A program made the translations under genes and the position numbers. Shown here piece by piece: positions 1 to 41,349 of a stretch of 41,349 nt of DNA. This DNA comes from a virus. The notes beneath the pieces were generated by a model. The model saw nothing but the letters and a program-made list of their open reading frames with translations. It ran no database searches and was not told the DNA's origin. Position 1 is the stretch's first letter, and each line of letters starts with the position of its first letter. Where the stretch lies: IMG/VR virus record IMGVR_UViG_3300013100_000007, positions 1 to 41,349 of that record; one strand, written 5' to 3'.

Positions 1-123
1 AAAATTTACAAAGCAAATTTCAGATATATTTGATATTGCTAATGTTGCAGTTTCTTATACTACTTCATTTGAATTTGAATTCACTCCTGCAAATACTCAG
101 GCAATGCAGTTTTTGGGAATACC
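1..123. repeat. Terminal direct repeat, left copy
   Basis: These 123 bases are identical to 41227-41349. The reading frame that enters at base 2 continues from a start codon at 41171 across the right copy, so the repeat is what is expected when a circular or circularly permuted genome is written as a linear record. An exact repeat of this length may reflect assembly overlap rather than a physical terminal repeat. Confidence 0.95.
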
Positions 124-1876
124 TGGCGATAGATCATATGTTCCTTATCAAAGAAATTCCGCCAGATTAAAAGTTGATGGTTTTGATTTAATATCAGACG
201 GATGGTTTATTCCTTTATCTACAAAGGAAAACTACAAAGGCAACATATACGATGGAATGATTGATTTCTTCAAAGCAATTGAAAATAAAACTATTGGCCG
301 GGATTTAGATTTATCAAATTTCAATCATGAAAAATTAGTCAGTACTGTTGCGGCAAGTTTTACAAACGAATATTACAACTACATAATTGGAGATTATGGG
401 GGTAAGAATGTTTATTTAGAAGGAATAAATATTGATTATCAAGCCCCGTCTTTTTCTGTTCGTAAGTTATGGGAATTGATTTTTTCAACATTTGGTTTTA
501 ATTGTGATTATACTAATTTGTCTTATATCGATGGGTTGTATATTACTTATCCAAAAGATACGGCCGAAGGACAAGTAAACGAGCTTATATTTACCGGAAT
601 TAAAAATGCATATATCACAAATCAATATACGGTAAACGCAGGAATAGGCGAACCATCTTCCCAATATAATTGGAACTCAACAATAATAGAAGAAGGAAGT
701 TTGCAACCTGATAATTGGAGGTATAATATACCCGAAACAAATTCATATTTCTTTGAATTGTCAATAGAACAATATGCAATATTTAGAAGACCTCAATACA
801 AAAATGAAAATGTTGCTACTAGAATAGATATTTTAAAAAACGGAGTAATAGTTGGGTCTATATTGAGCGATTATGAAGCTAATTTTGATGGGTCAGAACG
901 AAATATAGAATTTAATTTAAGCTGTGATGTAGGTGATGTTATTAGTGTAAGAACTTATGTTCCTGCCTCTTTAAGTTTTAGAGGCAGAGATTATAGATTA
1001 TTAGAATTTAGGCTTAATATTTTGACTTTTAATATTAGCAAAACAGATTTAGGAACAACCAATTTAGAAAATGAATTTAAAGATTTCGGAATTAAAGATT
1101 TTATAAAAGAAATTTTATGGAGAACTGCATTAACTCCAGTATTTAATAAGAATACAAATACGGTAGAGTTTAAAACAATATCCAGCAGGATAAGTTTTTC
1201 AAATGCTCAAAATTTATCTGACTATTTCGTATCACGAGACGGAGGCGAAACATACACTAATGGGTATGCTCAGAAAAATATATTTGCATTAAAAAGAAAT
1301 GATGATACAGATTTGACTGGGGATGGTTATTTATATGTTCCAAATAAAAACATAGATGATGAAAAAACTTTGGCAAATTCTAAAATTTATGCACCTGATA
1401 AAAAATTAGTTACAGAAGCTTTTTTTAGTATAAAAAGTAATAAATATAAAATTTGGCAGTTTGAAATAACGCAAGACAATGCAACAGAGGAAAGTGTAAT
1501 TAAATATAAAGGATTGTCTGGAAGATTTTATTTTATTAGAAAGCAGATTCAAACTTTATCTGATGGATCTGATTATAAATTAATTTCTGAAAAACTGAAC
1601 GATGAAATAGAAGTGCCTTGGATTCCGGTAGCTATAAACACAGATACTTTATTTGAAGAATCAATCTATAATTATTATGCTGAATATCAAAAAATATTTG
1701 ATAATTTTAGAATACACAATGTAAACCTTGCTTTATCTGTGGATGGTTTTAACGCTTTTGATTTGACTATACCAGTATATATTAAGCAAGAAAACGCATA
1801 TTATATTTGCAATAAAATTTCATTCCAGGAAGGAGAAAATTCAACAGCAGAATTTATTAAAATAAATAATTTATAA
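2..1876 (+). CDS. Tail/baseplate structural protein (5' end lies at 41171)
   Basis: This is the body of a 643-residue protein whose start codon is at 41171; the reading frame is open from base 2 and the first internal ATG at 104 is not the true start. It lies immediately upstream of the tape measure gene and downstream of another tail gene, with a 1-base gap to the tape measure, so a tail-tip or baseplate role is inferred from position. The sequence is rich in beta-type, aromatic and Asn residues, without signal peptide or membrane segment. I do not recognise a catalytic motif. The N-terminal region resembles large structural proteins seen next to tape measures in other Bacteroidetes phages, but this is recollection, not a search. 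Confidence 0.7.
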   Translation, partial: KFTKQISDIFDIANVAVSYTTSFEFEFTPANTQAMQFLGIPGDRSYVPYQRNSARLKVDGFDLISDGWFIPLSTKENYKGNIYDGMIDFFKAIENKTIGRDLDLSNFNHEKLVSTVAASFTNEYYNYIIGDYGGKNVYLEGINIDYQAPSFSVRKLWELIFSTFGFNCDYTNLSYIDGLYITYPKDTAEGQVNELIFTGIKNAYITNQYTVNAGIGEPSSQYNWNSTIIEEGSLQPDNWRYNIPETNSYFFELSIEQYAIFRRPQYKNENVATRIDILKNGVIVGSILSDYEANFDGSERNIEFNLSCDVGDVISVRTYVPASLSFRGRDYRLLEFRLNILTFNISKTDLGTTNLENEFKDFGIKDFIKEILWRTALTPVFNKNTNTVEFKTISSRISFSNAQNLSDYFVSRDGGETYTNGYAQKNIFALKRNDDTDLTGDGYLYVPNKNIDDEKTLANSKIYAPDKKLVTEAFFSIKSNKYKIWQFEITQDNATEESVIKYKGLSGRFYFIRKQIQTLSDGSDYKLISEKLNDEIEVPWIPVAINTDTLFEESIYNYYAEYQKIFDNFRIHNVNLALSVDGFNAFDLTIPVYIKQENAYYICNKISFQEGENSTAEFIKINNL

Positions 1877-1877
1877 A

Positions 1878-4800
1878 ATGGCAGAAGTAGTTTCATTGGC
1901 TTCGTTTGATTTAGATACTAATAAATTAAAAAGCTCTCTTGATGCAGCGCAGGAAAAATATTTTGCGCTTAAAAAAGAACAGGAAGACACCGCTAAAAAA
2001 AGTAAAGATGTAAAAAAGCAAATTGATTTACTGACAAAGGCGCAAGAGGCTTTGACTTCTGCATCCGGAGACAATACTGAAGCTATAGAAAAAAATGCAA
2101 AAGAAATTCAGGATCTTGTAAAACAAGAGAAAGAATTATATAAAGCACAAGAATCTGTAAAAAACCAAATGAATATTTCCAGAAAGGAAATAACACAGAC
2201 TACTGCAGTATTAAATGCTTATAGAGACACAGAAGGTAAAACAACATCTTTAATTGATTTAGGCAATAAAGCACTTGAAAGACAAATTAATAATAAATCT
2301 CAGGCTAAACAGGCAAATATCGCGTTAAATAAAGTAGCTGACCAGTTAAACCCTGCTATTGAAGAAGAAAATGCACTTCTGATAAAGCTTAACGCTCAGA
2401 TGGATAAAAACACTGAGTTTATAAAAGAAAATAGTTCAGAAACTGCTAAGCAAAAAATGAATGTGGGTAATTATACTAAAAGTATAATTGATGCTTACAA
2501 AGCTTTAGAGGAAGAAGAAAAAGCATTAAATGATTGCAAGGTTGCTTTATTAGAACAAATTGATGCAACAGAAAAAGGAACTAAAGAATATACTATATAT
2601 ATTCAACAATTAAATATTTTAAACGTACAATTAGAAGATGTTTCTGATTCAATGGCTAAAGCCAGAGGCGAAAGCGAAAGTCTAGCAGGGGAATTTACTT
2701 TATTGGGAAGAACTGGGGATGAATTTGTAGCAAGCGCACAGAGAGCGGGTGGAGCAGGTCCATTGCTAACAAATACATTCGCAGCCTTAAGAACAGGAAT
2801 ACTAGGAGCATTGCAAGCAGGTCTTGCTTTTATTGCTACTCCTATAGGCGCGGCAATAGCCACGTTAGCTGTTGCGGTTGGTTTAGTAGTAGGAGCTTTT
2901 AAATTAGCGACTGCAACATTAAAAAGCACAGAAGAAGGCAGTCAAAGACTTGCTGTTGTAACTGGAGCAATAACCGGAGTTTTTAAAGGATTTTTTAAAG
3001 TACTTAAACCTTTGGGCGAATTCCTGGCAAATCAATTCATAAAATATTTAGAAAATGTTTGTAAGACCGCGGAGTTAGTTGCTGAGGGATTGGCTAAGGT
3101 TTTGGATTTTATAGGAGCAGAAAGCGCAGCTAAAGGAATAAGAAATTTCACAAATGAGGTAAAAGCTTCTTCTGTTGCGGCGGCTAATTTAGCAAAAGCT
3201 GAAGGAGAATTAGCTGTACAGCAAAGACAGGCGCAGAAGATACAATTAGATTATCAGAAACAAGCAGAGAAGCTAAGACAGCAACGTGATGATGAAACCA
3301 ATTCAATATCCAAAAGAATTGCTATAAACAACCAATTAGGTGAAGTCTTGCGTAAACAATCAGACAGCGAATTAGCTATAGCAAATAAGCAATTACAAGT
3401 AGCTAAGTTAAGAATTAAGTCTGATGGAGAAACGACCGAAGCACTAGATAAATTAGCAGAAGCACAAACCAATATTTCAGATATTCAAGAAAGAATTACT
3501 GGACAGGAATCAGAACAGTTGGCTAATTTAAATTCATTAAGAAAAGAAGCTTCAGACAAAGAGAAAGAAAGACAAGAAAAATTAACAGAGGCATTACTTA
3601 AAAATTCTAAAGCAAGAATTGATGAATTTATAGCAGAACAAGGATTTAGAAAAAAATCAGCAGAAGAAGCCTATCAGTTTAATTATGATCTTTATAATAA
3701 AGAATATGCTGATTTAAAATTACAACTTGATAAGAAAAAAATAACCCAACAAGAATATGATGCACAATTATTACAATTAAGAAATGATTATTTAGCTAAG
3801 AATGCAGAGCTTACAATTGAAAATGCTCAATTGGAATTAGATGCCGAATTATCTAAAAACCAAAAAATATTAGATTCTGATAAATTTCTATCTCAACAAC
3901 AATATGATTTAAAAAAACAGGCTTTAGAGAATGAATTACAATTACAGACTGAATTTGAAAAAATAAGACTTGAACAAGGCCAGATAAATCAACAAGAATA
4001 TAATAATGCAATTAACGCGATTAATGAAGAAAACAGAGTTGCAAATGCAGAATTAGATCAAGAAAGAAAAGTTGCTGATCAGGAGAAACAATTAGCTGAT
4101 TTAGAAGCTTTAAAAATAACTAATGAAGAAAACTTTTTAGCTCAGGCCGAAATTCAAAAAGCACAAAATGAAATATTAAGACAACAAGAAGTTGATAATG
4201 CAGAAAAGACTGGAGCAGACATTAGCTTAATAAATGCTAAGTATGCTAAAATGCAGGCTGATATAGAAAAACAAAAGCAAGACAATAAAATACAGCTTGC
4301 CAGTGATGCATTCGGTGGATTAGTTTCTATATTTGGAGCAGAAAGCAAAGCAGGTAAAGCGGCTGCAATTGCTCAAACAACAATTGATACTTATAAATCT
4401 GCAACATCTGCTTTTTCTTCTTTATCCGGAATACCAATTGTGGGTCCGGTATTAGGAGGTATAGCTGCGGCGGCAGCAGTTGCTTCTGGATTAGCAAATG
4501 TTAAAAGAATTGTTGGAACAAAAGAACCATCAATAAGCAAAACTCCAAGTTATGCAAGTGGTGTAATTGGAATTAGAGGCGTTGGCGGAGGAACAACTGA
4601 TGATATAAGGGCTAATTTATCAAGCGGAGAAAGCGTAATTAATGCACGAAGCACAGCAATGTTTGCAAATGAATTAAGTGCAATAAATCAAGCAGGAGGC
4701 GGAGTAGGATTAAATGGCAGTTCTAATATATTAGATCAGACAAATATACAACAGAGAGCAAATGACAGCCAATTAGTTAATGCAATTGCTGAGGCAGTAG

Positions 4801-4895
4801 CATTAGGTGCAGAGCTTGGAACAAATAAAGGAAGCCAAGACGGAATTAGAAAATTAACTGACGATAGAATTGTAATGCAAAATGCGAAGTTTTAA
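1878..4895 (+). CDS. Tape measure protein
   Basis: A 1005-residue protein, the longest in the genome. It is mostly charged coiled coil rich in Lys, Glu, Gln and Ala (roughly residues 15-265 and 440-860), with a hydrophobic Gly/Ala segment at about 300-345 and a Gly/Ala-rich region near 890-950. This build is typical of the proteins that set tail length in long-tailed phages and later contact the host membrane. It is translated just after the upstream tail gene and its 3' end overlaps the next gene by 14 bases. If the usual ~1.5 angstrom per residue holds, a tail of about 150 nm is expected. The function is assigned from length, composition and place, not from a catalytic motif. Confidence 0.85.
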   Translation: MAEVVSLASFDLDTNKLKSSLDAAQEKYFALKKEQEDTAKKSKDVKKQIDLLTKAQEALTSASGDNTEAIEKNAKEIQDLVKQEKELYKAQESVKNQMNISRKEITQTTAVLNAYRDTEGKTTSLIDLGNKALERQINNKSQAKQANIALNKVADQLNPAIEEENALLIKLNAQMDKNTEFIKENSSETAKQKMNVGNYTKSIIDAYKALEEEEKALNDCKVALLEQIDATEKGTKEYTIYIQQLNILNVQLEDVSDSMAKARGESESLAGEFTLLGRTGDEFVASAQRAGGAGPLLTNTFAALRTGILGALQAGLAFIATPIGAAIATLAVAVGLVVGAFKLATATLKSTEEGSQRLAVVTGAITGVFKGFFKVLKPLGEFLANQFIKYLENVCKTAELVAEGLAKVLDFIGAESAAKGIRNFTNEVKASSVAAANLAKAEGELAVQQRQAQKIQLDYQKQAEKLRQQRDDETNSISKRIAINNQLGEVLRKQSDSELAIANKQLQVAKLRIKSDGETTEALDKLAEAQTNISDIQERITGQESEQLANLNSLRKEASDKEKERQEKLTEALLKNSKARIDEFIAEQGFRKKSAEEAYQFNYDLYNKEYADLKLQLDKKKITQQEYDAQLLQLRNDYLAKNAELTIENAQLELDAELSKNQKILDSDKFLSQQQYDLKKQALENELQLQTEFEKIRLEQGQINQQEYNNAINAINEENRVANAELDQERKVADQEKQLADLEALKITNEENFLAQAEIQKAQNEILRQQEVDNAEKTGADISLINAKYAKMQADIEKQKQDNKIQLASDAFGGLVSIFGAESKAGKAAAIAQTTIDTYKSATSAFSSLSGIPIVGPVLGGIAAAAAVASGLANVKRIVGTKEPSISKTPSYASGVIGIRGVGGGTTDDIRANLSSGESVINARSTAMFANELSAINQAGGGVGLNGSSNILDQTNIQQRANDSQLVNAIAEAVALGAELGTNKGSQDGIRKLTDDRIVMQNAKF

Positions 4896-5172
4896 AAAAA
4901 AGATAACTACTTTGTTGAATGTCGGAATTGATCCTTATAAGGAGGGTAAGGGCAATTTCGATAATCCTCTTATTGAAGTTGAAGAATTGGCAAATACGCG
5001 TTTGTTAGAATGCATTAAATGCCCTAACTTTGTAGAAGAACCAATTGATTTTTTAAGAGTAAAAGACGAAAGAATAAAAGAATTGTCTAATAAGATGTGC
5101 AATGATTGTGGTTGCACATTAGCTTATAAGCTTAGACAATCAATTGAAAAATGCGAACTATGGAAAGAGTAA
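4882..5172 (+). CDS. Small zinc-ribbon-like protein after the tape measure
   Basis: A 96-residue protein with two Cys pairs, CIKC near residue 44 and CNDCGC near residue 74, spaced like a four-Cys zinc knuckle. It overlaps the tape measure stop by 14 bases and the following gene start by 22 bases, so the three are translationally coupled. Small zinc-binding proteins in this position are common in Bacteroidetes phages, but I do not know their job. It could be a tail component or a late regulatory protein. Confidence 0.6.
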   Translation: MRSFKKKITTLLNVGIDPYKEGKGNFDNPLIEVEELANTRLLECIKCPNFVEEPIDFLRVKDERIKELSNKMCNDCGCTLAYKLRQSIEKCELWKE

Positions 5173-5396
5173 TAGATGTAATAAATAATAATCTTGATGC
5201 AATTAATATTCTTTTAAAGATTGGACGTGTTCCTTTATCTTTAATGAATGATTACGAAATTTACTCGATGTATTTGGCTAATGAATCAGAACCAGAAAAA
5301 ATGAAACGATACCAAAAGGTAGCTAAGTATTATAAAGTTTCTGTAAACACGGTTAGAAAAGCCGTTAGAGAAATGGAGAAAAAAATAAACCCCTAA
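5151..5396 (+). CDS. Small helix-turn-helix protein
   Basis: An 81-residue protein. The C-terminal part (about residues 57-76, with VAKYYKVSVNTVRKAVREME) has the pattern of a helix-turn-helix as in replication or regulator wHTH domains. A second in-frame ATG at 5160 is an alternative start. It is the last gene of the tail operon and its stop codon lies inside the terminator hairpin that follows. A DNA-binding role is inferred from the motif; the target is unknown. Confidence 0.6.
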   Translation: MRTMERVIDVINNNLDAINILLKIGRVPLSLMNDYEIYSMYLANESEPEKMKRYQKVAKYYKVSVNTVRKAVREMEKKINP

Positions 5397-5414
5397 CTAA
5401 TTGCTAGGGGTTTT
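5388..5414. terminator. Two-way intrinsic terminator between convergent operons
   Basis: An 8-bp perfect stem (AACCCCTA with TAGGGGTT) closes a 9-base loop. It is followed by TTTT on the plus strand and by a T-rich run on the minus strand (complement of the A run at 5378-5389). The plus-strand gene stops at 5396 and the minus-strand gene stops at 5397, both inside the hairpin. Confidence 0.9.
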
Positions 5415-5687
5415 ATACAATAATTTAAGAAATAATGTAAGTGTAGAAACAGAGAATAACATAACAAATAAACCTATAATAATTCCTCTTAAAGGGAAAG
5501 GAATGGAATTAAATGAACAATCTATATTTATTTTAAAATCCCATGTAATAGCATTAATATTATATAATAAAATTATAATTATCATGTTAAAAATAAAAAC
5601 AAATATTCTGTTATAAATAAATATAAATGTTTTAAAAAAAGATAACCTTTTTATTTCGGATTTAAAAAATTCATAATTGTTTTTCAT
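5397..5687 (-). CDS. Membrane protein of the minus-strand operon
   Basis: A 96-residue protein with hydrophobic stretches at about residues 19-45 and 66-90, so two or three membrane segments, and a basic N-terminus. It is the third gene of a minus-strand operon, 2 bases after the preceding gene, and its stop lies in the shared terminator. I do not recognise the family. Small membrane proteins expressed from a separate promoter in the structural region are often superinfection-exclusion or host-change factors, which is only a hypothesis here. Confidence 0.6.
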   Translation of the reverse strand: MKNNYEFFKSEIKRLSFFKTFIFIYNRIFVFIFNMIIIILLYNINAITWDFKINIDCSFNSIPFPLRGIIIGLFVMLFSVSTLTLFLKLLYKTPSN

Positions 5688-5689
5688 AA

Positions 5690-5950
5690 CTATCTATTTA
5701 AAAAATAAGTTACTATAATTACAATTACAACAAAAACAAAAGCCCAAACTTTTTGCAATTGTTTTTTGATTCTTTGATTATCTATATATCTCATAAAATC
5801 ATGAGTTTTTGGATCTGATAGAATAGCATTTAATTTTTTATTTGTTTCTATTCTTTGCGAAATAATTTCACTTTCTTTTACTTCAAGCGAATTAACATAG
5901 TCAATCCCTTCTTGGCTCATTCCGATTTCTTCGTTTAGTGTTGGTTTCAT
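5690..5950 (-). CDS. Tail-anchored small membrane protein
   Basis: An 86-residue protein with a charged helical N-terminal part of about 65 residues and one C-terminal membrane segment (about 67-84, WAFVFVVIVIIVTYFL). That arrangement would leave the soluble part in the cytoplasm. It is the middle gene of the minus-strand operon, with 2-base gaps on both sides. No family recognised. Confidence 0.65.
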   Translation of the reverse strand: MKPTLNEEIGMSQEGIDYVNSLEVKESEIISQRIETNKKLNAILSDPKTHDFMRYIDNQRIKKQLQKVWAFVFVVIVIIVTYFLNR

Positions 5951-5952
5951 AA

Positions 5953-6216
5953 TTACTTGATTATTTCAAAATTATCTTTAAAATATTGTTTAGCTACCAG
6001 CCATTGATCGGAGTAATCTTTTGGATTTCTTGCAATCATATCTCCAATTTTAGGACTCCCGTTATTTTTATCTGCGCCTGAAATAGACACATTATATCCA
6101 AATGGATATCCGATTATATGTATAAATCCGTGATTATGAAACACATCAATATCTGTTTGTGTTACTTGTCTCATTTCAGATATTTGAACTCTTTGGTATT
6201 CTTTAAAATTATTCAT
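5953..6216 (-). CDS. Conserved small phage protein (ARNPxxxxDQWxVAxxYF type)
   Basis: An 87-residue soluble protein and the first gene of the minus-strand operon. Its C-terminal half contains NGSPKxGDMIARNP followed by DQWLVAKQYFxDN. I recall this signature from short uncharacterised proteins of several phage groups that begin with a similar SEMR segment. Function unknown. It is expressed from the promoter at 6328-6357 through a ~100-nt structured leader, which suggests expression independent of the surrounding plus-strand late genes. Confidence 0.65.
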   Translation of the reverse strand: MNNFKEYQRVQISEMRQVTQTDIDVFHNHGFIHIIGYPFGYNVSISGADKNNGSPKIGDMIARNPKDYSDQWLVAKQYFKDNFEIIK

Positions 6217-6222
6217 AATATA

Positions 6223-6322
6223 TTAAAATAAAATTGCCTTCCAAAATCTACAAAGGGTCTGAAGCTTCGTTTCATTCAAAAGGCTAATATTTTTCAGTTA
6301 CCTATAATTCAGACCGTAACTA
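6223..6322 (-). ncRNA. Kissing-loop RNA copy C (leader or small RNA)
   Basis: Read on the minus strand, the transcript begins about 6 bases after a TATATTTG box. Hairpin 1 has a perfect 6-bp stem (plus-strand 6316-6321 with 6296-6301). Its 14-base loop contains GGTCTGAA (plus-strand 6308-6315). A second, longer hairpin follows: outer stem 6275-6284 with 6237-6246, inner stem 6265-6270 with 6250-6255. The inner loop carries TTCAGACC (plus-strand 6256-6263), perfectly complementary to the first loop. The outer stem is followed by a U-rich run, as in an intrinsic terminator. The outer-stem arms share sequence with copy B at 31620-31717, so the two are homologous. Gene 5953-6216 starts only 7 bases further on. 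Confidence 0.75.
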
Positions 6323-6327
6323 CATGG

Positions 6328-6357
6328 CAAATATATTGTGTTTAAAATTATTGACAA
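6328..6357 (-). promoter_or_regulatory. Bacteroidetes-type promoter of the minus-strand operon
   Basis: On the minus strand there is a TTG (plus-strand 6355-6357), 19 bases, then TATATTTG (plus-strand 6328-6335). This matches the -33/-7 consensus of the primary sigma factor of Flavobacterium and Bacteroides. The same 19-base spacing occurs at 17506-17535. Confidence 0.8.
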
Positions 6358-6413
6358 TGCATTTTTAATATTATTTAAGTATTACAATTACTTTTACCAT
6401 AAAATATATCTAT

Positions 6414-7493
6414 ATGCATGAGATTTTAATACATGGCGAGATAGTTCCGTTTGAAGAACAATGGATAATTGACCAGGGAGGCTATGTAAATTTAACTGTA
6501 GTTAAAGAACAGCTTAAGGAAGCCAATGGGAAAGACATAAAAGTAATGATTCGTTCTTTTGGTGGTTGCGTACAAACTGGATTTGATATTTACAACGCTC
6601 TTAGACGATATGCCAAAGAAAATAATGCAAGAGTAGAAACTTTCGGAGAAGGTTTTGTATGTTCAATAGCAACAGTTATTTTTTTAGCTGGGGATAAAAG
6701 AACGCTAACAGACAGCACATATCCATTTGTTCATAATGCATGGACTTATACATGGGAAGGAATGGATTCTAAGAAATTCCAAAAAGTAGCAGACGATTTA
6801 GCTTTATGCGATAAAAGAATTTCACAACATTATTCTTTGCATACTGATCTCACAGAAGAAGAAGCATTAGCGTTAATGAATAATGATACTTCTATATCTC
6901 CAGAAGAAGCAAAAAGAATAAGATTCGCAACAGACATTGAAGAAGTTTTTAGACCTGTTGCATTAAAAAGATTTAGTACTAACAATAAATTAATAAAAAT
7001 GAGTAACAAAGCACTTAGAGGCGTTTTTTACGCTAAGAAAAAACTAAGTTTAGTTTCCAATAAAGTGATTCAGACTGCTGATGGTAAAGATTTAGATTTT
7101 TACGAACTTGGTGACGAAGATACACCTGCAGTTGGGGATAAAGCTTACTACGATGGAATGGACGCAGATGGTTCTTTCATTATGGAAAATGGAGACACTT
7201 ATGTTTTCATTGCCGGAGAACTTACAGAAATTCAATCTGAATATGTGACTGATACAGAAAACGCAGAAGATTTAGAAGCGGCTAATGCTGTAATTGCAGA
7301 ACAAGAAGAAGTTATTGCTGGTCTTATGGCTAAAGTTTCAGAATTAGAAACTACTATTCAGGCAAGCAAAGCAAAATCAAAACCAGCTCCTGCTTCTGAA
7401 AAAACAAAAACACAGGAAGATATTAAGAATAAAAAACCTTCTAAAACTTCTGAAGCTGTAGCAAAATGGAAAGAAAATATTAACAAAAAATAA
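6414..7493 (+). CDS. ClpP-like prohead protease with C-terminal scaffold-like part
   Basis: A 359-residue protein. Residues 1-185 follow the ClpP fold used by head-maturation proteases: IRSFGG near 46-51, the nucleophile Ser84 in FVCSIATVIFLAG, and His107 in PFVHNAW. It should trim capsid or scaffold proteins during prohead maturation. After residue 195 the sequence changes to an unrelated acidic region with a coiled coil (about 278-310) and a basic Pro/Lys/Thr tail, which looks like a scaffold. This resembles lambda-type protease/scaffold fusions. It is the first gene after the divergent region and the major capsid protein follows after 8 bases. Confidence 0.85.
   Translation: MHEILIHGEIVPFEEQWIIDQGGYVNLTVVKEQLKEANGKDIKVMIRSFGGCVQTGFDIYNALRRYAKENNARVETFGEGFVCSIATVIFLAGDKRTLTDSTYPFVHNAWTYTWEGMDSKKFQKVADDLALCDKRISQHYSLHTDLTEEEALALMNNDTSISPEEAKRIRFATDIEEVFRPVALKRFSTNNKLIKMSNKALRGVFYAKKKLSLVSNKVIQTADGKDLDFYELGDEDTPAVGDKAYYDGMDADGSFIMENGDTYVFIAGELTEIQSEYVTDTENAEDLEAANAVIAEQEEVIAGLMAKVSELETTIQASKAKSKPAPASEKTKTQEDIKNKKPSKTSEAVAKWKENINKK
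6999..7493 (+). other. Possible nested scaffold gene (internal start in the protease gene)
   Basis: An in-frame ATG at 6999 (residue 196 of the protease) is preceded by an A-rich leader like those of other genes here, and it lies exactly where the protease domain ends. Translation from it would give a 164-residue acidic, coiled-coil protein. Lambda Nu3 is made in the same way from within gene C. This is inferred from the position and the domain boundary only. Confidence 0.4.
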
Positions 7494-7501
7494 AAAAAGA
7501 A

Positions 7502-8587
7502 ATGGCGATTACAAATAACTTCGATACCGCAATTCTTGCTTTAGTAGACGATCTGGTTACAGCAGAAAAAATTGACATTTCAAATGTTGTTTTCGAACAG
7601 GCTTTTGAGGTTTCAAAATTAGCTGAGAATCACACAGTTGTTACTGGTGTGAGAAATGGAAACATTATTCCAATTTTAAGCAAAGCACCTGCTTACAATT
7701 CTTTTCCTTACAAAAATCCTTCAGACTGTAATATACCTGTTTGTGATTTAGATTTAGGATTTTCTGCAAAGCCTTGGACTTTAGGAATGATTGCGTGTAA
7801 AATTCCAATCTGTATTAATTCCTTCTCAGAAGATTTCCTTTTGTTTTGGAATCAGTATAAAAGATTATTCGGAGACGCTGATTTAAACAGCGCATTGATT
7901 CAATTCATTGTTTCAAAATTCCAAACAAATTTAGAGGCTGCAATGTGGCGTGTTGCTTTCTTTGGCGATACATCTACAGGTTCTGGAGATCCAAACTACC
8001 CTTTATTGCGTCCTGCTGATGGTATTTTTACGCAAGCCGAAGCAATGGATGGTTATAAGATTGTTGTCACTGAAAACGCGGCAGGAACTGGATTGACTGG
8101 AGAAGCTCTTTATGCTTACTTAAAAGAAGCTTATGAATATGCATCTGTTCAGCCTTGGTGGGATGAAACAAATATGCGTTTCGAAATGACACAAGCAATG
8201 GCTAGTGTTTTTGTTTCATGGTTAAACAGCTTAACAGATAGAACAGCTTATAACTGCGAATGTTTCTCTCCTGATGGGATTACAGCTCAAAGAACTTTCT
8301 CATTACAAAACATGATTAGAGTTTTCGGAATTGAAATTCATGTTCACAGAGAATTTGACGGAGTGATTTCTGCTTTAGATTTAGGAAATCCATACAGAGC
8401 ATTACTTACTTCTAAAACAAACGTTTTAATCGGAACTTCTGAATTAGATCAACTGCCAGCTTTTGATATTTGGTATTCAAAAGATGATGATATGATTTAC
8501 ATCAAAGGAGGCGCAAACATTGGAGCGGCATTAGTGCTAAACGAATACGTTTACATCGGTGCTGAATCAGCTTCGCCAAGTGTTTAA
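7502..8587 (+). CDS. Major capsid protein
   Basis: A 361-residue protein directly after the prohead protease and without signal peptide or membrane segment. Size, position and mixed alpha/beta composition fit an HK97-fold major head protein, and the sequence resembles capsid proteins of other Bacteroidetes phages by recollection. It carries an unusual number of Cys residues, including a C-x4-C pair near 78-83 and another near 100. The C-terminus is SPSV, a motif shared in form with the next protein and with the portal. Confidence 0.8.
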   Translation: MAITNNFDTAILALVDDLVTAEKIDISNVVFEQAFEVSKLAENHTVVTGVRNGNIIPILSKAPAYNSFPYKNPSDCNIPVCDLDLGFSAKPWTLGMIACKIPICINSFSEDFLLFWNQYKRLFGDADLNSALIQFIVSKFQTNLEAAMWRVAFFGDTSTGSGDPNYPLLRPADGIFTQAEAMDGYKIVVTENAAGTGLTGEALYAYLKEAYEYASVQPWWDETNMRFEMTQAMASVFVSWLNSLTDRTAYNCECFSPDGITAQRTFSLQNMIRVFGIEIHVHREFDGVISALDLGNPYRALLTSKTNVLIGTSELDQLPAFDIWYSKDDDMIYIKGGANIGAALVLNEYVYIGAESASPSV

Positions 8588-8605
8588 TTTAAAAAATAAA
8601 TAAAT

Positions 8606-9211
8606 ATGGCAACAGATAGTATTTGTGCAAAATTAAAAAACGGTCAGGACGCTTCTTGTGTGGCTCCTGTCCGTAGATATTACCAACAAGCCGTTGTAAT
8701 TAATAAAGACGATATTGACCCGGATAGCGTTGTTATTAATGTGCCGACTGCATTGGTTCCAGAGTGCTCATATAATGTAGAGTTTTCATTGAAAGATGGA
8801 ACAACAGGATATAAGTTTATCGGATCTGAAAACGGAAGCACTTACAAAGGCTATTTTGATAAAACATTATCTGATTTGGGTTACGCTCAATACACACACA
8901 ATGCTCAATTGCTTGTGGTTGGAGCTGACGAAGAAACAAAATGTATTCTTGATTCTTTAGGAAAAGGAAATTACGTTGTTGCTTTTCAATTTTCAGATGG
9001 TACAGTTGAGATTTACGGTATGGAATACGGACTTACTGCAGGAGACTACACGTATGATGTCCAGGAAGGCGGTGGAGGCACACCAATTATTCTTTCTAGC
9101 CGTGAAACAGCTCCAGAAAGATATGTTCCGCTTGTTTACAAATCAGGAACTCCAGGAGGGGAAACAGCAGATTTCGATTCTGCTTTTGCTAACGGAACGC
9201 CAAGCGTATAA
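8606..9211 (+). CDS. Structural protein, paralogue 1 (head decoration or tail tube candidate)
   Basis: A 201-residue protein located after the major capsid gene. It is clearly homologous to the protein at 11446-12069: both share an N-terminal Cys segment followed by a YYQQ motif, a central FDKT, EET(K/R)CIL, DGT(V/I)EIYG and (T)YTYDVQ. The predicted fold is mostly beta. Candidates are a head decoration protein or a major tail protein, and the sequence does not decide. The C-terminus ends in TPSV. Its stop codon overlaps the next start by one base. Confidence 0.65.
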   Translation: MATDSICAKLKNGQDASCVAPVRRYYQQAVVINKDDIDPDSVVINVPTALVPECSYNVEFSLKDGTTGYKFIGSENGSTYKGYFDKTLSDLGYAQYTHNAQLLVVGADEETKCILDSLGKGNYVVAFQFSDGTVEIYGMEYGLTAGDYTYDVQEGGGGTPIILSSRETAPERYVPLVYKSGTPGGETADFDSAFANGTPSV

Positions 9212-9672
9212 TGGAAGCTTTAGAATTAATTAATAAAGGAATGCACGAGGTTAGGAGAGATTCTAACCTTATGCATTTATACATTGAACTGTTTCAAAAA
9301 GCTTTTAATTTTAAGCCCGTTTGTGCTGGATGCAGTTTTTCAACCGATTGGTTTAAATTTGTTTCATTTTATAATCCAAAATCAGTAACTTTACAAAAAG
9401 AAAAAGTTATGAGTAAGACAATTTCAATTAAAAAGATACAGCATAAAATTTTATCATATAAAAAAGACGGGAGAACTTATCGTTTGTATGATAATAATTT
9501 GAACGATGATTTCATTAAAAACTATCTTGAAAATGGAACTGAAGAAGAATTAAAAGAACGAAAAAAAATGTTCAATTTCCCTTCATCCGAAAAACAAGAA
9601 ACAGAAACACATGAATCGGATTCAACTCATAAACCAAAAGGAAAAAGAGGCAGAAAACCAAAACAGGATTAA
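9211..9672 (+). CDS. Small virion-region protein with basic AT-hook-like tail
   Basis: A 153-residue protein coupled to the upstream gene by a TAATG overlap. The N-terminal part has a CAGC pair near residue 38; the C-terminal tail is basic and contains KGKRGRKPK, similar to an AT-hook. It is placed between the capsid-type genes and the portal, so a head assembly or DNA-contact role is possible. No family recognised. An internal ATG at 9409 (MSKTIS) could serve as an alternative start. Confidence 0.6.
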   Translation: MEALELINKGMHEVRRDSNLMHLYIELFQKAFNFKPVCAGCSFSTDWFKFVSFYNPKSVTLQKEKVMSKTISIKKIQHKILSYKKDGRTYRLYDNNLNDDFIKNYLENGTEEELKERKKMFNFPSSEKQETETHESDSTHKPKGKRGRKPKQD

Positions 9673-9675
9673 TCA

Positions 9676-10872
9676 ATGTCAAGAAATAACAGAAAGCCAA
9701 ACATACTTCAAAAAGCTAGGGCAAAGTTTATTGAGCTTTATTCAAGAATAGTTGAACTTAACGAAAATAGTAAAGACGAAACTGTTTATTGGAATGGAGA
9801 CAATAATCTTTATCCTAACGAGATTGAGCGTGTTATTTTAAATTCTCCTACTGGAGTGCTGGCATCTAAGTTAATGGCTAAATACATTGGTGGAATTGGC
9901 GTTGAAGGGAACAATGAAATTGTAAATACTGAAAAGAATTTAAAATTAAGTGATTTAGTAAAACTAGGGGCTTCTAATATTTCAAGACAAAATGGCGTTT
10001 ATTTTCATGTAAGTTACGAACTTGACGAAGGTCTTAATCTTAAAAAAAATATTGACATTTTAGATTATACCAAAACGCGTAAAGGCAAGGAGGATGAAAA
10101 TGGTAATGATGGTATTTTTGTATTTAAAGATTTCTGCGAAAACAAAGGCTTTTTGAGTAAAAAAACAGTTACGCAATGGTATTGGCCATATACAACAGAT
10201 GAAAAAATTTTGTTGTCACAAATTAAGACTGATTATTTCGAAGAAACTGAAGAAGAAACTGAAGATTTAAGTTTAATGCTCCCTCATTATAGAGGACAGG
10301 TTTATTATTTAAACCTAACTCCTGAATTTAAATATGCTTTATCTCCTTTTGATGCAGTTTTTAATGATCTAGACACAGAATTCAGAATTTCTATGTATAT
10401 TAATCGTCAATTCAGAACTGGATTTTTAGGTAAAACTTACGTTGTTGTAGCTGGACTTGATGAAGAAAAGGAAAAGGAAACAGAAGATTCAATTAGATCA
10501 TGGTTAGGGTCTGAAAACGCAGGAGGTGTTTATTATCTTTCTGTTGAAAGCTCAGATGATATTGAAAAAATAATTACAGTAAAACAGGTTAAGTCTGAGT
10601 TAGACGAAAAAATGTTTGAAAAAACTGTAATTAATATTGAGGACAAAATTATCGGGGCGGCGAATAACGCACCTAAACCTTTGGTTAAATCAGAAGATAC
10701 TATTTTCGGTCAGAGTTCGTCTACATACATAGAAATGAAAAAATTCTATACAGAGAACACCGAAGAAGAAAGAAGCAAATTAGAACAGGCTATTACTTAT
10801 TTGGGCTATCCATGTAAAATTATACCAGTAATAAAAATAGAAACAGATGAACCTATCACGCCTTCAGTATAA
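9676..10872 (+). CDS. Portal protein
   Basis: A 398-residue acidic protein. The N-terminal part has WNGDNNLYPNEIE and then GVLASKLMAKYIGG, a pattern I associate with portal proteins of Bacteroidetes phages. A long helical C-terminal half with IIGAANNAPKPLV and YIEMKKFY fits the stem and wing of a portal. The portal forms the DNA channel at the head vertex and docks the terminase. Here it is encoded after the capsid gene and far from the terminase, which is unusual. Its C-terminus is TPSV. The next gene overlaps its end by 26 bases. Confidence 0.7.
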   Translation: MSRNNRKPNILQKARAKFIELYSRIVELNENSKDETVYWNGDNNLYPNEIERVILNSPTGVLASKLMAKYIGGIGVEGNNEIVNTEKNLKLSDLVKLGASNISRQNGVYFHVSYELDEGLNLKKNIDILDYTKTRKGKEDENGNDGIFVFKDFCENKGFLSKKTVTQWYWPYTTDEKILLSQIKTDYFEETEEETEDLSLMLPHYRGQVYYLNLTPEFKYALSPFDAVFNDLDTEFRISMYINRQFRTGFLGKTYVVVAGLDEEKEKETEDSIRSWLGSENAGGVYYLSVESSDDIEKIITVKQVKSELDEKMFEKTVINIEDKIIGAANNAPKPLVKSEDTIFGQSSSTYIEMKKFYTENTEEERSKLEQAITYLGYPCKIIPVIKIETDEPITPSV

Positions 10873-11446
10873 TTGTATTGGTACGGTCGCACAGCATTGC
10901 GACAGCAACAAATTATGTATTTCAGAAAATGAAGCATCAAACTATGATTTGGCTGAATTGTTTTGTGATTTTTGGTATGAGATAGAACAGATTCAAGTTG
11001 AGGTAAAAGCTTATGAAGATGCACCAGAACCAAAACCAGAACCGCCTGTAAATTATGCAGAAAAAAAACAATTATTAGAAGGAGGAACTTTTTTAGATTG
11101 TGATTCAAAACAACGACCATTTGGGGGTGTTTATAAAATACTGGCAATGTATTCTTATTCTCGTTATGTTATATTAAATGGATTTTCAGATACTCCCAAC
11201 GGAGTGGTTACAAAAACAAATGAATTTTCAATCCCAAAGTCATTAAAAGAATTAGAAACATTTGCAGATAAGTACCGTAACATGGGTAGAATTGAATTTA
11301 AAAGAACTCAACAATTTATTTGTTCAAATAAAACAATATTTGATTACGATCATTGTCCAAAAAACAAATGCGGTTGCGGTGCAAAAAAATGTTCAGAAGG
11401 AACTCAGGCAAAAGGTTACGGATTCAAAGGAAGAAATATAGGATAA
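10847..11446 (+). CDS. Cys-rich head-tail adaptor candidate
   Basis: A 199-residue protein starting inside the portal gene (26-base overlap). Residues 80-160 resemble an uncharacterised family found beside portals in Bacteroidetes phages. The N-terminal part has several Cys (near 11, 18 and 24). The C-terminus has a tight CPKNKCGCGAKKC cluster typical of metal binding, ending in a basic Gly-rich tail. A neck or head-completion role is inferred from position. Its stop codon shares one base with the next start codon. Confidence 0.6.
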   Translation: MNLSRLQYNCIGTVAQHCDSNKLCISENEASNYDLAELFCDFWYEIEQIQVEVKAYEDAPEPKPEPPVNYAEKKQLLEGGTFLDCDSKQRPFGGVYKILAMYSYSRYVILNGFSDTPNGVVTKTNEFSIPKSLKELETFADKYRNMGRIEFKRTQQFICSNKTIFDYDHCPKNKCGCGAKKCSEGTQAKGYGFKGRNIG

Positions 11447-12069
11447 TGAGCTGTGAAAAATTAATACAAGGTTTAGATGTATCGTGTAATCCTGTAGTAA
11501 AAAATTACTATCAGCAGATTGTGCTTTTAAACCGCCAAGATGTTTTGAACAAACAGATTTTAACTCCTCAAACAAATATTGATGATTCATACAATTGCAG
11601 ATACAGTATAATTTTTAATTTGATTTCGGGGAAAAGTGGATTTATGTTTAAGGTGGGCGAAAATGCAAATTCAATTTTCGGAGCATTTGATAAAACAGTT
11701 TCAAACAATATCCCTCAATACAATCATTATGTTAATATTGCTGTTTTAGGAGTTTCAGAAGAAACTAGATGTATTTTAAATCAGATTGATTACGCTGATT
11801 ATTTTGCAGCTACACAATTATATGATGGAACAATAGAAATTTACGGATTTGAATTTGGTTTAACATCTTCTAATTACACATATGATGTTCAAAACAATGA
11901 CGGAGGTGCCTTAATTAAATTAAATTCAAATCCTGATGCATTAGAGGACGAGATGCCTTTTATTTATGCCGGAGATAAATCTGATTTTGATAATTTATTT
12001 CAGGATATTATTTTTGTACCTCATGGGGATTTTAATAATGATTTCAATAACGACTTTAATAATTTTTAG
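11446..12069 (+). CDS. Structural protein, paralogue 2
   Basis: A 207-residue protein homologous along its length to the protein at 8606-9211, with the same CxP-V, YYQQ, FDKT, EETRCIL, DGTIEIYG and YTYDVQ landmarks. The ATG at 11446 is chosen because homology to the paralogue begins right there. It differs at the C-terminus, which ends in a short Asn/Asp/Phe repeat (FNND repeated) instead of TPSV. One copy may form the tail tube and the other a specialised ring, or one may be a decoration protein; this is inference. Confidence 0.65.
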   Translation: MSCEKLIQGLDVSCNPVVKNYYQQIVLLNRQDVLNKQILTPQTNIDDSYNCRYSIIFNLISGKSGFMFKVGENANSIFGAFDKTVSNNIPQYNHYVNIAVLGVSEETRCILNQIDYADYFAATQLYDGTIEIYGFEFGLTSSNYTYDVQNNDGGALIKLNSNPDALEDEMPFIYAGDKSDFDNLFQDIIFVPHGDFNNDFNNDFNNF

Positions 12070-12071
12070 AA

Positions 12072-12740
12072 ATGGCTACACCAACATATAGCGACGTTAT
12101 TAATCAATTAAACACTTTCATTATAACAAATGGGAATAATGAAATTACCGCAGCCGTTTTAAATCCTGTTTTAAAGTTCATGACCGATTTCGCCAATAAT
12201 AACATGGGCGATTTAAGTTTATTAACAACTGATTTGACAGATGATTTAGTAAGCGCAATTAATTCTTTAAAACAAAATTTTGATGATCTTTCAAATAATG
12301 GTGTACAGCTTTATACAGGTGTTCCAAACCCAAACGTAACGCCTCCTGCAACATATAATTATGCAGATTTTTATATGCAGATTGATAACATTGATAGTTC
12401 GCCTGTTCAATTATGGCAATGGGATGGAAATAATTGGGTTGAAGCAAGCCAATTTGAAGTTTTAGCAAATAAACGAGGTTCTTTTACGGTTGACGGAACA
12501 GGGCAATTATATTATAATGTTGATTATATTAATTCAGTAATATCAACAGTAGGTAATTTCCCAAAATTGCAGATTACCGCGACATCAGGTCAGACCGTAT
12601 TCCCATTAGGTACAACTATTTTAGCCAATGGGGTTTTTTGGAACGGAGTAATTTTAAACGGAAATGATTGGTCGCAATCTGGTTCAAACATAACAATAAC
12701 ATTTCCTGCATCACTAAACGATTTATTTCAATTTATATAA
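12072..12740 (+). CDS. Tail fibre or baseplate-associated protein
   Basis: A 222-residue protein with an N-terminal helical part (about 1-75) that resembles an attachment or trimerisation region, then a beta-rich part with Trp/Asn/Gly motifs (LWQWDGNNWVEA) like carbohydrate-binding or fibre modules. It is 2 bases from the preceding gene and 1 base from the large fibre gene, so the three are co-translated. Probable receptor-binding apparatus, by position and composition. Confidence 0.55.
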   Translation: MATPTYSDVINQLNTFIITNGNNEITAAVLNPVLKFMTDFANNNMGDLSLLTTDLTDDLVSAINSLKQNFDDLSNNGVQLYTGVPNPNVTPPATYNYADFYMQIDNIDSSPVQLWQWDGNNWVEASQFEVLANKRGSFTVDGTGQLYYNVDYINSVISTVGNFPKLQITATSGQTVFPLGTTILANGVFWNGVILNGNDWSQSGSNITITFPASLNDLFQFI

Positions 12741-12741
12741 C

Positions 12742-14397
12742 ATGAAAAAAATACTTTTTTTATTATTATTCATTACAGGATTTTTGCAAGCTCAGACATT
12801 GCAGAATCCAACTTTTGGAAACACGACAACCAACACGCTTAAAATTAAAACTCCTGCAACAGTTACAAGTGTTAATTTTTTAAGCACAAATGAAGCAGAC
12901 GGAAGTGTTAGCAAGATTGCTCCTATAAATGTAACCATTCCATATGTTCCGTCAAACTATACAAATTCAACGCAATCTATAGGTTCGCACTTGGCTGGAA
13001 TTGACACTCGTTTAGGTCAGATTGATGCAAATGTAATACATACTACAGGCAATGAAAGCAAATCAGGTATATTAAGCATAACTGATAGAATTCAGTTTGG
13101 CACAGCTAAAACAACATACGGACAGGCTATAGCGGTATCAAAAACAATAACATCTTTAGATAAACACATAATAGATGATTATTCGATTTTAACTCCAACA
13201 GTAGGCGGTGATGGATTTGGTGTTTTTGATGTTTCCACGGAAATGAATGGTTCGGTAAACAATAATCATTTCATGTCTTATCAGTCAAGAATGCTTTATA
13301 ATGCTTCTGGAAACTTAACTGATGCGTATGGTTTTACTGGATTTTTCGCTTATAACACCCACACAGGCAGTGGAACTATTACAAATGCTCACGGAGTTTT
13401 AATTAAAGATGTTGGTGGAACAAAAGGGGTAAACGGGAACATAACTAATAATTATGGATTAAAGATTGAAAATATCCAAAGAGGACAGACAAATTATGCT
13501 ATAGATTCTGACGGCGGTAACTGGAGAAACAGGGGAGATATATACGTTATGAACAAAGGCGTTTATTCTTATGGTGCAGGTTTTTCAGAGCTGGATCCAA
13601 ACCGTAGGTATATGTCTATAGAAAGCAATGCAAGCGGATCCACTTTTAACACTGCGGCGGCAGGAACACAGACACAGGCAGATTTTTTGTTTAGATCAAA
13701 ATATGAGCCTGCTGGTTCTTTTTTAGATGTTTTAAGAATTAGAGCAGATAATGGTAATGTCGGTTTAGGTACAAACCCTACGACTTATGGAACATTTAAA
13801 ACTTTATCTATTAATGGTGCTGGCGGTGGGCTTATTGAGTTCAAAACTAATGACGTTTTTAAGGCATATATAAGTAACGACAACACAAGTTTTGATATTT
13901 ATAATGGCGGGAATACACCTATTAATTTTATTACAAACACAAATTTACGAGGCTCTTTTTCAAGTACCGGAGTTTTCAGAATAAACGGATTATCTGGAAC
14001 AGGAAACAGAATAGTTGTTGCCGATGCAAGCGGTAATCTATCAGCAACAAACACAGATATAAGACCGTATAAAGTTTATACGGCTTTATTAACTCAGACC
14101 GGAACATCTGCACCAACAGCAACAGTTTTAGAAAACACTTTAGGAGGCACGATAGTTTGGTCTAGAAGTACTACTGGTGTTTATCTTGCCACATTAACAG
14201 GGGCTTTTGTTACAGGCAAAACCGCTTTATTCGGACATTTAAATCAAGGATCTTCGCAGACCGATAAAATGTCTTTTTTATGGAATTCTGTAAATGCAAT
14301 TCAATATCAAACTAAAAGCAGTACAGATGTATTGACTGATGGAATTTTTGGAAGTTCTTCAAATGGTTCAACAATAGAAATTAGAGTATATAATTAA
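12742..14397 (+). CDS. Large tail fibre-like protein with an N-terminal signal peptide
   Basis: A 551-residue protein rich in Asn, Thr, Ser and Gly. It has repeated beta-type segments and GxGTNP / GNRIVVADASGNL motifs common in Bacteroidetes fibres and adhesins. Residues 1-18 (MKKILFLLLFITGFLQAQ) form a textbook Sec signal peptide with a likely cleavage after the AQ. Virion fibres are normally assembled in the cytoplasm, so the signal is odd. It may be a fusion with a host surface protein start, or the product may be displayed or secreted. The place in the fibre cluster still favours a receptor-binding role. Confidence 0.65.
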   Translation: MKKILFLLLFITGFLQAQTLQNPTFGNTTTNTLKIKTPATVTSVNFLSTNEADGSVSKIAPINVTIPYVPSNYTNSTQSIGSHLAGIDTRLGQIDANVIHTTGNESKSGILSITDRIQFGTAKTTYGQAIAVSKTITSLDKHIIDDYSILTPTVGGDGFGVFDVSTEMNGSVNNNHFMSYQSRMLYNASGNLTDAYGFTGFFAYNTHTGSGTITNAHGVLIKDVGGTKGVNGNITNNYGLKIENIQRGQTNYAIDSDGGNWRNRGDIYVMNKGVYSYGAGFSELDPNRRYMSIESNASGSTFNTAAAGTQTQADFLFRSKYEPAGSFLDVLRIRADNGNVGLGTNPTTYGTFKTLSINGAGGGLIEFKTNDVFKAYISNDNTSFDIYNGGNTPINFITNTNLRGSFSSTGVFRINGLSGTGNRIVVADASGNLSATNTDIRPYKVYTALLTQTGTSAPTATVLENTLGGTIVWSRSTTGVYLATLTGAFVTGKTALFGHLNQGSSQTDKMSFLWNSVNAIQYQTKSSTDVLTDGIFGSSSNGSTIEIRVYN

Positions 14398-14409
14398 AAA
14401 AAAGTTAAA

Positions 14410-14949
14410 ATGTCTATTTATATTTTTGCCACATTTGGCACAAGATCTGAAATGTATGGTCAAGCAACATGGCAGGACGGTAGAGCAATTGCAGTTTTAG
14501 GAGTTTCTATACCGTGGGATTCCCCAACAGAGTTTTGGACTTTTGATAGTTCTTCAACGCTTGCTGATAATGGAACAACCGTTATAAAACCAACAGATAT
14601 TACCGGAGCTGGCAGGTTTTTGTTTAAATCATATCTGCAACAGCAATACGGTAATATCTATTCAAAGGTTTGGAGGGGATCAGCTCCAACTTCCGGCAGT
14701 ACAGTAACGTTTGATATATCCGGAGCAGGATTTACAAGTATTGTTGATTGGGAAGTTAAAGCCTTTTTGAACGGAGCAGGAGCAACAACACTCCCTATTC
14801 CCGGAGTTACAGCTAAATCAATAACTTCATTTACGGTAACTTTAGTTGACAGTAAGACAACAAATACACTGCTGATAAGTACTGCAGAAGGATTGGAATT
14901 ACACGCTGTTGCAGGAACAGAGGTTTATTTAACAGTTTACGGAAAATAA
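14410..14949 (+). CDS. Small fibre-cluster structural protein
   Basis: A 179-residue, beta-rich protein with many Gly, Thr and Ser residues and no signal peptide or membrane segment. It lies between the large fibre gene and the lysis cassette, in the slot of fibre-tip or fibre-assembly proteins. No motif recognised. The last part (residues 90-179) looks like an Ig- or jelly-roll-type sandwich by alternation of hydrophobic residues. Confidence 0.5.
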   Translation: MSIYIFATFGTRSEMYGQATWQDGRAIAVLGVSIPWDSPTEFWTFDSSSTLADNGTTVIKPTDITGAGRFLFKSYLQQQYGNIYSKVWRGSAPTSGSTVTFDISGAGFTSIVDWEVKAFLNGAGATTLPIPGVTAKSITSFTVTLVDSKTTNTLLISTAEGLELHAVAGTEVYLTVYGK

Positions 14950-14951
14950 TT

Positions 14952-15341
14952 ATGGAAACATTTATGCAAAATTTTAAATTAGAGTTATTAGGTAATGTTT
15001 TATTTTCTAGTTATTTGGCATGGATAATATGGTCAGTTATTGGTCAGGTATTAGCTACGCTAATTAGAAACCATTTAACAACTCTAAAAAGCTATCCGGT
15101 AAATTTAGTTCAAGTTGTTACAGGATTATTATTGGTGTTAGTATTTATCAGATTTGGATTTGAATTGACAAACTATGTCCCTACAGCATTCGGTGCTTTT
15201 ATTATTGGGCTAGGAGGTAATGAACTGGCTCTGGCATTCTTAAAAAAATACCTAAACAGAAAAAAAGAAGAAAAAAATGCAGTTGCTGATGTTCCAGACG
15301 ATATAGGAGCTGGAGGAATAAAAAACCCGCCAAAACCATAA
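14952..15341 (+). CDS. Holin candidate (multi-pass membrane protein)
   Basis: A 129-residue protein with three hydrophobic segments at about residues 15-37, 48-69 and 77-95, followed by a charged KKYLNRKKEEKN stretch and a Pro/Gly-rich tail. Small multi-pass proteins with a charged C-terminus, placed right before an endolysin, are typical holins that make holes in the inner membrane. Two further membrane proteins follow, so which one is the actual holin is open. Confidence 0.6.
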   Translation: METFMQNFKLELLGNVLFSSYLAWIIWSVIGQVLATLIRNHLTTLKSYPVNLVQVVTGLLLVLVFIRFGFELTNYVPTAFGAFIIGLGGNELALAFLKKYLNRKKEEKNAVADVPDDIGAGGIKNPPKP

Positions 15342-15343
15342 AA

Positions 15344-15721
15344 ATGAAAAAATACTTTCAACATTTTTTAAATCAAACAGTTCACTTACTCCTATATTTA
15401 ATGATGGGAGTAAGTGTTTTGTCTATTGTAATTCCATGGTTTGGATGTAATTTTGATTATGTTACATGGGGTAATTCTGGAGGTTTTTCTATAGCTTGCG
15501 ATATTATTTTTATTGAGAGATTTTATTTTAATAAAAGGTACTGCGGTTTGACTAAACACCTTCCAATAGCTATGATTTTTATAAATATTGGCAATATATT
15601 ATGTAACGAAATTTCACCAAAATATTACGAGCTTTATGGACAACTGTATGAGATAACTGTTTTTTCAGTAACTTTGTTGATATTCGCAATTATTGGTATT
15701 AAAAAAATGGTTAAAAAATGA
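15344..15721 (+). CDS. Lysis-cassette membrane protein
   Basis: A 125-residue protein with hydrophobic segments at about 14-32, 44-56, 74-90 and 101-119 and a basic C-terminal end. It starts 2 bases after the preceding gene and overlaps the next by 4 (ATGA). No family recognised; it may be an antiholin, a second holin or an accessory membrane protein. Confidence 0.55.
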   Translation: MKKYFQHFLNQTVHLLLYLMMGVSVLSIVIPWFGCNFDYVTWGNSGGFSIACDIIFIERFYFNKRYCGLTKHLPIAMIFINIGNILCNEISPKYYELYGQLYEITVFSVTLLIFAIIGIKKMVKK

Positions 15722-15999
15722 TTCTACAGGTAGCTACAAGTCCAACCGCTGAGCTTGCTCATAATTTTATAGACCTGACAACAGGTTGCATAATTGTAAT
15801 TACTGTACTTTCAGGAGTAATAGTTTTTTTATATAAGAAACACGAGGATTTGTATAAAAGACTTGAAGCTAAAAACGAATTATTTATAAACGAACTAAGA
15901 AGTTCAAACGAACAGTTGACTAACGTTTGTAATTCCTATAATCAGTTCGTAAATAAAATGGATAAAATGATTGAACTATTGGTTGAATCAAAAAAATAA
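15718..15999 (+). CDS. Single-pass holin-like protein with coiled coil
   Basis: A 93-residue protein with a short N-terminal part, one membrane segment at about residues 23-41, then a long charged helix. This is the layout of BhlA/pinholin-like and phage-encoded membrane-anchored coiled-coil proteins. It overlaps the upstream gene by 4 bases. The role is inferred from layout and from position just upstream of the endolysin. Confidence 0.55.
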   Translation: MILQVATSPTAELAHNFIDLTTGCIIVITVLSGVIVFLYKKHEDLYKRLEAKNELFINELRSSNEQLTNVCNSYNQFVNKMDKMIELLVESKK

Positions 16000-16003
16000 T
16001 TTT

Positions 16004-16207
16004 ATGTGTAATTCTGTATTTATAGAGCCATATAATGAAGAACTGGAATGTAGAAAATTAATTTTACAATCTATTGAATGCGCTTTAAAAAGAGGTGATG
16101 AAATTTTTGAAAAGCTTGTTGCTAAAGAAAAAGAAAGCCCAGAAGTTACTTATCATAAATTCAAAGAATCACTTAAAAAAATAAATCACGAAAACCTAAA
16201 GAAATGA
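16004..16207 (+). CDS. Small charged protein in the lysis cassette
   Basis: A 67-residue soluble helical protein. The ATG at 16004 is preferred because an upstream in-frame start (15971) would overlap the previous gene. It has two Cys residues (near 2 and 13) and overlaps the endolysin start by four bases (ATGA). Function unknown. Confidence 0.5.
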   Translation: MCNSVFIEPYNEELECRKLILQSIECALKRGDEIFEKLVAKEKESPEVTYHKFKESLKKINHENLKK

Positions 16208-16776
16208 TAAACAGGAAAGAAACTTACGAAAAAATTAAAAAACAATTTGGGTTAAAATCATTATCACAAAAACAAGTAGAAGGATTTGAAGCTATTTTTG
16301 ATGAATTTGAGAAAGAAAAATTAACCGATAATCGATATTTAGCTTATATATTAGCTACAGTATGGCATGAAGTAGGCGGTACAATGCAACCTATTGAGGA
16401 AATTGGAAAGGGCAAAAATTATAAATACGGGAAACGTGTTTGGATTGATGGCAGAATTTACACAGACGTTCCGCATATTTATTATGGACGAGGGCATGTT
16501 CAAAATACCTGGCGAGATAATTATTTAAAACTTACCAAATCAAATCCTAACAATTGGGATTTTGTAAATAAACCTGAATTACTTTTGCAAATGCAACCAT
16601 CTATTTGGGCTACATTTTACGGAATGTTAACTGGGCTATATACTGGAAAAAGATTAAGCAACTATTTTAATGATAAAATTTCAGATCCAGTTAATGCCAG
16701 AAGAATTATAAACGGCACGGACAAAGCGCAATTAATAGCAGGATATTATGCTAAATTTTTAAACTCAATATCATGA
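16204..16776 (+). CDS. Endolysin, glycoside hydrolase family 19
   Basis: A 190-residue enzyme with the GH19 (chitinase-like) signature. It has WHEVGGTMQPIEE at about residues 54-66, with Glu56 as likely general acid, then YYGRGHVQNTW at about 93-103 and a DPVNARRIINGTD region near 159-171. Phage members of this family cut peptidoglycan glycan strands. There is no signal peptide, so a holin is needed to reach the wall, which fits the three membrane proteins upstream and the spanin downstream. Confidence 0.88.
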   Translation: MINRKETYEKIKKQFGLKSLSQKQVEGFEAIFDEFEKEKLTDNRYLAYILATVWHEVGGTMQPIEEIGKGKNYKYGKRVWIDGRIYTDVPHIYYGRGHVQNTWRDNYLKLTKSNPNNWDFVNKPELLLQMQPSIWATFYGMLTGLYTGKRLSNYFNDKISDPVNARRIINGTDKAQLIAGYYAKFLNSIS

Positions 16777-16795
16777 TACAAGGAGGAACATCAAT

Positions 16796-17347
16796 ATGAA
16801 AACAATATTCAAAATACTTATAATTTCAGCTATACTTTCATTAGTATGGCTTTTTTTGTCTTGCAGTTCGCGTAAAGTTCAAATAGAAAAACAAAAAGAG
16901 GAAACTAAAACAGAAATAACCGATAATTCAGTTACAGAAAAACAAACCGAAACGAATGTCAAAACCGAAAATACACTAAAGGTTGACGATAAAAATGAAT
17001 CGGTTACAACCGAAACAACTTACTCTCCAGAAGACCCGGCAAAAGAAGCTTATGTTATCGAAAAAGACGGTACAAAGGTTGTTTTAAACAACGTCAAGAA
17101 AATTGTAAAAACTGAAACTAAAAAAAATAATACTCAAACTGAACTTGTAAATAAAACTGATGAATTGAAAAAAGAGGCGGAGAAAGAACAAAAATCAGTT
17201 GATCAGGTAAATACATCAACAAAAGAAAACAAATCAAAAAAAGCAGAAAAAGAGCCTTTTAACTTGTTTAACCCGCTTTGGTTTTTAATTCCAATAGCCG
17301 TTATTTATTATTTTTATCGTAAATATAAAAACTTAACTACTTTTTAG
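16796..17347 (+). CDS. Unimolecular spanin (u-spanin) candidate
   Basis: A 183-residue protein with a lipoprotein signal peptide: basic start, hydrophobic core, and a lipobox ending LFLSC with Cys23. A long charged, Lys/Glu/Thr-rich linker follows (about 28-150), and then one C-terminal membrane segment (FNPLWFLIPIAVIYYFY, about 160-176). An outer-membrane lipid anchor at one end and an inner-membrane segment at the other is the architecture of T1 gp11-type u-spanins, which fuse the two membranes in the last step of lysis. It follows the endolysin after 19 bases. Confidence 0.75.
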   Translation: MKTIFKILIISAILSLVWLFLSCSSRKVQIEKQKEETKTEITDNSVTEKQTETNVKTENTLKVDDKNESVTTETTYSPEDPAKEAYVIEKDGTKVVLNNVKKIVKTETKKNNTQTELVNKTDELKKEAEKEQKSVDQVNTSTKENKSKKAEKEPFNLFNPLWFLIPIAVIYYFYRKYKNLTTF

Positions 17348-17385
17348 TATCTTTGCACTACTTCATAAATAATATTTTTAATTAC

Positions 17386-17409
17386 TCAGGGTGGTTTCCT
17401 GATTTTTTT
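17386..17409 (+). terminator. First terminator after the lysis genes
   Basis: A 5-bp stem (TCAGG with CCTGA) with a 7-base loop is followed by seven T residues. A TATCTTTG sequence at 17348-17355 just upstream looks like a -7 box, so a very short transcript from there to this hairpin is possible but weakly supported. Confidence 0.6.
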
Positions 17410-17444
17410 AGGTTTAAGGTTAACATGAAATTTTTGTTTTTGGG

Positions 17445-17479
17445 AAAAATCCTTGTTCTTGATTGAGCAGGGATTTTTT
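17445..17479 (+). terminator. Second, stronger terminator after the lysis genes
   Basis: An 11-bp stem with one G-T pair (AAAAATCCTTG at 17445-17455 with CAGGGATTTTT at 17468-17478) is followed by a T run. Together with the hairpin at 17386 it isolates the late genes from the early region. Confidence 0.8.
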
Positions 17480-17505
17480 ATTTGTGTTAAAATTTAATAT
17501 AATAC

Positions 17506-17535
17506 TTGTTATATTAAAAATATACTGTATATTTG
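17506..17535 (+). promoter_or_regulatory. Early promoter (TTG, 19 bases, TATATTTG)
   Basis: TTG at 17506-17508 and TATATTTG at 17528-17535 are separated by 19 bases, identical in spacing to the promoter of the minus-strand operon. It lies after two terminators and 22 bases before the first early gene, so it probably drives the early operon. Confidence 0.85.
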
Positions 17536-17556
17536 CAATACACTAAATATATAAAA

Positions 17557-17697
17557 ATGAAAGCAAAACAAATTCATTTAGACGAAAAAGTCATTGAGAT
17601 TTTGACTATTAAAGCGGTAAAAGAAAAAACAACTTTTAAAGAAATGGCACAAAAAATATTAACCGAAAAAGCAAAAGAGTATGAAACTAGACTTTAA
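17557..17697 (+). CDS. Ribbon-helix-helix-like small regulator
   Basis: A 46-residue protein: a short N-terminal strand (KQIHLDEKV) followed by two predicted helices separated by KTTFKE, the pattern of Arc/MetJ-type ribbon-helix-helix DNA-binding proteins. It is the first gene after the early promoter, so autoregulation of that promoter is plausible. Its end overlaps the start of a small membrane protein gene by 17 bases, an arrangement also seen in antitoxin-toxin pairs. Confidence 0.6.
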   Translation: MKAKQIHLDEKVIEILTIKAVKEKTTFKEMAQKILTEKAKEYETRL

Positions 17698-17881
17698 CTG
17701 GGTTTTTATTTGCTATTACGTTTATTGCGTTATGGTATTAATTCTTACAGGATATGTGGTGTTCATTTTAAACAATTCTGGATGGTGGTTTTTAGTTGCT
17801 TTTTTAATGATGCAGGTTACTCCATCAAGAACATACAAAAATGATGAATCAGAATCAGAGAAACACAAAACAATTAATTAA
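17681..17881 (+). CDS. Small two-pass membrane protein
   Basis: A 66-residue protein with two hydrophobic segments (about 6-28 and 33-46) and a charged C-terminal tail rich in Glu, Ser and Lys. It overlaps the ribbon-helix-helix gene. No family recognised; early small membrane proteins often disturb host functions or exclude other phages. Confidence 0.5.
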   Translation: MKLDFNWVFICYYVYCVMVLILTGYVVFILNNSGWWFLVAFLMMQVTPSRTYKNDESESEKHKTIN

Positions 17882-17901
17882 TTTTTAAACCTTAAACGAA
17901 A

Positions 17902-18345
17902 ATGAAAACAACAGAAAGATTTGATAATGCAGTAAGTAAATTGTATAATGCATTTCATGGAAACCAATTAAATGCGTTTAATTGTGAAGCGTGCGCGGTT
18001 GGTAATATATGTGATAATACGGATGAATGGTCTGAATATACTGGAAATGCAATTACCGTAGATTATGATAGAATAGTTAGAACTGTATATGCATATCCAG
18101 CAAAAAGGCTTCCATATGAGTATAATGGATATAATCAAGATGAATTATTTGAAATAGAAAGCCATTTTCTTAAAAACTTCATTGGAGAAGACTATGAATC
18201 TGGTAAATCAAATAAAGAAGCTCAATTCAAAGGCTTATGCGCTGTAGTAGAATATCTTTGCGAATTGGATAACATTCCAAACGTAATGGATTATACAAAA
18301 CTTTTTGAAACAGAAAACGATAAGCCAAAATATCAGCTGTCATAA
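17902..18345 (+). CDS. Conserved Flavobacteriia Cys-cluster protein (often mislabelled NqrF-like)
   Basis: A 147-residue protein with CEACAVGNIC at about residues 29-38 and, near the C-terminus, CAVVEYLCELDNIPNVMDYTKLFE. I recognise this as a short family that is widespread in Flavobacterium genomes and prophages and is often annotated as a Na(+)-translocating NADH-quinone reductase subunit F, although it is far too short and lacks the FAD/NAD domains of NqrF. The real function is unknown. The Cys cluster suggests metal binding. Confidence 0.65.
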   Translation: MKTTERFDNAVSKLYNAFHGNQLNAFNCEACAVGNICDNTDEWSEYTGNAITVDYDRIVRTVYAYPAKRLPYEYNGYNQDELFEIESHFLKNFIGEDYESGKSNKEAQFKGLCAVVEYLCELDNIPNVMDYTKLFETENDKPKYQLS

Positions 18346-18347
18346 AT

Positions 18348-18551
18348 ATGAAACCAGACATTTTCATCCACTACAACAGCCGAATAAAACAAAAATCAAC
18401 ACTAACCCTTAAAAACCTAAAACAACGCCTTAAAACAGCAAAAGAATGCTTTATTTCGTCAATTGAAACTGTTTATTATTATCAAAGCGAAATTAAACTA
18501 CAATTAAAAGTATTCAGAGTGAATGCTAGAAACGATTTATTTAGATTTTAA
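18348..18551 (+). CDS. Small basic hypothetical protein
   Basis: A 67-residue basic helical protein, 2 bases after the preceding gene and 2 before the next, so clearly part of the early operon. No motif recognised. Confidence 0.5.
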   Translation: MKPDIFIHYNSRIKQKSTLTLKNLKQRLKTAKECFISSIETVYYYQSEIKLQLKVFRVNARNDLFRF

Positions 18552-18553
18552 TT

Positions 18554-18838
18554 ATGAAAAAAATATTCAAGTACCCTTTAGAAATAAAGGATAGACAAGA
18601 AATTAAATTGCCTTTTGGCTACCAAATATTGTATATTCAAAATCAACAAGAAATGCCATATTTATGGTGTTTGGTAAACCCAGATAATTCAAGTTCAGAA
18701 ACATGTATTATTGAAATTTTTGGAACTGGCCATGAAATTCATGAATACATGGTAACAGAAAGAAAATATATTTCAACTTTTCAAATGAGAAGCGGACTAT
18801 TAGTTTTTCATGCATTTCATTACACAGGAATTAAATAA
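18554..18838 (+). CDS. DUF7352-like conserved phage protein
   Basis: A 94-residue protein. The start (IFKYPLEIKDRQEIKLPFG), a central IxIFGTGHEI and the closing GLLVFHAF match a small beta-rich family seen in many phages and plasmids (DUF7352, from memory). Function unknown. It is in tight spacing within the recombination part of the early operon. Confidence 0.6.
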   Translation: MKKIFKYPLEIKDRQEIKLPFGYQILYIQNQQEMPYLWCLVNPDNSSSETCIIEIFGTGHEIHEYMVTERKYISTFQMRSGLLVFHAFHYTGIK

Positions 18839-18863
18839 TTTAAACCTCAACACAAAAACAAAA

Positions 18864-19361
18864 ATGGAATCGAAAAAAGACCACTACAGAAACGTATTTA
18901 AAAGCGATCATTTAGGAAGCGCAGATTTAGAAGATTTTATTGAACAAGGAAAATCTTTGATATTCACAATTAAGCATGTTAAACAGGAGAAAGGAGCTAA
19001 AGTAGCAGGAAAAAAAATAGATGCAAATATAGCTTATTTTGTGGAGAATATAAAGCCTCTTGTTTTAAACGCTACTAATTCAAAAATAGTAAAACAATTT
19101 ACAGGAAGCTCTTTTGTTCAAGACTGGAACAATGTTATTATAGAGCTTTATGTAGATGAAAATGTTCAAATGAAAGGTGTAACAACACAAGGAGTTAGAA
19201 TTAGACCAGTACAGCCAAAGGCAAAAACAAAGCCTGAATTTACAGAAGCTAATTTTAAACCAGCGAAGACTGCAAATGCTACACGTGAACAGATAGAATC
19301 AAAATACACACTTACCGAAGAAGTTTATCAAAAATATCTAGCTTATGAGCCAACAGCGTAG
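18864..19361 (+). CDS. Conserved phage recombination-cluster protein
   Basis: A 165-residue protein. I start it at 18864 because the ATG has an A-rich leader and the conserved sequence (HYRNVFKSDHLGSADLEDF) begins there; an upstream in-frame start overlaps the previous gene. Conserved blocks are KHVKQEKxxKVAGKK, KPLVLNATNSK and GVTTQGVRIRPVQP. I recall this family beside YqaJ-type exonucleases in Bacteroidetes phages. It may be a DNA-binding or annealing partner, but no domain proves this. It overlaps the exonuclease gene by 17 bases. Confidence 0.6.
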   Translation: MESKKDHYRNVFKSDHLGSADLEDFIEQGKSLIFTIKHVKQEKGAKVAGKKIDANIAYFVENIKPLVLNATNSKIVKQFTGSSFVQDWNNVIIELYVDENVQMKGVTTQGVRIRPVQPKAKTKPEFTEANFKPAKTANATREQIESKYTLTEEVYQKYLAYEPTA

Positions 19362-19962
19362 TGATGAATGGTATGAAATACGTTTAGGACGTTTTACAGC
19401 ATCCAGGATAAGCGAAATATTAGGCGTGCAAGGCTTAGGATTGACTGGAGAAAATTATGCATTTGAGAAGGCTTGTGAAATTGTTTTTGGGGAAGATGAG
19501 GATGATAGATTTGTTTCATTTGATATGCAAAGAGGAATTGATTTAGAGCCTATGGCATTTAGAAAATTCAAAGAGCTTAAATCAATGGACTTTATAGATG
19601 TTGAAGAAGCTTTTTTCTTTCCTTACAAAGACTTTGGAGGCGCAAGTCCGGACGGAATTTATTTTGAATCATGTTTAGAAATTAAATGTCCCAAAGCAAA
19701 GAAGTTTTTTAAATTGGTTGCTCAAGGAGAAAAGGCAATTGACAAAAAATACATAGATCAAATGCAATATCAAATGTTGTGCAGCAATTCTAAACAATGC
19801 AGTTTTTTTAATTACATTATATTCAAAGGACAGGAAATGTGGCATGAAATAATCGTAAAACGAGACGAAAACAGAATAAAATTCATTGAAGAAAGATTGC
19901 CTATTGCGGTTAAAAAGCGGGATGAATACGTAAAATTATTACAAACTAAAAAACAGTTTTAA
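19345..19962 (+). CDS. YqaJ/lambda-type exonuclease
   Basis: A 205-residue nuclease of the PD-(D/E)xK class. Visible motifs are an N-terminal RSDEWYEIRLGRFTAS typical of the YqaJ family, Glu68 in DLEPMA, Asp103 in GASPDG, and Glu112-x-Lys114 in LEIKCP. A QMQYQM helix follows the active site. The enzyme should degrade one strand of double-stranded DNA ends to give single strands for annealing. It starts inside the end of the preceding gene. Confidence 0.85.
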   Translation: MSQQRSDEWYEIRLGRFTASRISEILGVQGLGLTGENYAFEKACEIVFGEDEDDRFVSFDMQRGIDLEPMAFRKFKELKSMDFIDVEEAFFFPYKDFGGASPDGIYFESCLEIKCPKAKKFFKLVAQGEKAIDKKYIDQMQYQMLCSNSKQCSFFNYIIFKGQEMWHEIIVKRDENRIKFIEERLPIAVKKRDEYVKLLQTKKQF

Positions 19963-19965
19963 ATT

Positions 19966-20259
19966 ATGTCACAATTACTTTACGGAAGCCTAGACTTCTC
20001 AAAATTATTAGAATTAGCTAAAAAAGGAGACAAGGCTTTTTCAAAACATGAAAATGGTAAAATTTATCTAAATGTAAAAGTTTGGATTAATGATGAAAAA
20101 GACCAATTCGGAAATGACGCATCAATTCAGACGGCTTTTAAAGATGCCACAAAAGAAGAACGTCATTATTTTGGAAACATGAAACTATCCGAACAAATTC
20201 AAAAGCCACTTGAAGAAGGCTCTGATGAAATTCCAGACGAGGATTCGCTTCCATTTTAG
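19966..20259 (+). CDS. SSB-like small acidic-tailed protein
   Basis: A 97-residue protein immediately after the exonuclease. The body has a strand-rich part (GKIYLNVKVWIND) and the end is a very acidic tail finishing DEIPDEDSLPF. An acidic tail closing with Phe is the hallmark by which SSB and T7 gp2.5 bind partner proteins. The protein is short for a complete OB fold. A single-strand-DNA-associated role is inferred from the tail and neighbours. Confidence 0.5.
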   Translation: MSQLLYGSLDFSKLLELAKKGDKAFSKHENGKIYLNVKVWINDEKDQFGNDASIQTAFKDATKEERHYFGNMKLSEQIQKPLEEGSDEIPDEDSLPF

Positions 20260-20320
20260 CATAATAAACACAAACCTAAAAGCATCACGTAAAAATGATT
20301 CTTTTTTAATCTAAAACAAA

Positions 20321-20488
20321 ATGAAATTAACAGCAGAACAAAAAGCAAACAGAGATAACAACATGATAAATACATTGTCTTTAAAAAAAGATGTAAATCA
20401 AATAAGGCTACAAAAATTTATCGACAGCCATTATCCGATTAAAGAAAAATTTATTACGGTAGAATCCAAACTAAACAGCCCTGATTAG
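20321..20488 (+). CDS. Small hypothetical protein ending in a terminator
   Basis: A 55-residue charged protein. Its first 25 bases resemble the start of the gene at 22760 (MKLTAE), suggesting reuse of the same translation leader. The stop codon TAG forms the loop of the terminator hairpin at 20479-20500. Function unknown. Confidence 0.5.
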   Translation: MKLTAEQKANRDNNMINTLSLKKDVNQIRLQKFIDSHYPIKEKFITVESKLNSPD

Positions 20489-20500
20489 TCAGGGTTTTTT
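20479..20500 (+). terminator. Terminator closing the first early operon
   Basis: A perfect 6-bp stem (CCCTGA with TCAGGG) with a 4-base loop is followed by six T residues. The loop holds the stop codon of the upstream gene. Confidence 0.9.
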
Positions 20501-20537
20501 ATTGGTAAAAAATAAATATTAAAATAATTTATATGTT

Positions 20538-20570
20538 TTGTAATTTGTATATATTTTTTACATATATTTG
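20538..20570 (+). promoter_or_regulatory. Promoter of the XRE regulator operon
   Basis: A TATATTTG box at 20563-20570 follows the terminator of the previous operon. Upstream TTG triplets at 20538 and 20545 give spacings of 22 or 15 bases, less ideal than 19. The box is surrounded by TA-rich repeats (TGTATATAT and ACATATATTTGTACA, 20546-20574) with near two-fold symmetry, which could be the operator of the regulator encoded next. Confidence 0.65.
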
Positions 20571-20594
20571 TACAACAATAAAAAAATATATTAT

Positions 20595-20852
20595 ATGAAA
20601 TTAACAATGAATCATGTAAAATTAGTTCGCGAAGAAGTAGGAATGAAACAATGCGATTTAGCCGAAAGACTTAAAATAAATCAATCCAACTACGCGAATA
20701 TGGAAAAAGGAAAATTAGTTACTAAAAAGATTCCTAACATAATAAACGAAGCTCTTTTAATACTTATTACAAAGTTAGATCAAAAATTAAACGAAGCTAA
20801 TTTTAAATATCTTTATTTAAAAAGGCTTAGAAAAGAATTTTTAAATTATTAA
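20595..20852 (+). CDS. XRE-family helix-turn-helix regulator
   Basis: An 85-residue protein. After the ATG at 20595 it reads as a Cro/CI-type helix-turn-helix, with VKLVREEVGMKQCDLAERL and INQSNYANMEKGK over residues 8-40. The C-terminal part is a basic helix. It is the first gene after its own promoter, so it may repress that promoter. With no integrase in the genome it is more likely a lytic regulator than a lysogeny repressor. Confidence 0.75.
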   Translation: MKLTMNHVKLVREEVGMKQCDLAERLKINQSNYANMEKGKLVTKKIPNIINEALLILITKLDQKLNEANFKYLYLKRLRKEFLNY

Positions 20853-20854
20853 TC

Positions 20855-21049
20855 ATGCAAAGTCATTCAACTTATTTTAACGGAGTTCTAATAGAAGTAT
20901 TCGGAACTTACGAAGAACCCGAAGAAGAAACAGGCTATAAAGGCGGTTTTCTTGGAGAACGAATAGAGCACAAAGGCGAAGATATTACTAATTTGCTTTC
21001 AGAATCAATCAGAGAACAAATAGACGAACAAATAGCACAAGAAATATAA
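20855..21049 (+). CDS. Small acidic conserved phage protein
   Basis: A 64-residue acidic protein 2 bases after the regulator gene. The pattern (L)IEVFGTYEEPEEETGYKGG followed by GEDITNLLSESIREQI resembles a short family common in many phages. Function unknown. Confidence 0.55.
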   Translation: MQSHSTYFNGVLIEVFGTYEEPEEETGYKGGFLGERIEHKGEDITNLLSESIREQIDEQIAQEI

Positions 21050-21065
21050 ACTAAAAACTAAAAAT

Positions 21066-21347
21066 ATGGAATTTAAAGGTACAGAAGGTAAATGGGATTT
21101 ACACGAAAATATAACATTAAATCAAAGTGGATTTTACATGCAATCTGTAGGGTCTGATTTAGATAACAAAATGTTAGTTTCAAATGCTTATGGGCATACG
21201 GAAAAAGAATGTTTATCAAACGCAAAACTTATTTCAAAAGCTCCTGAATTATTGCAAAAACTTATAGAAATATCAAATTTTGCAACATTAAAACCTGAAT
21301 ATAGAAAATCAATTCAAGACTTAATCAAAGAATCAACAACAATATAA
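21066..21347 (+). CDS. Cassette gene a1 (ends IKESTTI)
   Basis: A 93-residue protein containing GKWDLHE, NAKLISKAPELLQKL and a final LIKESTTI. The NAKLISKAPELL block resembles small phage proteins that begin EFKGTEGKW. Its last ~10 residues and the bases after its stop match the end of 22328-22543. It is the first member of a four-gene cassette that occurs twice. Confidence 0.6.
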   Translation: MEFKGTEGKWDLHENITLNQSGFYMQSVGSDLDNKMLVSNAYGHTEKECLSNAKLISKAPELLQKLIEISNFATLKPEYRKSIQDLIKESTTI

Positions 21348-21358
21348 AAACAAACAAA

Positions 21359-21535
21359 ATGATAATTCAGCAATCAGTTTATTATTCACAATACGATAAA
21401 GTTTGTTTAGTTCAATTTTACAGAACAATAAATTTAATCACACACAATCATTATACTTCAATTAGTTTTTCTAATGATATGATCGACCAAAACACAATTG
21501 GTAGATGGAAATTAAAATCACTTAAAAACAATTAA
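21359..21535 (+). CDS. Cassette gene b1 (ends KSLKNN)
   Basis: A 58-residue protein. Only its C-terminus (W-K-L-KSLKNN) matches the gene at 22555-22746; the rest differs. The last 23 bases of the gene and the leader of the next gene are part of an exact 39-base repeat shared with 22724-22762. Function unknown. Confidence 0.5.
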   Translation: MIIQQSVYYSQYDKVCLVQFYRTINLITHNHYTSISFSNDMIDQNTIGRWKLKSLKNN

Positions 21536-21551
21536 AACCTTAAACAAAATG
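21513..21551 (+). repeat. 39-bp exact direct repeat, copy 1
   Basis: Identical to 22724-22762. It spans the last codons of one small gene, the intergenic leader and the start codon of the next. It is the junction at which the duplicated cassettes are most conserved. Confidence 0.95.
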
Positions 21552-21845
21552 GACTTATCAAAATTTAATTTCCCTAAAGTAGAAAATTTAGCTTTTTCAA
21601 TATTGGATACTATTCCAGAATTACTTGAAGAAGCAAAAAAAAGAAACCCAAAAAAGGGAATGGAAAAATTTAATGAAATATTCTACTCAGGTGGTAAAAT
21701 TTCATTTAAAGAAGATGTTGAGGGAACTTGGAAAGAAAATGCTTTTTTATATGCAAAAGCTTTAATGAAATCTTGGTCGCCAAAACACGAACACAAAGAG
21801 ATTGTTGTTGGGATGATATTTGAAGAATGTTTAATTTTAAACTAA
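21549..21845 (+). CDS. Cassette gene c1, hypothetical
   Basis: A 98-residue protein in the third slot of the first cassette. No relation to the third-slot protein of the second cassette (22760-23137) is visible beyond the shared leader. No motif recognised. Confidence 0.55.
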   Translation: MDLSKFNFPKVENLAFSILDTIPELLEEAKKRNPKKGMEKFNEIFYSGGKISFKEDVEGTWKENAFLYAKALMKSWSPKHEHKEIVVGMIFEECLILN

Positions 21846-21851
21846 ACAACC

Positions 21852-22013
21852 ATGCAAAAGTTAATCACCCAAAACAACAAAACTCTTTTGGAAAAGTTTA
21901 TTCCAGAGAAAGGAAGTGCTTACGAGTATCATTATAAAATGATGTTTACCGATCCGAATGACATTTCATTTAATTATCCATCAAAATACAGTCTTAAAAA
22001 TGGAAACAAATAA
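21852..22013 (+). CDS. Cassette gene d1 (LLEKFIPEKGS)
   Basis: A 53-residue protein. Residues 8-22 (NNKTLLEKFIPEKGS) match the gene at 23149-23277, with an exact 35-base DNA match (21883-21917 and 23180-23214). The C-terminal halves differ. The next gene starts 14 bases before its stop. Confidence 0.5.
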   Translation: MQKLITQNNKTLLEKFIPEKGSAYEYHYKMMFTDPNDISFNYPSKYSLKNGNK

Positions 22014-22341
22014 AGAAAAAGAGTTCTTAGGTTTAAAACAAAAACTGCTTCAAGAAATTGAATATAGATATGAAATTATAAGGCAATTAAGTTGGGATTG
22101 TTCAAAAGAAAAAGGATTTGTACCTAATTTCATTAAGCAATTTTTAAAAATAAAAGAACCAAATGCACCTAATGTGTTTTGGAAAGATAGAGAAACTTAC
22201 GGAAGGTATTTAATTGACCATGACAAAGAACTTCATCAAGACATCATTATTGCATTACAAAAGTCAATAGATAAATTACAAAAAGACTACAACGAAGCTG
22301 ATTTTAACTATTTAAAACCATTTCAAAATGAAACAAATTAA
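22000..22341 (+). CDS. Hypothetical helical protein
   Basis: A 113-residue protein starting with METNKEKEF at 22000, the start that gives the shortest overlap with the upstream gene. It is strongly helical and charged. The stop overlaps the start of the next gene by 14 bases. It has no counterpart in the second cassette. Function unknown. Confidence 0.55.
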   Translation: METNKEKEFLGLKQKLLQEIEYRYEIIRQLSWDCSKEKGFVPNFIKQFLKIKEPNAPNVFWKDRETYGRYLIDHDKELHQDIIIALQKSIDKLQKDYNEADFNYLKPFQNETN

Positions 22342-22543
22342 CGGCCAATACGAACAAGAATCTTTTGAATGCGAAGTAAAGCACGTTCGATCAGAAAAAG
22401 ACGAAAACGAAGAATCTATAAATATTATTAAAGAATCTTTATCACATATAGCTGATTTAAAATTAGGCAATTCGGCGCCATTTCTACTTAGAAGTTTTGA
22501 AGATGAATGTAGAGAATTAATAAAAGAAGCAACAACCATCTAA
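22328..22543 (+). CDS. Cassette gene a2 (ends IKEATTI)
   Basis: A 71-residue acidic protein. Its end (ECRELIKEATTI) matches the end of gene a1, and its first ~88 bases are nearly repeated at 23465-23566. It opens the second copy of the four-gene cassette. Function unknown. Confidence 0.55.
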   Translation: MKQINGQYEQESFECEVKHVRSEKDENEESINIIKESLSHIADLKLGNSAPFLLRSFEDECRELIKEATTI

Positions 22544-22554
22544 AACCAAACAAA

Positions 22555-22746
22555 ATGAGCAAATTTCAAATTGAAAAAGTAGAACATTCATCTGTTTACA
22601 AAACGCATAATTGTTGTGTTGTTGATTATTATTCGAATTCAGATAAATTAATACAGTTGAATTTTACAGATCCTGTATTTGCTAAAGAAATGAGATTAAT
22701 TATTAGCGTTGGAATTTGGCGCATAAAATCACTTAAAAACAATTAA
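22555..22746 (+). CDS. Cassette gene b2 (ends GIWRIKSLKNN)
   Basis: A 63-residue protein with a HNCCVVDYY segment. The C-terminus GIWRIKSLKNN matches gene b1 (KSLKNN) and resembles GIWKIKYKPKN at the end of 28122-28286, so at least three genes share this ending. Function unknown. Confidence 0.55.
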   Translation: MSKFQIEKVEHSSVYKTHNCCVVDYYSNSDKLIQLNFTDPVFAKEMRLIISVGIWRIKSLKNN

Positions 22747-22762
22747 AACCTTAAACAAAATG
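22724..22762 (+). repeat. 39-bp exact direct repeat, copy 2
   Basis: Identical to 21513-21551 and in the same relative position: gene end, leader AAACCTTAAACAAA, and ATG of the following gene. Confidence 0.95.
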
Positions 22763-23137
22763 AAATTAACCGCAGAAAATGTAAATCGTATATTCTTAGA
22801 ATGTATGTTTGAACAAGGAGAATCAACCGAAAATTACATATTAGGTCAAGGTGTAATAACCAATGTTGGTTTTCATCCCGAAAGATTGAAACAAAACGAA
22901 CAGAACGTTTCTGAAATGCTTAATCAATTACCTGAAGAATTTAAAAAGGAATTAGGCGGAGGAATGAGTTTTTTAAATATGTGCAATGATAAAGATGGAA
23001 ATCAATGGAGCGATCTATATGCAACAATGGATCAATTGATAACTTTGGGTATTTCTTTAAATAAAGTCAAATTTTTAATGCCTAGAGAAATGTGGTCTGT
23101 TTTACCTGGCGGAATGCCGTATATTGTTGTACTGTAA
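22760..23137 (+). CDS. Cassette gene c2, hypothetical
   Basis: A 125-residue protein. The pattern NVNRIFLECMFEQGES, then GFHPERLKQN and LLxMCNDKDGNQWSDLY-like segments (FLNMCNDKDGNQWSDLY), resembles uncharacterised phage proteins I have seen in several phyla. It fills the third slot of the second cassette and is unrelated to gene c1. Confidence 0.6.
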   Translation: MKLTAENVNRIFLECMFEQGESTENYILGQGVITNVGFHPERLKQNEQNVSEMLNQLPEEFKKELGGGMSFLNMCNDKDGNQWSDLYATMDQLITLGISLNKVKFLMPREMWSVLPGGMPYIVVL

Positions 23138-23148
23138 ATTTTTAAATC

Positions 23149-23277
23149 ATGAAAAACCTCATCGCTAAAAACAACAAGGCTCTTTTGGAAAAGTTTATTC
23201 CAGAGAAAGGAAGTTTACCTGAAAAAGAAACAAAATCAACTGTTATTAATTGGTATTTTAAAATTTACCTAAACTAA
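23149..23277 (+). CDS. Cassette gene d2 (LLEKFIPEKGS)
   Basis: A 42-residue protein whose first half (NNKALLEKFIPEKGS) matches gene d1 while the second half is different. It contains the second copy of the exact 35-base repeat (23180-23214). Function unknown. Confidence 0.5.
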   Translation: MKNLIAKNNKALLEKFIPEKGSLPEKETKSTVINWYFKIYLN

Positions 23278-23282
23278 AAATT

Positions 23283-23462
23283 ATGGGTTCAATTAATCAA
23301 AAAGTTGACTGTAGTTATTGCGGATCAATAAACACAGTCGAGATTATTACAAAACAATCTAGATGGAGCAGAAGCATTCAAGTTGTTAAATGTACTTTTT
23401 GCAAAAAAAAGAATGGTATAAAAGAAATTTTAAACAGAAAAGATAATAATTTAATTCAGTAG
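23283..23462 (+). CDS. Small zinc-ribbon protein
   Basis: A 59-residue protein with CSYCGS near residue 10 and CTFCKK near residue 37, a four-Cys zinc ribbon spaced by 24 residues, and a basic tail. It may bind nucleic acid. Two bases separate it from the next small gene. Confidence 0.55.
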   Translation: MGSINQKVDCSYCGSINTVEIITKQSRWSRSIQVVKCTFCKKKNGIKEILNRKDNNLIQ

Positions 23463-23464
23463 TT

Positions 23465-23566
23465 ATGAAACAAATTAACGACCAATACGAACAAGAATCT
23501 TTTGAATGCGAAGGAAAACACATTCTATCAGAAAAAGACGAAAACGAAGAATTTCTTTTTGTATGA
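23465..23566 (+). CDS. Truncated duplicate of cassette gene a2
   Basis: A 33-residue reading frame whose first ~88 bases are a near copy (about five or six differences) of 22328-22415. After the shared DENEE the frame runs into unrelated sequence and stops. It is likely a leftover of duplication, retained because its ATG and coupling to the next gene are useful. Whether the peptide has a function is unknown. Confidence 0.45.
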   Translation: MKQINDQYEQESFECEGKHILSEKDENEEFLFV

Positions 23567-23733
23567 TAGACTTTTTAAAAAAATGGATACACAGAAAATG
23601 GAGTAATTATGTAGTTTACGAAGTATTCACTGTTTCAGATATTAACGGAAAAGAAACTTATAAAAAAATAGTTACTTTAAAGAAAATCTCTAATGATGGT
23701 CTAATTAAATTTAAGACTGTTAAAAACTTCTGA
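23563..23733 (+). CDS. Small basic hypothetical protein
   Basis: A 56-residue protein. I choose the ATG at 23563, which overlaps the preceding stop (ATGA), rather than an upstream start inside the duplicated fragment. The protein has a basic amphipathic N-terminus (FLKKWIHRKW) followed by strand-like segments. Function unknown. Confidence 0.5.
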   Translation: MIDFLKKWIHRKWSNYVVYEVFTVSDINGKETYKKIVTLKKISNDGLIKFKTVKNF

Positions 23734-23735
23734 TT

Positions 23736-24170
23736 ATGTGGTTCAAAGGAAAATCAAAAATAGATCATCAAAAAGCAAAAGATTACTTAAATCAATTAAT
23801 AGCTTCAGGATGCGACTTTGAGATTAAAAAGAAGCTAAATAAGCGCACATATTCTCAAAACAACTACATACACTTACTTTTTGGATATTTTGCCTTAAAT
23901 ACAGGATATACGCCCGAAGAAGTAAAACAGATAATTTTTAAGCAAATAGTTTGTCCAGAATATTTTGATGATGGAGAAAGAAATGTTTTCGGAGTGTTTC
24001 AGCAAAAATGGCGATCGACTGCAGACCTCAACACAAAAGAAATGTCAATTTGTACTGAAAGGTTTTTAGATTGGTCAGCACATGAAGTTGGAATAAGACT
24101 TCCTGAACCTTCAGATTTAGCTTTTTTAAGGGAAATAGAAATAGAAATAAACAACCAAAAACAAATTTAA
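23736..24170 (+). CDS. NinB-like recombination protein
   Basis: A 144-residue protein. It has KKKLNKRTYSQNNYIHLLFGYFALNTGYTPEEVK, WRSTADLNTKEM and HEVGIRLPEPSD segments in the order and spacing that I associate with the NinB/Orf family of phage recombination mediators (RT-x-QN, STA-x-L-x-TKE, A-x-E-x-GI-x-LP-x-P). These proteins help load recombinases or annealing proteins on SSB-coated DNA. NinG lies downstream at 30986, as in the lambda nin region, which supports the call. Confidence 0.6.
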   Translation: MWFKGKSKIDHQKAKDYLNQLIASGCDFEIKKKLNKRTYSQNNYIHLLFGYFALNTGYTPEEVKQIIFKQIVCPEYFDDGERNVFGVFQQKWRSTADLNTKEMSICTERFLDWSAHEVGIRLPEPSDLAFLREIEIEINNQKQI

Positions 24171-24171
24171 A

Positions 24172-24591
24172 ATGAGAGAAATTATTTTCAGAGGAAAAAG
24201 AACCGATAATGGAAAATTTATTGAAGGAGATCTGATTAAATTAGATAATAACACTTTAATAGCAACAAAAGATATGTGGGCGAGTAATTTGCATGATAAT
24301 TATTCTACTACAAAAACACTTGAATTAGAAGTTTTACCTGTTGTGGCAAAATCAGTAGGACAATTCACAGGCTTAACCGATAAAAACGGAACTAAAGTTT
24401 TCGAGGGGGATATAATTTCTTATTATGATGGTAAAAAAGGTCAGGAGATTAGATATTCAAAAGACGGAAGGTTAGTTTGGAAATTATTACAAGGAGAAAC
24501 CACTATTAATTTAATTGAAATATACGACCCGTTACAAATGGAAGTAATCGGAAACATACACGACAAACCCCGAATTATTAAAGTAAGTTAA
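24172..24591 (+). CDS. YopX family protein
   Basis: A 139-residue protein with the YopX signature: REIIFRGKRTDNGKFIEGDL at the N-terminus, VGQFTGLTDKNGTKVFEGDII in the middle and EVIGNIHDKP near the end. The family is common in phages and prophages of Firmicutes and Bacteroidetes; its function is not known. Confidence 0.9.
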   Translation: MREIIFRGKRTDNGKFIEGDLIKLDNNTLIATKDMWASNLHDNYSTTKTLELEVLPVVAKSVGQFTGLTDKNGTKVFEGDIISYYDGKKGQEIRYSKDGRLVWKLLQGETTINLIEIYDPLQMEVIGNIHDKPRIIKVS

Positions 24592-24606
24592 ACCAAAAAA
24601 TTAATT

Positions 24607-24855
24607 ATGAAAACAGCAATGCAACAGCATATTTCAGACTTAGAAACAATGCTAGAAGATGAATATTATGAAATAGCGAAACAGGCAATTACAAACTGTT
24701 TAATTTGTGCAAATTCATATTTAGAAACTGAAAAAAATCAAATTATTAATACTTATCAGGACGCATCCGATAATTATGGAGGCAGCAAAGCAGATGATTA
24801 TTATAAAAAACATTCGAAAAAAAATAACCCAAAAACAGCTTTTCAATTGAAATAA
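24607..24855 (+). CDS. Small hypothetical protein
   Basis: An 82-residue acidic, helical protein with a Gly/Ser/Lys-rich C-terminal part. It is the last gene before a promoter and structured RNA (24861-24975). No family recognised. Confidence 0.55.
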   Translation: MKTAMQQHISDLETMLEDEYYEIAKQAITNCLICANSYLETEKNQIINTYQDASDNYGGSKADDYYKKHSKKNNPKTAFQLK

Positions 24856-24860
24856 TTGAC

Positions 24861-24868
24861 TATATTTG
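24861..24868 (+). promoter_or_regulatory. TATATTTG -7 box upstream of RNA copy A
   Basis: The box is a perfect match to the Bacteroidetes -7 consensus and lies 6 bases after the previous stop codon. No exact TTG is found 19 bases upstream, only a T-rich stretch. Confidence 0.65.
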
Positions 24869-24871
24869 TCT

Positions 24872-24975
24872 TAAGTATTGAGGTGAGAGCCAATGCAAAA
24901 TATAAAGAAATTTAATCCATAATAGGGCGGGCGCTCTCACATTTAGCCCTAACTATTATGGATTTTTTATTTTTA
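24872..24975 (+). ncRNA. Kissing-loop RNA copy A (leader or small RNA)
   Basis: Hairpin 1 has the stem GTATTG (24875-24880) with CAATGC (24891-24896), one G-T pair. Its loop carries GTGAGAGC (24883-24890). The second structure has an outer stem of 11-12 bp (24914-24925 with 24953-24964) and an inner GGGC/GCCC stem (near 24925-24928 and 24946-24949). The inner loop contains GCTCTCAC (24933-24940), exactly complementary to the first loop. A strong T run follows the outer stem, as in an intrinsic terminator. The architecture is the same as in copies B and C, with a different loop sequence. The next gene starts at 24996. Confidence 0.78.
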
Positions 24976-24995
24976 CTAACTTAAATTAATTTACA

Positions 24996-25220
24996 ATGAA
25001 ACACACTTTAACTTCTCAATTATCTGGTTCAGAAGATGTAAAATATGATATTTACGCATTAGAATTAGATTCGGACACTATAAACATTGGCATAGAAAGA
25101 ACAGACTTTTTAAAAAGCCATTTGTCTAATCAAATTTGTATTAATTTAAATAAAAAAGAACTCCACTCATTTATAGGCACATTACTTCATATTCAATCAA
25201 AAATGAAAGGAGGTAAATAA
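24996..25220 (+). CDS. Small hypothetical protein before the replication initiator
   Basis: A 74-residue protein with alternating polar and hydrophobic segments and a helical end. It is the first gene after the structured RNA and its stop overlaps the start of the initiator gene by one base (TAATG). No family recognised. Confidence 0.55.
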   Translation: MKHTLTSQLSGSEDVKYDIYALELDSDTINIGIERTDFLKSHLSNQICINLNKKELHSFIGTLLHIQSKMKGGK

Positions 25221-25903
25221 TGGCCGAGAATAAAAAATCATTCGTTTTGTATGCTGATCTAATAAAAAGCATAGAGCATTTAACAAATGAAGAAAAAGGA
25301 ATTTTATTTAATCATTTGTTAGAATATGTAAATGATAAAAATCCTATACTGGAGGATAGATTAGTATTGACAGCTTGGAAGCCAATAGAGTTACAGTTAA
25401 AAAGGGACCTTATTAAATTTGAAGAAGTTAAGGCTAAAAGAAGTGGTGCAGGAAAGCGTTCAGCAGAATTGAGAGCATTAAAATTAGAAGAACAAACCTC
25501 AACAAATCCAACAAGTGTTGAAAGTGTTGAACAAACCTCAACAAATCCAACTGTAAATGATACTGTTACTGTAAATGTAAATGATACTGTTACTGTAAAT
25601 GTAATAAAAGAAAATAATAAGGCTTTGCCTTTTAAATTTTTTGATTCATTGATAGATTTGGGGGCCGAAAAACAATTAGTATCCGATTGGATAGCTGTAA
25701 GGAAATCAAAGAGGCTATCAAATACAGTAACCGCGTTTGATAATTTTAAAAATGAAGTATCAAAATCAGGAAAAAACATTAATGATGTACTTAAAGAATG
25801 TGTTATTAATTCTTGGGGTGGCTTTAGAGCTGAATGGATTAAAGAAAATTTAGTTAAGCAATTGTATAAAAGTCCAACCGACCCAAAAAGACCAAGATCA
25901 TGA
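25220..25903 (+). CDS. DUF6291-type replication initiator-like protein
   Basis: A 227-residue protein. The N-terminal ~75 residues (FVLYADLIKSIEHLTNEEKGILFNHLLEYVND, then AWKPIELQLKRD) match the DUF6291 domain found in phage proteins that sit where initiators or helicase loaders sit. A basic segment and a low-complexity Thr/Asn/Val linker (about residues 90-132) are followed by a helical C-terminal domain. The linker is encoded by direct DNA repeats that look like iterons. It overlaps the primase-helicase gene by 4 bases (ATGA), so it probably marks the origin and recruits that helicase. Confidence 0.7.
   Translation: MAENKKSFVLYADLIKSIEHLTNEEKGILFNHLLEYVNDKNPILEDRLVLTAWKPIELQLKRDLIKFEEVKAKRSGAGKRSAELRALKLEEQTSTNPTSVESVEQTSTNPTVNDTVTVNVNDTVTVNVIKENNKALPFKFFDSLIDLGAEKQLVSDWIAVRKSKRLSNTVTAFDNFKNEVSKSGKNINDVLKECVINSWGGFRAEWIKENLVKQLYKSPTDPKRPRS
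25490..25600 (+). repeat. Iteron-like repeats inside the initiator gene (candidate origin)
   Basis: Three repeat families lie end to end. A 23-bp exact direct repeat is at 25490-25512 and 25529-25551. A 9-bp tandem (AAGTGTTGA) is at 25513-25530. A 24-bp exact tandem repeat is at 25553-25576 and 25577-25600. An AT-rich stretch follows. Lambda and many other phages carry the replication origin as iterons within the initiator gene. Confidence 0.6.
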
Positions 25904-27711
25904 GTAATATTCATAATTGGGACCTGATAGTTACAAATAAGGTTTCAGGAACAGCAAAATTAAAATGTCCTGTTTGTGGTCCAGAAAGAAAAAATAAATC
26001 GGACAAAAGCCTTTATATTAATTTTAATTCTGGAGTAGCTAAGTGTTTCCATTGTGATGGATTGTTTTTCAAAGAAAGTATTGAAAGAAAAGTAGAAAAA
26101 GAAAATTTTACTTTGCCTACCCAGAATTGGAAAAATTATACTCAGCTTTCAGACCAAGTGGTTAAATATTTTGAGGGACGTAAAATACAGCAATACACAT
26201 TAAAGGCTTTTGAAATTACTGAGGAAAAATATTATCAACCTCAACTAAGTAAAGAAGTAAATAATATTGTTTTTAATTATTTCGAGGGCGAAACACTTGT
26301 AAATAAAAAATATAGATCAGGAGGTAAAAAATTCACGCAATCAAAAAACGCCAAATCTATTTTTTACAATTTAAATTCAATAATAGGCCAAGATGAATGC
26401 TATATTGTTGAAGGAGAAATTGATGTTCTTTCACTTTATGAGATTGGGATTAAAAACTGTATATCTGTTCCGAACGGGGCCAATGACAATGATAATTATT
26501 GGATAAATTCAGAGACTTACATCAAGGATATTAAAAAATTCTATATAGCTACTGATAACGATTCAAAAGGCGATGAGGTAGCCGAAAAGATAGCTCAGCG
26601 TTTAGGACGTTACAGATGTGAGAGAATTATTTTTGAGGGTAAAGACGCAAACGAGGACCTGATAAACGGAGTCTTAGAAAAAACAATTCGAAATACAGTA
26701 AAATATCCAGTTGCAGGAACTTTTAAAGTTTCGGATTGTTATGATGATATTGTGGCCCTGCATGAAAATGGATTGCCCGAAACTATTTATCCTAAACATT
26801 CATGCTTTGGACCTCTTAAAGAAATATTTTCTGTTATGCGTGGCCACTTGATTACAGGAACTGGAATACCATCACATGGGAAGTCTAATTTTACAGAATG
26901 GTACGTTTTAAATTTGGTCCGAGATTACAATATGAAAGCATCATTTTTCAGTCCTGAACATCATCCTTTCGCATTACATCATACTACGTTCATTGAAAAA
27001 TCAGTCGGGGCCAATTTTTGGAGAGATAATGAAGATTGCAAAAGAGTTAATCGTTACGATATCGCCAAATACCACGAATGGGCCGAAGAAAAAATTTATC
27101 TAACTGGCACCGAAAACGGAGAATTTCCAACTTGGGATTGGCTATTTGAAAAATTCAAAGAACAATTGTTTAATTACGGAATAGATATTTTTGTAATTGA
27201 TGCTTTTAACAAGCTCGGATTTAATGGAAAAGGGAATAAGTTGGACCAAATTAATCAGGTCCTAACAAAGCTAACAATGTTCGCTCAAATGAACAACGTA
27301 ATTATTTTCTTGGTGGCCCATCCTACAAAAATGCAAAAGGATGCTTCTGGCCTATATGGATCGCCAACACTTTATGATGTATCTGGAAGTTCAGATTTCA
27401 GAAACCAAACACATGACGGATTTAGTATTTACAGATTCTTTGGTGATGATAATAATGAGCCGAGAACCGTTTTTGAAAATCTTAAGACTAAAATGAAATT
27501 TCAGGGTGAAATTGGGGGCCAAGTTGAATTTCAATATCACATACCATCTGGTCGTTATTATGTAATGGGACAAGAAGCTCCAAGATTTGTAATGTGGGAA
27601 GAAGAAACGGAAATAAAAGAATTTAACGATTCTGGACCAGAATTGCCAAAAGTAAATCCTATTGATGCTTTTGGAGAAGATTACAACGATGATGCAGACG
27701 TTCCATTTTAA
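25900..27711 (+). CDS. TOPRIM primase-helicase (T7 gp4-like architecture)
   Basis: A 603-residue protein. A zinc-binding primase finger is seen (CPVC at 23-26 and CFHC at 49-52). A TOPRIM domain follows, with YIVEGEIDVLSL at about 168-179 and ATDNDSKGD near 217-225. Then comes a DnaB-type RecA domain with Walker A GTGIPSHGKSN at about 320-330 and a Walker B IDIFVIDAF near 434. This should prime and unwind DNA at the fork. The C-terminus is acidic and ends NDDADVPF, like the Phe-ended tails of T7 gp4 and SSB that bind partners. No phage DNA polymerase is encoded here, so the partner may be a host protein. Confidence 0.88.
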   Translation: MSNIHNWDLIVTNKVSGTAKLKCPVCGPERKNKSDKSLYINFNSGVAKCFHCDGLFFKESIERKVEKENFTLPTQNWKNYTQLSDQVVKYFEGRKIQQYTLKAFEITEEKYYQPQLSKEVNNIVFNYFEGETLVNKKYRSGGKKFTQSKNAKSIFYNLNSIIGQDECYIVEGEIDVLSLYEIGIKNCISVPNGANDNDNYWINSETYIKDIKKFYIATDNDSKGDEVAEKIAQRLGRYRCERIIFEGKDANEDLINGVLEKTIRNTVKYPVAGTFKVSDCYDDIVALHENGLPETIYPKHSCFGPLKEIFSVMRGHLITGTGIPSHGKSNFTEWYVLNLVRDYNMKASFFSPEHHPFALHHTTFIEKSVGANFWRDNEDCKRVNRYDIAKYHEWAEEKIYLTGTENGEFPTWDWLFEKFKEQLFNYGIDIFVIDAFNKLGFNGKGNKLDQINQVLTKLTMFAQMNNVIIFLVAHPTKMQKDASGLYGSPTLYDVSGSSDFRNQTHDGFSIYRFFGDDNNEPRTVFENLKTKMKFQGEIGGQVEFQYHIPSGRYYVMGQEAPRFVMWEEETEIKEFNDSGPELPKVNPIDAFGEDYNDDADVPF

Positions 27712-27778
27712 AATTTAAAATATCAAATACAAGGACCAATTAAAAACCTCAGCATGGTTACGTAAAAAGTTTGAAATA

Positions 27779-28012
27779 ATGGAACGAGATAATTTCGTTT
27801 GCGCTGAATGCTTATGCGATAATTCAGAAAGACAGTTGCAAGTTCATCACATAGCTTATTATGATTACGACAGAATGGCTTGGGATTACCCTGATTATTT
27901 ATTGGTTACATTATGCAAAGATTGTCACGACAAAGAACATAAAGAAAAAGCAATTACTAACCCTAAAAGAATAATCGAATGGATAATAAAGCTACTTACC
28001 CCGAATGGATGA
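27779..28012 (+). CDS. HNH endonuclease
   Basis: A 77-residue protein from the first ATG, with an HNH/zinc motif: CAECLCDN, LQVHHIAYYDYDRMAWDYPDYLLVTLCKDCH. It is probably a DNA-nicking or cutting enzyme; small HNH proteins beside packaging or replication genes aid processing. The recognisable family sequence continues upstream in frame (YKDQLKTSAWLRKKFEIMERD) to an ATC at 27722, where a start would be expected, so the true start may be non-canonical. Confidence 0.8.
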   Translation: MERDNFVCAECLCDNSERQLQVHHIAYYDYDRMAWDYPDYLLVTLCKDCHDKEHKEKAITNPKRIIEWIIKLLTPNG

Positions 28013-28125
28013 CAGAGTATTTTATAAAATATGCTAAAAAGATGATTTCTAAGCCGATTCAATTCGTTGATAAAATAAATGTCAATTCAATTATTTCTGT
28101 AAAGCAAAAAATCAGAAAGCCATGA
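27979..28125 (+). CDS. Small basic hypothetical protein
   Basis: A 48-residue basic protein whose start overlaps the end of the HNH gene by 34 bases and whose stop overlaps the next start (ATGA). The coupling supports expression. No family recognised. Confidence 0.4.
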   Translation: MDNKATYPEWMTEYFIKYAKKMISKPIQFVDKINVNSIISVKQKIRKP

Positions 28126-28286
28126 AACACCAAATACACTACATGACACTTTCTGATGCTGTAAACTTCATTACCGTCACTCAAATTAAAAACGTGACTA
28201 TTTTGAGATTAAGCGAAACACGTTTAAGTGCTAAAATTAATTATGATATCGGAATTTGGAAAATAAAGTATAAACCTAAAAACTAA
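28122..28286 (+). CDS. Small protein ending GIWKIK (relative of 22555 gene)
   Basis: A 54-residue protein whose C-terminus GIWKIKYKPKN resembles GIWRIKSLKNN of 22555-22746. The Thr-rich strand-like body also alternates in a similar way. It is likely a member of the same small family. Function unknown. Confidence 0.45.
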   Translation: MKHQIHYMTLSDAVNFITVTQIKNVTILRLSETRLSAKINYDIGIWKIKYKPKN

Positions 28287-28289
28287 ATT

Positions 28290-28490
28290 ATGAAAACATG
28301 TTGCGGAATATTTCCCACTAATGATTGCAGTGATTGTGGTCATTTTAAAAATTGGCTTAATGAATTGCAAAAATACGTATCTGAACAGTTAAACGTTAGC
28401 ACTTCAGAAGTCAAAATAAATGAAGATAAAGCATTGGAATATTTTAATGACGGATTTACACCAAGCCAATGTTTTAGAGAATCATGGTAA
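28290..28490 (+). CDS. Small Cys-rich hypothetical protein
   Basis: A 66-residue protein with CCGIFPTNDCSDCGH at the start, a possible metal site, followed by a helical part. Function unknown. Confidence 0.5.
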   Translation: MKTCCGIFPTNDCSDCGHFKNWLNELQKYVSEQLNVSTSEVKINEDKALEYFNDGFTPSQCFRESW

Positions 28491-28510
28491 ATTAATTTAA
28501 AAAGAAATCT

Positions 28511-28708
28511 ATGGAAGAGTTAATAAAAAGAATTGAAGAATACGCTGTAAAATATGAATTTAATTTTCAGTTTTGGGGCGCAGGAAACAACAATATTTAC
28601 ATCATGAAAGATAATGTTGATTTGTATGATTCGGGAGGGCATGAAACGATAAAAGATTGTTTAGAAGATGCTTTGAAATATTTAGACCGTATTAATCGAA
28701 AAAAGTAA
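28511..28708 (+). CDS. Small hypothetical protein
   Basis: A 65-residue protein with an alpha-beta pattern ending in a helical DCLEDALKYL segment. It shares one base with the next start codon (TAATG). Function unknown. Confidence 0.5.
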   Translation: MEELIKRIEEYAVKYEFNFQFWGAGNNNIYIMKDNVDLYDSGGHETIKDCLEDALKYLDRINRKK

Positions 28709-28914
28709 TGGAAAAGCTATTCGAAATCGAAGAAACAGTTCCTGAAAAAACAGAAACTTGTTTAAATTGTGAGCATCGTCAAAGATGGGAATGTAATTCT
28801 AAAGTTTTTCAATACTGCGGTGTTAGAAAATCAAATAGAACAGCCAACGGATTATTAAAAATTAAATGCAAGGATAAGGCCTGCTTATCTTTTAAACCTG
28901 AAAATAAAATTTAA
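28708..28914 (+). CDS. Small Cys-rich (zinc-binding) protein
   Basis: A 68-residue protein with CLNCEHRQRWECN, YCG and CKDKAC, six Cys in the pattern of a small zinc module seen in many Bacteroidetes phage proteins. Function unknown. Confidence 0.55.
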   Translation: MEKLFEIEETVPEKTETCLNCEHRQRWECNSKVFQYCGVRKSNRTANGLLKIKCKDKACLSFKPENKI

Positions 28915-28947
28915 CAATCATTCTGAAAGGAAAATAAAAAAGGAATT

Positions 28948-29217
28948 ATGAATCATCCAATTAATGAACAAACGATAAACGCATATAAATTGATTTTAAA
29001 CGACCCTAAAGAATATGGTTGTCATTTCCCTGCTTTAAATGATATTGTTGAAAAATCAGATACACCAATATCAAAAGCACTGTGTTATACAAAATACATT
29101 CAAGCTATCGGTGTTACAAATTTGCAGAAAGTAATTTTTTACATCATCTTCGATGAATTATTTGATGTTAAGCCAATGAATGGAGATTTAGGTTATTGTG
29201 TTAAATTTAAAATTTAA
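28948..29217 (+). CDS. Hypothetical protein
   Basis: An 89-residue mostly helical protein with no recognised motif, 5 bases upstream of a zinc-finger-like gene. Confidence 0.5.
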   Translation: MNHPINEQTINAYKLILNDPKEYGCHFPALNDIVEKSDTPISKALCYTKYIQAIGVTNLQKVIFYIIFDELFDVKPMNGDLGYCVKFKI

Positions 29218-29222
29218 GAATA

Positions 29223-29603
29223 ATGAAAATAATCCCAAACATAACAATTTACAAATGTGATTTTTGTAAAAAAGAAATGAAAAGAAAACATGCTATGATA
29301 AATCATGAATATTCCTGCAATGAAAATCCAGCAAATAAAAAGGCTTGTCATTTTTGTGAACACCTGGAAGAAGTTAAAAAAGAAACGTTCTTCGAAAACC
29401 CTTATTATCATCCTGATTATAATGATGCAGATGGTGAGTGGAAAAAAGTAAAAATGTTTCGTTGCAAAAAGTTTGATAAATTAATGTACCCTTACTCTAT
29501 CGAAAAAAGAGGTTTGCCAAATAAATATCCGTGTACATTTGAAGAACAAGAACCAATGCCAGTTGCTTGTGAAAGCTTTGAAAGCATGCAGGTTTTTATT
29601 TAA
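29223..29603 (+). CDS. Zinc-finger-like protein
   Basis: A 126-residue protein. The N-terminal part has CDFCKKEMKRKHAMINHEYSC, a C-x2-C-x(n)-H-x4-C finger, then ACHFCEH and later Cys at FRCKKF, YPCTF and ACESF. The Cys/His count suggests two zinc sites. It may bind DNA or RNA. No named family recognised. Confidence 0.55.
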   Translation: MKIIPNITIYKCDFCKKEMKRKHAMINHEYSCNENPANKKACHFCEHLEEVKKETFFENPYYHPDYNDADGEWKKVKMFRCKKFDKLMYPYSIEKRGLPNKYPCTFEEQEPMPVACESFESMQVFI

Positions 29604-29638
29604 TTAAAAACAAAGACTAATAACTAAAAAGTAAAATT

Positions 29639-29998
29639 ATGTGGACTAAATTAAAAAATGAAAATAGAAAAGCAAGAAAAGATCATCGATGTAACTTTTG
29701 TCTTTCTACTATCAAAAAAGATACTCAATACAATTATTCAGCATATAAATTAGATTCTGATTTTTACGATTGGAAAGCTCATTTTCATTGTTTTGATATT
29801 GTTAGCAAATTAAACATGCAAGAACATACACAATACGGAGTTACTGACGAAGATTTCATAATTACAATTCGAGAAGAATATAAAAATTTAATGTCTCTTT
29901 ATAATTCAGAAATTTATGAATATGAACATTTTCAGTATCCATCTTTTATTGAACAATTAAAATATGTTTGTGAAATGCATAAAGTAGAATTTAAATAA
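29639..29998 (+). CDS. Treble-clef-like zinc protein
   Basis: A 119-residue protein with KARKDHRCNFCLSTIKKDTQY near the N-terminus and FYDWKAHFHCF further on, giving two Cys plus His/Cys partners. This start is common in phage proteins of unknown function that resemble small HNH or treble-clef folds without a clear active site. Confidence 0.6.
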   Translation: MWTKLKNENRKARKDHRCNFCLSTIKKDTQYNYSAYKLDSDFYDWKAHFHCFDIVSKLNMQEHTQYGVTDEDFIITIREEYKNLMSLYNSEIYEYEHFQYPSFIEQLKYVCEMHKVEFK

Positions 29999-30042
29999 AA
30001 ATTTGTATTAACTGCCCGAAATGGGAATCTAAAAAATAAATT

Positions 30043-30354
30043 ATGACTAAAGAGGAAAAATTACAAAAATTAAATTCATTGTTATTGTGTTTATCTGCAC
30101 ATCCGGACAATGAACCAGATTCAGAATTTGAAGATCGTATTTATGATTTGGAAGAAATAATCGAATATGAAAAATCAGAAAATTTAAATGAAGAATTATT
30201 AGAGTGGTTAAAAGAATCATATCAAAGTGTTTCATTTGGACGTGAACCAATTAAAATTAGCAAATACGGCGGTTCATTCTTTGTTAAGTTTTCTGAAAAA
30301 GAAACATATAGAATAAGTTTACAGCTATTTAAATCTCAAATAACTTTAGATTAA
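30043..30354 (+). CDS. Hypothetical acidic protein
   Basis: A 103-residue protein, acidic and helical at the start and strand-like at the end. It shares one base with the next start codon (TAATG). Function unknown. Confidence 0.5.
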   Translation: MTKEEKLQKLNSLLLCLSAHPDNEPDSEFEDRIYDLEEIIEYEKSENLNEELLEWLKESYQSVSFGREPIKISKYGGSFFVKFSEKETYRISLQLFKSQITLD

Positions 30355-30638
30355 TGACCCAACAGTTAAAGCTTTTTGAAGAAATAGGAAGCGAGTATTT
30401 TCGTATAGGAGCAGATAAATTACTTCATGCTTTAAATTTAGGCTTAAAAACGAAAGAAAAATATCAAATCGAGTATTACTACCAGCATGAAAAATTATTC
30501 GTTATAATCGCTTGTAATCGTCAAAAACACATAGTTTGCAATGTAGTTGACGAAAACGGAAACGTGCCAAAAGATTTTTGCGTAAACTGGAGAATACACC
30601 AAGAGGTAATGCGTGAATTAAAAATTGAATTAGTATAA
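30354..30638 (+). CDS. Hypothetical protein
   Basis: A 94-residue protein starting MTQQLKLFEEIG, a start often seen in small replication-associated phage proteins (a QLKLF peptide resembles a clamp-binding motif). The sliding-clamp idea is speculative. Coupled to the gene before. Confidence 0.5.
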   Translation: MTQQLKLFEEIGSEYFRIGADKLLHALNLGLKTKEKYQIEYYYQHEKLFVIIACNRQKHIVCNVVDENGNVPKDFCVNWRIHQEVMRELKIELV

Positions 30639-30653
30639 ACTAAAAATATAAAA

Positions 30654-30983
30654 ATGAGCCAAGATAGCAAATGCATTAAATGCAAAAAAGAATTAGGACT
30701 TAGGGATGAAGATGCGGGAAGCGAAAAAGAAGTTAGACGTATATGTGAAAAATGCCAAGATGTAGAAAGAAGGATTCTTGAATTAAAAAATAAATTCGAA
30801 ATATCTGTAGAGCCTCACAAATATACAGGCGGTCAAATGTGCGGAATTATGCCGAATACTGTTGTTGGAAAACATGAAGAATTAGGTATTGAAATAAAAC
30901 TAAAATGCTTTCGTCAAAACCATAAGAACATGGAGTTGCTTAAAACAATTTACGATTTAATTTTTGATGAATTAGTAAAATAA
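30654..30983 (+). CDS. Zinc-binding protein with a release-factor-like C-terminal segment
   Basis: A 109-residue protein. The N-terminal part has CIKC and CEKC, a four-Cys zinc site. The C-terminal half contains TGGQ, then NTVVGKHEELGIEI and FRQNHKNMELL. This is reminiscent, in order and spacing, of the GGQ domain of class I release factors (GGQ, AVRxTHxPTGI, SQHKN). Several invariant residues around GGQ are absent, so the likeness may be only partial or fortuitous. Confidence 0.5.
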   Translation: MSQDSKCIKCKKELGLRDEDAGSEKEVRRICEKCQDVERRILELKNKFEISVEPHKYTGGQMCGIMPNTVVGKHEELGIEIKLKCFRQNHKNMELLKTIYDLIFDELVK

Positions 30984-30985
30984 TT

Positions 30986-31600
30986 ATGATCGAACACAAA
31001 AAGAAAACATGCAAAAAAGGTTCAGGTAAAGCTATCGGATTTTCTGGGTGCGGTTCTGAATCATGGAAATTGGAATACGGTCTTTGTCCAGCATGCCTTT
31101 ATGATTTTTTTACGCAAACAGAACCAGGTAAAGTAATCTTCGAAAAGCGTAAAATAAAAGTCAAAGCTAAAAACTGGAAAGAAGAAAAAGCAAAGATGAA
31201 AGAGAGTGTTAAAACGCTTTCGGAATATGAAGCAGACGCAAAACGTTCATTTCAAAAATGGGTGCGTTTAAGAGACGAAAACAAGCCATGTGTTAGTTGT
31301 GGTAATACGAGTAAAGAAGATAGAGCAGGAGGGCACTTTTACAGCGCAGGCATGTATTCTGGTTTAATGTTTAATCCTGATAACTGCCATTCTCAATGTA
31401 ATACATATTGCAATAAATTTTTATCGGGAAATTTGCTTCAGTATCGAAAAGGATTGATTAATCGTTACGGAATTGCTTTTGTTGAAAATTTAGATAATCT
31501 TTCCAATGAGTTACGCAATTACAAATACACCAAACAAGAATTAATCGATATTAAGAAAAAATACGATTTAAAAATTAAAAATAACGATTTTAATAACTAA
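30986..31600 (+). CDS. ninG: NinG recombination protein
   Basis: A 204-residue protein of the lambda NinG (Rap) family. It has an N-terminal zinc region (KTCKKGSGKAIGFSGCGSE and LCPACLYDF) and then the nuclease-like part with CVSCGNTS, AGGHFYSAGMYSGLMFNPDNCHSQCNTYCNKFLSGN and a C-terminal helical region. In lambda this enzyme acts on branched recombination intermediates. It closes the operon; a promoter-like box and a structured RNA follow. Confidence 0.88.
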   Translation: MIEHKKKTCKKGSGKAIGFSGCGSESWKLEYGLCPACLYDFFTQTEPGKVIFEKRKIKVKAKNWKEEKAKMKESVKTLSEYEADAKRSFQKWVRLRDENKPCVSCGNTSKEDRAGGHFYSAGMYSGLMFNPDNCHSQCNTYCNKFLSGNLLQYRKGLINRYGIAFVENLDNLSNELRNYKYTKQELIDIKKKYDLKIKNNDFNN

Positions 31601-31607
31601 TTTTAGT

Positions 31608-31615
31608 TATATTTG
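31608..31615 (+). promoter_or_regulatory. TATATTTG -7 box upstream of RNA copy B
   Basis: The box is a perfect -7 match 8 bases after the ninG stop codon. The upstream -33 TTG is not clearly present. Confidence 0.65.
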
Positions 31616-31619
31616 AAAT

Positions 31620-31717
31620 ACATTAGTTCGTCCGACATTAGAACTTAACCGAACAGCCTTTTTAAATGAAACTACCCGTCGGACGGTAGCCGATTTTAGA
31701 AAGGCATTTTTATTTTA
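31620..31717 (+). ncRNA. Kissing-loop RNA copy B (leader or small RNA)
   Basis: Hairpin 1 has the stem AGTTC (31625-31629) with GAACT (31641-31645) and its loop holds GTCCGAC (31630-31636). The second structure has an 11-bp outer stem (GCCTTTTTAAA at 31656-31666 with 31695-31705) and an inner stem CTACC (31672-31676) with GGTAG (31685-31689). Its loop carries GTCGGAC (31678-31684), the exact complement of the first loop; the match extends to 8 bp with flanking bases. A T-rich run follows. The arms of the outer stem match those of copy C. The methyltransferase start codon at 31723 lies only 6 bases downstream. Confidence 0.78.
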
Positions 31718-31722
31718 AACTT

Positions 31723-32367
31723 ATGCAGATTACAGATAAATTATTAATCACAAACGAAGATAACATGCAGTTAATGGCTCGTTATCCTGATAATTATTTC
31801 GATTTGGCTATTGTTGACCCTCCTTATGGAATTGGAATAGATGGAAAAAAAAAATCTAAAAACAAAAACCCTAAACATAATCGTAAAGAACATGTAAAAA
31901 AAGATTGGGATAATGAAATCCCGTCTGCTGAATATTTCAAAGAATTATTTAGAGTAAGTAAAAATCAAATAGTTTTCGGAGGCAATTATTTTACTGAATT
32001 TCTACATCCAGTTAAAAGTTGGATATTTTGGTTTAAAGGTCAAAATGATTTAACTATGTCTGATGGGGAATTGATTTGGACTAATTTACCGATAGTAACA
32101 AGACAATTTACTGTAAATAGAGCACAATTAAATAAACAAGACACCTTTCATCCAACCGAAAAGCCTTATAAAGTTTATAAGCATATTTTAACAAAGTTTG
32201 CAAAAAACGGAATGAAAAGACTAGATACTCATTTAGGCTCAGGAAGTATTGCTGTTGCTTGCCACGATTATGATTTTGAATTAACAGCATGTGAATTAGA
32301 TCCTGATTATTATAATGCAGCTATTAAACGCATTAAAAACCATATTGGCCAGCAAAAACTATTTTAA
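31723..32367 (+). CDS. Orphan DNA methyltransferase (N6-adenine or N4-cytosine, beta class)
   Basis: A 214-residue enzyme. The catalytic motif DPPY is at residues 32-35 and the S-adenosylmethionine-binding motif (DTHLGSGSIAVAC, then ELTACELDPDYY) comes near the C-terminus. This order defines the beta group of amino-methyltransferases. There is no restriction enzyme beside it, so it probably protects phage DNA from host restriction or marks it for regulation. It is preceded by structured RNA copy B. Confidence 0.88.
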   Translation: MQITDKLLITNEDNMQLMARYPDNYFDLAIVDPPYGIGIDGKKKSKNKNPKHNRKEHVKKDWDNEIPSAEYFKELFRVSKNQIVFGGNYFTEFLHPVKSWIFWFKGQNDLTMSDGELIWTNLPIVTRQFTVNRAQLNKQDTFHPTEKPYKVYKHILTKFAKNGMKRLDTHLGSGSIAVACHDYDFELTACELDPDYYNAAIKRIKNHIGQQKLF

Positions 32368-32508
32368 ATGCGTCCTGAATTAAAATACTGGCGTGATTTA
32401 ACCCAAGAATCAAAAGCCGAATTAAAATCAAAACACAACATAACAACCGTTACTTATAGCTTTATAAAAATGGTTTGGGAGGAAATAAATAACTTTAAAA
32501 CGAAATAA
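32368..32508 (+). CDS. Small hypothetical protein
   Basis: A 46-residue protein beginning directly after the methyltransferase stop. It is helical and charged, with LTQESKAELKSKHNITTVTYSFIK resembling a short helix-turn-helix-like stretch. The next gene starts one base after its stop codon. Confidence 0.45.
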   Translation: MRPELKYWRDLTQESKAELKSKHNITTVTYSFIKMVWEEINNFKTK

Positions 32509-32509
32509 A

Positions 32510-32728
32510 ATGAAAACACATTGTACTTGCATTCATTTTGAAGCAAATTGTTTTACTGGAAGTTGCAAGTATTGTAATTATCCACCGAAAACATTAAAAG
32601 AAAATAGAGGCGGTAAACGTGAAAACGCAGGTCGCCCAAAAGGTATTGAGACAACAACTATACGTATTCCAACTGTCTTAAAGCCAATAATTGAACGATA
32701 CATAAAAATAAAAATGTTAAAGTTTTGA
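32510..32728 (+). CDS. Small zinc-knuckle protein with GRPKG motif
   Basis: A 72-residue protein. The N-terminus has CTCIHFEANCFTGSCKYCNYPP, a multi-Cys site. The middle is GGKRENAGRPKGIETTTIRIP, a motif common in phage DNA-binding proteins that end in a ribbon-helix-helix-like TTTIRIPxxL segment. It is likely a nucleic-acid-binding protein. Confidence 0.55.
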   Translation: MKTHCTCIHFEANCFTGSCKYCNYPPKTLKENRGGKRENAGRPKGIETTTIRIPTVLKPIIERYIKIKMLKF

Positions 32729-32809
32729 TTTTTGTTACATAATTCAAAAATGTATTGTACATTCGTTTTGTAATTGCAACTAAGCAGTTATATAAAACCA
32801 AAAACAATT

Positions 32810-32998
32810 ATGTACACAGAAGCTTTTTTATTAGTTGGTAATTTATTACAGAACGGAGTGATTGAAAAAATTAAATTTAGCAAGACTGAATTTAAAGTAA
32901 GATTCAAAGGAGACAAAAGATTTATTCCTTATGAGTATACTGAAGAAGAAATAATAACTCTTTTAGAAGATATTGAAAATCACGAAAAAAGACAGTAA
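32810..32998 (+). CDS. Small hypothetical protein
   Basis: A 62-residue protein from the ATG at 32810. Upstream lies an ~80-base gap with a weak promoter-like TACATTCG at 32756-32763. The body has a basic beta region and an acidic end. A possible terminator follows at 33007-33029. Confidence 0.5.
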   Translation: MYTEAFLLVGNLLQNGVIEKIKFSKTEFKVRFKGDKRFIPYEYTEEEIITLLEDIENHEKRQ

Positions 32999-33006
32999 TT
33001 AAAAAC

Positions 33007-33029
33007 GGGAGGTTTAACTGCCTCCCTTT
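33007..33029 (+). terminator. Probable terminator (weak T run)
   Basis: A perfect 6-bp GC-rich stem (GGGAGG with CCTCCC) and an 8-base loop are followed by only three T residues. It could attenuate rather than stop transcription. Confidence 0.55.
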
Positions 33030-33054
33030 AAAATAACCTAAAACTTAAATAATC

Positions 33055-33144
33055 ATGAAAACAAATACCAAGATAAAAATTGCAATTATAGCTGTAATTA
33101 TAATAACTGTTGCTTTTGCAATAGCGAATCATTCAAAATTTTAA
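33055..33144 (+). CDS. Tiny single-pass membrane protein
   Basis: A 29-residue protein made of a basic start and one hydrophobic helix (KIAIIAVIIITVAFAIA). It has an A-rich leader. Such micro-proteins are common in phage early regions; function unknown. Confidence 0.45.
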   Translation: MKTNTKIKIAIIAVIIITVAFAIANHSKF

Positions 33145-33155
33145 TATTTACCGTT

Positions 33156-33413
33156 ATGGAAAAACTAAAGCCAATGACTGATTTTGTTTTGGATCAAGGA
33201 ATTACCGAAACTCTATATACATCACAAATAATGTGGTATGATGCAGAAGTTACTAAGCTTGAAAGAATACGTTCTTATGCCAACTTCCTAAAACAGCCTT
33301 TAACACTTGGAATGTTTGTTCCGGCAAAGTTTGTTAATGGTGAGTGGATTATTTTAAAGAGCCTAATAAATCAAATTTTGGAATTTGGATTGGTGAATAT
33401 GAAAAAAGGTTAA
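33156..33413 (+). CDS. Conserved phage protein, N-terminal part (probable frameshift)
   Basis: An 85-residue frame. Residues 1-60 (MTDFVLDQ then YANFLKQPLTLGMFVPAKFVNGEWI) look like a conserved phage family in which this block continues into a (E)EPN and EY-x-R-x-LKEYQEAK segment. That continuation is present in the -1 frame starting near 33344. The last ~25 residues of this frame (ILKSLINQILEFG...) look unrelated. A one-base indel, real or a sequence error, is the simplest explanation. Confidence 0.55.
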   Translation: MEKLKPMTDFVLDQGITETLYTSQIMWYDAEVTKLERIRSYANFLKQPLTLGMFVPAKFVNGEWIILKSLINQILEFGLVNMKKG

Positions 33414-33637
33414 AAGAATACCAAGAAGCTAAATCAAGAGTATTTTTTGATGTTTATGATATAAAAGAACATCACGCACCTCATTTAATACAAATATGGC
33501 ATGATAAAGAAAAATATCTATTCTCTTATAATATTAGTTCAAAACTATTTTCGACCACAGCAAATACAATTGAAGATTTAGTAAAAAATAATTTAGTTTT
33601 AACCGAATCAGCAAAGAAAAAAATATTTGTATCATGA
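33344..33637 (+). CDS. Conserved phage protein, C-terminal part (probable frameshift)
   Basis: A 97-residue frame beginning at a GTG inside the preceding frame. Its start (DYFKEPNKSNFGIWIGEYEKRLKEYQEAKSRVFF) fits as the continuation of the N-terminal fragment. Taken together the two would encode a protein of about 160 residues. It may also be translated separately through coupling. Confidence 0.5.
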   Translation: MDYFKEPNKSNFGIWIGEYEKRLKEYQEAKSRVFFDVYDIKEHHAPHLIQIWHDKEKYLFSYNISSKLFSTTANTIEDLVKNNLVLTESAKKKIFVS

Positions 33638-33716
33638 AAACAGAACAAAATTACTTCAAAACATTTTTAACTGTATTAGCTTAAATTTCTATTCTTACAT
33701 ACGTTTCATTATTTAT

Positions 33717-33950
33717 ATGGATAATCAAAAACTGCAACCGATGAAAACAACCTTAAAAGAAGCTGTATCTGAAATATTAGGAACAGAAGTAAGCGCAAAA
33801 CGTGCCGAGAAATTCGCTAAAACAAATTATCTTGATCTTGTTAGATTCATTCATCACGAAAAGAAAATAGATGATTTAAAAACCGAATTAAAAAAGGCAA
33901 GAGGAATAAAACATAAAGCTATTTTAGGATTAAGAATGTATAAAAACTAA
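33717..33950 (+). CDS. Small basic hypothetical protein
   Basis: A 77-residue protein from the ATG at 33717; an in-frame upstream extension looks non-coding. A second ATG at 33741 is an alternative. It is helical and basic toward the C-terminus (KTELKKARGIKHKAILGLRMYKN). Function unknown. Confidence 0.5.
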   Translation: MDNQKLQPMKTTLKEAVSEILGTEVSAKRAEKFAKTNYLDLVRFIHHEKKIDDLKTELKKARGIKHKAILGLRMYKN

Positions 33951-33954
33951 AGTC

Positions 33955-34290
33955 ATGATTTACGACCAGGCTACACTATCAAAACTTAATTTTAAGTCAT
34001 TATCGGATTATGATAAGATTATGTTTGTTTTTGCCCGAGGATTTACAAACATTGCCGATCGCGAAGAAGCTTTTGAATACGTAATGGCTCTGCGTAAAAA
34101 TGATACAGAATTTATTAAAGAGTTTGAGAAGTTTGGGCACGATCCTCATACAATGGTTTACAACAAGCTTGCATGCGAATATCACAATTTACCATGGTAT
34201 AAAGTAGAATTCAATCCAAACGGTTATATAGAGGCATGGAAGTTAAAAGACAAGCCGGACGCAATAAACAATCAATTACAATTATTTTAA
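33955..34290 (+). CDS. Hypothetical protein ending QLQLF
   Basis: A 111-residue protein with a helical body. It ends NNQLQLF, close to the QxxLF sliding-clamp-binding pattern, which is interesting in a phage that relies on the host polymerase but is not proof. Function unknown. Confidence 0.5.
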   Translation: MIYDQATLSKLNFKSLSDYDKIMFVFARGFTNIADREEAFEYVMALRKNDTEFIKEFEKFGHDPHTMVYNKLACEYHNLPWYKVEFNPNGYIEAWKLKDKPDAINNQLQLF

Positions 34291-34309
34291 TAACTTAAAT
34301 AAAACAAAA

Positions 34310-35041
34310 ATGAAAAAGCCAACACTTGAAGAAGTAAAAGAGTATTTTAAGAACGTAAAAGAAGTAATTCCAGTTGGAGATACTAAAAAAGTAAACATAA
34401 CTAAAAAAATAAAAGAAGATATTCATGAATGGAATGGATATTTTTGGATAGATTTAGATTATTCTGTTTACAAAGGAATTAGTGTTTTATTATGGGATGC
34501 AGATAGTTATGAATATGCCAAAATTCTAACCTACAAAGAAAAAACATTCAGTATTACGGAATCGCAGATTAAGGAGTATTCAAAAGAAAGGGAACATTGT
34601 TTAAATACTCAGCATGTTTTAAGAAAATTATTTCCAGAAGCATTTGAAAGTGAAGTTAAATTGAAAAGAGGAATGTGGTTAACTAGAGACACTCTTGAAA
34701 ATAAATGGATAGTTTATGTATCTTCTAATAATGAAATTTATGGCATAGACAGGAAAGGTGAGTGGTTTAATTCTTCTAGAAATGATAATACTATATATGC
34801 AATGTTGAGAAATAAAATAAACAGAAAAGCCACAGAACAAGAAGTATTCGAAGCTTTGAAAAATGAAGCGGTTAAGCGTGGGTTTGTCGGAAACCAATAT
34901 GTTGATATTACTCCTTTAGGTTTTTTTAATGAAGAATTAATTACTGGCGGCCAAATAGAATGGAAAGAAGGATATTTAAATTTTGGAGACAAACAGACTG
35001 CAATATTTAAAAATGGAGTTTGGGGGAAAGTTTTGGATTAA
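34310..35041 (+). CDS. Hypothetical protein of the early/late border
   Basis: A 243-residue protein. Residues 1-80 begin with a short helical repeat (LEEVKEYFKNVKEV). The middle contains GMWLTRDTLENKWIVYVS, and the C-terminus has QIEWKEGYLNFGDKQTAIFKNGVWGK. It resembles uncharacterised phage proteins that carry short beta repeats. Function unknown. Confidence 0.6.
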   Translation: MKKPTLEEVKEYFKNVKEVIPVGDTKKVNITKKIKEDIHEWNGYFWIDLDYSVYKGISVLLWDADSYEYAKILTYKEKTFSITESQIKEYSKEREHCLNTQHVLRKLFPEAFESEVKLKRGMWLTRDTLENKWIVYVSSNNEIYGIDRKGEWFNSSRNDNTIYAMLRNKINRKATEQEVFEALKNEAVKRGFVGNQYVDITPLGFFNEELITGGQIEWKEGYLNFGDKQTAIFKNGVWGKVLD

Positions 35042-35093
35042 ATAACTCTATCAGAAGCAGAACAACAATTAAAAAAGAAAATAATCGTTTAAT

Positions 35094-35231
35094 ATGAAAA
35101 AGCGCATAAAAAAGTTTGGTAATGAAAGAAAATCTAAAGGGGGTTATTTATTAAATAAAAATGGAATGCCATTAGATAGGAAAGGACACAATGTGTTAAA
35201 AACCATGCTTTATGATTGGCGTAACTGGTAA
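35094..35231 (+). CDS. Small basic hypothetical protein
   Basis: A 45-residue strongly basic protein ending YDWRNW, directly upstream of a terminator. Possibly nucleic-acid-binding. Function unknown. Confidence 0.45.
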   Translation: MKKRIKKFGNERKSKGGYLLNKNGMPLDRKGHNVLKTMLYDWRNW

Positions 35232-35236
35232 TTTTC

Positions 35237-35271
35237 AAAAACACTTTCTTTAATTTCGGAGGTGTTTTTTT
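35237..35271 (+). terminator. Terminator between early and late regions
   Basis: A 12-bp stem with G-T pairs (AAAAACACTTTC with GGAGGTGTTTTT) has a 9-base loop and lies in a T run. Confidence 0.75.
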
Positions 35272-35287
35272 ATTTGATGGAAAGTTG

Positions 35288-35295
35288 TAACTTTG
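35288..35295 (+). promoter_or_regulatory. Late promoter -7 box (TAACTTTG)
   Basis: The box matches TAnnTTTG and lies after the terminator and 14 bases before the glycosyltransferase start. The -33 region is only T-rich, so activation by a phage factor is possible. It probably drives the packaging and tail operon. Confidence 0.7.
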
Positions 35296-35309
35296 AATAA
35301 ATAAAATAT

Positions 35310-36230
35310 ATGAAATCAATTTGTTTTTATTATCATCATGTAAACGTGATCGGCGGTGTGGAAGTGGCAATTTTAAATTTAATTGAAAAGCTTCACACAG
35401 AATATAAAATAACAATAGCGTATTCGGCATCCGATTCAAGCCACGAAATGTTAATTAGAATGTCTGAATATGCAGATGTAATTAATTTAAATCACAGATC
35501 AATACAAGTAGATACAGTCGTTTACTGTTCTATATATTGCCAAAAGGATAAAATAAAAGCAAAAAAAGAATTAAGATGGATGCACGGTTGTTTAACTGAT
35601 ATGAAAGTTAAGCTTCCAAAAGAAAAAATTGATAATTATATTGCAGTTGGTCAAGTTTGCAAAGCACAGCTAGATACACAATTAATTAATCAGGAATCTA
35701 TTTTAATTTACAACGAGCTTAATTCAAAAATACATGAATTAGCTAAAAATAAATTACCAAAAGAAAAAAAGCTTAACTTAGTAACTGTTTCCAGGATTTC
35801 AAGAGAAAAAGGTTTTGAAAGAATGCTCAAAGTCTCTGAACAATTAAACAAAGATGGAATTGATTATGTATGGAACATTGTAGGTTCTGGTTATGATAAA
35901 AGTTACGAAGAATCAATTAAAAAACAAGCTCCAAAAAATTGGGTGTTTCACGGAAAATTAGAAAATCCATTTCCGTACATCAAGAACGCTGATTTTCTTT
36001 TACAGCTATCAGATTACGAAGCATTCGGTTTTGTTTTATTAGAAGCTTTAGTTTTAGGCACAACGGTAATCACAACAGATTATTCTAGCGCAGGAGAAAT
36101 GATAAACGAAACCAATGGATTTATTATAAAAAAAGATTTATCTGATTTTACAACAGATATATTTAAAAACAAAAAACAATTCACTCACGAACATAAATCA
36201 GGATTTGAAAAATGGAAAGAGCTGTTATAA
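35310..36230 (+). CDS. GT4-type glycosyltransferase
   Basis: A 306-residue protein of the GT-B fold. The N-terminal part has HHVNVIGGVEVAILNLIE and the C-terminal domain has LVTVSRISREKGFERMLKVSEQL, then IVGSGYD and DFLLQLSDYEAFGFVLLEALVLGTTVITTDYSSAGEM, the nucleotide-sugar site of GT4 enzymes with the E-x7-E motif. It heads the terminase operon, so it is made late. It may modify virion proteins, phage DNA or host surface glycans; the sequence does not tell which. Confidence 0.85.
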   Translation: MKSICFYYHHVNVIGGVEVAILNLIEKLHTEYKITIAYSASDSSHEMLIRMSEYADVINLNHRSIQVDTVVYCSIYCQKDKIKAKKELRWMHGCLTDMKVKLPKEKIDNYIAVGQVCKAQLDTQLINQESILIYNELNSKIHELAKNKLPKEKKLNLVTVSRISREKGFERMLKVSEQLNKDGIDYVWNIVGSGYDKSYEESIKKQAPKNWVFHGKLENPFPYIKNADFLLQLSDYEAFGFVLLEALVLGTTVITTDYSSAGEMINETNGFIIKKDLSDFTTDIFKNKKQFTHEHKSGFEKWKELL

Positions 36231-36391
36231 AAAGATTCACTTTAAAAACAATTTTACCTTTTCATGATTTAGAAAATGATAATGTAAAGAGATTTAAAGG
36301 AGAAGAATTTGAATGCTCAGAGAAAAGAGCAAAAGAAATATTAAACCACGAACTAAAATTAGTTGAAATAGTTTTGATAATTAGAAAATAA
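36212..36391 (+). CDS. Small hypothetical protein between glycosyltransferase and terminase
   Basis: A 59-residue protein starting inside the end of the glycosyltransferase gene (19-base overlap). It contains PFHDLENDNVKRFKGEEFECSEKRAKEIL, the style of short head-region phage proteins (a strand-rich start with a DLE...G-x-x-F pattern). Function unknown. Confidence 0.5.
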   Translation: MERAVIKRFTLKTILPFHDLENDNVKRFKGEEFECSEKRAKEILNHELKLVEIVLIIRK

Positions 36392-36395
36392 CATT

Positions 36396-36809
36396 ATGGC
36401 GTATTCTGAAGAAAAAAAGCAAGAATGTTTTGATTATATTATTTCAGAAATAACCTCAGGAAAATCTTTGCGTTATGCTTTGGACACAAATGGAATGCCA
36501 AGTAGTCAAACTTTTTACATTTGGTTAGAAGAAGACGAAGAAAAATCAAAACAATACGCGCGCGCGTGCGAGAGTAGAGAATTATTGTTATTAGATCAAA
36601 TACTTGAAATAGCCGACAAGCAAGGAGAAGATATAATTGAAACTGATAATGGACCAGTTACAAATCACAACATAATACAAAGGAATAAATTACAGATAGA
36701 AGCGCGTCAATGGGTTCTAGGGAAATTAAATCCTTCTAAGTATGGAAATAAAGAAACTAAGATAATTGAAGGAGGCGATAAACCAGTATTGATTTCATTT
36801 GAAGACTAA
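36396..36809 (+). CDS. terS: Terminase small subunit
   Basis: A 137-residue protein with a helix-turn-helix (about 17-45, EITSGKSLRYALDTNGMPSSQTFYIWLEED) followed by a helical middle and KLNPSKYGNKE, as in the terminase small-subunit family that includes T. terminase-like YjcR proteins. It should bind the packaging site and stimulate the large subunit. The gene contains a CG-rich palindrome (36556-36567) that might mark the packaging site. It overlaps the large subunit gene by one base. Confidence 0.8.
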   Translation: MAYSEEKKQECFDYIISEITSGKSLRYALDTNGMPSSQTFYIWLEEDEEKSKQYARACESRELLLLDQILEIADKQGEDIIETDNGPVTNHNIIQRNKLQIEARQWVLGKLNPSKYGNKETKIIEGGDKPVLISFED

Positions 36810-38080
36810 TGAATATAATTATAAAGAAACCAAAACTAACCAGCTATCAAATAGGATTTCTTTATAATGACAGCCGGTTTACAATAACAGAAGCGTCTAC
36901 CAAAGTCGGTAAGACGTTTTCTCATATATGGTGGATTTATGAACAGGCTCATGCGGAATGGAATAAAGAAAATTACAATCATTGGTGGGTGGCTCCTGTT
37001 TATGCTCAGGCTAAAATTGCTTTTAACCGAATGAAAGCTAAAGTTTCTAAAACAGGACTTTATAAAATAAATGAAAGTAATTTAATTATCACAACTCCAA
37101 TAGGAACACATATTCATTTTAAATCAGCTGAAAAGCCTGATAACTTATTCGGAGAAGATGTTTATAGCTGTGTATTCGATGAAGCTCCTAGAGCGAGAGC
37201 ATCTGCATTTTATGCCTTACGTTCTACTCTAACCGCAACAGGGGGTAAAATGAAGCTTATAGGTAATTTCGGAGGTGTGGCAAATTGGATGCACCAGTTA
37301 AAAGAAAAGGCAAAAAACGATAAAGAGTATTCATATTTTAAAATAACAGCTTGGGATGCAGTAAAAGAAGGTATTTTAGCGGAATCTGAAATATTACAAG
37401 CACAAAAAGATTTGCCAGATAAAATATTCAAACAATTGTATTTGGCAGAAGAACAGGAAAGCGATGATCAACTATGCAGCTATGATGCAATTAATTCTTT
37501 ATGGACTAATAGTTTTGTTGATAAAGGACAAATGTACATTACCGCGGATATCGCTTTGCATGGATCAGATAAATTTATTGTTATCGTTTGGGAAGGATTT
37601 AGAGTTGTTGAATTGATTGAGGTTGATAAGTGTGATGCAAAAGAAGTTGAAGAACTTTTAAAAGCAACTGCAGAAAAATATAAAGTGATGCGTTCAAACA
37701 TTGTTTATGATGCAGATGGATTAGGTTCTTTTTTATTGGGATATCTTAAAGGTGCCAAGCCGTTCAATAACGGATCAAAGCCAATTAAAAGCCAAAACTA
37801 CAAGAACCTTAAAAGTGAATGCGGTTACGAATTGGCAAAATTAGTAAATGAAGGAGGGATGTACTTTGATACAGAATTAGACAGATCAGAAATAATAAAA
37901 GAGTTTGAGTGCTTACAATCCTATGAATTAGACAAAGAAGGCAAGATTCAGTTATTGCCAAAAGCTAAGATAAAAGAATTGATCGGACATTCTCCAGATA
38001 AGTTAGATGCATTTACAATGCGCATGTATTTCGAATTAAAACCTAAATCAAAAGTAAGAACAAGCTCGTACCATGAATGA
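36809..38080 (+). CDS. terL: Terminase large subunit
   Basis: A 423-residue packaging motor. The ATPase half has a Walker A-like EASTKVGKT (about 28-36) and Walker B CVFDEAPRA (about 121-129). The nuclease half has Asp247 in MYITADIALHGSDK, Asp301 and Asp303 in IVYDADGLG, and Asp397/Asp400 in SPDKLDAF, the acidic cluster of the RNase H-like fold. It pumps DNA into the prohead and cuts concatemers. It overlaps the next gene by 8 bases. Confidence 0.92.
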   Translation: MNIIIKKPKLTSYQIGFLYNDSRFTITEASTKVGKTFSHIWWIYEQAHAEWNKENYNHWWVAPVYAQAKIAFNRMKAKVSKTGLYKINESNLIITTPIGTHIHFKSAEKPDNLFGEDVYSCVFDEAPRARASAFYALRSTLTATGGKMKLIGNFGGVANWMHQLKEKAKNDKEYSYFKITAWDAVKEGILAESEILQAQKDLPDKIFKQLYLAEEQESDDQLCSYDAINSLWTNSFVDKGQMYITADIALHGSDKFIVIVWEGFRVVELIEVDKCDAKEVEELLKATAEKYKVMRSNIVYDADGLGSFLLGYLKGAKPFNNGSKPIKSQNYKNLKSECGYELAKLVNEGGMYFDTELDRSEIIKEFECLQSYELDKEGKIQLLPKAKIKELIGHSPDKLDAFTMRMYFELKPKSKVRTSSYHE

Positions 38081-38594
38081 CGCATTAAACTCAATATCAA
38101 ACGAAGACTTCAATTTTTTGGTTAAAAATGGAAAAAGAACTTCTATTTTGCTTAACTTTGATTTCGAAAGCTTAATTTATTCTTCATGGGGAATGATTAA
38201 AGAAACAATTCCTGAGCTTTGTTTAAAAGGAGAATTTGATAAATTGTTTTATTTGATGCTTAAGGAAAGAGGAATAAATGTTTTTGTAAATGACATTCAT
38301 CAAATACCATTAAAAAAAGCAGTTGGGTTTATTCTTTGGATTAAAGACGAAATGAATACTATTCAAGAATTAGAAAAAACTTATTTGGTTTCTTCACCAA
38401 ATGCTAAAATGGTTCAAGCTGGAATACATAGATTAAATCAAATAGGAATAATGAATACTATAGACCATTTTGCAAAAACATACGGCTACAAGCATGAAGA
38501 AGTAAAAAATTTAAGATACAGTTTAATATTTGATATTCAATATAGAGATATAATAATGAGTGAAATAACTGAGAAGTTAGCAAAACAGAAATAA
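38073..38594 (+). CDS. Neck/tail region protein
   Basis: A 173-residue, mostly helical protein overlapping the terminase end by 8 bases. It resembles uncharacterised proteins that lie downstream of terminases in Bacteroidetes phages. A connector or tail-assembly role is inferred from position only. Confidence 0.55.
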   Translation: MNDALNSISNEDFNFLVKNGKRTSILLNFDFESLIYSSWGMIKETIPELCLKGEFDKLFYLMLKERGINVFVNDIHQIPLKKAVGFILWIKDEMNTIQELEKTYLVSSPNAKMVQAGIHRLNQIGIMNTIDHFAKTYGYKHEEVKNLRYSLIFDIQYRDIIMSEITEKLAKQK

Positions 38595-38605
38595 ACCAAA
38601 AACAA

Positions 38606-39106
38606 ATGATTATGATTGACCTAAAAGAATGTATTAAATGTTGTATTGAAAATTGTACAGCAGAAGAAGCGACTGAAAGGCTTTATAAATTTGTAAATGA
38701 TTCTTTAGAATTAAAAGAAAAAGAAATTCAATTAATAAACTCAATTAAAATTCCAGATATTTTAAAAGGGAATAAAGAATACATAAATGATAAATTATAT
38801 TTAATGAACATACCAGGTTGTATTGTATTAAACGAAATAAGTGAAATTATTTATAATATAATTAAAACAGCTTTAGAAGGAAGATGTCTAGTTTTTACAA
38901 ATGATGAAGATTTTAATGGTTTTATAAAAGAACATGTTACGATAAAATATGATTTTCAAGATCAATCAAGAATATTTTATTTAGATGGTATACCTTTTTT
39001 ATTCCATTCTTATAAATATGTTGATACATCGTTTTTAGAAACAGCTTCTAAGCATTCGGGTAATATTAATTTAACTGCATCTCACGGTGCTTTTAGATAT
39101 TTATAA
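38606..39106 (+). CDS. Hypothetical protein, possible inserted gene
   Basis: A 166-residue protein with several Cys near the start (CIKCCIENC) and a more AT-rich, Ile/Asn-rich composition than its neighbours. It is set off by 11 bases on the upstream side. A second ATG at 38612 is an alternative start. It does not look like a standard tail gene and may be a cargo gene (moron). Confidence 0.5.
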   Translation: MIMIDLKECIKCCIENCTAEEATERLYKFVNDSLELKEKEIQLINSIKIPDILKGNKEYINDKLYLMNIPGCIVLNEISEIIYNIIKTALEGRCLVFTNDEDFNGFIKEHVTIKYDFQDQSRIFYLDGIPFLFHSYKYVDTSFLETASKHSGNINLTASHGAFRYL

Positions 39107-39108
39107 TA

Positions 39109-39603
39109 ATGTTTGATTTAGTAAAATTCTGGCAGGATCAGATAAACAAATGGAACGAAGATGAAAAGTGCGGTTTGTGCTTTGAATTTAGCGCGCCTTT
39201 AGTTAATTCACAAATTAACGCTACAGAATCAGAAACTTGCTGCGTAAACATTTTTATGACCGATGTAAAGTTTCGTGAAGACAAAGTAATTAATTCAATT
39301 ACTCAATTACAGCAATCATCAAAATGCATTTGGAATTTTACTTTGTACGCTGTGATTCAAAAAGATTTAGGAATAAATAATTATAACGAACAAAAAGAAT
39401 ATCCAGTTACTGAAAGCAAATGGAATACTGTTTTTTATCCTATTATTCAATGTTTAGGCTGTGATAATATTTTAGATTATTGTGAGATACTAGGTTATAA
39501 AATTGAGGTTAGACAGAATGGAGATGCTACATTGGTTCATAATTATTTAGATAGTAATTGGAATGGATGGAAGATTAATTACAGTTTCACAATTAATAAA
39601 TAG
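39109..39603 (+). CDS. Neck/tail region protein
   Basis: A 164-residue protein. Strand-rich with a central helix and several Cys residues. Length and location between terminase and tail completion genes fit a tail terminator or head-tail joining protein, which is a guess from context. Confidence 0.5.
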   Translation: MFDLVKFWQDQINKWNEDEKCGLCFEFSAPLVNSQINATESETCCVNIFMTDVKFREDKVINSITQLQQSSKCIWNFTLYAVIQKDLGINNYNEQKEYPVTESKWNTVFYPIIQCLGCDNILDYCEILGYKIEVRQNGDATLVHNYLDSNWNGWKINYSFTINK

Positions 39604-39606
39604 GCT

Positions 39607-39870
39607 ATGATTAAAATAGAAGAAAATGGATTCAATTATGACGATATGTTTTATGATATTACTGATTTAGATAATCTGTTTGACTTACAGAAAGAATTAT
39701 TGCAAAAAGAAAAAATATATTTCACATTGCCAGAATGTATAAATATTTGGCAAAATTATTCTTGGTCAGTTTCCGCTAGCTGGTTATTTTTTCCAAAAGA
39801 AAACAAGGTAGAAGAAATAAAGAGTTGTTATAGAGGTTTTGTTTCTTTTGAAGAATTAAGCAATGGCTAA
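39607..39870 (+). CDS. Small hypothetical protein of the tail operon
   Basis: An 87-residue acidic protein with many aromatic residues. It overlaps the next gene by 8 bases. Function unknown. Confidence 0.5.
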   Translation: MIKIEENGFNYDDMFYDITDLDNLFDLQKELLQKEKIYFTLPECINIWQNYSWSVSASWLFFPKENKVEEIKSCYRGFVSFEELSNG

Positions 39871-40339
39871 CGAAACAACAATTCAAATAAGCGAAGAATT
39901 ATATCTAAACGTTTTGCAAGGAGTTATTGATAATTTCCTTAAGCCGAAGTTTATTGAATTAGGAATGAATTCAACAGGCGAATGGCTAAACACAATACAG
40001 CCTAGAATTGTTGAAGGACGCGGAGAGATTTGGGGTGCGGATTACACCTATTTTTTAGCTAATGGACGCGCTCCAGGAAGAAGACCGCCAGTAAGTGCAT
40101 TATTGCCTTGGGTAAACGCAAAATTTGGAATAGGAGGACAAGAAGCTTTGTCAATAGCTTTCGCAGTAGCGACTAAAATAGGAAATGAAGGAACACGATT
40201 TTATCCAGAAGGAACTGATTTATTAGAAATACTAAATTCAAATGAAGTAAAGCAGTATATTTACACTAATTTAGGCCAAGCATTAACAGCAGAAATAACT
40301 TTAATTTTAAGAAAGCAGATAGATGATAATTTCTCATGA
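39863..40339 (+). CDS. Tail completion / neck protein (HK97 gp10-like)
   Basis: A 158-residue protein with YTYFLANGRAPGRRPPVSALLPWVNAKFG and IAFAVATKIGNEGTRFYPEG. This matches the signature pattern of HK97 gp10-type and related virion morphogenesis proteins (Y-x-x-FL-x-x-GR-x-PG...PPV...W...A-x-IAK-I...GT). Such proteins join or complete the tail. It overlaps the next gene by 17 bases. Confidence 0.7.
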   Translation: MANETTIQISEELYLNVLQGVIDNFLKPKFIELGMNSTGEWLNTIQPRIVEGRGEIWGADYTYFLANGRAPGRRPPVSALLPWVNAKFGIGGQEALSIAFAVATKIGNEGTRFYPEGTDLLEILNSNEVKQYIYTNLGQALTAEITLILRKQIDDNFS

Positions 40340-41183
40340 TTTAAATCAGAACGGTTATTTAATCAACAATGAAATTTGGTTTACAATTTCAGCTGATAAC
40401 CTTGTGCGTTATTTTAATGTTGTATTACAGAATTTATCTAATGGAAAAGTAAGCAGTACATTTACATGTTACGCTGACCAGAACAACAAAGCTTTTGTAA
40501 ATATCCAATCAGTAGTAAAGGGGTTATTCGATGTTCCAAATGGTATAGATAAAAACTATACTAAAATTAGAATTACAATTACTTCTAATGACGGCACAAG
40601 CATAAACTTTACTAAAGACTTTGTTAGAGGCGGTAGGCGTGTAAACAATGTAAACCAAACAGCAACACCAAACCAAACATTAAGACTTGCTTCACAGCTT
40701 CCTGTATGGGCAGGTTATCCGATAAACGATTATTATTTAAACCCAAATTATTCAATTTCAATTTTAGGATTAGCAGATGTTACCGGGATTGATTACAGAC
40801 GCGTTAAAGGTTGCAATAATCAATACATAAAATTCTTAAACCAAAATGGCGGATATTCATATTGGCTTTTCGAAAGTTTTTCAAACAAAGAAACCGGCAC
40901 TGGAATCGGAACCTTAATTGATTCAACAAACAAGCTTTTAGATTTAGGAGCAGAAAGCAGAAGTGAGCTATCAGTTTATTCAAAAATACCACAACCATAC
41001 AAACAGTACATAAATGATTTAATTGTTTCTCAGGATGTTTATTTGTATCGAAATGCACAATGGGAAAAGATATTCGTAAAATCAAATTCAGTTGAAATTG
41101 ACAATGTTAAAAAAGCTTATTCTGTAAATCTGCAATTAGATTTAAATTACAGATTCAATCCTTCTTTGTTATGGTCGAATTAA
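40323..41183 (+). CDS. Tail structural protein
   Basis: A 286-residue strand-rich protein with many Asn, Ser and aromatic residues. It sits between the tail completion gene and the large tail protein that crosses the window ends, and overlaps the latter by 13 bases. A tail-tip, distal-tail or tube-associated role is inferred from position. No motif recognised. Confidence 0.6.
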   Translation: MIISHDLNQNGYLINNEIWFTISADNLVRYFNVVLQNLSNGKVSSTFTCYADQNNKAFVNIQSVVKGLFDVPNGIDKNYTKIRITITSNDGTSINFTKDFVRGGRRVNNVNQTATPNQTLRLASQLPVWAGYPINDYYLNPNYSISILGLADVTGIDYRRVKGCNNQYIKFLNQNGGYSYWLFESFSNKETGTGIGTLIDSTNKLLDLGAESRSELSVYSKIPQPYKQYINDLIVSQDVYLYRNAQWEKIFVKSNSVEIDNVKKAYSVNLQLDLNYRFNPSLLWSN

Positions 41184-41349
41184 TCATAAATAATAATTTA
41201 ATTGATTTACCAAAATCAACAAACACAAAATTTACAAAGCAAATTTCAGATATATTTGATATTGCTAATGTTGCAGTTTCTTATACTACTTCATTTGAAT
41301 TTGAATTCACTCCTGCAAATACTCAGGCAATGCAGTTTTTGGGAATACC
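41171..41349 (+). CDS. Start of the tail protein that continues at base 2
   Basis: The start ATG at 41171 overlaps the end of the preceding gene by 13 bases. The frame runs through the terminal repeat to the end of the window and is the same frame as the gene ending at 1876, giving 643 residues in total on the circle. Confidence 0.85.
   Translation, partial: MVELIINNNLIDLPKSTNTKFTKQISDIFDIANVAVSYTTSFEFEFTPANTQAMQFLGI
41227..41349. repeat. Terminal direct repeat, right copy
   Basis: Identical over 123 bases to 1-123. See the left copy: it shows that the record is a circular or circularly permuted genome opened inside a tail gene. Confidence 0.95.

Follow-up and report, generated by a model that had tools for sequence, protein, structure and literature searches.

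How does a phage genome come to hold the same row of small genes twice, with short stretches of the two rows identical and much of what lies between them unrelated? The question is raised by the region at 20.5-23.7 kb of a metagenomic contig, the 41,349-base virus record IMGVR_UViG_3300013100_000007 (analysed over its full length and hereafter the window). Here the original prediction had recognised a cassette of four genes in two copies, and had seen in it a gene-swapping platform that recombines at short conserved junctions, perhaps by means of the phage's own exonuclease and annealing system. The window carries a direct terminal repeat of 123 bp (1-123 and 41227-41349; exact-repeat search), which makes it probable that the contig represents the whole of a circularly closed phage genome in a single turn. 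Isolated Flavobacterium phages (the lillamy/hattifnatt group) have a primase ~75% identical to the one encoded here; the latter was absent from the 84,980 bacterial and archaeal genomes searched, so that there are no prophage relatives for comparison. The relatives considered below (L numbers) are 45 loci with a related primase, with complete records for 28 of them.

The region is close-packed, in the order HTH gene, 64-aa ORF, a1, b1, c1, d1, e, a2, b2, c2, d2, f, a3, 56-aa ORF and NinB. Its features and those at its borders are as follows.

19345-19962, + strand: YqaJ/RecE-like exonuclease, upstream of the slot (profile matches)
19966-20259, + strand: small protein, weakly Enc34 ssDNA-binding-like (match below the Pfam cut-off), left border of the slot
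20477-20496, + strand: intrinsic-terminator-like hairpin (8 pairs, 4 GC, then TTTTATT), ending the upstream unit
20544-20570, + strand: match to the flavobacterial-type promoter TTTG-N-TAnnTTTG, just upstream of the array operon
20598-20852, + strand: HTH regulator, first gene of the operon (matches to HTH families)
20855-21049, + strand: 64-aa ORF, without counterpart in unit 2 (ORF list and family search)
21066-21347, + strand: a1, phrog_1273-like (E 1.3e-9), final ~30 nt and leader common to a2
21359-21535, + strand: b1, b family (C-terminal motif GxW[RK][IL]KSLKNN; sequence comparison)
21549-21845, + strand: c1, phrog_36680-like, unrelated to c2 (family search, pairwise comparison)
21852-22013, + strand: d1, 53 aa, first 22 residues homologous to d2, the rest not
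22000-22341, + strand: e, 113 aa, fifth gene (x) of unit 1, stop codon overlapping the a2 start
22328-22543, + strand: a2, three-part mosaic (first 88 nt as in a3; 22430-22528 L060-like; end as in a1)
22555-22746, + strand: b2, b family (sequence comparison)
22760-23137, + strand: c2, phrog_26039 (E 1.6e-39)
23149-23277, + strand: d2, 42 aa
23283-23462, + strand: f, Zn-ribbon-like (weak matches), gene x of unit 2
23465-23566, + strand: a3, truncated third unit (88 nt, 94% to the a2 start, beginning exactly at the ATG)
23736-24170, + strand: NinB/Orf-type recombination mediator, bordering the array (phrog_72, E 2.2e-15)

All eight of the ORFs first described, a1 to d1 and a2 to d2, are present and their order is kept in both copies, but the repeated unit is one of five positions, a-b-c-d-x, with a length of ~1.2 kb. 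Two units are complete and a third, truncated one begins at 23465, the spacing of a2 and a3 being that of a further unit. The promoter pattern is not above chance across the whole window and is weak by itself; the match at 20544-20570 is supported by its position, directly between the terminator and the HTH gene. Between e and the upstream HTH gene there is a weak C-terminal resemblance (39 nt, 74%; Z 3.4), and homologue searches with e found none. Scans of the small genes against defence-system and NCBIfam collections gave weak matches, e.g. an HTH, and in profile searches that covered the array and its neighbours no integrase came to light, such as an integron-like gene-capture system would have. 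The c2 family occurs in unrelated large phages of Gram-negative bacteria; the predicted fold of c2 is poor (pLDDT 64) and uninformative.

The two long exact repeats reported for the locus were borne out by an exact-repeat search:

21513-21551, + strand: 39-bp repeat, copy 1 (end of b1, leader, ATG of c1)
22724-22762, + strand: 39-bp repeat, copy 2 (end of b2, leader, ATG of c2)
21883-21917, + strand: 35-bp repeat, copy 1 (inside d1, residues 12-22)
23180-23214, + strand: 35-bp repeat, copy 2 (inside d2)

Together with two of 32 and 26 bp at the same locus, they are the longest exact repeats of the genome if the 123-bp repeat at its ends and one run of 29 bp of low complexity (25552/25576) are set aside. 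Low-complexity in-frame repeats (TNPTVNDTVTVNV) occupy 25490-25604, in the linker of a replication protein. Simulating the window 40 times with a first-order Markov model gave longest exact repeats of 15-22 bp; a chance origin of the four repeats (39, 35, 32 and 26 bp against at most 22 simulated) is ruled out.

The edges of these shared blocks are sharp. In the 39-bp repeat the final part of b is followed by a leader of 13 nt and then by the start codon ATG of c, with 36 identical bases to the left of the ATG, and to the right of it the sequences are unrelated at once. At the a-to-b junction 46 nt are shared at 87% and the similarity ends at the ATG of b, while the a2/a3 repeat starts exactly at an ATG and stops after 88 nt. 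Identity at the b/c junction and in a2/a3 thus breaks off within 0-3 nt of the ATG, and the shared blocks of the array mostly start or finish exactly at start codons. The d genes follow another pattern: their common LLEKFIPEKGS had been described as a gene end, but it comprises residues 12-22 of proteins of 53 and 42 aa, near the start, and it is the C-terminal part that differs. The 35-bp block coding for it is preceded by 31 nt with 9 differences; under even divergence an identical stretch of this length would have a probability of 0.71^35 = 6e-6. A role of the 39-bp block as promoter or terminator was also considered and is ruled out, as it matches neither and the intergenic gap is 13 nt.

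Which parts of the units are homologous differs from gene to gene. The interiors had been held to be unrelated, and for c this holds: the local score of c1 against c2 is no better than that of shuffles (p=0.45), and the two fall into different PHROGs (phrog_36680 and phrog_26039). The x genes e and f are likewise unrelated, and the interiors of a and d show no detectable similarity between units, a sharing its end and d its start. By contrast, b1 and b2 are divergent homologues throughout (Z 11.9 over the whole; Z 3.5, p=0.007 without the shared end). A test for homology of the whole unit accordingly fails on c, x and parts of a and d, whereas the marks of a tandem duplication, i.e. the gene order twice head to tail and a duplicated edge in the form of the partial unit a3, are present.

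These observations are best accommodated if the array arose by tandem duplication, followed by gene replacement through short-homology recombination at the junctions that were retained, and we regard this history as probable. One a-b-c-d-x unit of ~1.2 kb would have been duplicated in tandem, and the genes between the junctions would then have been replaced or lost via homologous recombination over the remaining short identical stretches: in d its start, elsewhere a gene end together with leader and ATG. Exchange of this kind would have affected the c and x genes, the N-termini of a and the C-termini of d, while b would have diverged and retained the C-terminus typical of its family. Survival would have been limited to exchanges that left start and stop undisturbed, and it is for this reason that the edges would lie at gene borders.

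Part of the pattern could also arise if a plain tandem duplication had diverged by point mutation and the shared ends were held by constraint on the protein or on translation initiation. The common C-termini named in the original prediction, IKE(S/A)TTI in a and KSLKNN in b, are indeed there, and family members of b end similarly elsewhere: gene 60 of Flavobacterium phage 11b in VGMWRIKQLKN (Z 12 and 10), and gp50 of hattifnatt9-1 in VGVWKIKKVN. Because of these endings KSLKNN is, on sequence comparison, a C-terminal protein motif of a small phage b family. One relative, in turn, has an a-family protein that again contains IKEATxx, and A-rich AAACAAAATG leaders are also present at further genes in the window (20308, 17884). 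Ordinary protein-family constraint thus accounts for part of the conservation of the a and b ends, and the full-length homology of b1 and b2 fits it as well. It does not account for 39 identical bases, synonymous sites and leader included, next to a nearly saturated b interior and with abrupt edges, a patch that recent common descent does explain; nor does it fit the unrelated c1/c2 and e/f, c1 and c2 matching different families. As an account of the array as a whole we consider constraint rather unlikely.

A second possibility, that two paralogous cassettes were gained separately from related phages and came to lie side by side in the slot with no duplication inside this genome, draws on the relatives. 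The middle of a2 (22430-22528) recurs over 99 nt at 83% in an L060 gene whose beginning and end are not those of a2, and the slots of the relatives hold unrelated genes, the YqaJ-to-primase interval containing different small genes in each. The L060 gene (4961-5167) encodes a small protein in which a GKLYGKIGNKY N-terminus is joined to the a2 middle, an instance of domain shuffling below the level of the gene. A row of genes in the same tandem order twice, with a truncated third copy at 94%, is however the expected trace of a tandem duplication, and separate gain is accordingly unlikely.

Tandem duplication with later replacement is also in keeping with what the relatives show of the slot. When all cassette proteins were compared with the 28 whole records, the a2 middle in L060 and one a1 homologue (L066, 1420-1683) were the sole matches; b, c, d, e and f were absent from the 45 related-primase loci and these 28 records, and the array region had no match by DNA similarity among catalogued phages. 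YqaJ, the SSB-like gene and NinB follow one another directly in L022 and L028, whose slot is therefore empty; here it is filled with 3.4 kb. The array is best explained as the content of a variable-cargo slot inside a recombination operon, reaching from the SSB-like gene to NinB, and its small genes would be dispensable early accessory genes. A further suggestion, that such an array maintains itself in flavobacterial phages as a generator of new early genes, its gene-end/leader/ATG repeats, longer than the pairing threshold, letting units expand, contract and swap small genes inside a single genome, is one to which we would give little credence.

Exchange at gene borders is not peculiar to this genome. 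Among the relatives we collected 210 mosaic edges, defined as the ends of high-identity blocks between them; as some loci are near-duplicates, the events counted are partly dependent on one another. Start codons have 20% of these edges no more than 5 nt away, and stop codons 22%. The corresponding value for random positions is 2% (highest in 200 draws: 7% for starts, 6% for stops), which amounts to an approximately tenfold enrichment. A single-gene case is provided by hattifnatt9-1 and sniff9-2, which are ~98% identical around the site and differ exactly by a b-family gene at the NinG stop, the sniff9-2 arrangement being matched by ~20 further isolates. The gene concerned, gp50 of hattifnatt9-1 (L011, 11925-12095), is a presence/absence difference against ~20 otherwise similar Baltic Flavobacterium phage isolates.

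Long non-tandem exact repeats in the relatives also tend to precede start codons. One of 35 bp in L006 (2420-2454 and 4750-4784) ends at an ATG and has a promoter-like TATATTTGTA upstream; one of 72 bp in L014 (659-730 and 3928-3999) ends five bases past an ATG; one of 26 bp in L053 ends at an ATG; and L038 has one of 36 bp (13927-13962 and 15640-15675). The repeats of L006, L014 and L038 place a promoter or leader directly upstream of the starts of unrelated genes, in the manner of mobile regulatory cassettes. In L053 the end of a gene X and a NinG-like gene occur twice (3772-5899 and 8416-9665; 92%, 87%) around two unrelated DNA methyltransferases; this 9.7-kb metagenome contig possibly records another tandem duplication with replacement, or else it is a chimera. 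L053 also has a second, truncated primase copy.

Are the junctions, then, a dedicated platform, selected as recombination sites for the continual capture of small genes? Exact repeats above the pairing minima of recombinases, edges at ATG codons and ATG-ending repeats in relatives are all features that such a platform would have. The same edge pattern is, however, found in relatives that lack such repeats, no site-specific enzyme was seen in the array or in those of its neighbours that were scanned, and the junctions are private to this genome among those searched. A search for the 39-bp sequence in other genomes, which had been proposed as a check, found no match, and LLEKFIPEKG was likewise in no other genome searched as a junction. 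The other check proposed, a change of gene content exactly at these sites in related phages, had no material to work on, as the junctions are absent from every relative found. A degenerate KSLKNN-plus-stop pattern had one match in IMG/VR, in an unrelated contig (L005) and not at a gene end; the LLEKFIPEKG pattern had none there, and among genomes it occurred in Fulvivirga and Methylobacter contigs, at about chance expectation. As there is no second genome with these junctions, neither parent of an exchange is identified and their use between phages is not supported. Of the swapping at short junctions originally proposed, exchange at gene borders thus stands, with the sharp ATG edges, the clustering of edges and the b-gene insertion in its favour, but a dedicated platform, because its junctions are private, is not supported and is very unlikely. 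The best reading is ordinary phage mosaicism in an unusually legible form. That an assembly artefact has fused two strain variants of one locus, as might be thought of a metagenomic contig whose units could be alleles, is favoured by none of the results and is extremely improbable, the 123-bp overlap of the contig ends pointing to a long assembly word against internal repeats of at most 39 bp, and the d1-e-a2 joints between the units being intact.

The likely agents of tandem duplication and replacement would be the YqaJ exonuclease and NinB with an annealing protein, or the RecA of the host. Minimal exact pairing is 23-27 bp for Red-beta and 31-34 bp for RecA, and the 39- and 35-bp repeats exceed both (PMC3945230). 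As to the phage's own exonuclease and annealing system, profile searches identify the YqaJ exonuclease, NinB and NinG as recombination genes, but no annealing protein was identified. The gene at 18864-19361 occupies the slot in which L009, L027, L030 and L051 have an ERF-like recombinase (an assignment read from the gene sequence). No recombinase domain was recognised in its product, the fold of which is beta-rich and resembles SSB weakly at best; the C-terminal tail resembles that of the relatives' ERF-like proteins and the main domain is another one, a case of domain replacement. It may be an annealing or ssDNA-binding protein that has escaped recognition, and is a candidate for that role.

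Most mosaic edges in phages keep no trace of how they were formed, whereas the junctions of this array are still identical within one genome. Their lengths and positions can therefore be read directly, and they predict deletions of 1,211 bp, joining b1 to c2, of 1,297 bp, joining d1 to d2, and of 1,137 bp, joining a2 to a3. The edge statistics in the relatives show in addition that exchange in this phage group proceeds by whole genes, even those of only ~60 amino acids.

Two known arrangements invite comparison. In the ninR region of lambdoid phages, short boundary sequences between small genes reportedly serve as exchange points. Both these and the array junctions are short homologies between small genes in a region of recombination genes; the lambdoid sequences are common to several phages, whereas the array junctions lie within one genome and are so far private to it. 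The marks of boundary-sequence mosaicism are thus present as far as short near-identical flanks of unrelated genes, abrupt edges at gene borders and recombination functions are concerned, and absent as regards the same boundary sequence beside different genes in another phage. In T4-type phages, mobile regulatory cassettes (promoter stem-loops) in front of unrelated small genes are said to pair and to shuffle them. Such a cassette combines promoter and stem-loop, while the array junction is a gene end, a 13-nt leader and an ATG inside an operon, with no promoter; the promoter-plus-leader repeats of L006 are nearer to the T4-type cassettes than are the array junctions.

Exchange over 25-40 bp of identity would have its enzymatic basis in the relaxed homologous recombination that phage recombinases carry out (De Paepe et al. 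2014, PMC3945230; Martinsohn et al. 2008, PMC2327257), as demonstrated for lambda-like phages of E. coli. A published parallel is offered by genes 67/68 of the mycobacteriophage Island3 compared with Brujita, where adjacent small genes have ~60 bp of common 3' ends and differ in the rest, a situation read as short-sequence recombination at gene ends that creates or removes a gene (Pope et al. 2011, PMC3029335). As in the array, shared gene ends stand beside a differing remainder; there, one gene is concerned and the recombinant junction is known from a sister genome, whereas the array involves a five-gene unit and three kinds of junction, with no sister genome. The class of mechanism is thus a known one, of which the tandem, multi-gene form described here is a good new example.

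Follow-up and report, generated by a model that had tools for sequence, protein, structure and literature searches.

The window analysed here, 41,349 bases, is the whole of the virus record IMGVR_UViG_3300013100_000007, which has a 123-bp end repeat and whose nearest named relatives are Flavobacterium phages. On its plus strand, the gene coding for an N6/N4 DNA methyltransferase (31723..32367, ATG at 31723; Pfam PF01555, E 2.4e-11; PHROG 67) is preceded by a leader, copy B, for which the sequence and the minimum-energy fold gave two hairpins. The promoter -7 element TATATTTG (31608..31615, predicted +1 at 31620) is followed by hairpin 1, which starts at +6 (31625..31645; AGTTC / GAACT, loop GTCCGACATTA), by a terminator-like hairpin, P2 (31656..31705), and by a T-rich tail (31706..31717). 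P2 is composed of an outer stem of 11 bp, a non-canonical internal loop UGAAA/CCGAU and an inner stem of 5 bp. The earlier note had described complementary loops, two hairpins and a T run ahead of the ATG at this place, and the two loops indeed hold exact complements: the kissing segment L1, GTCCGAC (31630..31636), found once on the plus strand of the window, and the segment L2, GTCGGAC (31678..31684), in the apical loop of P2.

Two other copies in the window share this organisation of hairpin 1, linker and terminator-like hairpin, and in every copy the apical loop exactly complements the hairpin-1 loop over 7-8 nt. Copy A, on the plus strand, has the -7 element TATATTTG at 24861..24868, hairpin 1 at 24875..24896 (GTATTG / CAATGC, loop AG followed by GTGAGAGC), with L1 GTGAGAGC at 24883-24890, and a terminator-like hairpin at 24914..24964 (internal loop GGC/UAA), with L2 GCTCTCAC at 24933-24940. 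Behind it lies an operon (24996..27711, plus strand) coding for a 74-aa protein, a DUF6291/primosomal protein and a Toprim primase-helicase. Copy C, on the minus strand, has the -7 element TATATTTG at 6328..6335 (reading from 6335 to 6328), a leader at 6223..6323 whose T-rich tail lies ahead of the ATG at 6216, L1 GGTCTGAA at 6315-6308 and L2 TTCAGACC at 6263-6256; its operon (5397..6216, minus strand) codes for three small proteins of unknown function, two of them with likely membrane segments. The pairs GTGAGAGC/GCTCTCAC and GGTCTGAA/TTCAGACC are complementary and differ from that of copy B, in agreement with the earlier note, and the two hairpins were present in the minimum-energy folds of all three copies (z -2.9, -3.6, -1.8). 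In the long stem of each copy, non-canonical pairs form a symmetric internal loop, with a UGA/GAU core in copies B and C, and copy A belongs to another sub-type than B and C, the spacing of its two loops being exchanged. Upstream of copy A we observed two pairs of near-duplicate stretches among small genes, 22328-22415 with 23465-23552 (94%) and 21828-21917 with 23125-23214 (79%), which suggests a tandem duplication of small early genes.

The arrangement was searched for with a detector requiring a complement of at least 7 nt between a hairpin loop and the loop of a longer, T-tailed hairpin; a match was called promoted when TAnnTTTG was present 14-32 nt upstream of the first segment. The promoted matches in the window were exactly copies A, B and C, and none was obtained in 200 dinucleotide shuffles of the window. 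Unpromoted matches arose by chance at 0.26 per shuffled window, and one promoterless match, TACTTGCA at 32571 on the minus strand, is at the level expected by chance. IMG/VR loci were then gathered as relatives of three query genes (methyltransferase, primase and phage helicase), and 215 phage loci (2.16 Mb) contained 51 distinct promoted elements, against 0 in two shuffled replicates. With further loci added, the final catalogue comprised 96 distinct elements, which fall into 67 clusters and show 56 distinct loop pairs. The family is spread over Flavobacterium phages (hattifnatt, snusmum, hemulen, lillamy, tooticki and 11b), Cellulophaga phages, among which phi19:1, and metagenomic viruses. 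The phi19:1 element precedes gp030, a small gene located two places ahead of an HNH insertion and the primase, which is the place of copy A in the window, but the loop pair of the phi19:1 element (GTACGAC) is unrelated and its loop spacing is the other one. No element was found in the regions examined of elemoA, Elizabethkingia TCUEAP2 and Bacteroides LoVEphage, and a strict DNA pattern derived from copies B and C, which was too specific, had no match in IMG/VR. In Cellulophaga phage Nekkels_1, a 9-nt complement with a promoter before the portal gene (L008:13582) might be a divergent member, but part of this complementary segment could already be paired by hairpin 1.

The promoter consensus of F. 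johnsoniae, TAHHTTTG, has its G at -5 (PMC6847099), and since hairpin 1 begins 4-6 nt past TTTG in 43 of the 67 clusters, its start would correspond to about +1 to +3. In the window, three of the seven intergenic TAHHTTTG promoters carry the leader. Two more TATATTTG promoters, at 17528 and 20563, have ordinary leaders; the second lies ahead of an HTH regulator gene at 20568, whose plain promoter is without the two-hairpin leader and which is a candidate early regulator.

The leader is ~96 nt long (about 95-100), with an A/U-rich linker of 10-20 nt between hairpin 1 and P2. The kissing segments have a G+C content of 58%, compared to 32% for the whole elements, the median energy of the kissing duplex is -11.5 kcal/mol, and G-U pairs are almost never used in it. 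In the commonest sub-type, type II (copies B and C), loop 1 consists of 8 nt plus 6 nt (ANNATA) and loop 2 of 2 nt (mostly AA) plus 8 nt. The spacing is reversed in type I (copy A, hemulen), with AA plus 8 nt in loop 1 and 8 nt plus ~5 nt in loop 2. In both types, the lengths of the shorter and the longer spacer presumably fit what is generally expected of strands that span the deep and the shallow groove of a pseudoknot helix. Additional sub-types have two 9-nt loops complementary throughout, for example ACTGGAACT/AGTTCCAGT, and the tails of type I are interrupted at times (GGGATTTAACTTTTT). The P2 internal loop is symmetric with purine-rich mismatches (UGAA/GGAU, GGA/AAA); a kink-turn or SECIS reading of its UGA/GA motif was rejected, the loop being symmetric and without a 3-nt bulge.

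Some members depart from these forms. In a third recurrent sub-type, likely a separate sub-family, GAGTAGAG/CTCGAAA flanks the apical loop (L096:155-259 on the minus strand, L186:3291-3400 and L068:4005-4097). In L091:9955-10053, L106:4628-4728 and L143:8476-8574, a linker of 31-34 nt is able to form an extra small hairpin, with the 7-nt kiss kept. In type I, the sequence of hairpin 1 is often ATG AAG TGA or ATG ACG TGA (L004:6498-6506, L401-L432), a possible two-codon mini-ORF that is probably a by-product of the stem and loop constraints.

Conservation of the loop pairing was examined with a covariance model of four clean members, blind to this pairing and with the tail (T run) left out; the four-member model was chosen since MAFFT misregistered mixed sub-types. 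It gave 39 matches, of which 38 kept the loop pairing (6-10 pairs). Among these 38, the loop was shifted by the model in three (GTGAGATTTA/TAAATCTCAC or close) and one more showed GGGCAT/ATGCCC, these four shifted or short matches being judged by eye. The match without loop pairing was L069 (E 0.44). True matches had at least 5 T within the next 11 nt, although the model ended before the T run. Similarly, a DNA pattern for the P2 core, which fixes the first two letters (GT) of its kissing segment, matched at least 120 stretches, and among the matches listed a kiss of 7-9 nt was present in 39/39 of those with promoter and T run, compared to 1/29 of those with neither; a pattern for the other sub-type gave a kiss in 18/18 and 0/2, respectively. 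In these three independent tests, homologues lacking loop complementarity, which the earlier note had named as an observation that would contradict it, amount to a single model match and to none of the matches listed with promoter and T run; the tests did not contradict the note.

Across the helices, two-sided changes were counted in 26 of 29 pairs and 98.4% of cells were paired, compared to 72% in shuffles and at most 50% in slid controls. In the kissing helix, two-sided changes were present at 7 of the 8 pairs and one-sided changes at none, in agreement with the earlier note, which had read from three copies a pairing kept while the letters change. The element is a real RNA family, and its structure of two hairpins joined by a kiss is near certain. 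A search of 397 Flavobacteriaceae genomes with the covariance model, with 11 candidates scored per genome, gave two weak matches, neither with a kiss by the detector; the family may be absent from the host chromosomes.

An ORF starts 5-53 nt after P2 in 66 of the 67 clusters, the order being promoter, terminator and coding sequence, all on the same strand. The downstream products, in a list biased by the sampling around the three query genes, are DUF6291/primosomal proteins, helicases, NUMOD4/HNH endonucleases, N6/N4 methyltransferases, ERF, ParB-like and GIY-YIG proteins, and also replication initiators. The promoter directly upstream, this near-universal gene downstream, the sub-types and the spread over phages were absent from the earlier note. 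The two hairpins, the kiss, the covariation of every helix, the promoter, the T run and the gene position were all shown by computation.

On balance we favour, as the somewhat more probable reading, a transcription attenuator close to the promoter: the family would consist of cis-acting 5' leaders of Bacteroidetes phages, whose terminator an intramolecular kiss would lock to the 5' end of the RNA. The leader would then probably decide whether the next gene is transcribed. The host RNA polymerase would start at the TAnnTTTG promoter and hairpin 1 would fold first, from about +1 to +6. Past the linker, the apical loop of the intrinsic terminator would form 7-9 Watson-Crick pairs with the loop of hairpin 1, and this kissing helix, within the same molecule, would lock both hairpins into one compact fold. 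Without further signal, transcription would presumably terminate at the T run, at about 95-100 nt and just 5' of the start codon of a gene of replication, recombination or DNA modification. The operon would be turned on by read-through, which a phage factor or a modified polymerase would probably allow at a later stage, and our guess for the releasing factor is a phage antiterminator made from the plain promoters.

Control of termination by an intramolecular kiss fits best. We infer that the kiss is intramolecular because of the linker length and the strand spacing, and it would favour termination rather than oppose it because it is compatible with P2. Strong, G+C-rich and almost purely Watson-Crick, it looks like an architectural lock, and against a switch, an 8-bp G+C-rich kiss looks constitutive. 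Inspection of the linker and P2 revealed no antiterminator hairpin common to all members; a linker-P2 pairing (AAGG/CCTT), considered as an antiterminator, occurs in some members and is lost in others such as L053 and L075. The T run and its short spacing to the ATG could instead be a translation feature, and the interrupted tails of some type I members also speak against attenuation.

Gene control in Bacteroidetes phages, which are abundant in water and gut, is almost uncharted, and the leader is a sequence-defined regulatory RNA found at up to three operons per genome. It comes with a built-in experiment, as loop swaps should show at once whether the kiss sets termination. Hypervariable in sequence but strict in their pairing, the loops lend themselves as orthogonal parts to expression control in Bacteroidetes, and they would offer a way to study whether phages infecting the same cell steer clear of RNA cross-talk or make use of it.

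The family is apparently undescribed, as the earlier note had supposed. Rfam 15 gave no match in the window at a relevant score and nothing relevant at E up to 5, nor any match at gathering score in 16 loci; Flavo-1, Bacteroidales-1, Bacteroid-trp and 6S-flavo of Rfam share the phylum with the leader and are not matched by it. No paper on such an element was found in a literature search mostly outside subscription journals. In pT181/pIP501-type attenuators a distinct antisense RNA provides the partner loop; they resemble the leader by their 5' position, upstream hairpin, promoter-proximal intrinsic terminator and loop-loop contacts, whereas the leader family holds both partner loops in one transcript. 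The ColE1 RNA I/RNA II kissing loops act in intermolecular antisense control of replication priming and share with the leader fully complementary loops of 7-9 nt, the sub-type with two 9-nt loops being the closest. In purine riboswitches, two leader hairpins also kiss intramolecularly with a terminator at the leader end, but their loops are conserved around a ligand pocket, whereas the kiss of the leader family is hypervariable and an aptamer core is not evident.

The nearest system in address and size is HK022 put. The putL RNA forms two stem-loops, with pairing from +3 directly behind an early phage promoter, over about 70 nt (PMC9378689). The leader shares with putL/putR its phage origin, the two stem-loops right behind an early promoter and a presumed cis action on transcription; it differs by its terminator-like hairpin with T run and by its kiss, and put, unlike the leader family, has a conserved sequence and belongs to a lambdoid phage.

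It is possible, but in our view unlikely, that the leader serves chiefly to confer stability or acts as a stable small RNA. Beginning with hairpin 1 and ending with the terminator, the two being joined by the kiss, it would either resist nucleases itself or protect the read-through mRNA. The strong kiss, a hairpin 1 that begins close to the transcript start (about +1 to +3 in most clusters) and a T run that closes a 95-nt unit are what such an RNA would show; against this, the downstream gene tied to 66 of the 67 clusters would be needless for a free-standing sRNA, and there is no conserved single-stranded seed, the loops being hypervariable and consumed by the kiss. A put-like antiterminator, in which the kissed RNA would bind its own polymerase, stop P2 from terminating and give processivity, is distinctly improbable. 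The resemblance in address and size to putL, and a kiss that would keep two stems side by side, speak for it, but put lacks a terminator of its own, and its structure paper (PMC9378689) mentions no kissing pair.

The kiss can change fast. Between leaders 90-95% identical, kissing sites differed at 0.138 per site compared to 0.063 elsewhere (10 non-independent pairs), and no kiss change was seen in 16 pairs more than 95% identical. The changes often comprised two compensated pairs at once (L237/L242, L244/L338 and hemulen/snusmum), and such double switches occur between leaders otherwise about 92% identical. Hemulen and snusmum are sister phages that share the host Flavobacterium LMO6, and at a syntenic leader they differ by two compensated kissing pairs, which make up 4 of about 12 substitutions. 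Only tentatively, and as an unlikely case, do we consider the broader proposal of a large undescribed family of self-addressed RNAs, in which the two-hairpin scaffold is fixed while the kiss, a "password" free to evolve, is orthogonal from one locus to the next and among phages of the same host. With diversifying selection on this password, such RNAs would gate phage replication genes as a cis antiterminator or a dose sensor.

Transcripts of the same locus might otherwise dimerise via both loop pairs, or a terminated copy might block the nascent kiss, giving a dose-dependent autoregulation in which private loops would separate loci and rival phages. We hold this to be very unlikely: the loops do differ inside every genome and the compensated switches agree with it, but the linker lengths allow an intramolecular kiss, which would be favoured at low concentration. 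The earlier note had proposed private loops as a means against cross-talk between copies; in all 19 unique pairs taken within genomes, loop cross-complements stayed below 5 nt, but this orthogonality was not significant (permutation p about 0.08-0.09), and the proposal is only suggestive. Finally, short inverted repeats do arise by chance in A+T-rich DNA, but an origin of the element in chance or in a DNA-level signal is extremely improbable, with 0 promoted matches in shuffles, and protein-operator repeats are excluded because the helices and the kiss covary with unrelated letters.
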